In this document: one piece after another, positions 1 through 48,387 of the stretch | Layout: every line of letters starts with the position of its first letter | Position numbering within the stretch: the stretch's first letter is position 1 | Origin: Campylobacteraceae bacterium | GTDB lineage: Bacteria > Campylobacterota > Campylobacteria > Campylobacterales > Sulfurovaceae | DNA length: 48,387 nt | Reading direction: 5' to 3' | Assembly (NCBI GenBank): GCA_027080995.1 | Contig: JALWNT010000050.1 | Coordinates: 1 to 48,387, forward strand | The notes under the pieces: generated by a model | Seen by the model: only the letters and a program-made list of their open reading frames with translations | What the model was told of the DNA's origin: nothing | Database searches by the model: none | Translations under genes and position numbers: made by a program

Positions 1-820
1 GGACATTGTCGAGGAAGAGCCGGGCTACGGCCAAAAGACGGAGGTAGCGGTTGGAGGATTGCTTGCGGATGGAGGGGATCTCTTCGACCAGTTCGGTGTT
101 TTTCCCCTGAAAAGACCACATAATGAAAGCTCGAAAGCCCCCGGTCTCATCCTGGAGGCGTCGGATATGGTCGAAGTGCTCCACGATCTCCCGGTCGGTT
201 TCGACCGTGCCGTACATCATCGTCGCCGTCGATTTGATCCCCAATTTGTGGGCTTCGCGGTGGACCTCCAGCCAAGTGTCCTTGTCCAGTTTCTTCGGGG
301 CGATGATGTCCCGCACCCGATCGCTGAGGATCTCGGCTCCCGCTCCCGGGATCGAGGCGAGGCCTTTGGCGTGGAGGCGCCGCAGGACTTCCGCGATGGA
401 GATGTTGGAGCGCCGGGCGATGTAGTCGATCTCGATGGCGCTGAAGCCGTGGATCGTGATTTGGGGATATTTCTGATGGATATGCTCCACCAGATCCTCG
501 TACCACTCGATCTCCAGTTTGGGATGCACCCCACCCTGGAAGAGGATCTGCGTTCCTCCGATCTCCAGGAGTTCCTCGATCTTGCGATCGATCTCTTCGA
601 AGCTTAGGATGTAGGCATCCTCATTCTTTTCGTGACGATAAAAGGCGCAAAATTTGCAATCGACCCAGCAGACGTTGGTGTAGTTGATGTTACGATCGAC
701 GACGAAGGTCGTGATTCCCTTGGGATGGAGCTCCTTTTTGCGGGCGTAGGCCATCTTGCCCAACTCTTTGAGGTCGGCGTTTTGGATTAGGTCCACGGCT
801 TCGTCGATGCTCATACGCAT
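1..820 (-). CDS. mqnC: Cyclic dehypoxanthinyl futalosine synthase MqnC (3' end outside window)
   Basis: Radical-SAM enzyme of the futalosine route to menaquinone; it cyclises dehypoxanthine futalosine in the cytoplasm. The 273 codons inside the window begin MRMSIDEAVDLIQ and carry a CX3CX2C cluster motif at C51, C55 and C58 (CWVDCKFC). A GGVHPKLEIEWYEDL block near residue 96 resembles MqnC more than its paralogue MqnE. The reading frame stays open to base 1; about 90 C-terminal residues should lie to the left. I chose the ATG at 820, with AAGGAA about 8 nt upstream; a second ATG at 814 is possible. It follows nusB on the same strand across a repeat-rich gap. MqnE is the main alternative identity. 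Confidence 0.88.
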   Translation of the reverse strand, partial: MRMSIDEAVDLIQNADLKELGKMAYARKKELHPKGITTFVVDRNINYTNVCWVDCKFCAFYRHEKNEDAYILSFEEIDRKIEELLEIGGTQILFQGGVHPKLEIEWYEDLVEHIHQKYPQITIHGFSAIEIDYIARRSNISIAEVLRRLHAKGLASIPGAGAEILSDRVRDIIAPKKLDKDTWLEVHREAHKLGIKSTATMMYGTVETDREIVEHFDHIRRLQDETGGFRAFIMWSFQGKNTELVEEIPSIRKQSSNRYLRLLAVARLFLDNV

Positions 821-1031
821 AGGAGGTTCCTTCTGTGCGAAATGAGGAATGAGGAGTGAGGAATGAGGAACCGAATTATGATTGAGAATTGAGAATTGAG
901 AATTGAGAATTTTTGGGCGTTGCGTTGCAACGCGAACTTTAGGAGGCGGGACTTCAGTCCCGCGATGCAGGGCTGAAGCCCTGCCCCCAATGACCAATGA
1001 CCAATGACCAATGACCGTGCCGAAGGCATCC
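821..1031 (-). repeat. Intergenic mosaic nusB-mqnC: heptad tracts and palindromes
   Basis: Read on the gene strand, the gap starts after the nusB stop with four TTGGTCA-type heptads (986-1016). Two hairpin palindromes follow, GCAGGGCTGAAGCCCTGC (967-984) and GCGGGACTTCAGTCCCGC (946-963), then a GCGTTGC/GCAACGC hairpin with a 3-nt loop (917-933). Next come four ATTCTCA heptads (about 881-910) and four CATTCCT-type heptads (841-870), then the mqnC ribosome binding site. The same order recurs at many loci in this window. Confidence 0.85.
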
Positions 1032-1451
1032 TCACTCCTCGTTCCTCTCTGACTTCGCCGGCTTACCCACCGCATCCAGGACCCCGTTGATGAACTGCGG
1101 CGATTTTTCATCGGCGAGCTCTTTGGCCAACTCCACCGCTTCGTTGATGATGATGGGGCGTTCGGTCCCTTCGATGACGATTTCGTAAGTCCCAAGACGC
1201 AGAATCGCCTTTTCCACTTTCCCGACATCTTCGTAATTCCAACTCTGTAAATGTTTGCGGATCTCTTCGTCAATCTTTTCGAGGTTTTCGACCGTTCCGT
1301 TGAAAAGCCGCAGAGAAAACTCGCGCTGCTTGTTGCGGATCTTGTCGCTCTCGAGAATCTCTTCGCTGAATTTTTCGATCCCGTCGTTGCCCAAATCGTA
1401 AGCGTAAAGCAATCCTACGACCGCCCGACGTGCCTGATGCCTTGTCGCCAT
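1032..1451 (-). CDS. nusB: Transcription antitermination factor NusB
   Basis: All-helical protein that with NusE (S10) binds boxA RNA and supports rRNA antitermination. The 139 residues match the usual size. The N-terminus MATRHQARRAVVGLLYAYDL and the C-terminal block with IIINEAVELAKELADEKSP and FINGVLDAV are typical NusB. It is the last gene of a kdsA-ribH-nusB group on the minus strand, an order recalled from Campylobacter. A 158-nt gap containing the first copy of the repeated RNA-like element separates it from ribH, so it may have its own expression control. Confidence 0.95.
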   Translation of the reverse strand: MATRHQARRAVVGLLYAYDLGNDGIEKFSEEILESDKIRNKQREFSLRLFNGTVENLEKIDEEIRKHLQSWNYEDVGKVEKAILRLGTYEIVIEGTERPIIINEAVELAKELADEKSPQFINGVLDAVGKPAKSERNEE

Positions 1452-1506
1452 TACTGTCCTTTTTTCATCAACTATAAAGCTGGATTCTCTCTATCTGTAC
1501 AAAGGA

Positions 1507-1591
1507 GGTTTCACTCGATGGCAACAAAAGAGCGCTTGCCCCGCAGGGGTTCCAACGGAATTAGCGACTGCCGGAGTCATCGAGTGAAACC
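1507..1591 (+). ncRNA. Repeated structured RNA candidate, copy 1
   Basis: An 85-nt element bounded by GGTTTCACTCGATG and its complement CATCGAGTGAAACC, which form a 14-bp closing stem extended by a G-U pair if read on the plus strand. Inside are the strips ACAAAAGAG and GACTGCCGGAG, which match the other two copies closely. A CGCT/AGCG helix encloses a CCCC/GGGG hairpin and a TTCC/GGAA hairpin. This copy lies between ribH and nusB, which are on the opposite strand, so it cannot be a simple leader of either gene in this orientation. The function is unknown to me. Confidence 0.6.
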
Positions 1592-1609
1592 GGTGATCTC
1601 TGCTACTTC

Positions 1610-2080
1610 TCAATGACTCATTACGTCATAGAGATTCATCATCTCGATCAGACTGCTCATCGCCTCGCCGCCTTTGTTCCCGGCTTTGGTTCCGGCCCGT
1701 TCGATCGCCTGTTCGATGCTGTCGACGGTCAAAACGCCGAAAGAGACCGGTTTGGCGTATTTGAGCGTGACGTTGGCGATCCCCTTGGTCGCTTCGGCGG
1801 AGACGTAGTCGAAATGGGGAGTCGCTCCGCGGATCACCGCCCCCAGGCAGCAGATCGCATCGTACTTTCCGCTCGCCAGTGCCCGCTCCAGGGCAAAAGG
1901 GATCTCGAAAGCCCCGGGAACCAGGATCAAATCCAAGTTTTCGGCATTACCGCCCAGTCGGGCGTATGTGTCTTTGGCCCCTTCGACCAGACGATCGGTG
2001 ATGAAATGGTTGAACCGAGCGGAGATGATCGCCACTTTTTTACTCGGGTCGACCTGCAGATTGCCTTCGATGATCTTCAT
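1610..2080 (-). CDS. ribH: 6,7-dimethyl-8-ribityllumazine synthase
   Basis: Penultimate riboflavin step: joins 5-amino-6-ribitylaminouracil with dihydroxybutanone phosphate. The 156-residue length is normal. Family blocks are visible: [15 protein letters not shown] near the start, [28 protein letters not shown] with the catalytic His region, and [27 protein letters not shown]. It starts 1 nt after the kdsA stop, so the two are surely co-transcribed from the kdsA promoter. Confidence 0.97.
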
Positions 2081-2081
2081 C

Positions 2082-2891
2082 TTATTCCTTTGTCTCTACA
2101 ATATTTCGGATCGCGTCGATCTGGACGACCAGGCGCTCCAAATCCCGCAATTTTATCATATTGGGGCCGTCGCTCAGCGCGATGGAAGGGTCGAAGTGGG
2201 TCTCGAAGAAGAAACCGTCCACTCCCGCCCCCGCCGCCGCCCGGGCCAGCGTCGGCACGAAACGGCTCTCCCCGCCGCTGGAAGCTTGGCCGCTTGCGGG
2301 CATCTGTACCGCGTGGGTCGCATCGAAGATCACCGGAGCAAACGCACGCATAATGGGGAAAGCGCGCATATCGACGACGAGATTGCCGTAGCCGAAGGTC
2401 GTCCCGCGTTCCGTCAGCCAGACACCGTGCTCCTTTGCCGCCTCGTGTGTGACGGGGCCGTCGTATCCCCGGGTACGCAGAACCTTGGCGACGGAGTGCT
2501 CCATCGCCTGAGGGGCGAGAAACTGCCCTTTTTTGATGTTGACGACGGCCTCGGCCTTCGCCGCGGCAACCAGCAGATCGGTCTGTCGGCAGAGAAAGGC
2601 GGGAATCTGCAGCACATCGGCCACCTCCGCCGCCGGTGCCGCCTGATCCGGCAGATGGATGTCGGTCAGGATGGAGTAGCCGAAACGCTCCTTGACCTCC
2701 TGCAGGATTTTGAGCCCCTCCTCCAGGCCCGGACCCCGGAAACTCTCCAAGGAGGTGCGGTTGGCCTTGTCGAAACTGGCTTTGAAATAGAAATCTTTCT
2801 GCGGATCTTCGTGGTAGGGACGCAACGCTTCGGCGATGCGAAAGACGTTCTCCCGACTTTCGACGACGCAGGGACCGGCGATCAAGATCAT
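2082..2891 (-). CDS. kdsA: 3-deoxy-8-phosphooctulonate synthase (KDO-8-P synthase)
   Basis: Condenses phosphoenolpyruvate with arabinose-5-phosphate to make KDO-8-phosphate for the lipopolysaccharide inner core. The 269 residues start with [12 protein letters not shown], the canonical DAHP/KDO8P synthase opening, and carry [17 protein letters not shown], and [13 protein letters not shown]. It is the first gene of the kdsA-ribH-nusB group. A minus-strand TATAAT lies 27 nt upstream and a GGAGAAA ribosome binding site precedes the ATG. Confidence 0.97.
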
Positions 2892-2917
2892 TGTATTTTC
2901 TCCTTACTTTTGAGAAG

Positions 2918-2923
2918 ATTATA
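2918..2923 (-). promoter_or_regulatory. -10 box for kdsA
   Basis: Perfect TATAAT on the minus strand, 27 nt before the kdsA start. No clear -35 is seen, which is usual for sigma-70 promoters in Campylobacterota. Confidence 0.6.
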
Positions 2924-2934
2924 TCCAAGCTCCG

Positions 2935-3672
2935 TTACCGGGGCCGGCGCTCCAGATAGATTTTTCCGACGACGGGCACGGCGATCAGATAGGCTTTTTG
3001 GACGATTCCTTCGCGATCCAGGGCCGCGACGATTTTTCGCCCCGCTTTGCCGAAAAGTTTCTCTTTGGCGATGAGATAGACGATACTGCTTTCGGGCCCG
3101 ACGCCCAATCGCTTGCGCTCTTCTTGTGCCTCCTTCCCCGTGGGAATGCGCACCGTCACTCTCCCCCCGATCTTTTCCGCCCCGGCGGCCCAGGCTTCCA
3201 GTTCCCTCCCCGGAGCGGACCGAAGGGGGAAAAGGTTGAAATAGAGCGTTGCTAGATCGTCGGTGCTGAAATAGCTCAAAACTTTGCGGCTCTTCTCCTC
3301 CGCCTGGCCCTTTTTGCGACGTATTCGTGATTTGACGATCCGATGTTTCGCGCTGTCGATGTTGTAGCGTATCTGCTCCTCTTTTTCCCGGCTCTTACGC
3401 TCGATGAGGAAGGTGCGGGAGTGAAGTTTTCCCTTCACGATCTTCCCCTCGGAGAGATAACGCTCTTTGCGGTTGCCCCAGAGCGCTTTGACAAGCCCCG
3501 CACTTTCAGCCTCTCCTTCGATGCGGTAACTATGCCCCTTCTCGCTTTTCGTGAAATGCAACGTCCCCAGCGTACCCAGGAGCGGAGAGCGGATCCGATA
3601 GTTCCACTCTCCCGCTTGCATTTGCACTCCCAGCAATCCGATCAATACAAAAACACGGATCATACGAATCAT
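2935..3672 (-). CDS. DUF3108-type exported protein
   Basis: Probably a periplasmic protein of unknown function. From the ATG at 3672 it opens MIRMIRVFVLIGLLGVQMQA, a short signal peptide ending near the QAGEW junction. The mature part is about 225 residues, basic, with a beta-rich pattern (LGTLGTLHF, RYNIDSAKHRIVKS, FSTDDLATLYFNLFPLR) that I associate with DUF3108 proteins. The frame stays open to a GTG at 3690, but AGGGA sits well before the ATG at 3672, so I prefer that start. It is read from its own promoter, upstream of but separate from kdsA. The DUF assignment is from memory. Confidence 0.6.
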   Translation of the reverse strand: MIRMIRVFVLIGLLGVQMQAGEWNYRIRSPLLGTLGTLHFTKSEKGHSYRIEGEAESAGLVKALWGNRKERYLSEGKIVKGKLHSRTFLIERKSREKEEQIRYNIDSAKHRIVKSRIRRKKGQAEEKSRKVLSYFSTDDLATLYFNLFPLRSAPGRELEAWAAGAEKIGGRVTVRIPTGKEAQEERKRLGVGPESSIVYLIAKEKLFGKAGRKIVAALDREGIVQKAYLIAVPVVGKIYLERRPR

Positions 3673-3702
3673 TCCATTTTTCCCTTTCACTCGATTCTCC
3701 CG

Positions 3703-3708
3703 ATTATA
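3703..3708 (-). promoter_or_regulatory. -10 box for the DUF3108 gene
   Basis: TATAAT on the minus strand about 30 nt upstream of the preferred ATG at 3672. Confidence 0.5.
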
Positions 3709-3770
3709 TCGATATCGGCTTTTTCAATAAGAAGAGTGTAGAATCTTCAGAATAATCTCAGGAGAACCCG

Positions 3771-4991
3771 ATGGCAAACGCAAAGGTGGAGAGCAATACG
3801 ACGGCAGCCCTACAGGAGGTGACTCAAAGCGGGAAAGAGGTGATCAAATCCCTCGATCAGAGCATCGTCGATCAGGTCCAACCGCTGATCAACAAACTCT
3901 ACGCCAGCCACTACGGCCACTACTTCGCCGATACGATTTACGGCGTACCGGTAGGCAATTGGATCGCCGCGTTCCTTGCCTTTCTTCTGATTCTCCTGCT
4001 GCGCAAACTTCTGACCCGCTGGGTGCTCAATGTGCTACAGCGGCTCAGCAAAAAAACAGTCACGGAACTTGATGATCTCATCATCCGCGAACTCAAACGT
4101 CCCATCCGTTTCCTCTTTATTATCATCGGTTTCGACGTCTTTTTCAAACTCATTTTTCTCAGTCAAAACCACTACGTCGAACTTCTGCTCACTTCGATGT
4201 TGATCATCGATTTCTATTGGATACTCTATGCCTTCACCCCCGCCATTCAGCGGGTGCTCTACAATTACAGCCACGCCAGCGACAAACTCACAATGGAGCT
4301 GAGCAACTTCATCATCCGTATCCTACGCCTGCTGGTCATCATCCTCGCATTGATCAGTCTGCTCTACAATTTCGGCATCAACGTCACCGCCTTCGTCGCC
4401 TCTCTCGGCCTCGTCGGTATGGCGCTCGCCCTCGCCGCCAAAGATACCGCCGCCAACCTCTTCGGATCCATCGCCCTGATGCTGGACCGCTCTATCCGCG
4501 TCGGAGAGTGGATCAAAGTCAACGGCGTCGAAGGGATCGTCGAAGATATCGGGATGCGCACCACCAAAATCCGCACCTTCGAAAAATCCTTCGTCGTCGT
4601 CCCCAACTCTATCGTCGCCAACTCCAACATCGAAAACTTTTCCCGCCGGGGTATCCGCCGGATCCGAATGGTCATCGGCCTGACCTACGACACCCCTCCC
4701 GAAGCGATCCAAAAGATCGTCTACTCCATCCAGTCGATGCTCCGCAGCCATCCCGGCATCGCGCACGATCAGACCCTCCTGGTCCGTTTCGACCGTTTCG
4801 ACGACAGCAGTCTGGGGATCTTCATCTACACCTTCACCAACACCTCCGACTGGGCCCGCTATCTGGAAATTCGGGAAGATATCAATCTGAAGATTATGCA
4901 GATCGTCCGGGAATTCGGCTCCGACTTCGCCTTCCCCTCCCAGTCGATCTATGTGGAGAAACTGCCCGGAACGCCAGGAATCGAGAGCTAA
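3771..4991 (+). CDS. Small-conductance mechanosensitive channel, MscS family
   Basis: Inner-membrane channel that opens on membrane tension during hypo-osmotic shock. The 406 residues comprise an N-terminal soluble stretch of about 60 residues, then about four hydrophobic segments (WIAAFLAFLLILLLRKLL, IRFLFIIIGFDVFFKLIFL, a segment around LLTSMLIIDFYWILYAF, and LRLLVIILALISLLYNFGI). The pore helix follows (FVASLGLVGMALALAAKDTA) with the signature NLFGSIALMLDR and WIKVNGVEGIVEDIGMRTTKI beta domain. It is larger than E. coli MscS (286) and closer in layout to YbdG/YnaI types. Start ATG at 3771 with CAGGAG upstream; divergent from the DUF3108 gene. Confidence 0.9.
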   Translation: MANAKVESNTTAALQEVTQSGKEVIKSLDQSIVDQVQPLINKLYASHYGHYFADTIYGVPVGNWIAAFLAFLLILLLRKLLTRWVLNVLQRLSKKTVTELDDLIIRELKRPIRFLFIIIGFDVFFKLIFLSQNHYVELLLTSMLIIDFYWILYAFTPAIQRVLYNYSHASDKLTMELSNFIIRILRLLVIILALISLLYNFGINVTAFVASLGLVGMALALAAKDTAANLFGSIALMLDRSIRVGEWIKVNGVEGIVEDIGMRTTKIRTFEKSFVVVPNSIVANSNIENFSRRGIRRIRMVIGLTYDTPPEAIQKIVYSIQSMLRSHPGIAHDQTLLVRFDRFDDSSLGIFIYTFTNTSDWARYLEIREDINLKIMQIVREFGSDFAFPSQSIYVEKLPGTPGIES

Positions 4992-4997
4992 GCGGAG

Positions 4998-5020
4998 ACG
5001 TTTGGCGGGGCCAAACCTAC
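4998..5020 (+). repeat. GTTTGGC/GCCAAAC hairpin, family copy 1
   Basis: ACGTTTGGCGGGGCCAAACCTAC, written here in two parts: arms GTTTGGC and GCCAAAC with loop GGG, then a conserved CTAC tail. It lies just after the MscS-type gene and in front of the end of the convergent eptA. Identical copies are at 19511 and 48084, variants at 19579, 32561 and 32665. Confidence 0.8.
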
Positions 5021-5100
5021 AAAAAATTCTCCCCCGATAACCAATCACGGCACCGGTGGTGCCTCTATCTTATCCCCATTTCAAACTGAAAATCACAAGA

Positions 5101-6729
5101 TTATTCGGAAGCGTTGAGAATATCCATTTTGGGGTCGTAAACCGACGTATTGACGTCCAAAAGCCCCAAAATCGTACTGAAAAGATTGTCCTGGGAGAAA
5201 CGCTTCGATCGGGCAAGGCGCTGCAGGGCAGTGACATTGACATCTTTGCCGCGATGCTTGAAACCCGGTCCGAACCACATCACCGCCGCCACGTGCTTCT
5301 GCGCTTCGGGAGCGATCATATAGGGCAACCCGTGCAGGTAGATTCCGTGCTCTCCGAGAGATTCACCGTGGTCCGCCACATAAACTAGCGCGACCTGATA
5401 ACGTTTTTCATATTTCTTGAGCAGTTCAATAGCATCGTGCAAGAAAGCGTCGGTGTGCAGCACCGTATTGTCGTAAGCGTTGAGCACCTCATCTCGGGTG
5501 CAGGAACCCAGTTCGTTGGAACGACAAACCGGTTTGTAGCGAAAGAACTCTTTGGTGTAGCGCTTGTAATATTCCGGACCGTGACTGCCCATCTGATGCA
5601 GCACCAAAAGTTTGTCGTGCGTGACATTGCGGTCCAAAAAGCCCTGCAGATTTTTCAACATCCCCTCATCCCGACATTCGCTGTCACAGACGGGATTGTT
5701 TTTGGGGCTCATAAAGTCCACATACCCCAAACGTTTCATCACCCCTTTGGGATCGGAGTTGTTGTCCCGCCAGAGCAGATCGATCGCCCCCGTATGAGCC
5801 AGGACATCCATCAGGTTTTCGCTGTGCTCTTCCCGGTCGCGATTGTAACTGCTGCGACCGTCGATGGAAAACATACAGGGAACCGAATGGGCCGTTAGGG
5901 TTCCGCAGGAACGGAAATCGTTGAAATTGACCACCCCCTCGGTCTTCGCCAGTTTCGGCGTCGTATCCCGCGCGTAGCCGTTGAGACCGAAATGGTCCCA
6001 CCGAGTCGCTTCCCCGACCACGTAGACAATCAGTTTGGGTTTTTCGCCCTCCCGGTGGATCACCCGGGCATCGGTCCCCAACACCCGCAGCTTTTTCGGA
6101 CCGCTTCGGCGCAGAGAGTGTTTGACGTAACTGACGGTGCTTTTGATCCAATAGTAGGGGTTGGTGTAATTCTTGAGCGGTCGATGCTCCCGGAAAAAGG
6201 AGGCGTAGAATCCTCCCGTGAAATAGGCCAAAATCCCCGTGACCAGCAGAAGGATCCCTAGGGTTTTGAGCTTGGCCCAGAGTTCGGTCTTCCAGGGACG
6301 ATAGACGACGGGGGCTTTGTAGACAAGCCAGGCGGGGAGAATGCCCAAAAAGAAGGTGTACAGAAGCATCTTGAAGTTGAAGAGCCCCAGGGCTTCGTGC
6401 ACATTGGTCTCGAGGGCACTGCGGATCATTCCTCGATCGATCACCACCTGATAGCTGTTCATAAAGTAACTCACTGATGCGGAGACGATCAACACGAAAA
6501 TCAACAGCGGCTTGGTGGTATACCGCGAACTCAGGAGAGTGAAAAAAGCGACATTGATAATAAAGAGTAGAATCGGCATACTCGCCAGATAGAGGAGATT
6601 GATCCCGTGCGGAGGAATCACCTCGAGAACCTTCGAAAAAAAGGTATAGTTGCCGGCGACGACCAGATAGGCCGAGACGATCAAAATCAACTGAATCTGG
6701 GTCAACGGTTTAAGAGATTTTTTATTCAT
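5101..6729 (-). CDS. Phosphoethanolamine transferase (EptA/EptC-like)
   Basis: Inner-membrane enzyme with a periplasmic alkaline-phosphatase-fold domain that moves phosphoethanolamine from phosphatidylethanolamine to lipid A or other surface targets. About five N-terminal hydrophobic helices (to roughly residue 180) precede the catalytic domain. That domain has VVGEATRWDHFGLNGYARDT, CGTLTAHSVPCMFS with the presumed nucleophile Thr, and VYVADHGESLGEHGIYLHG with metal ligands. I use ATG at 6729; a TTG at 6747 is in frame but has no better ribosome binding site. In Campylobacter the homologue also modifies the flagellar rod, so the substrate here is open. Confidence 0.88.
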   Translation of the reverse strand: MNKKSLKPLTQIQLILIVSAYLVVAGNYTFFSKVLEVIPPHGINLLYLASMPILLFIINVAFFTLLSSRYTTKPLLIFVLIVSASVSYFMNSYQVVIDRGMIRSALETNVHEALGLFNFKMLLYTFFLGILPAWLVYKAPVVYRPWKTELWAKLKTLGILLLVTGILAYFTGGFYASFFREHRPLKNYTNPYYWIKSTVSYVKHSLRRSGPKKLRVLGTDARVIHREGEKPKLIVYVVGEATRWDHFGLNGYARDTTPKLAKTEGVVNFNDFRSCGTLTAHSVPCMFSIDGRSSYNRDREEHSENLMDVLAHTGAIDLLWRDNNSDPKGVMKRLGYVDFMSPKNNPVCDSECRDEGMLKNLQGFLDRNVTHDKLLVLHQMGSHGPEYYKRYTKEFFRYKPVCRSNELGSCTRDEVLNAYDNTVLHTDAFLHDAIELLKKYEKRYQVALVYVADHGESLGEHGIYLHGLPYMIAPEAQKHVAAVMWFGPGFKHRGKDVNVTALQRLARSKRFSQDNLFSTILGLLDVNTSVYDPKMDILNASE

Positions 6730-6785
6730 AACGCGAAGTATCTCCAAAAACGGTTAACATCGGATGACATTTCCGGCTCTTTCGC

Positions 6786-6791
6786 TATAAT
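6786..6791 (+). promoter_or_regulatory. -10 box upstream of RNA copy 2 and der
   Basis: Perfect TATAAT in CGCTATAATGTG, about 75 nt before the repeated RNA element and 200 nt before der. It could drive a der transcript whose leader contains the element. Confidence 0.5.
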
Positions 6792-6863
6792 GTGTCAAAA
6801 GGAATGTCCTCTCTCATTTCCCACAAAATCACAAATGAAATTTCTGAATAACTTGTTCAGAAA

Positions 6864-6950
6864 GGTTTCATTCGATGGCGACAAAGGAGCACTCAACCCC
6901 GAAGGGGCGCCCTTGGGCGTTTGTGACTGCCAGAGCTATCGAGTGAAACC
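6864..6950 (+). ncRNA. Repeated structured RNA candidate, copy 2
   Basis: An 87-nt element with closing arms GGTTTCATTCGATGGC and GCTATCGAGTGAAACC. Both deviations from perfect pairing become G-U pairs on the plus strand and A-C mismatches on the other. The strips are ACAAAGGAG and GACTGCCAGAG. The inner helix is CAC/GTG where copies 1 and 3 have CGC/GCG, a compensatory change. Two inner hairpins follow: CCCC/GGGG and CGCCC/GGGCG. The upstream sequence TCTGAATAA is shared with copy 3. The element ends 39 nt before der. Confidence 0.65.
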
Positions 6951-6989
6951 TGAGGTTTTCAGGGAACTTAAACATTTAGGAATATCGAT

Positions 6990-8372
6990 ATGAAAAAAGT
7001 AGCCATTCTGGGGCGTCCCAATGTCGGGAAAAGCTCCCTCTTCAACCGTCTTGCACGCCGGCGCGACGCCATCACCTCCGACGTCAGCGGCACCACCCGC
7101 GACCTCAAGAAAAACGTCGTCACCATCTCCGAAGATCGGGAATTCGAACTGATCGACACCGGCGGAATCGACGAAAGCGATGCGCTCTTTTCCAAAGTCG
7201 CCGAAATGTCGATGCGCGCCGCCGAAGAGGCCGATGTGATCCTCTATATGGTCGACGGCAAGACTCTCCCCGAAGAGGAGGATCGACAGCTCTTCTACCG
7301 GCTTCAGGCGCTGGGCAAACCCATCGCCCTCATCGTCAACAAAATCGACAACGACCGCGAAGAGCAGGAGCGGTTCTGGGAATTCGTGGAGTTCGGCGCC
7401 GAGGCGATCTTTCCCATCTCCGTCAGCCACAACCGCAAACTCACTCCTCTCTATCAATGGCTGGAACAGTACATCCCGCCCGTCGAAAAGAGTGCCGCCC
7501 CCCTCCAGGCCGACGAAGATCTGAGTCTGGAGCAGCTGCTCGAAGCCCGGGAAGAGCCCGAAGCGGAGGAGAAAAAGATCAAAGTCGCCATTTTGGGACG
7601 CCCCAACGTGGGCAAAAGCTCCCTGCTCAACGCGCTGCTGGGAGAGGAGCGTGCCGTCGTCAGCGAAGTGGCCGGCACCACCATCGATCCGGTGGATGAG
7701 ACGATCGTCCACGACGACTACGAAATCACCTTCGTCGATACCGCGGGAATCCGACGCCGCTCCAAGATCCTCGGCATCGAAAAATACGCCCTGGGGCGCA
7801 CCGAAAAGATGCTCGAAGAGGCCGACATCGCGATCCTCATCATCGACGCCACCGTGGGCGTGACGGAGCTGGACGAGCGCATCGCCGGGCTCATCGACAA
7901 ATACAGGCTCGGGGCTCTCATCGTCGTCAACAAATGGGACATCCGGGGAGAAAAAGAGTACAAAGAGGCGATCCAGGAGATCCGTGACGAACTGAAATTC
8001 CTCCACTACGCTCCGATTCTCACCGTCTCGGCCAAAACCAAACAGCGGGTTCAGCGTATCTTGGATCAGATCGTCGCCATCTACCGGCGATACACCCGAC
8101 GCATCCCAACCTCGAAGCTCAACGAAGTGATCCAGTACGCCATCCGGCGTCACCACGTCCCCAGCCACCACGGCCAGGTGGTGCGGATCAAATTCGCCAC
8201 CCAGTTCGCCAGTAAACCTCCCCGCATCGCCCTCGTGGTCAACAAACCCGAACTCCTGCACTTCAGCTACAAACGCTATCTGGCCAACGTACTGCGCGAA
8301 CAGTTCGATTTCGAGGGAGTCCCCCTGGAGATCGTCGCCCGCAAACGGGGCGAGCGCAGCGAAGAGGAGTAA
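6990..8372 (+). CDS. der: Ribosome-assembly GTPase Der (EngA)
   Basis: Double GTPase needed for maturation of the 50S subunit. The 460 residues contain two G domains: GRPNVGKSSLFN near residue 8 with DTGG and NKID, and GRPNVGKSSLLN near residue 205 with DTAG and NKWD. A C-terminal KH-like domain follows (YAIRRHHVPSHHGQVVRIKF, FVDFE-type end). Length fits the family. The start ATG at 6990 has a TTAGGAA site. The gene is preceded by copy 2 of the repeated RNA element and is convergent with gpmI. Confidence 0.97.
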   Translation: MKKVAILGRPNVGKSSLFNRLARRRDAITSDVSGTTRDLKKNVVTISEDREFELIDTGGIDESDALFSKVAEMSMRAAEEADVILYMVDGKTLPEEEDRQLFYRLQALGKPIALIVNKIDNDREEQERFWEFVEFGAEAIFPISVSHNRKLTPLYQWLEQYIPPVEKSAAPLQADEDLSLEQLLEAREEPEAEEKKIKVAILGRPNVGKSSLLNALLGEERAVVSEVAGTTIDPVDETIVHDDYEITFVDTAGIRRRSKILGIEKYALGRTEKMLEEADIAILIIDATVGVTELDERIAGLIDKYRLGALIVVNKWDIRGEKEYKEAIQEIRDELKFLHYAPILTVSAKTKQRVQRILDQIVAIYRRYTRRIPTSKLNEVIQYAIRRHHVPSHHGQVVRIKFATQFASKPPRIALVVNKPELLHFSYKRYLANVLREQFDFEGVPLEIVARKRGERSEEE

Positions 8373-8379
8373 GAGAGCC

Positions 8380-9864
8380 TCAACCGGCGATCAGCGACGC
8401 ATCCATCTCCTCGGGCTTTTCGAGGCCCATCAGCTCCAGCACCGTCGGAGCGATATTGTTCAAGCCGCCGTGTTCGACGAGTTTCGTCACTCCCGGCGCC
8501 TTGACGAAGGCCCAGACGTCTCCCACGGTGTGATTGGTCAAGACGTTGCCCTCGGCATCGCACATCTCTTCGCAGTTGCCGTGGTCGGAGGTGAGGATCA
8601 CGTTGTACCCCTCCTTCTGCGCCTCTTCAAAAATTTTCCCCAGTTCGGCATCCACCGCTTCGACGGCTTTGACCGCCGCATCGAAATTGCCGGTGTGGCC
8701 GACCATATCGCCGTTAGCGAAGTTGACCACGATAAAGTCGTACCCTTCCTCCATCGCTTTGCGTACCGCCTCTCCCACTTCGGGCGCACTCATCTCGGGC
8801 TTGAGATCGTAGGTTTTGACCTGGGGGCTGGGGATCAGCACCCGGCTCTCGCCCTCCATCGGCTCTTCGACTCCGCCGTTGAAGAAAAAGGTGACGTGAG
8901 CGTACTTTTCCGTCTCGGCGGTATGCAGCTGCCGCAGGCCGGCGCGGCTGATCACCTCCGCCAGAGTGTTTTCGGGCGCCTCTTTGGGGAAGAGCACCGG
9001 ATAGGGGAAGCCGGCATCATACTGTGTCATCGTCGCGATGTGGAGTTTGAGCGGTTTGCGCTCGAATTTGTCGAAGTCGGGATCCCCCAGAGCGGTCGTG
9101 ATCTCCCGCACCCGGTCGGAGCGGAAATTGGCGACGATCACCCCGTCACCGTCGCGCATCCCCTCATAGCCTTCGAAAGCGGTCGGCAGGATGAATTCAT
9201 CGGTCACCCCTTCGTCGTAACTCTTCAGTACGTATTCGATGGGGGGATAGTGGGTTTTGGGCGTCGCTTCGGCGATGGCGCGATACCCCTTCTCCACCCG
9301 CTCCCAGCGATTGTCCCGGTCCATCGCGTAAAAACGCCCTCCCAGGCTGGCGATGCGGACATTGTCGTTGAGGATCGCTTCGACCTTGCGCAGGTACTCC
9401 GGCGCCGACGTAGGCGAGACATCCCGGCCGTCGGTAATCAGATGCAGCCAGACTTTTTTGCCTTTGGCTTCGAGGATCTTCGCCAGGCCCAGGATGTGAT
9501 CGAGATGGGAGTGGACTCCCCCGTCGCTCATCAAGCCGATGATGTGCATATCTTTGCTCTTCTCCACCGTCTCCAGCAAAGCCGGATTTTCGGCAAGCGA
9601 TCCGTCCTCGAGCGCCAGAGAGATTTTGACCAGATCCTGATAGAGCACCCGGCCGCTGCCGATGGTCATATGGCCCACTTCCGAATTTCCCATCTGTCCT
9701 TCGGGAAGCCCCACACTCAGACCGTAGGTGGAAATCAGTGTATGGGGCACCTCTTCGAAAAGTTTGTCGTAGGTGGGGGTCTTGGCCGCTTCGAAAGCGT
9801 TGACTTTGCTTTCGGGTTTGTAGCCGATTCCGTCGGTAATAATCAGGAGAGTCTTTTTCTGCAT
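8380..9864 (-). CDS. gpmI: 2,3-bisphosphoglycerate-independent phosphoglycerate mutase
   Basis: Interconverts 3- and 2-phosphoglycerate with two Mn ions and a phosphoserine intermediate. From the ATG at 9864 ([15 protein letters not shown]) it is 494 residues, the usual size. Visible are the metal-binding DGIG, the catalytic Ser loop [25 protein letters not shown], and the C-terminal [10 protein letters not shown] and [15 protein letters not shown]. The frame is open upstream for 41 more codons, but AGGAAAA 7 nt before 9864 and the family N-terminus fix the start. It is divergent from mraY, the arrangement I recall from Campylobacter. Confidence 0.96.
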
Positions 9865-9884
9865 CCATTTTTCCTTTTTGACGA

Positions 9885-9925
9885 CAATGAGTTTTATATT
9901 ATTGTAGTAAAATAGCATTTCTCGA
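9885..9925. promoter_or_regulatory. Divergent gpmI/mraY promoter region
   Basis: A short AT-rich stretch between the two starts. It holds TATAAA-like bases on the minus strand for gpmI and TAAAAT on the plus strand for mraY. These are pattern matches only. Confidence 0.35.
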
Positions 9926-9966
9926 CCGTTTAAGTCAAACATCCAGGCCACTTGTGAAAGAGGATT

Positions 9967-11028
9967 ATGCTCTATTATCTTCATCAACTACTTGATATTC
10001 ATCTCTTTTTCTACATCTCCGTTCGAGCCGGTTTCGCCTTTTTTATCAGTTTTTGCCTAACGCTTTTCCTGCTTCCCCGCTACATCGCCTGGGCCAAAGC
10101 CCGCAAAGCAAACCAACCCATCAACAAATACGTCCCCGCCCACGAAGAGAAACAGCACACCCCGACGATGGGGGGCGCGATTTTTATCTTTTCGACCGTC
10201 GTCGCGGCGCTTTTAACCGCCCGATTGGACAATCTCTATGTCCTCGGCGGGCTTCTGACCCTCGTCGGTTTCGCCGCCGTCGGGCTCAAAGACGACCTGG
10301 GCAAAGTCCTCAGCGGAGACAATCTTCAGGGATTGACCGCCCGGGGAAAGATGGGCCTGCTGATTCTCGTCTCTGCGGCCGTGGCGCTTCTGCTCATCTA
10401 CGGCGCCCATTTTCCCACCGACTTCTACGTTCCTTTTTACAAAAAGCCGCTCTTTACGATGGGGCTCTGGGCGGTGCCGTTCTGGGTCCTCGTGATGATC
10501 GCCACCTCCAACGCCGTCAATCTCACCGACGGACTCGACGGGCTCGCTACCGTCCCCTCCGTGATCGCCCTGGGAACCCTGGGAATCATCGTCTACATCA
10601 CCGGGCACGCCTTTTTTTCCAGCTACCTTCTGCTCCCCAACATCCGAGGAGTCGGTGAAGTGAGCATCCTCGCCGCCGCCCTGGCCGGAGGGTTGCTCGG
10701 CTTTTTGTGGTACAACTGCTATCCCGCCGAAATCTTTATGGGGGACACCGGCTCGCTCTCCATCGGCGCTTTTCTCGCCTATTTGGCCATTCTGGGCAAG
10801 AGCGAAGTGCTGCTGATCCTCATCGGCATCATCTTCGTCATCGAAACCGTCTCGGTCATCCTCCAAGTCGGCAGCTGGAAAATCCGCCAAAAACGGGTCT
10901 TTTTGATGGCCCCCATTCACCACCATTTCGAGATGAAGCAGTGGCCCGAAAACAAAATCATCGTCCGCTTTTGGATGATCGCTTTTTTGGCGAACCTTTT
11001 GGCACTGATTACGTTGAAGATACGATGA
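9967..11028 (+). CDS. mraY: Phospho-N-acetylmuramoyl-pentapeptide transferase
   Basis: Makes lipid I by transferring phospho-MurNAc-pentapeptide to undecaprenyl phosphate at the cytoplasmic face of the inner membrane. The 353 residues form about ten hydrophobic helices. Family motifs include [50 protein letters not shown], and the HHHFE block ([15 protein letters not shown]). Start ATG at 9967 follows AAAGAGG. murD follows after a 235-nt repeat-bearing spacer. Confidence 0.97.
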
Positions 11029-11242
11029 ATTTGGGTATTAGGTATTGGGTATTGGGTATTGGGGGCGCCTGCGGCGCAGTCGTACGGCGTACGTTCTGGC
11101 GCCTTCGGCGACGGCATCGGGCAGTGGACATCGGGCATTGTGTACGCCTGTGGCTTGACCGGAAAACACCTAAGCTTTATGAAGAGATATTTCCCATCCA
11201 AAATCCAAAATCCAAAATCCAAAATCTCTCGCTTTCTCACTT
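11029..11242 (+). repeat. Intergenic mosaic mraY-murD
   Basis: Directly after the mraY stop are four GGGTATT heptads (11031-11060). GC-rich palindromic words follow (GGCGCCTGCGGCGC, GGCGCCTTCGGCG) and degenerate CATCGGGCATTG words. Four CCAAAAT heptads lie at about 11194-11226. The order and G/C polarity match the other mosaics. No gene is apparent. Confidence 0.85.
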
Positions 11243-11271
11243 GTTTCATCGGAGCACGCTCCGATGAAACA
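11242..11271 (+). promoter_or_regulatory. Start-site hairpin of murD
   Basis: GTTTCATCGGAG (11243-11254) and CTCCGATGAAAC (11259-11270) pair perfectly around the loop CACG, with one more T-A pair outside. The Shine-Dalgarno CGGAG lies in the 5' arm and the ATG (11264) in the 3' arm. Folded RNA would hide both. Confidence 0.75.
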
Positions 11272-12544
11272 GCTCTCCTTTTTCGGTTACGGCAAAACGA
11301 CACGGGCCATCGCCAAACTGCTGGGTGACGGGTTTGATTTTTACGACGATCGTTGTGAAAAGAGTTGGACCGACGAGGCGGGAAACCGCATCCACCCCTC
11401 AAGCGATTTCGATCCCGATCAAAGTCTGATAGAGATCCTCACCCCCAGCATCCGCCCCGACAGCCCTCTGCTCGCCCGGGCAAAAAATCCCGTCAGTGAG
11501 TACGACCTCTTTCTCAGCCGCCAATGGATGAATTCTTTCAGCGATGACGATCGCCGATATCTTCCATCTTCCATCTTCCACCTCCTCTGCGCTCCGCGCA
11601 CCGTCTGGGTCTCCGGAACCAACGGGAAAACCACCACCACCCAAATGATCACCCATCTTCTCGAAAAGCGCGGGGCCGTCGCCGGAGGCAACATCGGCAC
11701 TCCCCTGGCCGAACTCGATCCCCACGCGACGCTCTGGGTCTTGGAGACCAGCTCCTTCACCCTTCACCACACCCGTTTCGCCCGGCCCGACCTCTACGTA
11801 CTGCTGCCGGTGACGCCCGATCATCTCGATTGGCACGGAGGCGGCGAAGCCTACGCGGCCGACAAACTCTCCCCGCTGAAGAGAATGCGCGAAGGAGAGT
11901 TGGCCCTGATCCCCTCCGGAATGGAGCCGCCCGAAACGGCGGCCTGGGTCGTCGCCTACGACGGGAATGCTTTTTTGGAGGAGTTTTTCAATCTCGATAG
12001 TTCCCGGATCCGCTACAAAGCGGCTTTTCTCCAGGATGCTCTGCTGGCGCTCGCCGTCAGCCGTGCACTTTTCGACGAAGCGGATTATGCACGCCTTGAG
12101 AGCTTTGCTCGGGATCCCCACCGTCAGCAGGAGCTCACCGACGCTCGGGGGCGCCTCTGGGTCAACGACTCCAAAGCCACCAACCTCGATGCCGCCCTGC
12201 AGGCTCTGGAAGCCTACCGGGATCGCAAAATCCACCTCCTCGCCGGCGGAGATGACAAGGGGGTCGATATGACCCCCCTCTTTGAACGACTCAAAGAGCT
12301 TGATGTCGAACTCTATACTTTAGGAAGCAACAGCCGACGCCTCGAGACCTTAGCCAAACGCCACGGAATCTCCGTCCACGCCTTTGGCACACTCGCAGAA
12401 GCCCTCCCCGCCTTGGAAAATCGGCTACACCCCGGAGAGGTCGCTCTCCTCTCTCCTGCCGCCGCCAGCCTCGATCAATTCTCCTCCTACGCCGAACGGG
12501 GCGAACTCTTTATGGATTTTGTCAGAAAAATTGGGAACCGATAG
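11264..12544 (+). CDS. murD: UDP-N-acetylmuramoyl-L-alanine--D-glutamate ligase
   Basis: Adds D-glutamate to UDP-MurNAc-L-Ala in the cytoplasm, the step before MurE. The 426 residues show a short N-terminal Rossmann part (FFGYGKTTRAIAKLL), the Mur ligase P-loop VSGTNGKTTTTQMI near residue 124, and the central domain with LVLLPVTPDHLDWHGG-like text. The C-terminal domain has DPHRQQ, VNDSKATNLDAALQAL and LAGGDDKGVD. Divergence of the N-terminal third is common in this phylum. The start lies inside a strong hairpin, so translation may be gated. Confidence 0.95.
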   Translation: MKQLSFFGYGKTTRAIAKLLGDGFDFYDDRCEKSWTDEAGNRIHPSSDFDPDQSLIEILTPSIRPDSPLLARAKNPVSEYDLFLSRQWMNSFSDDDRRYLPSSIFHLLCAPRTVWVSGTNGKTTTTQMITHLLEKRGAVAGGNIGTPLAELDPHATLWVLETSSFTLHHTRFARPDLYVLLPVTPDHLDWHGGGEAYAADKLSPLKRMREGELALIPSGMEPPETAAWVVAYDGNAFLEEFFNLDSSRIRYKAAFLQDALLALAVSRALFDEADYARLESFARDPHRQQELTDARGRLWVNDSKATNLDAALQALEAYRDRKIHLLAGGDDKGVDMTPLFERLKELDVELYTLGSNSRRLETLAKRHGISVHAFGTLAEALPALENRLHPGEVALLSPAAASLDQFSSYAERGELFMDFVRKIGNR

Positions 12545-12548
12545 GGGC

Positions 12549-13373
12549 TCATCTTTTTCGACGCAAATAGGTATCCATCCGGTTGAACCAACCTCTACGG
12601 AAGCGCCATAGACGACGCTCAGGAGGGGCGATATGGATGAGCCGCTCGAGCACTCGCTTGCCCGCGACGGAAAAGGCGTGACAGGGATCCGGATCCTTCG
12701 GATTCATTCGGGTAAGGACCTGATAGAGTCCCCAGCCCTTTCCTTGATAGCGTTCACCGGGGTTGATCCCGTCGCCTTTGAAATTGATATAATCGATCAG
12801 GATGTACGCCCCCTGCGGATCAATCCTACCGTCGCGGCGATAGAGGAGACGTCGATAGTTGGTTTCGACGATTTTCCCCTGTCCGTGCGCCCGGGCGTAG
12901 GCGAGGATCTTGGGATAGGAAGCGTTGAGGCGATGGAGCATGAAGCGCGCCTGCAACCCTTTCGTCCGGTCGAGAAAGTCCGTCAACTCCCGCATCCGCT
13001 TCGTATTCTTCGCCTTAGCCCGTTTCCACGCCTCATAGTTCGGCCAGACGCAATGGGTCCGGAGCGTCAGCCAGTGCGGAGGCCGGGCACCGTGGGCGAC
13101 GAGAAAGCGGAGCATCGGCGGAAAGGCTTCCCAGAACCACATCGGTTTGTCGGCCGTATACCAGATAAAGTGGCCGATCCCGCAGGAGGCGAACTCTTCA
13201 CCCTTGTTCCACCAGACCAATTTCCGTTTGAGCCCGGATCCTTCATTGAGCCATATTTTTCGGGCGATCTGTCGCGCCTGAGAATCACTGAGCCTAAGCT
13301 CGGACGGAAACAGAAATGAGGAGAGAAGGCACAATAGAACCAAGATATGCTTCCCATCCCACCGAAAAATCAC
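12549..13373 (-). CDS. Exported protein of unknown function, possibly lysozyme-like
   Basis: The 274 residues start with a signal peptide (MIFRWDGKHILVLLCLLSS, cleavage near residue 24). The mature protein is basic and rich in Trp and Arg. An invariant-looking block EGSG (E44) followed by VWWNKGEEFASCGIGHFIWY suggests the substrate-cleft pattern of lysozyme-type hydrolases, with a glutamate ahead of a GIGH loop. A later block DYINFKGDGINPGERYQGKG is also motif-like. I have no firm family name, and the muramidase idea is inference only. It starts 11 nt after bcp ends, so the two are probably one operon; it is convergent with murD. Confidence 0.55.
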   Translation of the reverse strand: MIFRWDGKHILVLLCLLSSFLFPSELRLSDSQARQIARKIWLNEGSGLKRKLVWWNKGEEFASCGIGHFIWYTADKPMWFWEAFPPMLRFLVAHGARPPHWLTLRTHCVWPNYEAWKRAKAKNTKRMRELTDFLDRTKGLQARFMLHRLNASYPKILAYARAHGQGKIVETNYRRLLYRRDGRIDPQGAYILIDYINFKGDGINPGERYQGKGWGLYQVLTRMNPKDPDPCHAFSVAGKRVLERLIHIAPPERRLWRFRRGWFNRMDTYLRRKR

Positions 13374-13384
13374 TCTCCCTCTCC

Positions 13385-13855
13385 TTAACTTTGGACAAGC
13401 TCCTTAAGCCGTTGGAGAACCTCTTCCACATGCCCCTTGACACGGACCTTCTCCCACTTTTCCCGGATGAGGCCGTCAGGATCGATAAGGAAGGTGGAAC
13501 GAACGACACCCATGTACTCCCTTCCGTAATTTTTCTTGAGCTGCCAGACGCCGTAAGCTTGACAAACCTCTTTCTCTTCGTCGGAGAGGAGCGTAATTTT
13601 GAGCTCCTTTTTGGCGATGAAGTTCTGATGCTTCCGCACACTGTCGGGACTGACCCCCAAAACGGTGGCTCCCAACGACCGAAAATCCTCCAAATGTGCG
13701 GTAAAATCCAACGCTTCGGTGGTACAACCGGGAGTATTGTCCTTGGGATAGAAATAGAGGACCACCCAACTGCCCTGCAAATCACGCAGACAAACTTCCT
13801 CGTTGTCCTGGTTGGGAAGACAGAAATCCGGGGCTTTTTCTCCGACATTGGGCAT
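13385..13855 (-). CDS. bcp: Peroxiredoxin, Bcp/PrxQ type
   Basis: Thiol peroxidase that reduces hydrogen peroxide and organic peroxides in the cytoplasm. The 156 residues have the thioredoxin-like fold and the active-site stretch YFYPKDNTPGCTTEALDF with peroxidatic Cys44. The usual PrxQ resolving Cys five positions on is Leu49 here. Other cysteines are C12, C22 and one near residue 97, so the resolving partner is either atypical or external. It heads a two-gene unit with the exported protein and is divergent from the 70-residue ORF. Confidence 0.9.
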   Translation of the reverse strand: MPNVGEKAPDFCLPNQDNEEVCLRDLQGSWVVLYFYPKDNTPGCTTEALDFTAHLEDFRSLGATVLGVSPDSVRKHQNFIAKKELKITLLSDEEKEVCQAYGVWQLKKNYGREYMGVVRSTFLIDPDGLIREKWEKVRVKGHVEEVLQRLKELVQS

Positions 13856-13918
13856 AATTACTCCTTCGAAATGTTCAAATTCATGGAATGAGACTGAAGT
13901 ATAACAAAAGGCAAACTA

Positions 13919-14131
13919 ATGGATGTGAAAAAGCGAGAGCTTCTGAAGCGAATCGAAGCCCTGATGCGTTACGATGACTCCGCAGAGACGACCATCGAAC
14001 CCTCGCTGCTGAAATATTTGGATGAAACGGCTCTACAACATCTCATAAATTCCTTGGAAAAACGACGAGAAAATCTTTTGGAAGAGGAGCGTGAGTGGTT
14101 ATCCCGTTTTCGCAAAGAGGAGCTTTCATGA
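13919..14131 (+). CDS. Small conserved-looking protein coupled to the PHP phosphatase
   Basis: A 70-residue charged, helical protein (MDVKKRELLKRIEALMRYDD at the start, then a Glu/Arg-rich helix). I do not recognise a family. Its TGA overlaps the ATG of the next gene as ATGA, the usual sign of translational coupling. A TATAAC box lies about 20 nt upstream. Codon use resembles the neighbours. Its real status rests on the overlap and the good promoter spacing. Confidence 0.6.
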   Translation: MDVKKRELLKRIEALMRYDDSAETTIEPSLLKYLDETALQHLINSLEKRRENLLEEEREWLSRFRKEELS

Positions 14132-14907
14132 CCATCGACCTTCACAACCACACGCCTCTATGCAACCACGCCGAAGGCAGCCCCGAAGAGTATGTCGAAG
14201 CCGCCATCGCCAAAGGGATCGACATCTTCGGTTTCGCCGACCACGCTCCGATGGAGTTCGACCCGAAATACAGGATGGGCTTCGATAAGATGAAAGAGTA
14301 CGAAGCATCCGTCAGGGCGCTGGCGGAACGTTATCGGGGAACGATCGAAATCCGCCTGGGGTATGAAGTGGATTACCTCCCCGGGCGAATGGATGAGCGG
14401 GTGTTGAACGCCGACGTGGATTACCTCATCGGCTCGGTTCACTTCATCGACGACTGGGGCTTCGACAATCCCGAATTCATCGGCCGCTACGACGGGGCAG
14501 ATCTCGAGACGATCTGGCGGGAATATTTCGATGCGGTGGAGGCGATGGCACGCTCGGGGCTCTTCGACATCGCCGGCCATCTGGATCTGATCAAAGTCTT
14601 CAACTACCGTCCCGAGGGGGACATACGCCCTCTGGCGGAGGGGGCGCTCGACGCTCTGGCACGCGGTGAGATGGCGCTGGAGCTCAACGCCGCGGGCTGG
14701 CGCAAACCCGTGGCGGAAGCCTACCCCTCTTTGGATCTGTTGCGGATGGCCCGTGACCGCCGGATCCCGATCACCTTCGCCTCCGACGCCCACAGCCCCG
14801 CACAGGTGGGCTACCGGATGGAGGCGCTGCACGCTCTGGCACGCGAAGCGGGCTACGACGAGGCTGCGGATTTCCGTAACAGAGAGCGCTATCTGCTCAA
14901 ATTTTAG
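14128..14907 (+). CDS. Histidinol-phosphatase, PHP family (HisJ/HisK type)
   Basis: Metal-dependent phosphatase that removes phosphate from histidinol phosphate in histidine synthesis. The 259 residues begin [17 protein letters not shown] with the metal-binding HxH (H6, H8). Further PHP motifs are [35 protein letters not shown] and [13 protein letters not shown]. The frame extends upstream, but AGGAG 6 nt before 14128 and the family start settle it. Many PHP enzymes act on other phosphate esters, so the substrate is inferred; hisH and hisA lie 13 kb away. Confidence 0.82.
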
Positions 14908-14942
14908 GCACAACGGCCAACTCTTTCCAAAGAAAGAGGGGG

Positions 14943-14948
14943 TATAAT
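14943..14948 (+). promoter_or_regulatory. -10 box for glnA
   Basis: TATAAT in GGGTATAATGG, 30 nt before the glnA start. No -24/-12 (sigma-54) pattern was seen. Confidence 0.55.
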
Positions 14949-14978
14949 GGAGCCACCAACATTTCAGGAGGATATTCC

Positions 14979-16412
14979 ATGGGCAAATTTGTCAACAATA
15001 CCGAAGAGTTTTTCTCTTTCTGTAAAGAGAACGAAGTCGAATTCGTCGACTTCCGCTTTACCGACATCAAAGGTGCATGGCACCACATCACCTACTGCAT
15101 CGACGCCGTCAGCGCCGATTCCCTCGAGCACGGGATTCCTTTCGACGGAAGCTCCATCGAAGCATGGCAGCCCATCAACGAATCGGATATGCTGCTCAAG
15201 CCCGACGTTCCCACCGCCTTCCTCGACCCCTTTACCGCCGATCCTACGATCGTCGTCTTCTGCGACGTCTACGACATCTACAAGAACGACCTCTACGAAA
15301 AGTGCCCCCGCTCCATCGCCAAAAAAGCCCTCGAGCACCTGGCACAGACCGGCATCGGCGACGTCGCCTATTTCGGTCCTGAGAACGAGTTCTTCATCTT
15401 CGACAACGTCGTAATCAAAGACGAAATCAACGAATCCTACTACCGCCTCGACAGCGACGAGGGTGAGTGGAGCGATGACGCCCAATACGAAGACGTCATC
15501 AACACCGGCCACCGCCCCCGCACCAAAGGCGGATACTTCCCCGTCATGCCCACCGACTCTACCGTCGATCTGCGGGCCGAGATGGTCCAGATCATGCAAG
15601 AAATCGGCCTCGAGGTCGTTTTGCACCACCACGAAGTCGCTCAGGCCCAGGCCGAGATCGGCGTCAAGTTCGGCGATCTGATCGAAGCCGCGGACAATGT
15701 CCAAAAGTACAAGTACGTCGTCAAGATGGTCGCCCACCTCAACGGCAAGAGCGCGACCTTTATGCCCAAGCCCCTCTACAACGACAACGGAAACGGTATG
15801 CACGTGCACCAGTCGATCTGGAAAGAGGGCAAAAACCTCTTCTATCAGGCCGGCGAATACGCCAACCTGAGCAAAACCGCCCTGGATTACCTCAGCGGTA
15901 TCTTCAAGCACTCCGCAGCGGTCGCCGCCATCACCAACGCCACCACCAACAGCTACCGCCGTCTGCTCCCCGGCTTCGAAGCGCCCCGGATCCTGACCTT
16001 CTCCAGTCAGAACCGCTCCGCCGCCTGCCGGATCCCCTACGGTGCCGGTGAAGCCGCCACCCGTCTGGAGACCCGCTTCCCCGACAGCAGCGCCAACCCC
16101 TACCTCTGCTTCGCGGCTCTGATGATGGCGGGCCTCGACGGCATCAAAGCCGGCGGTTACGAGCTGGTCGGGCCCGTCAACGAGGATCTCTTCGAACTGA
16201 CCCGCGAAGACCTCAAAGAGCGCAAGATCCCTGAGCTGCCTGACACGCTGCGCGACGCGCTGCAGGCTCTCGAGGTCGATCACGACTTCCTGGCCCCCGT
16301 CTTCAGCAAAGAGTTTGTCGAAACGTACATCGACTACAAGTTCGAAACCCAAGTCATCCCCGTCGAGGGGCGCCCCACCCCCTTCGAAGTCAAAAGCACC
16401 TACAGCTGCTAA
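14979..16412 (+). CDS. glnA: Glutamine synthetase, type I
   Basis: Forms glutamine from glutamate, ammonia and ATP as a dodecamer; the main ammonium-assimilation step. The 477 residues show the family blocks [17 protein letters not shown], the metal and glutamate site [23 protein letters not shown], and the ATP-site [11 protein letters not shown] near residue 345. The adenylylation tyrosine that GSI-beta enzymes carry in an NLYDLP-like loop is Phe405 here (EDLFELT). Control by adenylylation is therefore unlikely; the same absence has been reported for Helicobacter pylori. It has its own TATAAT and a strong terminator. Confidence 0.97.
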
Positions 16413-16423
16413 GGCTTCTTATC

Positions 16424-16457
16424 CGCCCGGGGATTTTCCCGGGCGATTTTTCCTTTT
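16424..16457 (+). terminator. Rho-independent terminator of glnA
   Basis: Stem CGCCCGGG (16424-16431) with CCCGGGCG (16438-16445), a 6-nt loop, then ATTTTTCCTTTTC. It sits 12 nt past the glnA stop. Confidence 0.9.
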
Positions 16458-16564
16458 CTTTTCTCAAAAAATCCCCATAAATCATCTTACACAAAATTAA
16501 AACGGTGCTATTCATGGCGTCACTGATAAGACGGCAGTTCTTCGCGTTTTCTTTTTCTTTGCTT

Positions 16565-16615
16565 CGTTTCTCTTTTCTTTGTCGCGAAACAAAGAAAAAG
16601 AAATGAAGAGAAACG
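16565..16615. repeat. Long inverted repeat between glnA and azlD
   Basis: CGTTTCTCTTTTCTTTGT pairs with an ACAAAG...GAGAAACG arm around the CGCGAA loop. The inner 36 nt (16573-16608) recur exactly at 32491-32526. Both are in convergent gene gaps, so a two-way terminator or a dispersed palindrome are both possible. Confidence 0.75.
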
Positions 16616-16616
16616 A

Positions 16617-16937
16617 TTAAAACAGCTGCACCATCGCCATATAGGTCGCCGTTCCGCCGAAGATCGAAATAAGATAGTTATCGAAAAGTCGATGTAGCAG
16701 CATCGTTACGGCGATCCCTCCCAGCTCTTTGAGCCCGTAGGGAGCGGAACCGAAATCTACTGAAGAGAGTGTATAAAAAATCAAGATCGTCAGAATGATC
16801 GGCGGGAAATTCTCTTCGACGAAGATCACCGCACGCGGCGGCCGACGGCGGGAGAAGAAAAGAAAAGGCGCTATTCGGGTCAGCAGATTGGCAAGCGCCA
16901 TTACCCCCACCGCTTCCCAGATCCAAAGCTCATTCAT
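16617..16937 (-). CDS. azlD: Branched-chain amino acid export subunit AzlD
   Basis: Small inner-membrane partner of AzlC. From the ATG at 16937 it is 106 residues with about three to four hydrophobic helices (LWIWEAVGVMALANLLTR, PIILTILIFYTL, and a C-terminal helix pair). The AzlD-like LTRIAPFLFF segment is present. It overlaps the azlC stop by 8 nt, so translation is coupled. In-frame codons upstream of 16937 lie inside azlC and are not used. Confidence 0.85.
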   Translation of the reverse strand: MNELWIWEAVGVMALANLLTRIAPFLFFSRRRPPRAVIFVEENFPPIILTILIFYTLSSVDFGSAPYGLKELGGIAVTMLLHRLFDNYLISIFGGTATYMAMVQLF

Positions 16938-17631
16938 GGCCTTTTCCTCTTTTTTCCAACTTTTCCCGCAATGCGAACATCCCCAGCAAGGCCAGCGCAA
17001 TCGCCGTAATCAGCATCCGATCCCGACTCACCAGAGTCATCGCAATCAGCGAAGCTGCCGCTCCGATCAAAAAAGGAAGTGCATCCCGGCGCTGTTTGTA
17101 CTGCTCCATCGCCAAAACCACAAAGAGCGCCGTCAAAGAAAAATCGAGTCCCCGCGTATCGAAACGAACCATCCGTCCAAACAGCGCTCCCGCCAGTGTC
17201 CCGCCGACCCAATAACCCTGATTGAGCGCCGCGAGAAAAAAGAGATACCAACGCCGCTTGAGCCGGGGATCCTCCCGCATAGTCGTCATCAGCGCATAGG
17301 TCTCGTCGGTCAACGCGAAGATGAGATAGGGACGCAGAGATCCCGCTTTTTTAAATTTTTTCAGGAGGGAGAGACCGTAAAAGGCTTGACGAATGTTGAC
17401 GAAAATCGACGCGACGAAGATTTGCCCCAGCCCCGTCTTGGCCTGGAAAAACCCCAGCGCCAAAAACTGTAGGGCCCCGGCATAGATCAGTGTCGACATC
17501 GCCACCGGAAGGATCCAGGGGTACCCCTGCGAAGTCATCAAGAGACCGAAAGCAAAACCAAGGACACTGTAGCCCATCATTACCGGTATCGACGCTTTGA
17601 AAGCGGCTGACAACTCCCGACGGTATTTCAT
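16930..17631 (-). CDS. azlC: Branched-chain amino acid export subunit AzlC
   Basis: Inner-membrane permease of the AzlC/YgaZ family that with AzlD (YgaH) exports branched-chain amino acids or analogues. The 233 residues start MKYRRELSAAFKASIPVMMGY and keep the family text GFAFGLLMTSQGYPW, NIRQAFYGLSLL, and FALTDETYALMT. About eight hydrophobic segments are visible. It heads the azlCD unit; a minus-strand TATAAT is 28 nt upstream. Confidence 0.9.
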   Translation of the reverse strand: MKYRRELSAAFKASIPVMMGYSVLGFAFGLLMTSQGYPWILPVAMSTLIYAGALQFLALGFFQAKTGLGQIFVASIFVNIRQAFYGLSLLKKFKKAGSLRPYLIFALTDETYALMTTMREDPRLKRRWYLFFLAALNQGYWVGGTLAGALFGRMVRFDTRGLDFSLTALFVVLAMEQYKQRRDALPFLIGAAASLIAMTLVSRDRMLITAIALALLGMFALREKLEKRGKGHE

Positions 17632-17658
17632 TCTCTCCTACTCTATGGAAATTTGAGT

Positions 17659-17664
17659 ATTATA
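17659..17664 (-). promoter_or_regulatory. -10 box for azlCD
   Basis: TATAAT on the minus strand, 28 nt before the azlC start, within the divergent gap to the cytochrome gene. Confidence 0.5.
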
Positions 17665-17695
17665 TCAGCAAAAACGCTATAGGATGGAGGAAGAA

Positions 17696-18277
17696 ATGCA
17701 ACAGAATTTTACATCCCTTTTCCGACTTTGGCACTGGTTGACGGCATTCTCTGTCCTGGGACTGGCAGGCACCGTCTTTTTGCGAATGAGCTTTTTGAAC
17801 AAAAACGCCAACGCCGAAATCATCCGAGCCAAACTGGAAAGCTTCCATATCGCCCTCACTCCCAACCAAGCGGTCGCCGTCGCCAAAGCGATACGCGCTC
17901 CGATGTGGGAGTGGCACTACATCCTCGCTATTTTCCTGGGAATCGCCATCGCTTTGCGCATCGTCGCGATGCTGCGGGGGGACGCGCAACTTCCTCTCCT
18001 CAAAGTGCTGCACAGTACGAGCGGCATAGAACGTTTCAAAAATACGATCCATCTGCTGATCTGCCTGGCGATCCTCGTCATCGCCCTGACGGGGGCTTTC
18101 TACTACTTCCACGATGCATTGGGCATCTCCAAAGAGAGTGCCCATTGGGCCAAGGATCTGCACGAATCCCTCTTCTGGCCTCTGATGGTGCTCATCGCCA
18201 TGCACATCGGCGGAGTGATCCGCTACGAACTGGCCACCAAAGAGTGCCTCGTTTCCAAAATGATCCACGGAGAATAA
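17696..18277 (+). CDS. Cytochrome b561-type membrane protein
   Basis: Probable four-helix inner-membrane diheme cytochrome b. From the ATG at 17696 (GGAGGAAGAA just upstream) it is 193 residues. Candidate heme ligands sit in helix starts or ends: LWHWLTAF near the N-terminus, WEWHYILAIFLG, KVLHSTSG with FKNTIHLL, and LHESLFWPLMVLIAMHIGG. Proteins of this kind carry electrons for hydrogenases, formate dehydrogenases or thiosulfate enzymes. No such partner gene is adjacent, so the role stays open. Confidence 0.75.
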   Translation: MQQNFTSLFRLWHWLTAFSVLGLAGTVFLRMSFLNKNANAEIIRAKLESFHIALTPNQAVAVAKAIRAPMWEWHYILAIFLGIAIALRIVAMLRGDAQLPLLKVLHSTSGIERFKNTIHLLICLAILVIALTGAFYYFHDALGISKESAHWAKDLHESLFWPLMVLIAMHIGGVIRYELATKECLVSKMIHGE

Positions 18278-18341
18278 AAGCTCCCCGAGGCATTCTCCGG
18301 GAAGGTTCATTTCGCTAAAATAATCAAAAAAAGGCGTAGCG

Positions 18342-19448
18342 ATGTCCCGAAGTTGCGATCTCTCCATTTTTCATCCGGAAGATCCCTGGACGCTGGGGGT
18401 CGAGCTGGAGGTACGTCTCATCGACGCCGAGACGATGAAGCCGGCCAACCGCTCCCCCTACCTCTTCGAGCATCTGCCCGAGCCTCTGCGCCCCAACGTC
18501 CACCAGGAATTGCTGCAGTCGATGGTGGAGATCGTCACCCCCGTCTGCCGCAGCGCCGACGAAGCGGCCGATTTCGTGATGAACACGCTCCACGCCCTCA
18601 CCCGCATCGGAGAGAAGGAAGGGATCCGCCTCGCGGCGCTGGCGACGCATCCCTTCGAGCGCAAAGAGGACAACAAACGTTTCGAGGACCCCCGCTACGC
18701 CGCTTTCGCCGAAGAGCTGCAGATCGTCCTCAAAAACTTTCTCATCAGCGGTTTGCATATCCACGTGGCGATGCCCAACGAAGAGGCCGCGCTGCGCGCC
18801 TACAACGCCAGCATCACTTACCTGCCGATCTTCCTGGCCCTCTCGGCCAATTCCCCTTTTCATCTGGGGGAGGATACGGGCCTGCAATCCTACCGGAGCA
18901 AAATCTTCGAGCGACTTCCCCGGGCGGGAATCCCGGAGTATTTCGGCAGTTATCGGGAGTACTGCAGCCTGATGGAGCAACTCTACGCCACCGGCACGAT
19001 CCAAAGCGCCAAGGATGTCTGGTGGGATGTGCGCATCCACCAGGGCTTCGGGACGGTGGAGCTTCGAGTCTGCGACGCCTTTTACGACCGGGAGCGGCTG
19101 CGGCTCATCGTTCTTTTTTATCAGGCGCTGATGTACCGCCTGACCCAATACCCCGTAGGACGGGTCTACCACCAGATCAGCAAACAGAACAAATGGAACG
19201 CCGTCCGCCACGGGATGGAAGGCCGTTTCATCGAAGGTGACCGCATCGTCCCGATCCGCGACAAGGCCCACGAGTTGGTCGATATGCTCGAACGTACCGG
19301 TAGCTTCGAAGCCCTGGGGGCCCGACCGGAGGACATCCGGGCGTTGCACGAGCTGATCGACAAAGAGAGCATCGCCCGCAAACTCCGCCGGATCTACGAA
19401 GAGACGAAAGATTTCAAGGCGGTCATCCAAGAAGAGTTGATCGACTGA
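18342..19448 (+). CDS. Glutamate-cysteine ligase family 2 (GCS2, YbdK-like)
   Basis: ATP-grasp-like carboxylate-amine ligase; family members form gamma-glutamylcysteine, though E. coli YbdK does so weakly. The 368 residues open with LGVELEVRLID, followed by SMVEIVTPVC, ISGLHIHVAMPNEE, and SANSPFHLGEDTGLQSYRS, all family signatures for metal and substrate binding. The WDVRIHQGFGTVELRVCDA block is also present. No gshB lies nearby, but a gamma-glutamyltransferase follows, so a gamma-glutamyl compound may be made and turned over here. The exact product is not known from sequence. Confidence 0.85.
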   Translation: MSRSCDLSIFHPEDPWTLGVELEVRLIDAETMKPANRSPYLFEHLPEPLRPNVHQELLQSMVEIVTPVCRSADEAADFVMNTLHALTRIGEKEGIRLAALATHPFERKEDNKRFEDPRYAAFAEELQIVLKNFLISGLHIHVAMPNEEAALRAYNASITYLPIFLALSANSPFHLGEDTGLQSYRSKIFERLPRAGIPEYFGSYREYCSLMEQLYATGTIQSAKDVWWDVRIHQGFGTVELRVCDAFYDRERLRLIVLFYQALMYRLTQYPVGRVYHQISKQNKWNAVRHGMEGRFIEGDRIVPIRDKAHELVDMLERTGSFEALGARPEDIRALHELIDKESIARKLRRIYEETKDFKAVIQEELID

Positions 19449-19510
19449 GAGTCGCAAGTCGCAGGCACGGCGGCTTTGCCGCCTCACGTCGCAAGCGGGT
19501 AAATAGACGG

Positions 19511-19533
19511 ACGTTTGGCGGGGCCAAACCTAC
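19511..19533 (+). repeat. GTTTGGC/GCCAAAC hairpin, family copy 2
   Basis: Identical to the copy at 4998: arms GTTTGGC/GCCAAAC, loop GGG, tail CTAC. Confidence 0.8.
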
Positions 19534-19578
19534 GCGATTCACGCTATCATTCCGGATTAGATGAAGATTCACGGCTCG

Positions 19579-19600
19579 GTAGGTTTGACCGTGTCAAACG
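19579..19600 (-). repeat. GTTTGAC/GTCAAAC hairpin, family copy 3
   Basis: On the minus strand CGTTTGACACGGTCAAACCTAC: arms GTTTGAC/GTCAAAC with loop ACG. Relative to copies 1 and 2 the stem pair G-C has become A-T on both sides. Confidence 0.8.
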
Positions 19601-19662
19601 ACTCAGAAAACACAAAAACAAAAAACATAACACGTAGCACTTAACACGCAAAAAGGAGTCCA

Positions 19663-21186
19663 ATGCCAAAAGGTGTCATCGCCGCCGGAGATCGGCTGAC
19701 CGCCCGGGCCGGAGCCCGGATCCTCGAAGAGGGGGGCAACGCTTTCGACGCCGCCTGCGCCGCGATGCTGGCGGCCCCTCTGGCCGAACCGATGCTGACC
19801 AGCCTGGGGGGAGGAGGCTTCCTGATGGCCCACTCCCCCGGCGAGAGCGCGGTCCTCTACGACTTTTTCGTCGACGTCCCTCCCCAACGCTGCGAAAGAC
19901 CCGACTTTTACCCCATCGACGTCGATTTCGGCACGACGGTGCAGCAGTTTCAGATCGGTGCCGCCTCCACCGCGGTCCCCGGGATGCCTGCGGGGATCGA
20001 CCGTATCCACCGCGAGCGGGGGCGCCTGCCGATGGAGCGGATCGTCGCTCCGGCCGTCGAATACGCCCGCGAGGGGATCCACCTCAGCGAACTTCAGGCC
20101 AGCTTCGTCTGTCTGCTCGAGCCGATCCTGCGCTCTACCGAGGCTTCCCGAGCGCTCTTCGTCCCCGAGGGGTGCCTCCTCGACGCCAAGCGCCCGGTGC
20201 GCAATCCCGACTACGCCGACTTTCTCGAAGCGTTCGCCCGGGAGGGAGCCGACCTCTTCTACCAAGGAGAGATCGCCCAGCGCCTGGATCGGCTCTACCG
20301 GGAAGCCGGCGGGTCGCTGCGCCGGGAGGATCTGGAACGTTACAAAGTGCACACACGCGAACCGATCGGCTTCGACTACCGGGGCTACCGCGTCGCCACC
20401 AATCCCCCACCCTCCGCCGGAGGGATCCTCATCGCCTTCACGCTCGAACTTTTGCGCCGCAGCGAAGCGCGAAGCTCCGAGACCCTCGAATATGTCCGGG
20501 ACCTCATCGAAGCGATGGCGGTGACGGGAGAGTTTCGCAAGGAGCAGGTCGACGCCCGTCTGCACGATCCTAAGCTGGCGAAGGTCGTCACCGATCACGC
20601 TCTTTTGCTGCACTACTTCGAGCGCTTCGACCGGCGCATCGATCTCTGGGGCAACACCACCCACATCTCGGTCATCGACGCGGAGGGCAACGCCGCCTCC
20701 GTCACCTCCACCAACGGAGAGGGCAGCGGCATCGTCGCTCCGGGTACGGGGATAATGATGAACAATATGCTCGGAGAAGAGGACCTCAACCCCCACGGAT
20801 TTTTCCAATGGCCCGCGGGGGTGCGCCTCCCCTCGATGATGGCGCCGACGATGGCTTTCGATCCGGAGGGATCCCCCGTCCTGATCCTCGGCAGCGCCGG
20901 CTCCAACCGGATCCGCAGCGCCATCGTCGAAGTGGCCGAGCGCTATCTGCGCTTCGGCGAGCCGATCCGTAACGCCGTCGACGCTCCCCGAATCCACTAC
21001 GAAAAGGGAGAGCTCTTCTTCGAACCGGGCTACAGCCCCGAAATCCTCGAAGCCGCCCGCCGGCTCTACCCTGTCACCGAATTCGACAGCCCCAGCCTCT
21101 TTTTTGGCGGGGTCAACGCCGTCACCGGCGACTACAGCGGAGCCGCCGACGGCCGCCGGGGCGGAGCGGTCGAAGTCGTCTCCTGA
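19663..21186 (+). CDS. Gamma-glutamyltransferase family protein without signal peptide
   Basis: N-terminal-nucleophile hydrolase that cleaves or transfers gamma-glutamyl groups. The 507 residues include the alpha-part text GGNAFDAACAAMLAAPLAEP and TSLGGGGFLMAH. The self-cleavage site is WGNTTHISVID with Thr332 as expected nucleophile, followed by STNGEGSGI, NNMLGEED and LPSMMAPTM. There is no secretion signal, unlike E. coli and Helicobacter GGT, so it probably acts in the cytoplasm. It follows the GCS2 ligase by 214 nt on the same strand. An acylase or CapD-like specificity is an alternative. Confidence 0.85.
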   Translation: MPKGVIAAGDRLTARAGARILEEGGNAFDAACAAMLAAPLAEPMLTSLGGGGFLMAHSPGESAVLYDFFVDVPPQRCERPDFYPIDVDFGTTVQQFQIGAASTAVPGMPAGIDRIHRERGRLPMERIVAPAVEYAREGIHLSELQASFVCLLEPILRSTEASRALFVPEGCLLDAKRPVRNPDYADFLEAFAREGADLFYQGEIAQRLDRLYREAGGSLRREDLERYKVHTREPIGFDYRGYRVATNPPPSAGGILIAFTLELLRRSEARSSETLEYVRDLIEAMAVTGEFRKEQVDARLHDPKLAKVVTDHALLLHYFERFDRRIDLWGNTTHISVIDAEGNAASVTSTNGEGSGIVAPGTGIMMNNMLGEEDLNPHGFFQWPAGVRLPSMMAPTMAFDPEGSPVLILGSAGSNRIRSAIVEVAERYLRFGEPIRNAVDAPRIHYEKGELFFEPGYSPEILEAARRLYPVTEFDSPSLFFGGVNAVTGDYSGAADGRRGGAVEVVS

Positions 21187-21231
21187 CTCCGTATCGGCCT
21201 CCGCTTCGACGCTTACCTTTTTGGGATACAA

Positions 21232-21502
21232 TATTACCGCACCCAGTAAATACCTCAAACTTTGAGAGGACGAGACGCAGTAAGATGTGCGTGAAAAAAG
21301 CTGAAGGACTACCCGTAGGTAATTTGAAGGTTTTTTGCGCGCAGATTGCTGCGTATCGTCCTCCCTGAAGGGTGCTCCGCTTTCGCCCATATGCTGCGTT
21401 GGATTTCTTTGAATTCGCTTTGGCGAGTCCTGCAAAAATCCGCCTTGCCTATGAACGAAATCGAAGCATCAAAGATTAAGGTATTTACTGAGTGCGGTAA
21501 TA
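21232..21502. mobile_element. MITE-like element with 33-bp terminal inverted repeats
   Basis: The ends 21232-21264 and 21470-21502 are inverted repeats matching at 30 of 33 positions (outer words TATTACCGCAC and GTGCGGTAATA). Inside, AGGACGAGACGCAG pairs with CTGCGTATCGTCCT, and TGCG...GAAAAAAGC pairs with a GGTTTTTTGCGCGCA arm, so the left half folds into nested hairpins. There is no transposase. It ends about 20 nt before the ribosome binding site of ccoI. No second copy lies in this window, apart from a 12-nt match to its end at 25860. Confidence 0.75.
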
Positions 21503-21531
21503 AACGCAAAAAAATCCGAAGGAGCGCCTCT

Positions 21532-23955
21532 TTGGCCCGAGTCCCCTGTACCCACTGCCATTTGGAATTTGACGAATCGGTGATGATCACCGAAGAGGAG
21601 AACGGCAAACCCCTCTACTTCTGTTGCAAAGGGTGTCAGGGGGTCTACCATCTGCTCAAAGAGGAGGGGCTTGAGACCTTCTACGACAAACTGGGCAACC
21701 AGACCCTCGAACCCGCCGACAAAGCCCGGGCCAAAAAGGAGGATCTGGAGCGCTTCGACCTGGAGGGCTTCCACAAAAAGTATGTCCGCACCACCCCCGA
21801 AGGGTTCAACGAGATCCACCTCATCATCGAAGGGATCCACTGCTCGGCCTGCGTCTGGCTCAACGAAAAGGTCCTCCACCAGACCCCCGGCGTCATCGAA
21901 GCCACCATCAACTACTCCAACAACAAAGCCAAAGTCGTCTGGGATCCGGAGCAGATCCGCCTCTCACAGATCATCGAAACCATCCGCAACATCGGCTACA
22001 ACGCCTACCCCTACGATCCGGCATTGCAGGAGGAGCGGGCGGTCAAAGTCCGCAACGACTACTACTCCCGGATCCTCGTGGGCGTCTTCGCTACGATGAA
22101 CATTATGTGGATCGCCATCGCTCAGTACGCCGGTTACTTCACCGGGATGGAAACCGGGCACAAAAAAATCCTCAACATCGCCGAATTTCTCCTGGCGACT
22201 CCGACGCTTTTTTATAGCGGCTGGATCTTCTTCCGCGGCGCGTGGTACGGGCTCAAAAACCGTTTTATCAATATGGATGTCCTCGTCGCCGCCGGCGCGA
22301 CGCTGGCCTATCTCTACTCCATCTACGCGATGGTCACCCTCAAAGGAGAAGTCTACTTCGATTCGGTGACGATGATCATCACTTTTGTCCTGGTGGGTAA
22401 ATATCTCGAAGTCCTCAGCAAACGCCAGGCAGTCGATACGCTGGACAAGATCATCGGCTCGATGCCCACCGAAGCCACCGTCGTGCGCGACGGCGAAAAA
22501 GCCCTCGTCTCCATCGAAAACGTCGAGCCCGGCGACCTCATCGAGCTCAAGCCCGGGGAGAAAGTCGCCCTCGACGGGATCCTGCGCCAGGGCAGCGCCC
22601 TTTTTGACGAAAGCCCCCTCACCGGAGAGAGCGAACCGATCCTCAAAGAGGAAGGCGACGAAATCCTCAGCGGCACCGTCTGCCTCGATTCGGTGGTGCG
22701 CTACGAAGCGACCAAACGCGCCGACGAATCCCTCCTGCACCAGATCACGGAACTCCTCAGCGACGCCGTGACCAAAAAGCCCCGCATCGAGCAGCTGGCC
22801 AACGTCGTCTCGGGCTACTTCTCCGTCATCATCCTCTCCATCGCCCTGCTGACCTTCGCCGGATGGCTCTGGTACAGCGGCTCGTTCGAGCGGGCGCTCA
22901 TCGTCGCCATCAGCGTCATCGTCATCGCCTGCCCCTGCGCCCTGGGGCTGGCCACACCGATGGCGACCCTGGTGGGGATCTCGCGCGCCGCCAAACGGGG
23001 GATCCTCTTCAAAGAGGCGGCTCAGCTGGAGACCGCGGCCCAAAGCGACCTGCTGGCCGTGGACAAGACCGGCACCGTCACCGAGGGGCGCCCCAGCGTC
23101 GTCAACTTCCAAAGCGAAGAGGGATTCGACCCCGCGCTGCTGCTGGCCCTCGTCTCCGGCAGCAACCACCCCGTCAGCCAAGGCGTCGCCCGCTGGCTGC
23201 GCGAGCGCTACCCCGACCTGCGCCCTCCGGAACTGGAACACTTCAAAGAGATCCAAGCCCAAGGCGTCAGCGCCGAATACCGGGGACACAAACTGGCGGG
23301 GGGCAACGTCGCACTGATGGATGCCCTGGCGATCCCCGTCAAAGTCGAAAGCAACGAGACGCTTTTTCTTTTCGCGATCGACGGGAAGATCGTCGCCCTC
23401 ATCGAACTGCGTGACCGCCTCAAGGAGGGAGCTTACGAGGCCCTCGCCGCCATTAAAGCGCTGGGGGTCAAGGTGGTGATGCTCACGGGCGACCACGAAG
23501 CGGCGGCACGGCGGATCGCCCTGGAGGCGGGGATCGACGAAACCTACGCCCGTCTGCTCCCCCAGGACAAAGCCGAAATGATCGATCGTTTTCACAAAGA
23601 GGGGCACATCGTCGTGATGGCCGGCGACGGGATCAACGACGCCCTCGCCCTGGCCCGCAGCGACATCGCCGTAGCGATGGGCAGCGGCGCCGACATCGCC
23701 ATCGAAGTGAGCGACATCGTCCTCCTCGAAGACCGCCCCCAGCATCTCGCCGACGCCTTCCTCATCGGCCGCCGCACCTTTCGCAGCGTCAAGCAAAACC
23801 TCGGCTTCTCGGTCCTCTACAACTCCATCGCCGTTCCTCTGGCGGTGCTGGGCTACGTCAACCCCCTCGTCGCCGCCCTCTCGATGAGTCTTAGCTCCCT
23901 CTTCGTCGTGGGCAACTCGATGCGAATCAAGTTGGGTATGAAGAATGAAGAATGA
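21532..23955 (+). CDS. ccoI: Copper-transporting P-type ATPase CcoI (FixI-like)
   Basis: P1B-type ATPase that supplies copper for cbb3 cytochrome oxidase assembly. I place the start at TTG 21532, with AAGGAG 7 nt upstream, giving 807 residues. N-terminal cysteines C6/C9 and FCCKGC (31-35) are typical of CcoI-type proteins, followed by a heavy-metal domain with CSAC at 104-107. Then come eight membrane helices with the CPC motif (IACPCALGLATP), the TGES actuator loop, DKTGTVTEG phosphorylation site and GDGINDALALA. An in-frame extension reaches 21346 inside the MITE-like element and is unlikely to be native. ccoS follows. Confidence 0.93.
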   Translation: MARVPCTHCHLEFDESVMITEEENGKPLYFCCKGCQGVYHLLKEEGLETFYDKLGNQTLEPADKARAKKEDLERFDLEGFHKKYVRTTPEGFNEIHLIIEGIHCSACVWLNEKVLHQTPGVIEATINYSNNKAKVVWDPEQIRLSQIIETIRNIGYNAYPYDPALQEERAVKVRNDYYSRILVGVFATMNIMWIAIAQYAGYFTGMETGHKKILNIAEFLLATPTLFYSGWIFFRGAWYGLKNRFINMDVLVAAGATLAYLYSIYAMVTLKGEVYFDSVTMIITFVLVGKYLEVLSKRQAVDTLDKIIGSMPTEATVVRDGEKALVSIENVEPGDLIELKPGEKVALDGILRQGSALFDESPLTGESEPILKEEGDEILSGTVCLDSVVRYEATKRADESLLHQITELLSDAVTKKPRIEQLANVVSGYFSVIILSIALLTFAGWLWYSGSFERALIVAISVIVIACPCALGLATPMATLVGISRAAKRGILFKEAAQLETAAQSDLLAVDKTGTVTEGRPSVVNFQSEEGFDPALLLALVSGSNHPVSQGVARWLRERYPDLRPPELEHFKEIQAQGVSAEYRGHKLAGGNVALMDALAIPVKVESNETLFLFAIDGKIVALIELRDRLKEGAYEALAAIKALGVKVVMLTGDHEAAARRIALEAGIDETYARLLPQDKAEMIDRFHKEGHIVVMAGDGINDALALARSDIAVAMGSGADIAIEVSDIVLLEDRPQHLADAFLIGRRTFRSVKQNLGFSVLYNSIAVPLAVLGYVNPLVAALSMSLSSLFVVGNSMRIKLGMKNEE

Positions 23956-24075
23956 AGAATTTCGGTTTGCGTTGCTATGCAACGCTTCTTTTTGGAGGCG
24001 AGAATTCATTCCCGCAAATGCAGGGCTGAAGCCCTGCCTCCAACGACAAAAGACTAACGACTAACGACGGAAAAA
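23940..24075 (+). repeat. Intergenic mosaic ccoI-ccoS
   Basis: GAAGAAT heptads at the ccoI stop (23941-23960), a GCGTTGC/GCAACGC hairpin with loop TAT (23969-23985), a degenerate GCGAGAATTCATTCCCGC palindrome (23998-24015), GCAGGGCTGAAGCCCTGC (24020-24037) and CTAACGA heptads before ccoS. This is the one mosaic without an obvious start-site hairpin. Confidence 0.8.
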
Positions 24076-24083
24076 GGAAAAAG

Positions 24084-24329
24084 ATGAGCGATTCGATTAT
24101 GGCGCTGATGCTGGGAGTCTCGACTTTCCTCGGTGCTCTGGGCCTCATCGCCCTACTCTGGGGCCTGCGCAGCGGACAGTTCGACGACCAATCCAAATTC
24201 CTCGACGGCGCCCGATTCGATGGCGAAGAGGAGCTCCGTGACGCCGTGATGATGGAAAAGAAGAAAAAAGAGGCTCTGGAAAAGAAGAAAAAAGAGGCGA
24301 TGAAGAGGGATTATCGGCCGGTGGACTGA
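24084..24329 (+). CDS. ccoS: cbb3 oxidase maturation protein CcoS
   Basis: Small membrane protein needed to load cofactors into cbb3 oxidase. The 81 residues have one N-terminal helix (MALMLGVSTFLGALGLIALLW) followed by the family-like SGQFDDQSKFLDGARF. The Lys/Glu-rich tail holds two copies of EKKKKEA-like text. It follows ccoI, the usual partner. AAAGGAAAAAG precedes the ATG. Confidence 0.88.
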   Translation: MSDSIMALMLGVSTFLGALGLIALLWGLRSGQFDDQSKFLDGARFDGEEELRDAVMMEKKKKEALEKKKKEAMKRDYRPVD

Positions 24330-24349
24330 AATTTGAAATAGAAAAAAAT

Positions 24350-24378
24350 TTGACTATTTGAATATTTTTGAATATTCT
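24350..24378 (+). promoter_or_regulatory. Promoter and likely operator of the RHH/RelE pair
   Basis: TTGACT (24350-24355) and TATTCT (24373-24378) are spaced by 17 nt. An inverted repeat GAATAT-ttttt-GAATATTC overlaps the -10, where an RHH antitoxin would bind for autorepression. Confidence 0.6.
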
Positions 24379-24410
24379 ATATTCATCAATCTTCACAAGA
24401 AGGCTTATAA

Positions 24411-24647
24411 ATGAAGACCATTACGATGCGTGTCGATGATTCCATCTATGAAATGATCAAAAAAGCCGCGCACGGCCAACGACGCAATCTCTCCAACTTC
24501 ATTGAATATGCCACCTTGCAATATCTGACCTCTTCCCAATATGTAGGCGATGAAGAGATGCGGGAGATTTTAAACGATAAGGACTTGGTCGAAAGCCTCA
24601 AAAAAGGGAAGCTGGAAGCCGAGGCCGGAGAGTATACGCTTGTATGA
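24411..24647 (+). CDS. Ribbon-helix-helix antitoxin
   Basis: DNA-binding antitoxin of a type II pair. The 78 residues open MKTITMRVDDSIYEMIKKAA, a beta strand then helix as in CopG/RelB-like proteins, with NLSNFIEYA as the second helix. The acidic C-terminal part (residues about 48-78) would wrap the toxin. Its stop overlaps the toxin start by 8 nt. The stretch 24330-24910 is more AT-rich than its surroundings, suggesting acquisition by transfer. Confidence 0.85.
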   Translation: MKTITMRVDDSIYEMIKKAAHGQRRNLSNFIEYATLQYLTSSQYVGDEEMREILNDKDLVESLKKGKLEAEAGEYTLV

Positions 24648-24909
24648 TTTCCAAATCGCCGAAACGAAAAGTTTTCAAAAATCCAGGAAAAAATATGGCG
24701 AAAAACTCTACAAACGTATCAAAGATATCGTCTATCCCCAACTAAGAGAGAATCCCTATTTCGGTCCGAACATCAAAAGGCTCAAGGGAGAGTTCGAAGG
24801 ATTCTATCGCTATCGAATCGGAAACTATCGTCTCTTCTACCTCATCGAAGAGGATAAAGTCATCGTCGTCGTCACCGATCTGCGCTCGAGACAAAACGCG
24901 TACGGATAA
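24640..24909 (+). CDS. RelE/ParE-superfamily toxin
   Basis: Likely ribosome-dependent mRNA endonuclease or gyrase poison; RelE type is favoured. The 89 residues end with the family pattern IKRLKGEFEGFYRYRIGNYRLFYLIEEDKVIVVVTDLRSRQ (described here as KRLKGE, YRYRIGNYRLFY and VTDLRSR blocks). The in-frame start is TTG at 24640, inside the antitoxin gene; an ATG 4 nt on is out of frame. A weak start plus overlap would keep toxin below antitoxin. Confidence 0.85.
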   Translation: MYDFQIAETKSFQKSRKKYGEKLYKRIKDIVYPQLRENPYFGPNIKRLKGEFEGFYRYRIGNYRLFYLIEEDKVIVVVTDLRSRQNAYG

Positions 24910-24944
24910 GCCTCCAATGACCGACAACGGAGCTCAAGACACCC

Positions 24945-25835
24945 TCAAGGCCTCCTCCACCGTTTGTAGCTCCACTCCCACTGTGCCGGTTCTTTGCGGA
25001 TCTGCTCCAGCAGAATGTCGGTGTAGCGTTGGGTGAGGGCACGGATCTTCTCTTCGGGATCTTCGATCTCTTCGGCGCGGTACTCCACCGGTTCGCGGAT
25101 CACGATGCGAAATTTCTCCCTCCCCTCCCGCACGGCGAAGATCGGGACCATCAGAGGATCGAAGCGGAGTTTGAGCTGCGCCATACTCTTGGAGGCGTAG
25201 GCTTTCTTGCCGAAAAAGTCGATGAGGATTCCGTTGGGCGGGGGGATCATCTGATCGATGTGCATCCCCACCCCTTCGCGCTTTTTCAAAATCTTCGCAA
25301 TGGCCCGCAGGGCGCCTTTGCGTTCGATGACGCGGTGGCCGAAGCTTCGGCGGTAGGGCTGGATGATCCGCTCGTCTATCAGAGGGCTTTTGCGCTGCTC
25401 CTTGGCGACCAGGGTGCCGGGCAGGCCGTTGAGGGCGAAAAATTGCGCCAGGAACTCCCAGTTGCCGTAGTGGGAGACCAAAAAGACCATCCCCCGCTCG
25501 TTTCGCTCTTTCAACGCTTCGATCTTGGCGCGGGCCTCTTCGGGATTGAGAACGGCTCCTTCGTAATCGAAACGCCCGGTCAGCATCAGCACCGTTTCGA
25601 CGAAAAACGCGGCCCGTTGCCGGCGATACTCTGCGGCGATCCTCTCCCTCTGCGCTTCGCTCTTGTCGGGAAAAGCGGTCCCCAGATGCTCCAGGATCCG
25701 ACGGTGGCGTCTCGTTCCCGGCCCGTAGCTTTTCTCCACGATCAGCCCCGACAATGCGTAGAGCGACGCGCGGGGCATCAGACGGCTCATCCCCAGCAAT
25801 CCCCTCACTCCCCAATACTCCAGCCGCTTCTTCAC
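24945..25835 (-). CDS. Lipid A biosynthesis acyltransferase (LpxL/HtrB family)
   Basis: Inner-membrane enzyme adding a secondary acyl chain to KDO-lipid A. The 296 residues have an N-terminal amphipathic/hydrophobic anchor (RGLLGMSRLMPRASLYALSG). The catalytic HX4E motif lies in VFLVSHYGNWEFLAQFF, and a later block MHIDQMIPPPNGILIDFFGK fits the family. Length is typical. It is convergent with the toxin gene. Which acyl chain and position it uses cannot be told from sequence. Confidence 0.9.
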   Translation of the reverse strand: MKKRLEYWGVRGLLGMSRLMPRASLYALSGLIVEKSYGPGTRRHRRILEHLGTAFPDKSEAQRERIAAEYRRQRAAFFVETVLMLTGRFDYEGAVLNPEEARAKIEALKERNERGMVFLVSHYGNWEFLAQFFALNGLPGTLVAKEQRKSPLIDERIIQPYRRSFGHRVIERKGALRAIAKILKKREGVGMHIDQMIPPPNGILIDFFGKKAYASKSMAQLKLRFDPLMVPIFAVREGREKFRIVIREPVEYRAEEIEDPEEKIRALTQRYTDILLEQIRKEPAQWEWSYKRWRRP

Positions 25836-25931
25836 CGCACTCCCTTGCCCGTGTCTCGTTATTACCGCACCTACTATCTAGCTCACATATTGATGTGATA
25901 ATATTGAACCATCTGAATAATGTTCGAGAGA

Positions 25932-26016
25932 GGTTTCACTTGATGACGACAAAGGAGCGCTCAACCCGTGAAACGGGCGCTTGCGTTCGCGACTGCCAGA
26001 GTCATCGAGTGAAACC
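25932..26016 (+). ncRNA. Repeated structured RNA candidate, copy 3
   Basis: An 85-nt element with arms GGTTTCACTTGATGAC and GTCATCGAGTGAAACC; the single deviation is a U-G pair on the plus strand. It keeps the strips ACAAAGGAG and GACTGCCAGAG, the inner CGC/GCG helix, a CCCG/CGGG hairpin and a CGC-TT-GCG hairpin. TCTGAATAATG lies about 20 nt before it, as at copy 2, and could be a -10 box. GGTTGTTTTT follows directly and could end transcription. The element lies 63 nt before the exonuclease gene. Confidence 0.65.
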
Positions 26017-26039
26017 GGTTGTTTTTCAGAGGACTCTAT

Positions 26040-26045
26040 TATAAT
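26040..26045 (+). promoter_or_regulatory. -10 box for the exonuclease gene
   Basis: TATAAT in TATTATAATTTT, 34 nt before the ATG at 26080 and downstream of RNA copy 3. It implies the gene need not use the element as leader. Confidence 0.5.
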
Positions 26046-26079
26046 TTTAGCCAAACCCACCCAATAAGCAAGGTTGACA

Positions 26080-26880
26080 ATGATCTGCATCTTCGACTGC
26101 GAAACGATTCCCGACATCGAATTGATCCGCCGCAATTTCTCCGTGGAAGGGCTCACAGACGCCGCCGCGATCGCCAAAGCCCAAAGCGATTTTGCCGAGG
26201 CGCACAACGGCAACACCTTCCTCCCGCTGCCTTACCACCGTGTCGTCGCTCTCTCCGCCGTCATCGCCGACGACTTCGGGACTTTCCTCAAAGTGGGAGA
26301 TTTCGGCAACGGTAGCGACGAAGAGAAGGCGATCATCCGCCACTTCTTCGACTACATCGAAGAGCGCAATCCCCGGCTCGTCTCCTTCAACGGACGGGGC
26401 TTCGATATGCCGATGTTGCTGATCCGGGCGATGAAATACAACCTCTCCTTCCCCGCCTGGTTCGATCAAAACAACCCCCAACTCAACAAAACCAAATGGG
26501 AAAACTACCGTCAACGCTACTCCGAGGAATTCCACACCGATCTGCTCGAGACCCTCGGCAATTTCGGCGCGGTACGCAACCTCAAACTCGACCTGCTCTG
26601 CACGATGGCCGGAATCCCGGGCAAATACGACGTCAGCGGCGACCAGGTCACCGACCTCTACTTCGCCGGCGAACTGGAGAAGATCCGCGAATACTGCCAA
26701 TCCGATGTCCTCAACACCTACTGGCTCTGGCTCAAATACGAACTCCTCAAGGGCAAACTCACCCCGGAGGATTACGCCCGTTCGCTGGGAGAGATGAGAG
26801 AGAAAATGCCCCAGGATCGGGGCTACTACGCCCCCTTCGCCCGGGCAATCGACGAAGAGTTGGGACGGCTGGAGATTTGA
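26080..26880 (+). CDS. Predicted 3'-5' exonuclease related to the PolB exonuclease domain
   Basis: DEDD-type nuclease. The 266 residues start MICIFDCETIPD, giving the motif I D-x-E pair. LVSFNGRGFDMPMLLIRA is the exo II region with N/D, and YCQSDVLNTYWLWLK is exo III with D. The text LDLLCTMAGIPGKYDVSGDQV is as I remember from this conserved bacterial family. AAGG lies 7 nt before ATG 26080; a TTG at 26074 is in frame. It is single-standing and its DNA or RNA substrate is not known. Confidence 0.85.
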   Translation: MICIFDCETIPDIELIRRNFSVEGLTDAAAIAKAQSDFAEAHNGNTFLPLPYHRVVALSAVIADDFGTFLKVGDFGNGSDEEKAIIRHFFDYIEERNPRLVSFNGRGFDMPMLLIRAMKYNLSFPAWFDQNNPQLNKTKWENYRQRYSEEFHTDLLETLGNFGAVRNLKLDLLCTMAGIPGKYDVSGDQVTDLYFAGELEKIREYCQSDVLNTYWLWLKYELLKGKLTPEDYARSLGEMREKMPQDRGYYAPFARAIDEELGRLEI

Positions 26881-27115
26881 CTTGGTTTGCATTGGATATA
26901 ATCATATAATTTTTAATCCCGAAAAGGTAAGCGGAAGTGAGTTCATTCAGTCATTGGTCATTGGTGATTGGTCATTTGGAGGCGGGGCTTCAGCCCTGCC
27001 TTGCGGGACTGAAGTCCCGCCTCCATTTCGATAAAAGCGTTGCAAAGCAACGCAAACCCAAACCATTCACCATTCGAAAGCATAGCTTCCTCCTCCCCAC
27101 TCCTTACTCCTCACT
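26881..27115 (+). repeat. Intergenic mosaic exonuclease-hisH
   Basis: TCATTGG heptads (26951-26979), two palindromes (26982-27000 GGCTTCAGCC core; 27003-27020 GCGGGACTGAAGTCCCGC), and a GCGTTGC/GCAACGC hairpin with loop AAA (27037-27053). G-free CACTCCT heptads (about 27089-27115) run into the hisH start hairpin. Confidence 0.85.
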
Positions 27116-27152
27116 CGATCATTTTGCACCCGTAGGGAGCACAAAATGATCG
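27116..27152 (+). promoter_or_regulatory. Start-site hairpin of hisH
   Basis: CGATCATTTTG (27116-27126) and CAAAATGATCG (27142-27152) pair perfectly over 11 bp. The 15-nt loop carries the Shine-Dalgarno GGGAG (27135-27139), and the ATG (27146) is in the 3' arm. Confidence 0.75.
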
Positions 27153-27757
27153 CCGTCGTCGACTACAATATGGGCAACCTCGGCTCCGTCCTCAACGCCT
27201 TCGCCAAAGTGGGGGCCAAAGCGGAGCTGGTCAGCGATCCCGAACGTCTCAAAGCCTACGATCGGGTCCAGCTGCCCGGCGTAGGGGCCTTCCCCGACGC
27301 GATGCGCTCTTTGGAGGACTCGGGAATGGCCGAGGCGATCCGGGACTTCGCCCAAAGCGGCAAGCCGCTGATGGGGACCTGCTTGGGGATGCAGCTGCTC
27401 TTCGACGAAAGCGAAGAGTTCGGTGCGCACAAGGGGCTGGGGCTGATCCCGGGGCGGGTCATCCGCTTCGACGAGAGGAAGTTCGACCGCCCCCACAAGA
27501 TCCCGCATATGGGGTGGAACGAACTCTTCGTCCAGAAGGATTCTCCCATCTTTGCGGGGCTTCCCCGGGAATTTTACCTCTATTTCGTCCACTCCTATCA
27601 CGCCGTCTGCGACGACGCCTACGCCATCGGCAAGACCCACTACGGCTACGATTTCGTCAGCGCCGTCCAGCGCGAAAACGTCTATGGCTTCCAACCCCAC
27701 CCGGAAAAGAGCCACAACCACGGGCTGAAAATCGTGGAAAATTTCACGAAACTGTGA
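27146..27757 (+). CDS. hisH: Imidazole glycerol phosphate synthase, glutaminase subunit HisH
   Basis: Releases ammonia from glutamine for HisF in histidine synthesis. The 203 residues show the class I amidotransferase triad: Cys79 in MGTCLGMQLLF and the His/Glu of FQPHPEKS near the C-terminus. VDYNMGNLGSV and LPGVGAF are typical HisH blocks. hisA follows by 139 nt. hisF is not in the window. Confidence 0.96.
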   Translation: MIAVVDYNMGNLGSVLNAFAKVGAKAELVSDPERLKAYDRVQLPGVGAFPDAMRSLEDSGMAEAIRDFAQSGKPLMGTCLGMQLLFDESEEFGAHKGLGLIPGRVIRFDERKFDRPHKIPHMGWNELFVQKDSPIFAGLPREFYLYFVHSYHAVCDDAYAIGKTHYGYDFVSAVQRENVYGFQPHPEKSHNHGLKIVENFTKL

Positions 27758-27874
27758 TCAGTCGCACGTCGCAAGCACGGGGCTACGCCCCTCAAGTCGC
27801 AAGTAAAGGAAAGCAATGAAATTGTTCTTGAATCAAAGAAACCATTCATCATTCATCATTCATCATTCATCATC
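27758..27874 (+). repeat. Intergenic mosaic hisH-hisA
   Basis: GTCGCAA-like words around a GGGGCTACGCCCC hairpin (27779-27791), then five ATTCATC heptads (27843-27874), G-free on the gene strand, ending at the hisA start hairpin. Confidence 0.8.
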
Positions 27875-27898
27875 CATTTTCGACGGAGGTCGAAAATG
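27875..27898 (+). promoter_or_regulatory. Start-site hairpin of hisA
   Basis: CATTTTCGAC (27875-27884) pairs with GTCGAAAATG (27889-27898). The 4-nt loop GGAG is the Shine-Dalgarno core itself, and the ATG ends the 3' arm. Confidence 0.75.
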
Positions 27899-28612
27899 AC
27901 CATCCTCCCCGCCATCGATCTCAAAGACGGCAAAGCGGTTCGCCTCTCCAAAGGGCTGATGGATTCGGCCAAGATCTACAACGACGAACCCTGGCAGGTG
28001 GCCAAGCATTTCGAAGAGCTCGGAAGCGAATGGCTTCATCTGGTGGACCTCAACGGCGCCTTCGCCGGGGAACCCAAAAACCTGGAGCAGATCCGCAAGA
28101 TTCGCGAAAACTGTAACCTGAAAATGGAGCTCGGCGGAGGAATCCGGGACGAAGAGACGATCCGGATGTACCTGGATCTGGGAGTCGATCGTCTGATCCT
28201 CGGCTCCGTCGCCGTCAAAAACCCCGATTTCGTCCGCGACATGGCGGCCAAATACCCCATCGTCGTCGGCATCGACGCCATCGACGGGATGGTCGCAGTC
28301 GAAGGATGGGCGCAGGTGAGCCAAATGAGAGCCACCGACCTCGCTCGGGCCTTCGCCGACGCCGGCGTCGAAGCGATCATCTGCACCGACGTGGGGCGCG
28401 ACGGGATGCTCAGCGGGATCAACGTGGAGTTCACACGCTCCATCGCCGAAGCGAGCGGCCTGCCCACCATCGCCAGCGGCGGGCTCAAAGACATCGAGGA
28501 TATCCGCAGGCTCATCGAGGCGGGGATCTACGGCACCATCGTCGGCAAAGCCTTTTATGAGGGGACCCTCGATCTGGCCGAAGCTTTCCGACTCGCCCGG
28601 GAGGCTGAGTGA
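27896..28612 (+). CDS. hisA: Phosphoribosylformimino-AICAR-phosphate isomerase HisA
   Basis: TIM-barrel isomerase of the fourth histidine step. The 238 residues begin [17 protein letters not shown] with the catalytic Asp8. Phosphate-binding repeats are visible as [11 protein letters not shown] and [12 protein letters not shown], and [13 protein letters not shown] holds the second catalytic Asp. prmA starts at the last base of the hisA stop codon, so the two are translationally coupled. Confidence 0.96.
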
Positions 28613-29421
28613 TGCAAGAACGCTACAGCGAACTCCGCTTCCTCACCGAGCCCGCCTTCGTCGACCTGCTGGCCGACTTCATCGCCTCGGTCAGCGACGA
28701 AGCGATCGAATACGGCAACGACCGGGTGATCCTGCGTACCGAATCCGATACCGCCCCCGTCGTCGACGCGGTCCGAAAGCTCGCCCAAGAGGCGGAAATC
28801 CCTCTTGCGATCGAAGAGGAGGAGAAAGAGAACGTCGACTGGATCCAAAGCTATCAGGATTCGGTCCAACCGATCGAAGCGGGGCCTTTCTACATCCATC
28901 CCGAATGGTACGCCCCCAAAGAAGGCAAGATCAATATCCTCATCAACCCCGCTCTCGCATTCGGCTCCGGCCACCACGCCACGACCCACAGTTGCCTGGA
29001 GGTCCTGGGCCAGCGGGTCCGGCAGGGGGATACTCTGCTGGATGTGGGCTGCGGCAGCGGGATCCTGGCCCTGGCGGCCCGCAAACTCGGCGCGCAGGTG
29101 GAGCTTTGCGACACCGATCCTCTGGCGGTACAGAGCGCCGCGGAAAACTTCGCCCTCAACGGCGAAAGCTACGAAGCCATCTGGGAAGGCTCCGCCCACA
29201 AAAGCGGCAAAAGCTACGACGTGGTCGTCGCCAACATCATCGCCGACGTCCTCAAAGCCATCGCCCCCCAGCTCAAAGCCCGCCTAAAGCCGGGCGGCAC
29301 CCTGATCCTTTCGGGAATCCTGGACAAAAAGGAAGACTCCGTCACCGAAGCCTTCGAAGATCTCGAACTCCAGGAGCGCAGGGGGCGGGACGAGTGGGTC
29401 ACTCTCGTTTACCGGGCGTAG
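28612..29421 (+). CDS. prmA: Ribosomal protein L11 methyltransferase PrmA
   Basis: SAM-dependent methyltransferase that trimethylates ribosomal protein L11. The 269 residues start [10 protein letters not shown] at 28612 (TGATG overlap with hisA; GGGAGG upstream). Motifs: NPALAFGSGHHATTHSCL, SAM motif I LLDVGCGSGILALAARKLGA, and VVANIIADVLKAIAP. Its place before ftsH is as I recall from Campylobacter; the fusion to a his unit is local. Confidence 0.95.
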   Translation: MQERYSELRFLTEPAFVDLLADFIASVSDEAIEYGNDRVILRTESDTAPVVDAVRKLAQEAEIPLAIEEEEKENVDWIQSYQDSVQPIEAGPFYIHPEWYAPKEGKINILINPALAFGSGHHATTHSCLEVLGQRVRQGDTLLDVGCGSGILALAARKLGAQVELCDTDPLAVQSAAENFALNGESYEAIWEGSAHKSGKSYDVVVANIIADVLKAIAPQLKARLKPGGTLILSGILDKKEDSVTEAFEDLELQERRGRDEWVTLVYRA

Positions 29422-29568
29422 GCCCGTTCCCTGCTCGGGAAGGGCAAAGATGAGAAAAATTATCCACTTTCTTGCCGATCGACAGGATTTTTAACCATAA
29501 ATACCCGGAATTTTTGATACAGTCGCACATTATTTCTTTCAAAAAAATTTCAGAACCAAAGGAACTCT

Positions 29569-31674
29569 ATGGCCAACGATCCCAACAAGAACAAAAACAA
29601 CAAAAACAATTTCTTCAACGACAACCCGCTGCTGGCGTTCGCGCTCTTCTCCATCGTCATCATTCTCGTCTTCAAACTCCTCATCGGCGATCAGAGCGGG
29701 AGCTTCAACCAAATGATGATGGGGCAAAACCGGGGCATCGCCGTCACCAAGAAAGTCAGCTACTCCGAGGTGAAAAAACTCGCCAAAGAGGGCAAAATCC
29801 TCAAGGTCAAAATCACCCCCACCGCCATCGAAGCCCTGGGCGAAGAGGGGGAACGGAAGGTACGCTACATCGCCGAGAGGATCCCCACCAACGATCCCGA
29901 CTTCATCAAGATCCTGGACGAAAAGAACATCCCTTACGACGGCGTGATGGGCAACGGATTCGTCAGCGAAATGATCAGTATGCTGCTGCCGATACTGATC
30001 TTCTTCGCCATCTGGATCTTCCTCGCCAAACGGATGTCCAAGGGGATGGGCGGCGGCATCCTCGGCGTCGGCAAAGCCGGCAAACTGATCAACAGTGAAA
30101 AACCCGACGTCAAATTCGACGACGTCGCCGGCGTGGACGAAGCCAAGGAGGAGGTCAAAGAGATCGTCGACTTCCTCAAATACCCCGAGCGTTACATCGC
30201 CTTGGGGGCCAAAATCCCCAAAGGCGTCCTGCTCGTGGGCCCTCCGGGTACCGGAAAGACCCTGCTGGCCAAAGCGGTCGCCGGAGAGGCGAGTGTGCCT
30301 TTCTTCTCCGTCAACGGATCGAGTTTCATCGAAATGTTCGTCGGCGTCGGTGCCAGCCGGGTGCGTGACCTCTTCGAGCAGGCGAAAAAAGAGGCCCCCT
30401 CGATCATCTTCATCGATGAGATCGACGCCATCGGAAAGAGCCGGACCTCCGGCGGCCCGATGGGCGGCAACGACGAGCGGGAACAGACGCTCAACCAGCT
30501 CCTGGCCGAAATGGACGGCTTCGGCTCCGACACCCCCGTCATCGTCCTTGCGGCCACCAACCGCCCCGAAGTCCTCGACCCCGCGCTGCTGCGTGCCGGA
30601 CGCTTCGACCGGCAAGTCCTCGTGGACAAGCCCGACTTCGAAGGGCGCCTGGCGATTTTGAAAATCCATAGTCGGGATGTCAAACTCGCCCCCGACGTGG
30701 ATTTGGAAGAGGTAGCCAAAGCGACCGCCGGCCTCGCCGGGGCCGATCTGGCCAACATTATCAACGAAGCGGCCCTGCTGGCCGGCCGTCAAAACAAGAA
30801 GCAGATCGAGCAGTCCGATCTGATGGAGGCGATCGAACGCGCCTTCGTCGGCTTGGAGAAGAAAAACCGCAAAATCAACGACCTCGAAAAACGGATCGTC
30901 AGCTACCACGAGAGCGGCCACGCCCTGATGGCGGAGCTCACCGAGGGCGCGACCCGCGTCACCAAAGTCTCCATCATCCCCCGGGGGCTGGGCGCTTTGG
31001 GCTACACGCTGCACCTTCCCGACGAAGAGAACCGCTTCCTCAAGCAGAAGCACGAACTCCTCGCCGAAATCGACGTGCTGCTGGGAGGGCGGGCCGCCGA
31101 GGAGATCTTCATCGGCGACATTTCCACCGGGGCGGGCAACGACCTGCAGCGCGCCACCGACATCATCAAAGATATGATCACCAAATACGGGATGAGCGAC
31201 GTCGCCGGCCTGATGGTCCTGGAAAAAAACGCCGGCGGCGCCTTCCTCAATGGAGGCCAGGTGATCAAGGATTACAGTGAAAAGACCGCCGAGGCGATCG
31301 ACGAAGCGGTCAAGAAACTCCTCGACGAGCGTTACGCCCACGTCAAACAGACGCTCAAGGATTACGGCGAAGCGATCCACGAAATGGCCAAGGTCCTTCT
31401 GGATGTCGAAGTGATCGAGGGGTGCAAGGTGCGTGAAATCATCGAAGAGTTCGAAAAGCGCCACCATCTCCCCAGCCGCCTCGCCCACAACGACAAAGTG
31501 GAGCAAGAGCGCTGCGAACGGGAAGAACGGGCCAAAAAACGGGCCGAAGAAAACGCGCAGAAGAATGCCGATACCCAAACGCATACCGGCGAAGGCGACA
31601 GCTCCGCTCCCGCGGCACAGGAGGCTTCGGCTGCGCAAAAATCCGAGGCGGATGACGGAAAGCCCGAGGCGTGA
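29569..31674 (+). CDS. ftsH: ATP-dependent zinc metalloprotease FtsH
   Basis: Membrane-anchored AAA protease that degrades misfolded membrane proteins and regulators. The 701 residues have two N-terminal helices ([20 protein letters not shown] and a second near residue 140: [18 protein letters not shown]). Then Walker [21 protein letters not shown], Walker B IIFIDEID, the second region of homology ([18 protein letters not shown]) and the zinc motif HESGH. The C-terminal tail is Ala/Glu-rich. AAAGGAA precedes the ATG. pssA overlaps its stop. Confidence 0.97.
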
Positions 31675-31676
31675 GT

Positions 31677-32399
31677 ATGCCCTCCCGAAAACCCCGCCTC
31701 GTCTACATCCTCCCCAATCTTTTCACCGCCGCCTCCATCTTTACCGGCATTTTGAGCATCGTCGAAGCAAGCCGGGGAGAGTTCGAGCCTGCCGCCTGGC
31801 TGATCTTTCTCTCCCTGATTTTCGACGGCCTCGACGGACGCGTCGCCCGGATCACCCAGACCACCAGCCGCTTCGGTATGGAGTTCGACTCCCTCGCCGA
31901 CATCGTCGCTTTCGGCACCGCTCCGGCGCTGCTGCTCTATTTCCAGATCGGCAAAGAGTACGGGCGCTTCGGGGTCCTCGTCACGGCGCTCTATGTCATC
32001 TTCGGCGCTATCCGCCTAGCCCGTTTCAATGTCACCAACGCCCAAAACGACCCCTCGGTCTTTATCGGCCTTCCCATCCCCACCGCCGCCGTTTTCATCG
32101 CCTCTTGGTCCCTGCTCCTGCAAAAGCAACCCCTCCCCGCGCTGCAAACCCTGCTGCTGATTCTCAGTCTGGGGGTCGCTCTGCTGATGGTCAGCAACAT
32201 CCGCTACCCCTCCTTCAAACGCATCGACCTCGACCGTCCGATGATGCTCAAGACTCTCGTGCTTCTCACCCTCGTCGCCTCCACCCTCTACCTCTTCCCC
32301 GCCGAAGGCCTCGGCCTCGTCATCCTCGCCTACATCCTCTACGGCCCCATCCGCGGAGTGCGGCTCTTTCTGGAAAAACGGAAGAGTGTTCGTCGTTAG
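31677..32399 (+). CDS. pssA: CDP-diacylglycerol--serine O-phosphatidyltransferase
   Basis: Inner-membrane enzyme making phosphatidylserine, the precursor of phosphatidylethanolamine. About 240 residues with roughly seven helices. The CDP-alcohol phosphotransferase motif DGX2ARX8GX3DX3D is exact (FDGLDGRVARITQT, then GMEFDSLAD). I use the ATG at 31677; a GTG at 31671 overlaps the ftsH stop and is also possible. It is co-transcribed with prmA and ftsH. Confidence 0.93.
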   Translation: MPSRKPRLVYILPNLFTAASIFTGILSIVEASRGEFEPAAWLIFLSLIFDGLDGRVARITQTTSRFGMEFDSLADIVAFGTAPALLLYFQIGKEYGRFGVLVTALYVIFGAIRLARFNVTNAQNDPSVFIGLPIPTAAVFIASWSLLLQKQPLPALQTLLLILSLGVALLMVSNIRYPSFKRIDLDRPMMLKTLVLLTLVASTLYLFPAEGLGLVILAYILYGPIRGVRLFLEKRKSVRR

Positions 32400-32490
32400 T
32401 CGTTTGTCGTTTGAACGTTCGCTATGCTCACTTTTAGACTGCTGAATTCCAAAAGGAATAGTAGCCCCTACAAGACGACAGCAAATCGCG

Positions 32491-32526
32491 TTTTCTTTGT
32501 CGCGAAACAAAGAAAAAGAAATGAAG
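32491..32526. repeat. Second copy of the 36-nt palindromic repeat
   Basis: Identical over 36 nt to 16573-16608. The arms are TTTCTTTGT and ACAAAGAAA with loop CGCGAA. Confidence 0.8.
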
Positions 32527-32560
32527 GAGGGAATTCCACGGTGTGTGAGAGGCGTGACTT

Positions 32561-32582
32561 GTAGGTTTGAGCGTGTCAAACG
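32561..32582 (-). repeat. GTTTGA/TCAAAC hairpin, family copy 4
   Basis: On the minus strand CGTTTGACACGCTCAAACCTAC; the arms GTTTGA/TCAAAC and the CTAC tail are kept. Confidence 0.75.
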
Positions 32583-32664
32583 CCACAGGGATAGGCACAA
32601 GGAGGCTTTCACAAAAATTTCCATCACACAGAAAGCTCATTATGGCGGATAATCTTTTTCGGGG

Positions 32665-32687
32665 ACGCTTGGCACGGCCAAACCTAC
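32665..32687 (+). repeat. TTGGC/GCCAA hairpin, family copy 5
   Basis: ACGCTTGGCACGGCCAAA with tail CCTAC; the arms TTGGC/GCCAA have loop ACG. Confidence 0.75.
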
Positions 32688-32743
32688 ACCCCAATATACC
32701 AATAACCAATACACCAATACACTAATAACAAAGATGCCGATTT

Positions 32744-33502
32744 TCAAAGAAAATCGGCATCCCTCATACTCGCCGCCGCCGGATTGCGCCGCTTCTTCAA
32801 CTCCATATCGATCGGCTTGAGATCCAGAGGGCGCAGGGAGGCGACGGTACCGCTGCGGACCCCTTCGCTGGGGGGGTCGTAAAGCAGAAAGCCGTTTTCG
32901 TAGAGCCCCATCCGCACCGGCGTCGCGCTGGAGTAGGTCGTCACGATCACATCATCCGAGACGATGCGACGCAATTCGCCAAAATACTCCCGGGTCCAAA
33001 GCAGGGGATTTTTCTTGGGACTGAAGGGGTCCTGATAGACGATATCGACGGGCCGATCGATTTCGGGAATCCGTTTCCGGGCGTCGCCGAAGAGGATCTT
33101 GATGCGAAAACGCTCCTCTTCATACACGCCTTCCCGGCTCACCGCTTCGATGATCGGCCGCAGCGGCTCAAACTCCGGCGGATAGTCGAATCGCTCCAAC
33201 GAAGCCACCAATTCCCGGTCGAATTCGGGAGAGAGGATCGTGACTCTGCGCGGACCGGGAAGCTCCCAAAGATGATAAAGGGTCGTCCAACTGTTGTACC
33301 CCAGACCGAAACAGACATCGAGGATCGTGATCTCCTCTTTGGGAGGCAGAAGGGAAAAGGCGGGCAGGATGTGCTTTTGCAGCGATTCGCGCAGCGCGCC
33401 GTCGCGGGTGGAGTGGTAACACTCGTCGAACCGTTCGGAGTAGAGAGTGACGCTCCCGTCGGCGGTGCGTACGGGACGTTTCCTGTCGGCAGAATGTGGC
33501 AT
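32744..33502 (-). CDS. MnmC-like tRNA methyltransferase domain protein
   Basis: Resembles the methyltransferase half of MnmC, which finishes 5-methylaminomethyl-2-thiouridine at tRNA position 34. The 252 residues contain the SAM motif ITILDVCFGLGYNSW and the MnmC-style YQDPFSPKKNPLLWTREYF, with TYSSATPVRMGLYENGF near the end. The FAD oxidase half of E. coli MnmC is absent. ATG 33502 follows the previous stop by 8 nt; no strong ribosome binding site is visible, so coupling is likely. It is the third gene of the luxS unit. Confidence 0.75.
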   Translation of the reverse strand: MPHSADRKRPVRTADGSVTLYSERFDECYHSTRDGALRESLQKHILPAFSLLPPKEEITILDVCFGLGYNSWTTLYHLWELPGPRRVTILSPEFDRELVASLERFDYPPEFEPLRPIIEAVSREGVYEEERFRIKILFGDARKRIPEIDRPVDIVYQDPFSPKKNPLLWTREYFGELRRIVSDDVIVTTYSSATPVRMGLYENGFLLYDPPSEGVRSGTVASLRPLDLKPIDMELKKRRNPAAASMRDADFL

Positions 33503-33510
33503 TGCGCGGA

Positions 33511-33819
33511 TCAGAAGCCCACTTCGTCCAACTCTTTGAACTTGAAGCCTTCGATGACCAGCTCGATGTCGTCCTGGCCGGGGCGCCGGGCGAGGACCAT
33601 CATCCCCGCCTCCATCAGATCCATCGCGTTTTCGTAGCGGTTTTCCAGGACGGCAAAGTCGATCCAATCCGCCCCCGTCTCCTCCCAGGAGGGGTGGAAA
33701 GTGACCGAACGCACCACCCCCTCGTCGAAATCGATCAGAGCCCACTGCTCCGCTTCGGCCCGGGGGACGATCTTCGCCTTTTTGGGGTCGTCACCCCGCA
33801 CCGGCAGAACGATCAGCAT
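33511..33819 (-). CDS. Small conserved-looking protein downstream of luxS
   Basis: A 102-residue acidic protein starting [20 protein letters not shown]. The ATG overlaps the luxS end by 7 nt (the TGCTGA context), so it is coupled. The N-terminal IVLPV strand followed by WALIDFDEG loosely recalls NifX/NifB-type dinitrogenase cofactor-binding folds, but the identity is weak and I do not claim it. It lies between luxS and the MnmC-like gene in one minus-strand unit. Confidence 0.65.
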
Positions 33820-34328
33820 GTCGCCCCCTCGATCTTCTCGGGATCGAGCTTCAGCGCTTCGTTGTCCATTATGCCGATTCCCTTCTCCAGGACCTCCCGG
33901 GCGATCTGTTGCGCCTCTTCGAGGGAGTGCATTTTGCAACTGCCGCACTGGTAGATGTTGAGCTCGGGGATGGCCTCCTGGGAAGGCACGGCCAAGACAT
34001 CCTCCATCGACGCCCGCCACGCCTCGGCCACCTGCAGCTCCGAGGGCTTGCCGATCAGCGACATATAGAAGCCGGTGCGGCATCCCATCGGCGAAATGTC
34101 GATGATTTCGACGCCGTCGCCGTTGAGATGCTCCCGCATAAAGCCGGCGAAGAGGTGCTCGAGGGTATGGATCCCCTTTTCGCTCATCATCTCTTCGTTG
34201 GGTTTGCAAAAGCGCAGATCGAAGACGGTGATGGTGTCTCCGCAGGGAGTTTGCATCGTCTTGGCCACCCGGACGGCGGGGGCGGGCATACGGGTATGAT
34301 CCACCATAAACGAATCGAGCATCGGCAT
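33813..34328 (-). CDS. luxS: S-ribosylhomocysteine lyase LuxS
   Basis: Cleaves S-ribosylhomocysteine to homocysteine and DPD, the precursor of autoinducer-2; part of the activated methyl cycle. The 171 residues include [11 protein letters not shown], the metal motif HTLEH (H54, E57, H58), [11 protein letters not shown] with catalytic Cys83, and the third metal ligand in QCGSC (C128). TATAAT lies 38 nt upstream. It heads a three-gene unit. Confidence 0.97.
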
Positions 34329-34365
34329 TGTCTGATCCTTTGATTTTCTAAAGATTAAGCGAGGG

Positions 34366-34371
34366 ATTATA
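34366..34371 (-). promoter_or_regulatory. -10 box for luxS
   Basis: TATAAT on the minus strand in GCTATAATCCC, 38 nt before the luxS ATG. Confidence 0.55.
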
Positions 34372-34390
34372 GCACAGCCGGGCGGCCGCT

Positions 34391-35584
34391 TCAGGCGGAT
34401 TTCTCCTCATCCTCCCCGGCGTTTTTCGGCGTGAAAAAGCGGAGGTAGAGATAGCCTACGACCCCCGAGATCAGCGAACCGATCAAGATCCCCATCCGCT
34501 CATCCACCGGACTGAAGCAGGCGCTGCCCGAACACTCGAAAGCCAACGATCCGATAAAGAGGCTCATCGTAAAGCCGATCCCGCCGAGGATCCCCACCCC
34601 GTAGAGCATTTTCCAATCGACCCCTTCGGGCAGACGCCCCATCCCCAGTTTGACCGCCAACCAGCTGAAGAGGAAAATCCCCAGCTGCTTGCCCAAAAAG
34701 AGCCCCGAGACGATCCCCAGTGTGATGCTGTGGGTGAAATCTTTGAGGGTCACGCCGGCAAAATCGATCCCGGTATTGACAAAGGCGAAAAGCGGCAAAA
34801 TCACGTGGTTGACCGGAACGTGCAGGGAGTGCTCCAGAGCGAGGAAACTCTCGCGGTTGTTTTTGATCGGGATGAAGAGGCCGAGGACCACCCCCGCCAG
34901 AGTCGCGTGGACGCCGGACTTGAGCGTCGCCACCCAAAGAACGACTCCGAGCAGGATGTAAGCGGCGTTGTTGGTGACTCCCCGGCGATTCATCCACCAG
35001 AGGATGAGGATCGTCACCGCGACCACCGCAAGCGCCAGATAGGAGAGCCCCGAGGTGTAAAAAAGCGCGATGATGACGATCGCCCCCAGGTCGTCGATGA
35101 TCGCCAGGGTCAGCAAAAAGAGTTTCAGCACCGTGGGCACCCGGTTGCCCAAAAGAGAGAGGATCCCCAGGGCAAAAGCGATGTCGGTCGCCGAGGGGAT
35201 CGCCCATCCCTTCATCGCGCCGGGGTCTCCCCAGTTGAAAGCACTATAAAAGAGCGCAGGCAGTAGCATCCCCCCTACCGCCGCCATCGCCGGAGCCGCC
35301 ACCTTGCGCAGGTCCCGCAGCTCCCCCTCGACCGCTTCGCGTTTGATCTCCAGCCCCACCATAAAGAAGAAGATCGCCATCAACCCGTCGTTGACCCAAA
35401 GCAGCAGCGGTTTGGCGATCGACAGATGGCCGACCACCACCGCGACGGGAGTGTTGAGAAAGGCATCGTAATAGCTCTTGAGCGGGGAGTTGGCGACGAT
35501 CATCGCCAGCAGCGTCATCAGCATCAGCAGGATTCCCGTCGACGATTCGTGACGGAAGAAACCCAACAGGGAATTTTTCAGCAT
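34391..35584 (-). CDS. nhaA: Na+/H+ antiporter NhaA
   Basis: Inner-membrane antiporter that expels sodium using the proton gradient, fitting a marine host. The 397 residues form about twelve hydrophobic segments. The ion-binding Asp pair is in [19 protein letters not shown], and the N-terminal [17 protein letters not shown] and the [20 protein letters not shown] block are typical. TATAAT at 35623-35628 drives it. Confidence 0.96.
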
Positions 35585-35622
35585 AGCGACCTCTCTTTTT
35601 CCTGGATAGATGGAAGCGGGGC

Positions 35623-35628
35623 ATTATA
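35623..35628 (-). promoter_or_regulatory. -10 box for nhaA
   Basis: TATAAT on the minus strand, 39 nt before the nhaA start. Confidence 0.55.
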
Positions 35629-35657
35629 CACAATACGGGGTCACCTCCGAGCTTGGA

Positions 35658-35663
35658 TATAAT
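35658..35663 (+). promoter_or_regulatory. -10 box for cdsA
   Basis: TATAAT in TTGGATATAATTGCGG, 42 nt before the cdsA ATG. Confidence 0.55.
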
Positions 35664-35704
35664 TGCGGAACGTATGAAATCCGAGACGCCGGGGAGAATG
35701 AACG

Positions 35705-36469
35705 ATGTCATCCATCACCAACGAACACACGCAGCGCTGGAAAACCGCGGCCCTTCTGCTTCTTCTGATCGCCGCCGTGGGAGTGATCGATATCCCGGCG
35801 CTCACCTGGCTCTTCTTCGGAGCCGTCTATTTCTTGGCACTCAAAGAGGCGATGCAACTCTTCCGGGTCGCCGACTCGTCCCTCTATCTTTATGCCGCGG
35901 GGATCTGGATCCTAGCCCCTTTCTACCCCCATCCCAGTGACCTCGCCTTCGCCGCGACCCTGATCCAAGGCGGAATCCTCGCCTACCGACGCCGTCTCGA
36001 AATCCGCAGTCTCTTTCCGATCCTCTATCCGACGGTGGGGATGCTCTTTCTCTGGATGCTCTATCGGGAGTACGGGATGCTCTCTTTGCTCTGGATTCTC
36101 GTCATTGTCGCTCTGACCGATGTGGGAGCCTACTATACAGGGCGGAAACTGGGCAAAACCCCTTTTTGTCCCACCTCTCCTAAAAAAACGCTCGAGGGAG
36201 TCTTCGGAGGGATCGCCTTGGGGACGCTGGGCGGCTTTCTCCTGATGATCGGCCATCAAAATCTCTTCTTCGGCACTCTTTTCGTCGCCCTCCTCACTTC
36301 CGTCGCCTCCGTCTTCGGCGATCTTTTTGAGAGTTATCTCAAACGGGAAGCCGGCGTCAAAGACAGCGGCACTCTCCTCCCCGGACACGGCGGCGTCCTC
36401 GACCGGATCGACGGTTACCTCTATGCGGCAGTGGCGCTCTATGTCCTGCTGAAATTGACGGGAAGCTAG
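35705..36469 (+). CDS. cdsA: Phosphatidate cytidylyltransferase
   Basis: Makes CDP-diacylglycerol from phosphatidic acid and CTP in the inner membrane; feeds pssA. The 254 residues have about seven helices. The CdsA signature near the C-terminus is clear: SYLKREAGVKDSG followed by LLPGHGGVLDRIDG. SVFGDLFES and TDVGAYYTGRKLGKTPF are also typical. dxr follows after a heptad spacer. Confidence 0.95.
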   Translation: MSSITNEHTQRWKTAALLLLLIAAVGVIDIPALTWLFFGAVYFLALKEAMQLFRVADSSLYLYAAGIWILAPFYPHPSDLAFAATLIQGGILAYRRRLEIRSLFPILYPTVGMLFLWMLYREYGMLSLLWILVIVALTDVGAYYTGRKLGKTPFCPTSPKKTLEGVFGGIALGTLGGFLLMIGHQNLFFGTLFVALLTSVASVFGDLFESYLKREAGVKDSGTLLPGHGGVLDRIDGYLYAAVALYVLLKLTGS

Positions 36470-36565
36470 AATGAATTTTGGATTTTGGATTTTGGATTTT
36501 GGATGGAACAGAAGCGGGATAATAAACCACAATCCAACATCCAACATCCAACATCCAACATCTCA
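36470..36565 (+). repeat. Intergenic mosaic cdsA-dxr
   Basis: Four GGATTTT heptads right after the cdsA stop (36473-36505), a short spacer, then four CCAACAT heptads (36532-36563). This is the simplest mosaic, with no core palindromes. The CCAAAAT word before murD is the complement of this locus's left word. Confidence 0.9.
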
Positions 36566-36593
36566 CCATGAAAATTCAAAGGAATTTTCATGG
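36566..36593 (+). promoter_or_regulatory. Start-site hairpin of dxr
   Basis: CCATGAAAATTC (36566-36577) and GAATTTTCATGG (36582-36593) pair perfectly over 12 bp around the loop AAAG. The loop and adjoining G form the only ribosome binding site (AAAGGA), and the ATG (36590) lies at the end of the stem. The 5' arm also contains an ATG, out of frame with dxr. Confidence 0.78.
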
Positions 36594-37666
36594 TGATCCT
36601 CGGTTCCACCGGCTCCATCGGCCTCAATACCCTCGAGATCTGCCGGCGTTTTCAGCTCCCGATCGAAGGGCTCGTCGCGGGGAACAATCTCGAACTGCTC
36701 CAGGAGCAGATCGACGAGTTTCAGCCCGAGCTGGTGGCCATCGCCGATCCCGCGCGCATCGGGGAGATCCGTCATCGACGGGTCTACGCCGGAGCGGAGG
36801 GGATCTTGCAACTGCTGGAAGAGAGCGCCTCCTCCCGGGTCGTCAACGCCCTGGTGGGCTACGCCGGTCTGGCGCCTACCCTCAAAACCCTGAATCTTGG
36901 CCGCAACCTGGCCCTAGCCAACAAAGAGTCCCTCGTCGTCGCGGGAGCTTTTTTGGAGCGCACGAAGATCTTTCCCATCGATTCGGAGCATTTCGGCCTC
37001 TGGTATCTGCTAAACGACCGTCCGTTTCGCCGTCTGGTCATCACCGCCAGCGGCGGGGCCTTTCGGGATCGTGATCCCGAAAGCATCCGCCGCGCCGCCT
37101 ACGCCGAAGCCCTGCGCCACCCCAACTGGTCGATGGGAGACAAGATCACCATCGACAGCGCCTCGATGGTCAACAAACTCTTCGAACTCCTCGAAGCCCG
37201 CTGGCTCTTCGACACCTCCGACGTGGATGCCGTGATCGAGCGCCGCTCCGTCGTCCACGCTCTGGTGGAATTCACTGACGGCTCCACCACCGCCCACCTC
37301 GCCGGTGTCGATATGAAACTCCCCATCGCCTACGCCCTGGAGTGCCCGATCACCGAGCCGATACTTGAACCGGTGGATCTGCTGGGCATCGGCCCCATCG
37401 CCTTCGAGGAGATCGACACCCGGCGCTACCCCCTCTGGCAACTCAAAGCAGAGCTTCTCGCCCGCCCTCGCCTCGGCGTCGTCCTCAACGCCGCCAACGA
37501 AGCGGCGATGGCCGGCTTCCGAAAAGGGCGCTACGATTTCGGCACGATGGCCGACAAAATCCTCGATGCCTGGCGCCGCTTCCGTGGCCGGGAACCCGAA
37601 AGCCTGGGGGAAGTGATGGAGATGGACAAAGAGGTGCGACGTTACGTTCTAACGAATGAGGAATAA
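36590..37666 (+). CDS. dxr: 1-deoxy-D-xylulose 5-phosphate reductoisomerase
   Basis: Second step of the MEP isoprenoid pathway: NADPH-dependent conversion of DXP to MEP. The 358 residues begin MVILGSTGSIGLNTLEI with the dinucleotide-binding loop. ALANKESLVVAG, PIDSEHFGLWYLL, ITASGGAFRD, MGDKITIDSASMVNKLFELLEA and VLNAANEAAM are canonical. The N-terminus is a few residues shorter than most. The start is buried in a hairpin. Confidence 0.97.
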   Translation: MVILGSTGSIGLNTLEICRRFQLPIEGLVAGNNLELLQEQIDEFQPELVAIADPARIGEIRHRRVYAGAEGILQLLEESASSRVVNALVGYAGLAPTLKTLNLGRNLALANKESLVVAGAFLERTKIFPIDSEHFGLWYLLNDRPFRRLVITASGGAFRDRDPESIRRAAYAEALRHPNWSMGDKITIDSASMVNKLFELLEARWLFDTSDVDAVIERRSVVHALVEFTDGSTTAHLAGVDMKLPIAYALECPITEPILEPVDLLGIGPIAFEEIDTRRYPLWQLKAELLARPRLGVVLNAANEAAMAGFRKGRYDFGTMADKILDAWRRFRGREPESLGEVMEMDKEVRRYVLTNEE

Positions 37667-37670
37667 AAAA

Positions 37671-37982
37671 ATGAGAAAAGAGGAATTGTTGCGAGAGCTT
37701 CGTCGGTTGAAAAGAGAACTTTCAAAAGAGGGGTTCATCATAGAGTCTCTATGCGGTTCTTATGCCAGGAACGAAGCAACTGAAACGAGTGACATTGATC
37801 TTCTTTATCACGTCAACGAGAATTTTCTGAAAAAATTCGGTGGGTTCGTTGCCTTTTCAAAACTGGAGGAGATAAAAAAAGCTTTGGAGCTTCGTCTAAA
37901 AAGAGAAGTGGACCTCATCCCAAGTAACAACCTTTCCAAAACAGCAAAAAAATATCTTGAAGAGGAATGTATATATGTCTAA
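37671..37982 (+). CDS. MntA-type nucleotidyltransferase antitoxin
   Basis: Minimal nucleotidyltransferase of the MNT-HEPN system. Family members inactivate the HEPN toxin by adding AMP to a tyrosine. From ATG 37671 (GAGGAA 7 nt upstream) it is 103 residues. The GSX10DXD motif is exact (G29, S30, D41, D43), and a later VDLIP holds the third Asp. It begins 5 nt after dxr. Codons are clearly AT-richer than in flanking genes, suggesting transfer. Confidence 0.9.
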   Translation: MRKEELLRELRRLKRELSKEGFIIESLCGSYARNEATETSDIDLLYHVNENFLKKFGGFVAFSKLEEIKKALELRLKREVDLIPSNNLSKTAKKYLEEECIYV

Positions 37983-38355
37983 GCGCTCACAGGAAGCTAA
38001 GGCGGCTTTCATTCTCGAGCAGATAGATCGTATAGAAAAAATCATTGAACGGCACGATGGAATTGTTAAAGCACTAGAAGATTTCGAAGGAGAAATGGCA
38101 ATTTTTATGGGTATTTCCCAAATTGGGGAAAGTTTTTCAAAACTTGATGAAATCTACATAGAACGTTTTGGCCTTATCGAGGAGAGAAAGGGATCCTACT
38201 ATACCCGGAACTATATCGTACACGATTATGAAAATGTAGATCGATTGATTATTGAAGATATACTTCGGACACATCTTCCAAAACTCAAAGAAAAAATAAA
38301 AGATCTTTATGAATATCTTTCAATGGAAAATGAACATCGAAGGAAGTCCAAATGA
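37975..38355 (+). CDS. HepT-type HEPN toxin
   Basis: HEPN ribonuclease toxin partner of MntA. From ATG 37975 (GAGGAA 8 nt upstream) it is 126 residues and all-helical. The RX4HXY motif is intact (R78, H83, Y85 in RNYIVHDY); R and H are catalytic, and the Tyr is the AMP-acceptor in studied pairs. It overlaps mntA by 8 nt and the next gene by 4 nt (ATGA). The intact motifs suggest a live module. Confidence 0.9.
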   Translation: MSKRSQEAKAAFILEQIDRIEKIIERHDGIVKALEDFEGEMAIFMGISQIGESFSKLDEIYIERFGLIEERKGSYYTRNYIVHDYENVDRLIIEDILRTHLPKLKEKIKDLYEYLSMENEHRRKSK

Positions 38356-38885
38356 AGCTCCTCCTTCTGCATGGCTGGGGCGGCTCCGACTGGCCCCACT
38401 GGCAGGCGTGGCTGGCGGCTGAAGTGGCCAAAGAGTACGGCACGGTAAGCTTCCCCCTGATCCGGCACCCCCACTACCCCCACCTCAACCGTTGGCGCAA
38501 GGAGGTGCTGAAGCACCTGGAGGATTTCCGTCCCGATACCGTCGTCACCCACTCCCTGGCTGGAACGCTCTGGTTTCATCTCGCCTACGAACAACGCCTG
38601 CGCGAGATCGAACGGCTCATCCTCGTCGCTCCCCCGAGCCTGCACACCGAGCTCGAAACCATCAGCAGCTTCTACCCCTGCCCCCTCCCCGAACGCCTCT
38701 ACGCCAAAGAGGCCACGATGGTCGTCAGCGACAACGACCCCTACATCACCCTCGACGAAGCCCGGGAGCTGGCCGCCCACTTCGCCTGCGAATTGAAGAT
38801 CCTTCCGGGCGCCGGCCACATCAACGCCGAAAGCGGCTACGGAGAGTGGCCGTGGATACTGAACCAAGTGAGGAGTGGGGAGTGA
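38352..38885 (+). CDS. Small alpha/beta hydrolase, RBBP9/YdeN family
   Basis: Serine hydrolase of unknown substrate. The 177 residues start MKLLLLHGWGGSDWPHWQAWL. The nucleophile elbow is VVTHSLAGTLWFHLA, the acid is likely in VVSDNDPYI, and the His is in PGAGHINAESGYGEWP. All are as in RBBP9/YdeN proteins. GC content returns to the local norm, so it is probably native, with the TA pair inserted between it and dxr. Confidence 0.85.
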   Translation: MKLLLLHGWGGSDWPHWQAWLAAEVAKEYGTVSFPLIRHPHYPHLNRWRKEVLKHLEDFRPDTVVTHSLAGTLWFHLAYEQRLREIERLILVAPPSLHTELETISSFYPCPLPERLYAKEATMVVSDNDPYITLDEARELAAHFACELKILPGAGHINAESGYGEWPWILNQVRSGE

Positions 38886-39210
38886 AGAGTGAAGAGTTCG
38901 CGCCTTCAGCGCTATCACGTCGTTTGAATCGCGTCGCAAGTCGCAAGTCGCAAGTCGCAAGAGACGTTATCTCCGGCAACGGCATTGGGGGCAGGGCTTC
39001 AGCCCTGCATACGGAACTGAAGTCCCGCCTCCAAAAGTACGCGTTGCGAAGCAAAGCCCCAAGATCCAACACCCAACACCCGACACCCAACATCAAAAGC
39101 ATTGCGATGCAACACATACCGAAATTCTCCATTCTTTATTCTCCATTCTCCATCCACAAGCAGAGCTTTCGCTGTTTCTCATTCATCACTCATCACTCAT
39201 CACTCGAAAC
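38886..39210 (+). repeat. Intergenic mosaic hydrolase-tsaD
   Basis: No gene is apparent in 340 nt. From left: AGTGAAG words at the stop, GTCGCAA heptads (38937-38962), two GGGCTTCAGCCC/AACTGAAGTCCC palindromes (about 38990-39030), a degenerate GCGTTGC/GCAAAGC hairpin (39041-39057), CCAACAC heptads (39064-39092), ATTCTCC heptads (39123-39153) and ATCACTC heptads (39184-39205). The last three tracts are G-free or nearly so. Confidence 0.85.
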
Positions 39211-39241
39211 TCGGAAGGAGCGGCTATGTCGCTCCTTCTGA
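39211..39241 (+). promoter_or_regulatory. Start-site hairpin of tsaD
   Basis: GAAGGAGCG (39214-39222) pairs with CGCTCCTTC (39230-39238), extended to 12 bp with one G-U. The Shine-Dalgarno AAGGAG is fully in the 5' arm and the ATG (39226) in the 7-nt loop. The 3' arm is coding sequence. Confidence 0.75.
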
Positions 39242-40245
39242 GCATCGAATCCAGCTGCGATGACAGCTCTCTCGCCCTGACCGAGATCGAGAGCCGCAAA
39301 CTCATCTGGCACAAGAAGATTTCCCAGGAGGCGGAGCATGCCCGCTACGGCGGGGTGGTCCCGGAGCTGGCCAGCCGTCTGCACGCGGTGGCCCTGCCCG
39401 ACCTGCTCGAGACGGCGAAGCCCTGGTTTCCTCAGATCTCCGCCGTTGCCGTCACCAACGAACCGGGCCTGGCGGTGACGCTCAACGAGGGGGTGATGAT
39501 GGCCAAAGCCTTCGCTACCTTCGAGAAACTCCCCCTGATTCCTGTGCATCACCTCAAAGGGCACATCTACTCCCTCTTCATCGAAAAACCCACCCGGCTG
39601 CCGATGCTGGTGATCCTCATCAGCGGCGGGCATACGATGGTCTTGCGGGTGCGGGGGCTCAGGGAGATGGAGATCCTCGCCAGCAGTATGGACGACAGCG
39701 TGGGAGAGAGCTACGACAAGGTAGCCAAAATGATGGGCCTGGGCTATCCCGGCGGCCCGATCGTGGAGGCCCTCGCCCGCGAAGGGAACCCCGAGCGTTT
39801 CGATCTGCCGGTCCCTCTGCGCAACTCTCCGCTTATCGCCTTCAGCCTCTCGGGCCTCAAAAACGCCGTACGCCTCACCGTCGAAAGGCTGGGCGGCCCC
39901 GAAGCGATGAACGAACAGGACCGCCGCGACCTGGCCGCCGCTTTTCAAAAAGCCCTCATCACCCATTTGACTCAAAAGATCCGCAAAATCCTTGCTGGCG
40001 AATCGATCCCCGACGTCGCCCTGGTCGGCGGCGCCAGCGCCAATCTGACCATCCGGGAAGCCTTCGACTCCCTTTGCCGAGCGTACGGCAAACGCCTCCA
40101 CACCGCCAAGCTGGAGTTTTGCTCCGACAACGCCGCAATGATCGGCCGCTACGGCCTCGACGCCCTGGCGGAGGGCCTCACCTGCTCTCCCGAAGCGATC
40201 ACCGTCTCCGCCAACCGCAAACTCCAGCCGGGGATGAAGTTGTGA
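39226..40245 (+). CDS. tsaD: tRNA N6-adenosine threonylcarbamoyltransferase TsaD
   Basis: Transfers the threonylcarbamoyl group to A37 of ANN-decoding tRNAs, with TsaB/TsaE. The 339 residues start MSLLLSIESSCDDSSLAL. The metal-site HLKGHIYSLF has the HxxxH, then ISGGHTMVL, DDSVGESYDKVAKMMGLGYPGGP and VGGASANLTIR. Length is typical. The start is in a strong hairpin. Confidence 0.97.
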   Translation: MSLLLSIESSCDDSSLALTEIESRKLIWHKKISQEAEHARYGGVVPELASRLHAVALPDLLETAKPWFPQISAVAVTNEPGLAVTLNEGVMMAKAFATFEKLPLIPVHHLKGHIYSLFIEKPTRLPMLVILISGGHTMVLRVRGLREMEILASSMDDSVGESYDKVAKMMGLGYPGGPIVEALAREGNPERFDLPVPLRNSPLIAFSLSGLKNAVRLTVERLGGPEAMNEQDRRDLAAAFQKALITHLTQKIRKILAGESIPDVALVGGASANLTIREAFDSLCRAYGKRLHTAKLEFCSDNAAMIGRYGLDALAEGLTCSPEAITVSANRKLQPGMKL

Positions 40246-40523
40246 ATTTTTTTGTTATTGGGGGTGCCTACTGCGACGGCATCGGGCATTGGGCATTGGA
40301 CATTGGGCGCGTCTTTGACGCTGTTATTGGTGTATTGGTATATTGGTATATTGGAAAAGTGATTTTTACGGGAATAAATCTTCGTTTCTATAAAAATGCT
40401 CTGCATCGAAACACCCCAAAATTTTCCATCTTCCATTTTCCATCTTCCATCCTCTCCTGGGATAGCAATCCCACATTACGCAATCAGTTTTTCATTCATA
40501 ACTCATCATTCATAACTCATAAC
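40246..40523 (+). repeat. Intergenic mosaic tsaD-lgt
   Basis: No gene is apparent in 301 nt. CATTGGG heptads (40279-40308), GGTATATT octads (40325-40354), a spacer, then CATTTTC/CATCTTC heptads (40422-40452) and CATAACT heptads (40491-40523), ending in the lgt start hairpin. Confidence 0.85.
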
Positions 40524-40550
40524 TCATTTTCTTCCGGAGGAAAAAAATGA
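40524..40550 (+). promoter_or_regulatory. Start-site hairpin of lgt
   Basis: TCATTTTCTTCC (40524-40535) pairs with GGAAAAAAATGA (40539-40550) with a single C-A mismatch. The loop is GGA, so the Shine-Dalgarno GGAGG (40536-40540) spans the loop, and the ATG (40547) is in the 3' arm. Confidence 0.7.
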
Positions 40551-41332
40551 TTCATCCCGTCTGGAACGTCGATCCCATTCTCCTGCACCTGGGGCCCCTG
40601 CAGATCCATTGGTACGGATTGCTCTTTGCCGGGGGGATCCTGGCGGGATACTGGATGATGCGGTATATCTGCCGCCTGGAAGGCAGGGATCCCGAAATCC
40701 TGGAGCCGCTTTTCCTCTACGTCGTCGTGGGGATCGTCGTCGGGGCGCGCCTGGCGCACTGCTTTTTCTACGAACCCGACTACTATCTCGCCCACCCCCT
40801 CGAAATCCTGATGGTCTGGAAGGGGGGGCTCGCCAGCCACGGCGGCCTGGTCGGTGCCTTTGTGGGGCTCTGGCTCGGCAGCCGTCGCCACCACGTCCCT
40901 TTCGGCTGGATCGTCTCACGCCTCACGATCCCGACCCTCTTCGTCGCCGCGATGATCCGCCTCGGCAACCTCTTCAACTCCGAAATCCTCGGCAAACCCA
41001 CCGATGCCTTCACCGCCATTGTCTTCGCCCGGGTCGATACGCTCCCCCGCCATCCCGTGATGCTCTACGAATCGGCGGCTTATCTTGCGACCTTTCTTCT
41101 GACGATCGTGATCTACCGCTTTGCTCCTCGCGAAAAGCTGACGACGCTGCTGCCGGGGGTGGGGCTCGTCTGCGTCTTCGGCGCCCGCATCCTGCTCGAG
41201 CGCTTCAAAGTCCCGCAGGCCGACTACTCCACCGGCCTTCCGCTGAACGTCGGACAGCTTCTGAGCCTCCCCTTTCTGCTGCTCGGCCTTGTCCTTGTCG
41301 TGCTGAGTTTTCGCAGGGGAAGTTCCCGATGA
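40547..41332 (+). CDS. lgt: Prolipoprotein diacylglyceryl transferase
   Basis: Adds diacylglycerol to the lipobox Cys of prolipoproteins at the inner membrane. The 261 residues have about seven helices. ILLHLGPLQIHWYGLLFAGGI, GARLAHCFFYEP, the catalytic-region SHGGLVGAFVGLW, MIRLGNLFNSEI and the C-terminal GQLLSLPFLLLG are family text. It overlaps the LysE gene by 4 nt. Confidence 0.96.
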   Translation: MIHPVWNVDPILLHLGPLQIHWYGLLFAGGILAGYWMMRYICRLEGRDPEILEPLFLYVVVGIVVGARLAHCFFYEPDYYLAHPLEILMVWKGGLASHGGLVGAFVGLWLGSRRHHVPFGWIVSRLTIPTLFVAAMIRLGNLFNSEILGKPTDAFTAIVFARVDTLPRHPVMLYESAAYLATFLLTIVIYRFAPREKLTTLLPGVGLVCVFGARILLERFKVPQADYSTGLPLNVGQLLSLPFLLLGLVLVVLSFRRGSSR

Positions 41333-41922
41333 TCCTCGCCTCTTTTGCCGAAGGCTTCCTGCTGGGCCTGGGGGCCGCCGTGCCTCTGGGGCCTATCAAC
41401 GTCCTCATCATGAGCAATGCCCTGCGTCACTACGGCTCCGCCGTGGCCCTGGGCGCCGGGGCGATGAGCGCCGACATTACTTACCTGCTTTTGATCCTCC
41501 TCGGCCTTTTTCACTTTATGGAAAACCCGACTCTCAAACTGGTGATGGCCCTCGTAGGCTCCGCCTTTCTCCTCTACCTCGCCTGGCTCATCTTCAAAGG
41601 CCGCCACGAACCGATCCGGCTCGAACAGGTCGGCAATCCCCCTCTGCTGAAAAACTGGCTCAAAGGCTACACCCTGACGCTGCTGAACCCCTACACCGTC
41701 GTCTTCTGGCTCAGCGTCTCCGCCTACATCGCCACCAAACAGCTCGACCCCGCCGCCACCGTTTTAGGCCTGCTGAGCGCCATCGTGCTCTGGATCACCC
41801 TCATGCCCCTGATCATCCACAAGACCAAGCACCTCTTCTCCCAACGCATCGCCACCCTCTTCTCCATCGCCAGTGCCGCGATCCTCGCCTTCTTCGCCAT
41901 CGGAATGCTTGCGAACCTCTGA
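41329..41922 (+). CDS. LysE/RhtB-family exporter
   Basis: Amino-acid efflux permease. The 197 residues form six helices and open FAEGFLLGLGAAVPLGPINVLIM, the family N-terminus. A central LNPYTVVFWLSV is the conserved NP motif. The ATGA overlap with lgt indicates translational coupling. The substrate cannot be read from sequence. Confidence 0.88.
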   Translation: MILASFAEGFLLGLGAAVPLGPINVLIMSNALRHYGSAVALGAGAMSADITYLLLILLGLFHFMENPTLKLVMALVGSAFLLYLAWLIFKGRHEPIRLEQVGNPPLLKNWLKGYTLTLLNPYTVVFWLSVSAYIATKQLDPAATVLGLLSAIVLWITLMPLIIHKTKHLFSQRIATLFSIASAAILAFFAIGMLANL

Positions 41923-42116
41923 AAGCCTCGATGCAGATGAGGTACTGGCTACTGCATAGAATGGGTTTATATTCTATGTTGGAAATTTTGAGGAAAGTAT
42001 CCCGGTAAATCCAAGAGTTTTGCAAAATAAGGTGATTATAGGTTTGAAGAGAGGAAGAAGTTATACAAAATCGATGCGCAAGGCACCGATTTGCACATGA
42101 AACATATCGTCAAATT

Positions 42117-43142
<1,026 letters not shown>

Positions 43143-43169
43143 CTATCCTTGAATCGTAAATGTGGGGGG

Positions 43170-43175
43170 ATTATA
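43170..43175 (-). promoter_or_regulatory. -10 box for ilvC
   Basis: TATAAT on the minus strand, 30 nt before the ilvC ATG. Confidence 0.55.
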
Positions 43176-43179
43176 TCCA

Positions 43180-43209
43180 ATTTTGAATTTTGAATTTTGA
43201 ATTTTGAAT
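43180..43209 (-). repeat. ATTCAAA heptad tract upstream of ilvC
   Basis: Four heptads, ATTCAAA on the ilvC strand. Unlike other tracts it lies before the promoter -10 of a divergent gap, so it is not between genes of one transcript. Confidence 0.8.
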
Positions 43210-43274
43210 GAAAAGCCGATGAATCGGCGCTTTGCCTGGTAACAAAAGTTCCATTATATAAACGGGAAATATAC

Positions 43275-43280
43275 TATAAT
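43275..43280 (+). promoter_or_regulatory. -10 box for htpX
   Basis: TATAAT in ATACTATAATAGG, 45 nt before the htpX ATG. Confidence 0.5.
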
Positions 43281-43325
43281 AGGATAAAAAAATATTCGTT
43301 TTTTTCAAAAGAGAGGAGATTTTTT

Positions 43326-44174
43326 ATGGAAAAATTCAAAACCTATTTTCTGATGGTAGGCTTGACCCTGCTCTTTATCTGGTTCGGCGGTCTGATCGGG
43401 GGAAAAAGCGGAATGCTCATCGCCTTTTTGATCGCGGCAGGAATGAACTTTTACGCCTACTACTACAGCGACAAGCAGGTCCTGGCCCACTACGACGCCA
43501 TCCCCGTCGACGAGAGCAACGCGCCGGGGCTCTACGCCATCGTCCGGCGCCTGACCCAAAAGGCGGGACTGCCGATGCCCAAGCTCTACATCATCCCCGA
43601 TCCCGTCCCCAACGCCTTCGCCACGGGGCGAAACTACGAGCACGCCGCCGTGGCCGTCACGGAGGGGCTTTTGGATCTGCTGGACGAAGAGGAGATCGAG
43701 GGGGTCATCGCCCACGAACTGAGCCACGTCAAACACTACGACATCCTCATCGGAAGCGTCGCCGCCACCATCGCCGGGGCCATCAGTATGCTGGCCAACT
43801 TCGGGATGCTCTTCGGCGGCGATCGGGACCGCAACCCCATCGTCACCATCGCTTTGATGATCATTATGCCCCTGGCCGCCACCATCATTCAGATGACCAT
43901 CAGCCGTAGCCGGGAGTTCGAAGCCGACAAGGGCGCCGCGCTGATCACCGGCCACCCCGAATGGCTCCAAAGCGCTCTGGCCAAACTTGACAACTACGCC
44001 CGCCGCGGCGCCGTCATCCACGACGCCGACCCCAGCACCGCCCATATGTTCATCGTCAACCCCTTCGCCGGTGTGGGCAGTGCTCTGGGTAATCTCTTTC
44101 GCACCCACCCCACGACCGAGGAGCGGATCGAGCGGCTCGAAGAGATCAAATATGAGCTCAGAGGCGCTCGGTGA
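43326..44174 (+). CDS. htpX: Membrane zinc metalloprotease HtpX
   Basis: M48 protease of the inner membrane that works with FtsH in membrane protein quality control. The 282 residues have two N-terminal helices. [21 protein letters not shown], the zinc motif [11 protein letters not shown], a further helix pair and [14 protein letters not shown] with the third ligand follow. [18 protein letters not shown] end is typical. GAGAGGAG precedes the start. Confidence 0.96.
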
Positions 44175-44436
44175 GCGCAGTCGCAAGTCGCAAGTCGCAA
44201 GTCGCAAGGGGTGTCGCCTACGGCGACGGCATTGGGCATTGGGCATTGGGCATTTTGCTTCGTCATTTGTCATTTGAACGGGGCTACGCCCCTCTTTGTC
44301 GTTTGAACAGAGGTCAAAAGGTAGGATCGCGCTTCTCACCTTCTCACCTTCTCACCTTTTTTGGTAAACGCGTTGCACAGCAACGCAAACCGAAATCATC
44401 CATCATCCATCATCCATCATCCATCATCCATCATTC
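44175..44436 (+). repeat. Intergenic mosaic htpX-rnr
   Basis: GTCGCAA heptads (44180-44207), a GTCGCC/GGCGAC hairpin, ATTGGGC heptads (44230-44251), a GGGGCTACGCCCC hairpin (about 44280-44292), TTCTCACC octads (44333-44356), a GCGTTGC/GCAACGC hairpin with loop ACA (44370-44386) and ATCCATC heptads (44397-44435). Confidence 0.85.
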
Positions 44437-44437
44437 T

Positions 44438-44465
44438 CCGAAGGGGATATCGTGAGTCCCTTCGG
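44438..44465 (+). promoter_or_regulatory. Start-site hairpin of rnr
   Basis: CCGAAGGG (44438-44445) pairs with CCCTTCGG (44458-44465), with one extra G-U inside. The Shine-Dalgarno GAAGGGG is in the 5' arm and the GTG start (44452) in the loop; the 3' arm is coding sequence, as at tsaD. Confidence 0.68.
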
Positions 44466-46452
44466 TATCCAGCTTACCCGCGGTTTTCTTTCCTCCGATC
44501 TGGAGCCCGAGGATTATCCCAGATACGAAGAGCTGGAGCGTCTGGGCGCCCTGGAGAGGGACGATCGGGGGCTTTTGAAGCTGCGTTCGCTCTATCGCGT
44601 CGGGCGGCTCTGGATCGACCGGGAAGGGCGGGGATTTGTCGAGGGAGAGCACAAGGAGGACAAAGACCTCTTCATCGAGCCCAAGGATCTGGGCGACGCC
44701 AAGAGCGGCGACGAAGTGGTGGTCAAGCGGATCATCGCCCGGCGGGGACGTCCGGCGGCGAAGGTCGTCCTCGTCAGTCGCCCCGAGGCGCTTCATCTCA
44801 TCGGCTATACCCACCGCGACGAAGAGGGCAATTTCTCCGTCTTGCACATCAAAACCGCCCAACCTATCGAGGCGAAGATGCCGGGGATGGACCTCAAGGC
44901 CTTCAAACTCGGCACCGTACTCCTCATCGACGCCCTAAGCGCCAAGGTGATCGAAGTCCTGGGACATCTGGGCGACCCCCGGGTGGATGAGCGCATCAGT
45001 CTGCTGCTCTATGAGCGCCAAGACGACACCTTCCCCGACGACTGTGTCGAACAGGCCCTGAAGATCCCGGATCAAGTCCTCCCCGAGGAGCTGGAGGGCC
45101 GGGTCGATCTACGCCACCTCCCCTTTTGCACCATCGACCCCGTCACCGCCAAGGATTTCGACGACGCCATCTATCTGGATCTGACCACCCACACCCTCTA
45201 CGTCGCCATCGCGGATGTGAGCCACTACGTCCCCTACTTCAGCCCCATCGACAAGGAGGCGAAGCTACGGGGATTCACCACCTACCTCCCCCACAAAGCC
45301 TTCCCGATGCTGCCTCGGGAGCTGAGCGAAAACATCTGCTCCCTCAAACCCCACGTCGACCGCCTCGCCTTCGTTGCCAAAATCACTCTCGATCCCGACA
45401 CTCTCCGTCCGCTCAAGGAGGAGTTCTTCGAAGGGGTGATCCACTCCAAACGGCGCTGGAACTACGACGAGATCGACGCGATCCTGGAGGAGCGGCGCAC
45501 CCACTTCAGCGACACCGAGCGGCGCATCCTCGACTGGCTGCTGCCCCTGCAGGAGATGACGGTACGCCTGCGCAAACAGCGGCTCAAAAAGGGCTTCGAC
45601 TTCCGCACCGACGAAGTCAAGCTGGCCATCGACCCCGAGCACGAGCTCAAAGAGACCACCATCGAGACCGGCACCCCCGCCCACAGCCTCATCGAGGAGT
45701 GCATGCTCCTGGCCAATAAAGCCGCCGCCAAGCGCTTCACCGGCGACGGAGACGCCATCTTCCGCATCCACGAAGCCCCCGAGATGAGCAAGATCGAAGA
45801 GCTCCTCGAAGAGTTGGCCACCGTGGGGATCTTCGTCGAACTTCACGACGAGGCCGATGCCCCCACCGCCATCCGGGCCATCCAGAAGGAGGCTGCCAGA
45901 ATGGATCTGGAAGCGGAAGTCGATGCCCTGATCATCCAATCCCTGCGCCGCGCCGCCTATTCGCCTTTCAACGTAGGACACTTCGGGCTGGGCTTCAAAC
46001 AGTACAGCCATTTTACCTCCCCTATCCGGCGCTACTCCGACCTGATCCTCCACCGCCTCATCAAAGCCGACCTGCAAAAAGACGACGAGAGGCAGGAGTA
46101 CCTGCTGCGCAACATCGAACCCCTCTGCGTCAGAGTCAGCGAACTGGAGCGCAACGCCACCAAGGCCGAGTGGGATTTCCGCGACCGCAAATTCGCCCGC
46201 TGGGCCGCCCGTCACCTGGGCGAGCGCTTCCCCGCCCAGATCATCGAGATCGACCTGGAGGACAGCGACAAGGGCGCTACGGCGATCCTGGAGTGCGATA
46301 TGCAGGGCATCGCCGTCCGCCTCGACCGCTACGACGCCCTGCTCTTCGAGCGCATCGAAGTCAAAATCACGGAAGCGAACATCCCCCAGGCGACGATCAA
46401 GGCGGAACAGGTGGGGAAACTTGAGAAGAAAGAACTAGTAACCAGTGACTAG
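44452..46452 (+). CDS. rnr: Ribonuclease R (RNB family)
   Basis: Processive 3'-5' exoribonuclease able to degrade structured RNA. The 666 residues include an N-terminal cold-shock-like OB region with GRGFVEGEHKEDKDLFIEP. The RNB catalytic core has TIDPVTAKDFDDAIYLD with the metal-binding Asps, FPMLPRELSENICSL, and NVGHFGLGFKQYSHFTSPIRRYSDL. It is shorter than E. coli RNase R (813) and the C-terminal S1 part is degenerate. Start is GTG. holA follows, as recalled from Helicobacter. Confidence 0.95.
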   Translation: MSPFGIQLTRGFLSSDLEPEDYPRYEELERLGALERDDRGLLKLRSLYRVGRLWIDREGRGFVEGEHKEDKDLFIEPKDLGDAKSGDEVVVKRIIARRGRPAAKVVLVSRPEALHLIGYTHRDEEGNFSVLHIKTAQPIEAKMPGMDLKAFKLGTVLLIDALSAKVIEVLGHLGDPRVDERISLLLYERQDDTFPDDCVEQALKIPDQVLPEELEGRVDLRHLPFCTIDPVTAKDFDDAIYLDLTTHTLYVAIADVSHYVPYFSPIDKEAKLRGFTTYLPHKAFPMLPRELSENICSLKPHVDRLAFVAKITLDPDTLRPLKEEFFEGVIHSKRRWNYDEIDAILEERRTHFSDTERRILDWLLPLQEMTVRLRKQRLKKGFDFRTDEVKLAIDPEHELKETTIETGTPAHSLIEECMLLANKAAAKRFTGDGDAIFRIHEAPEMSKIEELLEELATVGIFVELHDEADAPTAIRAIQKEAARMDLEAEVDALIIQSLRRAAYSPFNVGHFGLGFKQYSHFTSPIRRYSDLILHRLIKADLQKDDERQEYLLRNIEPLCVRVSELERNATKAEWDFRDRKFARWAARHLGERFPAQIIEIDLEDSDKGATAILECDMQGIAVRLDRYDALLFERIEVKITEANIPQATIKAEQVGKLEKKELVTSD

Positions 46453-46715
46453 TGACTGAAAAATCGATTTGGAGCGTATTGAGTGTATTGGTATATTGGT
46501 GTATTGGTTGTTGGTGGCGCCTTCGGCGCAGTCGCAAGAAAAGAGAGTCATTGGACATCGGGCATTGGGCATTGGAGACAGGGCTTCAATCCTGTATGCA
46601 AAACTGAAGTCCCTCCTCCTCAATATCGCGTTGCAGCGCAACGCACCATCATTCAAAATCCATCATCCAAAATCCAAAATTTTGCTCTTTACTCCTCTCT
46701 TCTCTCTCCTCACGT
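46441..46715 (+). repeat. Intergenic mosaic rnr-holA
   Basis: AGTGACT words across the rnr stop, GTATTGGT octads (46486-46510), a GGCGCCTTCGGCGC hairpin, CATTGGG heptads (46560-46574), degenerate GGGCTTCAATCC and ACTGAAGTCC palindromes, a GCGTTGC/GCAACGC hairpin with loop AGC (46628-46644), and CCATCATCCAAAAT-type heptads (46646-46681). Confidence 0.82.
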
Positions 46716-46729
46716 CTCCTCCAGAGGAG
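46716..46729 (+). promoter_or_regulatory. Short Shine-Dalgarno hairpin before holA
   Basis: CTCCTC pairs with GAGGAG over 6 bp with a 2-nt loop; the 3' arm is the ribosome binding site, 7 nt before the ATG. It is weaker than at the other seven genes and leaves the start codon free. Confidence 0.5.
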
Positions 46730-46736
46730 TTCGCTG

Positions 46737-47717
46737 ATGTATCACAGAGAGTTCGAACAGCGTTTGCAAGACACTTTGCCCCGGGCCGTTCTCCTCTACG
46801 GAGACAACGAATTCCTCATCGACCACTACGTGCATCTTTACAAAGAGCGTCTCGACGCCACGGAGAGCATGCTCACCCTCTACCACGACGAGTACAACTT
46901 CGATCGTGCCAAAGCCTATCTTTCTCAATCTTCCCTCTTTGGAGGCAACAACCTGCTATTGATCCGCCGGGAAAAGAAACTCCCCAAAAAGGAGCTTGAT
47001 CTTCTGATCGAATTGACAAAAAAGAACGATACGAATTATCTGCTTTTCGCTTTCGGGGGGGATGCCAGGGAGGCCAAAGCGATGCAGAGCAGTTTCTCGG
47101 AAAAAAAGGGGGCTTTGTGGGTGCGCTTTTTCGAAGCCAATCCACGGGAGGGGCAACGTTTTCTCCGGGAGGAAGCGCGGCGTCAGGGGCTGGAGATCGA
47201 TGATTACGCCTTGGGACATCTCTTTAACCTACTCAACGGCAATCTGGCTCTGTGCGCCAAAGAGCTTGAAAAACTCGCTATTTTGCAACGCCCCGTCAGT
47301 ATCAAAGAGATCGATATGCTGGTCTACTCCACCGCCCCTATGGCCGTTGAGCGTCTGCTGATCGACCTCTTCTCCAAAAAGCCGATTACTGAAACGGTCG
47401 CCAGGCTCCTGGAGCTGGGAGAGGACGAATTTTCCATACTGCGAGCGACACAGTTCTTCATCCAGCAGATTTTTCTCTTTCGGGCATACATCCAGATACA
47501 CGGCAGAGCCGACTCCAAAGAGATCCTGGGATACAAACTTCCCCGCCATGTCGAGGAAGAAAAAGCATCCCTCGCCGTCAAAGTCCCCACCGGTACCCTG
47601 CTGAAACTCTACGAAGCTCTCCTCGAAGCGGAACTGCGTCTTAAATCGAGCAAGCCGGAAAATCGCGAAGTTCTTCTCTACGGAACAATGATTCGTCTAC
47701 AAAACCTTTTGCATTAA
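46737..47717 (+). CDS. holA: DNA polymerase III delta subunit
   Basis: Clamp-loader subunit that opens the beta clamp. The 326 residues start MYHREFEQRL; LLYGDNEFLIDHYVHLYKE is the family N-terminal block, and SLFGGNNLLLIRREK and LLNGNLALCAKELEKLAI match HolA. AAA+ motifs are degenerate, as usual for delta. It follows rnr. In Campylobacter and Helicobacter rpsF, ssb and rpsR are expected next, but here noncoding repeats follow. Confidence 0.9.
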   Translation: MYHREFEQRLQDTLPRAVLLYGDNEFLIDHYVHLYKERLDATESMLTLYHDEYNFDRAKAYLSQSSLFGGNNLLLIRREKKLPKKELDLLIELTKKNDTNYLLFAFGGDAREAKAMQSSFSEKKGALWVRFFEANPREGQRFLREEARRQGLEIDDYALGHLFNLLNGNLALCAKELEKLAILQRPVSIKEIDMLVYSTAPMAVERLLIDLFSKKPITETVARLLELGEDEFSILRATQFFIQQIFLFRAYIQIHGRADSKEILGYKLPRHVEEEKASLAVKVPTGTLLKLYEALLEAELRLKSSKPENREVLLYGTMIRLQNLLH

Positions 47718-48327
47718 ATTCTCTTCTATCAATAACACCAGATCCTGTCTTTTGGACCGATCTTTACCACTCATCGTCACCTCGGACTTGATCCGAGGTC
47801 CAGGGTTAAATCTTCTGAAAACTGTCGGAACCACCGATCCCCTGGATTCCGGCTTATTTTCAACCCGAAATTGAAGGCTCTGAAAAACCTCTGTCATTCC
47901 GGGCTTGACCCGGAATCCAGGACCATAAGTACCTATGGAAGTGTAGATCCTGAATCAGGTTCAGGATGACGAAGAGGAAAGTTTTTAGTTTTTGAGAGCA
48001 CTCAATTTGGATTCAACGGTTTTTATCGGGAAAGCGCTATCTACTACCTTCGATCCTCCCCGACCACATCATCGTTGACAAAGACGTTTGGCGGGGCCAA
48101 ACCTACCGAACTTTCAAAGCCTCCGTCATTGTGGACTTGATCTGGAATATCCAGAGCTTTGAATTCCCATCGTACCGTGGATTGTCAAGTTTAGGATTAC
48201 GAGGAAGAATCTTTTCAGTTTTTCAGAACACTGATGGGGTTTGTAATATTGAAGAGGAGCCTCCTCCCCTTCGGAAAAGAGGCATAGTTATTCGCCCAAA
48301 CGAAGCTGAAGTTAAAACTCAGCACCG
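47718..48327. repeat. Noncoding REP-like repeat region after holA
   Basis: No convincing gene in 610 nt. Palindromic words: CCTCGGACTTGATCCGAGG (47780-47798), ATTCCGGGCTTGACCCGGAAT (47896-47915), TCCTGAATCAGGTTCAGGA (47948-47966), plus truncated relatives near 47841 and 48125-48170. They resemble the GTCATTCCGG...CCGGAATCCAG type of dispersed repeat seen in several bacteria. The GTTTGGC hairpin occurs at 48084. Confidence 0.75.
48084..48106 (+). repeat. GTTTGGC/GCCAAAC hairpin, family copy 6
   Basis: Identical to the copies at 4998 and 19511: loop GGG, tail CTAC. Confidence 0.8.
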
Positions 48328-48387
48328 TCAATATTCCATGTAGATACCGCCCTGAGTTGCACTCCACTGAACCGTACACTCTTTGAC
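48328..48387 (-). CDS. Possible C-terminal end of a protein entering from the right
   Basis: On the minus strand the last 60 bases read VKECTVQWSATQGGIYMEY and then TGA. The alternating pattern ending in an aromatic residue could be a beta strand, perhaps of an outer-membrane protein. Nineteen residues are too few to name a family, and the frame may be chance. Confidence 0.3.
   Translation of the reverse strand, partial: VKECTVQWSATQGGIYMEY

Follow-up and report, generated by a model that had tools for sequence, protein, structure and literature searches.

The 271-bp segment upstream of ccoI in the window, the 48,387-nucleotide stretch of DNA that we analyzed, is probably a non-autonomous, TA-inserting palindromic element of the MITE/ERIC-like kind, whose fold is kept and which was inserted behind the ccoI −10 box, where it would form a hairpin leader. 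It belongs to a repeat family that duplicates TA upon insertion and shares a conserved fold, and its core occurs with two kinds of ends. At ccoI, a promoter-like block lies beside the junction, and the protein has no N-terminal extension.

Structure of the Element

The whole element occupies positions 21232–21502 of the + strand and reads TATTACC...GGTAATA, with a TA target copy at each end. Its inverted repeat arms (21232–21265 and 21469–21502) are 34 nt long, 91% complementary and separated by 203 nt; the match of 30 of 33 bp between the ends and the outer coordinates 21232 and 21502 reported in an initial annotation of this DNA are therefore correct. The folding energy of the element strand is −123.2 kcal/mol, compared to a shuffle mean of −71.9 (sd 4.67), which corresponds to a z-score of −11.0, and none of the 200 shuffles folded equally well.

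The nested internal hairpins noticed earlier resolve into a terminal stem enclosing two arms with a small hairpin between them, an arrangement conserved in an alignment of 46 full copies. The left strand of the terminal stem P1, which is the terminal inverted repeat, spans 21232–21257 (inverted-repeat search and alignment), and its right strand spans 21477–21502 (inverted-repeat search and RNAalifold); they correspond to alignment columns 2–26 and 286–310. Within the stem, RNAalifold places arm A (21266–21363, columns 35–141) with the tip GAAGGACTACCCGTAGGTAATTTGA, the middle hairpin CCTGAAGGG (21364–21372, columns 142–152) and arm B (21376–21465, columns 156–273), all on the + strand. Arm B is the most widely shared part, and its covariance model R1, described below, matches positions 21393–21453.

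The absence of coding content in 21232–21502, also proposed initially, was borne out. No Rfam family reached the gathering score in the window, nothing convincing was found at E ≤ 10 within 21150–21600, and tRNAs alone reached the gathering score in 20 scanned loci; a known RNA family was rejected on this basis.

Copies, Distribution and Insertion

The window's own genome, G000, is represented by a fragmented assembly of 1.97 Mb in 127 contigs. A BLAST search of this assembly with the 271-base query (E ≤ 1) returned 36 matches, many of which were one end matching the other. The search for full copies suggested in the initial annotation yielded four further complete ones, on contigs C81, C118 (two) and C46. 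One incomplete copy at the edge of C84 lacks 22 left bases, those on C57 and C59 are cut by contig edges, and shorter pieces are also present. These homologous copies make the window element more than a chance palindrome.

At E ≤ 0.001, matches were found in 19 of 60 genomes (18 of 59 relatives): the window's own, six of the 12 other genus members, 11 in the family and a single genome from another family, the last with a 41-base match only. A degenerate core pattern detected at least 113 stretches in the species genome collection, and all 80 titles among the matches listed were Campylobacterota-type records. The window element had no blastn match in plasmids or phages. The core pattern was also present in two IMG/VR contigs, L365 and L366 (316,664 and 49,120 bases). 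Searches of an open-access library, with PMC2229807 and PMC3733652 among the texts consulted, gave no description of the element.

To characterize insertion, the flanks of six copies were joined minus the element and sought in the genus. Four empty sites carry a single TA where the filled site reads TA...TA (L029/L353, L028/L354, L030/L360 and L047/L359), and we conclude that insertion duplicates TA; the other two were imperfect (L046/L351, with TGGA, and L093/L352, with one A fewer). The signal for longer target duplications in the TATTACC-type family was not convincing. The original designation “MITE-like” is upheld by a non-coding repeat family with TA duplication at the four empty sites and internal deletion forms; the features generic to MITEs, namely short length, lack of coding content, terminal inverted repeats, multiple copies and target duplication, are all present. 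The outcome named at the outset as contrary to this designation, a segment conserved in relatives as a coding sequence or leader without element behavior, does not apply, since element behavior was demonstrated.

The copies and empty sites also bear on the origin of the segment. A cis-regulatory ccoI leader evolved in place, such as a copper- or oxygen-responsive RNA, would fit the promoter-proximal position, the strong fold and the slow divergence between G000 and the genus member G005. However, homologous copies occur at many loci of the genus, ccoI of other genus members lacks the segment, and other copies have empty sites. We regard such an origin as highly improbable and refuted by the copies elsewhere and their empty sites; later co-option of the ccoI copy as a leader may have occurred.

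Nearly all copies with enough flank (89 of 90, with a crude ORF caller) are intergenic. Together with the terminal inverted repeats, the TA duplication and the internal deletion forms, this placement would suit a plain MITE remnant, i.e., a TA-inserting DDE transposon reduced by deletion, with a fold that simply follows from its inverted repeats and no effect on ccoI. We consider this explanation possible but rather unlikely, for reasons given in the following sections. The right-hand neighbor gene was co-oriented with the element in 55 of 89 cases (p = 0.03), a weak bias obtained with the same crude ORF caller, which misplaced the window's own neighbor genes. Since the orientation of the element to genes is nearly random family-wide, a general sense-leader role is unsupported and was rejected for the family as a whole.

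Half-elements were observed as well, combining a fixed short end with differing inner breakpoints. Among right-half copies with an assembled left flank, seven of nine (L139, L009, L011, L112, L199, L158 and L173) preserve nothing beyond the outermost (T)ATTACC before the sequence resumes in arm B, at about model position 170–177; the short end varies to ATCACC in L139 and to ATTAC in L173. A mirror form, L010, is a left-half copy terminating in GGTAATG. A solitary, partnerless TATTACCGCACC end lies at 25860–25871 of the window; the genome contains several such solo ends.

Conservation of the Fold

RNAalifold analysis of the 46-copy alignment (A1) yielded 91 pairs, of which 62 have at least one two-sided change, giving the single-strand fold the compensatory support expected of an ERIC-like element. 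Paired cells amounted to 96.2%, compared to 83.9% in shuffles, a control that kinship alone can outdo on some measures, and 36–42% in slid versions, a control that favors the observed structure because it was derived from the same sequences; the more reliable indicator is how many pairs show two-sided changes. Subject to the same reservation about kinship, all 500 shuffles scored below the real alignment on each of five measures.

The outer ~12 nt of P1 are conserved in sequence, and its inner positions vary freely, yet pairwise, so that complementarity is retained. Conserved mismatches include an AGAT facing AGAT in arm A, which forms a tandem G.A, and a C facing A in both arms. The tip of one arm resembles the reverse complement of the other, more closely than in any of 50 shuffles for 32 of 46 copies but not for the remaining 14. 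Conservation is therefore not confined to the ends, as the arms covary and both tips and mismatches are conserved, which argues against a plain MITE remnant.

In 89 of 102 copies, folding is stronger for the top strand than for the bottom strand. A first mismatch count in the arm A stem gave 219 G.U versus 13 A.C, a ratio biased because the structure had been predicted on the same strand. With symmetric loop positions added, the G.U:A.C counts became 281:65 for arm A, 86:134 for arm B and 35:34 for the terminal stem; strand-specific selection was rejected once the one-sidedness of the first count had dissolved in this way. The strand preference of the element is only moderate.

A Wider Group with Other Ends

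An arm B profile identified more distant relatives, some with ends unrelated to TATTACC. The covariance model R1, built from 16 arm-B sequences, including some other-ended members, matched 42 of 298 Campylobacterota genomes (E ≤ 1e-4), with a maximum of 18 places per genome. From ten R1-positive genomes, 40 loci were fetched. Their ends were mostly GGGCACCTCTAA.../...TTAGAGGTGCCC, with five of the TATTACC type. Both GGGCACC-type ends could be located by pattern in 26 of the 40 loci, which collapse to 25 sites. Identical 4-bp flanks were found at 14 of these sites, compared to 2.2 expected (0 of 300 shuffles), indicating that the GGGCACC type duplicates 4 bp. Two stretches around GGGCACC-type copies had no blastn match in plasmids.

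The 29 non-TATTACC-ended elements, approximately 265–276 bp long, share the architecture of a stem with two arms and a middle hairpin. In 24 of 29 GGGCACC-type copies, the + strand is the one that folds better. Two copies, L279 (TCTA) and L282 (TTAA), lack arm A and have intact duplications. Additional core types have long, nearly perfect ends, such as AAGTACCTGACC, AAACCTGAG, CTAGTACCG and others (L142, L153, L164, L170, L172, L205, L214, L229, L234 and L235); by eye, most of them are TA-flanked. Near one core copy, a CRISPR-like array was observed (L214:5239–6185), whose repeats match CRISPR-DR8 below the gathering score.

The occurrence of one core with a second, unrelated end type and 4-bp duplications also speaks against a plain remnant. 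It brings up a further reading, in which the two-armed core is itself the unit of selection, a selfish RNA or ssDNA module that has carried at least two unrelated end sets and whose ccoI copy is a retained leader. We think this unlikely. If true, the core would have captured or evolved both the TATTACC (TA) and the GGGCACC (4-bp) ends across Campylobacterota, its arms would outlast end turnover, it would spread in genomes that have no recognizable transposase, and the module might have a function of its own, such as binding a host protein or a hidden mobilizing enzyme.

Search for a Mobilizing Enzyme

According to the preferred reading, that of a non-autonomous TA-inserting element, an enzyme encoded elsewhere would act on the element ends in trans. 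The same-ended transposase that the initial annotation suggested looking for was found neither in G000 nor in the complete genome G260. In G000, none of 23 end matches formed a transposon-length pair, and gaps in the assembly could hide one. In G260, the 51 matches to GGGCACC ends comprised 23 inverted pairs of ~265 bp, one 129-bp pair and three single ends, while the 23 matches to TATTACC ends comprised ten pairs of ~272 bp, one 58-bp pair and one single end; no pair of either type encloses a gene. A complete genome with ten TATTACC- and 23 GGGCACC-type full-length pairs but no parent transposon is a further point against the plain remnant. No element copy carrying a transposase was found.

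G000 had no match to four Pfam transposase families (Y1_Tnp, DDE_3, DDE_Tnp_1 and rve). DDE_3 (PF13358, IS630-type) was found in none of 13 genus genomes, DDE_Tnp_1 in two and rve in five. All three are absent from G000 and from the carriers G001, G002, G005 and G006, and each was rejected as the mover on these grounds. The element carriers G008 and G011 have rve matches, and a partner may be among their rve transposases. An autonomous partner is not strictly required for MITE status.

REP/REPIN elements are thought to be handled as folded strands by RAYT transposases. By analogy, the present element could be mobilized in a folded single-stranded form or through an RNA, by a structure-reading enzyme rather than a double-strand DDE transposase. 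The conservation of structure beyond the ends, the free yet complementary inner part of P1, the inverted look-alike arm tips and the better folding of the + strand in both end types are consistent with such a route. Y1_Tnp (PF01797) is present in 75 of 298 genomes of the phylum and commoner with the core (21 of 42 genomes versus 54 of 256 without it). Nevertheless, PF01797 was not found in G000 or in 21 of the 42 core-bearing genomes, including G170, from which 12 copies were fetched; Y1/RAYT mobilization was rejected because the window's genome has no match, despite the association with the core. Short target duplications of fixed length also typify DDE enzymes, and the strand preference is moderate, with near parity in the terminal stem. 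Movement as a folded strand thus appears quite doubtful.

Comparison with Known Repeats

Small palindromic repeats are usually regarded as transposon debris. Here, the interior is kept by compensatory change beyond what a debris model would lead one to expect, in several Campylobacterota families and with two kinds of ends; with no mobilizing enzyme evident, what keeps the fold becomes a testable question.

ERIC elements have a TA target and show compensatory changes. Like ERIC/IRU of enterobacteria, the present element is an imperfect intergenic palindrome with no linked transposase. Compared by description, ERIC is 127 bp long, whereas the element has 271 bp with a terminal stem, two arms and a middle hairpin; unlike in ERIC, its core is also found between other ends, with a 4-bp duplication. 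REP/REPIN sequences are inverted stem-loop pairs dispersed in genomes. Unlike the REP/REPIN-RAYT system, the element has terminal repeats and target duplications, and G000 is without a Y1/RAYT match.

RUP and NEMIS/Correia repeats are, like the element, short and intergenic with terminal repeats. According to PMC2229807, RUP inserts at TA and NEMIS RNA is a proposed RNase III substrate. RUP has a matching IS630 element, whereas none of the 13 genus genomes has DDE_3 and no parent was found for the present element. The same source describes the CIR repeats of Caulobacter as two hairpin arms with a linker. The element shares the two arms; compared by description, CIR ends are unpaired and CIR mobility is unsettled in that text (PMC2229807), whereas the ends of the element pair.

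The ccoI Locus

The predicted ccoI −10 box, TACAAT, was assigned at 21227–21232 (+ strand) by eye through comparison with relatives, and the element begins with the final T of this box. The upstream block CTTACCTTTTTGGGATACAAT in the window was likened by eye to TTTACCCTTTTTGGCTAAAAT in G001, G006 and G011, with a similar sequence in G012; in these four genomes the block lies roughly 27–47 bases 5′ of the ccoI start. G001, G006 and G011 have the promoter-like block and no element at ccoI. The block of the window and G005, CTTACCTTTTTGGGATACAA, continues into the element, and TACAAT is completed by the element's first T. G003, G007, G008, G009 and G010 have other upstream sequences, and no collinear empty ccoI site was seen among relatives, whose upstream sequence differs. 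A strict sigma-70 promoter and terminator scan gave no site.

The element had been proposed to supply or block the ccoI promoter. Given that the promoter-like block of the relatives adjoins it upstream and that the −10 box is intact over the junction, it most likely does neither. In the proposed scenario, insertion would have occurred at a TA directly behind the −10 box of a pre-existing promoter, and TACAAT would be kept because the element begins with TA; with the box kept at the junction, transcription is predicted to start a few bases inside the element. Judged from the sequence, the element is most likely a hairpin leader of ~265 nt on the ccoI mRNA, followed by an unchanged ribosome binding site and start codon.

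The ribosome binding site AAGGAG (21519–21524, + strand) lies outside the element, and the predicted fold near it is identical with the element present and at the joined empty site. On the basis of the ORF list and homology, ccoI, encoding a copper-transporting P-type ATPase, extends from the TTG start at 21532 to 23955 (+ strand). The frame is indeed open into the element, as first noted (ORF 21346–23955), but homology to ccoI in ten genus relatives starts only at MARVPCTHC/MAKVECSHC, i.e., at TTG 21532, outside the element, and the N-terminal extension considered possible at first was rejected.

An effect on ccoI, if any, would concern mRNA processing or stability via the long double-stranded leader, with promoter and protein unaffected. 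PMC2229807 states that ERIC RNA can change the stability of co-transcribed mRNA in an orientation-dependent manner; with the processed or stability-altering mRNA hairpins of ERIC and NEMIS described there, this kind of effect appears the most likely one. The local prediction is that the mRNA for the copper pump serving the cbb3 oxidase carries a long hairpin leader.

Divergence of the ccoI Copy

G005 carries the same ccoI insertion (L064/L114). Its element and that of the window are separated by 13 substitutions plus one indel over 271 positions, while 88 of 404 fourfold sites of ccoI differ (Fisher p = 2e-10 against 13/271). Of the 14 differences, read from the window to G005, two make up a single compensatory pair at columns 170/259, T-A to C-G; five, including the indel, create a pair, two replace one standard pair by another, two fall at unpaired positions and three disrupt a pair. 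Among 30 candidate pairs listed, four orthologous copy pairs had both 200-bp flanks at least 87% identical, and in all four, a small sample, element similarity equaled or exceeded the flank mean.

The slower change of the element compared to ccoI fourfold sites suggests that the ccoI copy is under constraint; this copy may in addition have come to serve as a retained leader. This slowness is the last point against the plain remnant. Alternatively, slow divergence could result from homogenization or local recombination.

Downstream of ccoI, the window contains a pair of small ORFs at 24411–24909, which by eye resemble a RelB/RelE-type toxin-antitoxin pair. Another dispersed repeat of ~70 bp is located at 25903–25973 and 6843–6897 of the window; it has dozens of matches in the genus and also flanks the element copy L029.

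Follow-up and report, generated by a model that had tools for sequence, protein, structure and literature searches.

Hairpins that occlude ribosome-binding sites, RNA thermometers among them, enclose both the Shine–Dalgarno (SD) sequence and the start codon of an mRNA, and compensatory change usually ranks as the best sequence evidence for an RNA structure. Inverted repeats are also shaped at the level of DNA. Template-switch (quasipalindrome) mutagenesis is a documented source of perfect hairpins and also maintains them (PMC8794818), and reporters in Escherichia coli record quasipalindromes being perfected by the same route (PMC7202029). In nematomorph mitochondria, perfect inverted repeats overlap coding sequence and are actively kept matched; their positions are partly common to species, and template switching has been proposed (PMC6649704). 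Tandem arrays of 7 nt units between genes are known from the Beggiatoaceae, as TAACTGA repeats (PMC4679880), and from Xanthomonas and Nostoc, as G-rich heptads (PMC4692102).

The window analysed here (the whole stretch of DNA, 48,387 nt) carries at the start of dxr a perfect hairpin that is one of a genome-wide class of palindromes at gene starts and stops, abutting heptad arrays. The nematomorph palindromes are intragenic and both of their arms are coding, whereas here one arm is coding, the other is spacer, and the edge lies beside an array. Unlike the heptads of Beggiatoaceae, Xanthomonas and Nostoc, the arrays here come in many different units, run G-rich outward and meet genes at palindromic junctions. 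Most of the Beggiatoaceae arrays lie just upstream of start codons, and the abstract and structure section of the TAACTGA paper do not mention a palindromic junction. We found no published account of gene-edge palindromes linked to heptad arrays in the open-access literature, and because the search covered that literature only, a prior description is not disproven.

The first-pass annotation had described a perfect 12-bp hairpin at dxr and had proposed that it gates the gene. The hairpin is real and perfect, but longer: an inverted-repeat search found 15 of 15 pairs between TCACCATGAAAATTC and GAATTTTCATGGTGA (Table 1). As had been noted, the loop AAAG provides most of the AAAGGA SD site (36578–36583), with four of its six bases in the loop and the rest in the 3′ arm, so that SD site and ATG are both enclosed; the decoy ATG in the 5′ arm is likewise out of frame, and starts a frame of 168 codons in the ORF list. 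The hairpin alone folds at −20.9 kcal/mol and the dxr leader at −56.9 kcal/mol (z = −4.9 relative to shuffled sequences). Chance is a very poor explanation: when the 48-kb window was shuffled locally five times, three hairpins of 9 bp arose and none of at least 10 bp. The two 7-nt arrays upstream, one of (GGATTTT)n past cdsA and one of (CCAACAT)n preceding dxr, can pair with each other. A terminator or promoter at the dxr site was ruled out, as the cdsA–dxr spacer had no match to either and the interval 36300–36800 had no intrinsic terminator (a GC-rich stem leading into a T run) on either strand. A dxr-specific riboswitch or thermometer was also rejected, since no Rfam family reached its gathering score at the hairpin; the only hits were chance microRNA matches, far below.

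Table 1. Positions of the dxr palindrome, neighbouring heptad arrays and other gene-edge palindromes in the window
Feature	Position	Strand	Details and evidence
dxr palindrome, 5′ arm	36563..36577	+	Non-coding, bears ATG 36568; 15 nt, 100% complementary
dxr palindrome, loop AAAG	36578..36581	+	First four bases of AAAGGA; sequence, fold
dxr palindrome, 3′ arm	36582..36596	+	SD end, spacer, ATG 36590–36592, next codon
dxr, 358 aa	36590..37666	+	ORF; profile search, TIGR00243, E 1e-107, over cut-off
Heptad array (CCAACAT)n	36532..36562	+	Stops at base of 5′ arm; period-7 scan, junction measurement
Heptad array (GGATTTT)n	36475..36504	+	Directly past cdsA, faces (CCAACAT)n; repeat search, period-7 scan
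murD start palindrome, 13 bp	11242..11271	+	SD GGAG pairs with CTCC ahead of ATG 11264
hisH start palindrome, imperfect	27116..27152	+	ATG 27146
hisA start palindrome, 10 bp	27875..27898	+	Loop = SD GGAG; ATG 27896
tsaD start palindrome	39210..39242	+	SD in 5′ arm; ATG 39226 near loop
lgt start palindrome	40524..40550	+	ATG 40547
Ribonuclease-R-like gene, weaker start palindrome	44438..44465	+	GTG 44452; N. salsuginis orthologue has one too
Stop palindrome, 13 bp	32733..32761	-	Spans stop codon of gene ending 32744; TTATTAG/GTATTGG-type repeats outward

The closest dxr loci belong to genomes of the Nitratifractor clade. All eight array-bearing genomes of this clade with a readable dxr start, the window's included, have a hairpin there, of differing sequence; one relative has CAGGACCATAAAAGCC-GGA-GGCTTTTATGGTCCTG, and N. 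salsuginis has GGGCCATAAAAATTCC-AAA-GGATTTTTATGGTCC. The expectation that close relatives would show compensatory change was therefore borne out, with pairing kept while sequences differ. Neither the array-less members of the genus nor the other Campylobacterota inspected had a hairpin at dxr. The window's genome is assembled in 127 contigs, but an origin in chance or assembly is hardly credible: shuffles yield none of these structures, and similar ones are found in independent assemblies and in the N. salsuginis genome. Because the latter is closed (a single contig of 2,101,285 bp; type-strain genome, PMC3156401), palindromes of the dxr type are not an assembly artefact.

The survey of the class drew on roughly 1.0 Mb from the window's genome and 0.8 Mb from N. 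salsuginis, with genes called by a simple codon model. In the window's genome, 32 starts had a heptad array and 8 of these carried a strong hairpin (25%, against 0.3% of other starts); the counts were 1 of 391 for starts lacking an array and 1 of 197 where the spacer was short. Shuffles of the array-bearing group produced none. Over the initial 400 kb of N. salsuginis, the corresponding figures were 6/29, 1/162 and 0/144. Start palindromes also occur at tsaD, murD, hisA, hisH, lgt, pgsA, xseA and mqnC (gene names other than dxr come from reading translations, without a family search), nearly always touching a 7-nt tandem array, and their stem energies reach −41 kcal/mol at housekeeping genes. 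Stop codons near arrays are spanned in the same way, for example by GGATATTCAGCGTTA-TAAA-TAACGCTGAATATCC, followed by GATTTTGGATTTTGG. Perfect hairpins of at least 9 bp amounted to 5.2 and 3.2 per kb at the gene edges of array-bearing spacers, 0 and 0.16 per kb inside those spacers, and 0 and 0.07 per kb in the adjoining coding DNA.

Among tandem arrays, period 7 strongly predominates, with 67 perfect arrays that reach three copies or more against 9–16 for other periods from 4 to 12, and most of the heptad arrays are intergenic (85/103 and 100/114). Nine gene families were compared over the genus: of 65 starts with an array, 52 had a hairpin (the other 13 lacked a strong palindrome), against 4 of 36 array-less starts. 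In 50 of the 53 hairpins with a located array end, that end lies no more than 5 nt from the 5′ arm, so essentially the whole stretch from loop to array is paired at any stem length (9–23 bp). Loop geometry is mostly gene-specific across species: the SD is the loop in dxr, pgsA and hisA; in tsaD the loop holds the ATG and the 5′ arm the SD; and in murD the SD is paired with CTCC. For lgt, murD and a hydrolase gene at 38352, the hairpin is missing in one of two species, where the array is absent or different. Insertion of arrays into pre-existing hairpins was ruled out, as start hairpins are all but absent from these genes in genus members that lack arrays. In genome G002, one heptad (CTACCCA) occurs at several unrelated loci (L216, L228, L245 and L310) at which relatives carry other units, as if arrays were spreading or being homogenised within the genome.

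Of the arrays within 60 nt of a gene, 47/53 at starts and 79/84 at stops have their G-rich strand directed outward; this polarity, in which that strand reads 5′ to 3′ on leaving the gene at either edge, is telomere-like in genomes G000 and G001 (N. salsuginis). Together with the specificity for gene edges, the contact with arrays at starts and often at stops, and the strand-symmetric mismatches described below, such a polarity is what might be expected of a selected DNA-level function, in which hairpins or cruciforms would form boundaries that stop unstable heptad arrays from entering genes, or would be marks left and used by array insertion. We regard this as rather unlikely, given that many arrays (the 13 starts above) have no strong palindrome and that no enzyme or binding protein for such a role was found. 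A reverse transcriptase was ruled out as the array maker, because RVT_1 is absent from every array-bearing genome and present only in G004 and G010, both without hairpins. Loss of ExoI was discarded as a discriminating cause: its C-terminal domain (PF08411) is absent from 13/13 genomes, and therefore does not tell members with arrays from those without.

Pairwise comparison of orthologues gave 601 differences in the 3′ arm, of which 537 have a complementary counterpart in the 5′ arm (303 of 329 within coding sequence); the percentage is an upper view, as the pairs are non-independent and the hairpins were chosen for pairing. That differing orthologues can each pair is solid fact. Selection at the mRNA level should leave G-U intermediates and exclude A-C. 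Scored symmetrically on the sense strand over 780 pairs of orthologous start hairpins, a small and partly related sample, the non-Watson–Crick pairs were 6 GU and 12 AC; a genome-wide scan at threshold 9 gave 4 GU and 6 AC at starts, and 5 of each at stops. In the control, acceptor and T stems of tRNAs from these genomes, there were 25 GU and 1 AC (Fisher p 9e-6). Mismatches in the palindromes thus show no bias of the strand-specific kind expected from RNA. The tsaD stem of G002, which is 23 bp long, mirrors at its far end a synonymous ATC/ATA difference close to codon 7; extra RNA stability should matter little there. Comparison of G000 with G002 at this gene is suggestive of multi-base rewriting of an arm in one event. 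Because the covariation comes without the G-U excess of tRNA stems, the pairing seems to be kept at the DNA level and not by selection on the dxr mRNA.

These data bear directly on the proposed gate, in which an mRNA hairpin, selected in the sense RNA, would hide the SD and start codon and either sense temperature or yield to a helicase, a protein or the ribosome. The hairpins do cover SD and start codon, orthologues retain them with compensatory changes, and the loop contains the SD in 24 + 4 of 56 cases. RBS-occluding hairpins and RNA thermometers differ, however, from what is seen here: G-U is not preferred, very stable stems occur on many unrelated housekeeping genes, and stop codons carry the same palindromes. 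The structures follow the arrays and not gene function, disappearing where the array is gone or altered, and Rfam has no match above threshold. Since the feature belongs to array-adjoining gene edges generally and lacks the mark of RNA selection, gating of isoprenoid synthesis by the dxr hairpin is not supported by these comparisons, and a translation gate appears unlikely. Protection of mRNA ends, or intercistronic processing, would require that cuts in the unstructured arrays leave a hairpin at the 5′ and 3′ ends of each cistron. The occurrence of hairpins at the start and stop edges of genes, separated by arrays, and a cdsA–dxr spacer without promoter or terminator match, would suit such a scheme; selection on sense RNA should nevertheless have favoured G-U over A-C, which the equal counts at stops do not reflect, and a 5′ hairpin hiding the start codon would be costly. 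We consider it improbable.

Our data are most readily accommodated by a model, to which we assign a probability of about 50%, where gene-edge palindromes are kept by template switching and the dxr hairpin is an inverted DNA copy of the gene's first bases at the array junction. The palindromes would be created and kept perfect through short-range template switching during replication, the nascent strand folding back at the gene edge as in the quasipalindromes of E. coli, so that the spacers of this lineage would be in the course of being rewritten by self-templated DNA plus heptad repeats. Copies would persist where SD and start codon stay usable, in the loop or from the copied arm, and an influence on dxr translation, should there be one, would be a tolerated by-product and not a dedicated gate. 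Of known processes, replication template switching is the one that fits, sharing the perfect or near-perfect inverted repeats, the homogenised arms and the compensation without RNA intermediates; that it acts here we infer. In contrast to template-switch mutagenesis as described, the palindromes are limited to gene starts and stops, tied to heptads and genome-wide in one clade. Their confinement to edges, with nearly none inside the same spacers, is not predicted by plain switching, which also does not explain why arrays stop at the palindrome base. The mostly conserved loop position of each gene across species looks as it would under selection, and the GU and AC counts on which the model draws are small and phylogenetically dependent.

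Given the edge restriction and the conserved geometry, a selected function, a junction-forming process or a DNA-level role may be involved. Tentatively, one Nitratifractor clade may have an undescribed feature, in which gene edges carry palindromic copies of the bases that begin or end the gene, with G-rich 7-nt arrays running outward beyond them, built and maintained by a process dedicated to DNA ends or to array insertion (a fold-back followed by repeat addition). If true, such a process would yield strong covariation without RNA function. As about 90% of the differences in start-site hairpins are compensated without a tRNA-like G-U signature, copying of DNA can mimic RNA covariation at ribosome-binding sites. 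The clade also offers a tractable system for how heptad repeats, which are unexplained in several bacterial groups, meet and reshape gene edges.

Several neighbouring features were also recorded. In the window, a MntA/HepT-like gene pair (37656–38355; type VII toxin–antitoxin profiles, below NCBIfam cut-offs) separates dxr from the hydrolase gene at 38352; the N. salsuginis orthologue of the hydrolase has an array and a start palindrome instead. A short dispersed palindrome, GCGTTGC-N2-5-GCAACGC, often followed by NNACC, lies at many intergenic sites of the window's genome (34 matches in 1.0 Mb) and of N. salsuginis (30 in 0.8 Mb), counted on both strands with possible double counting. An identical hairpin, TTTTCTTTGTCGCGAAACAAAGAAAA, occurs at 16573–16598 and 32491–32516, with near copies on contigs C29 and C58, and is a dispersed repeat.
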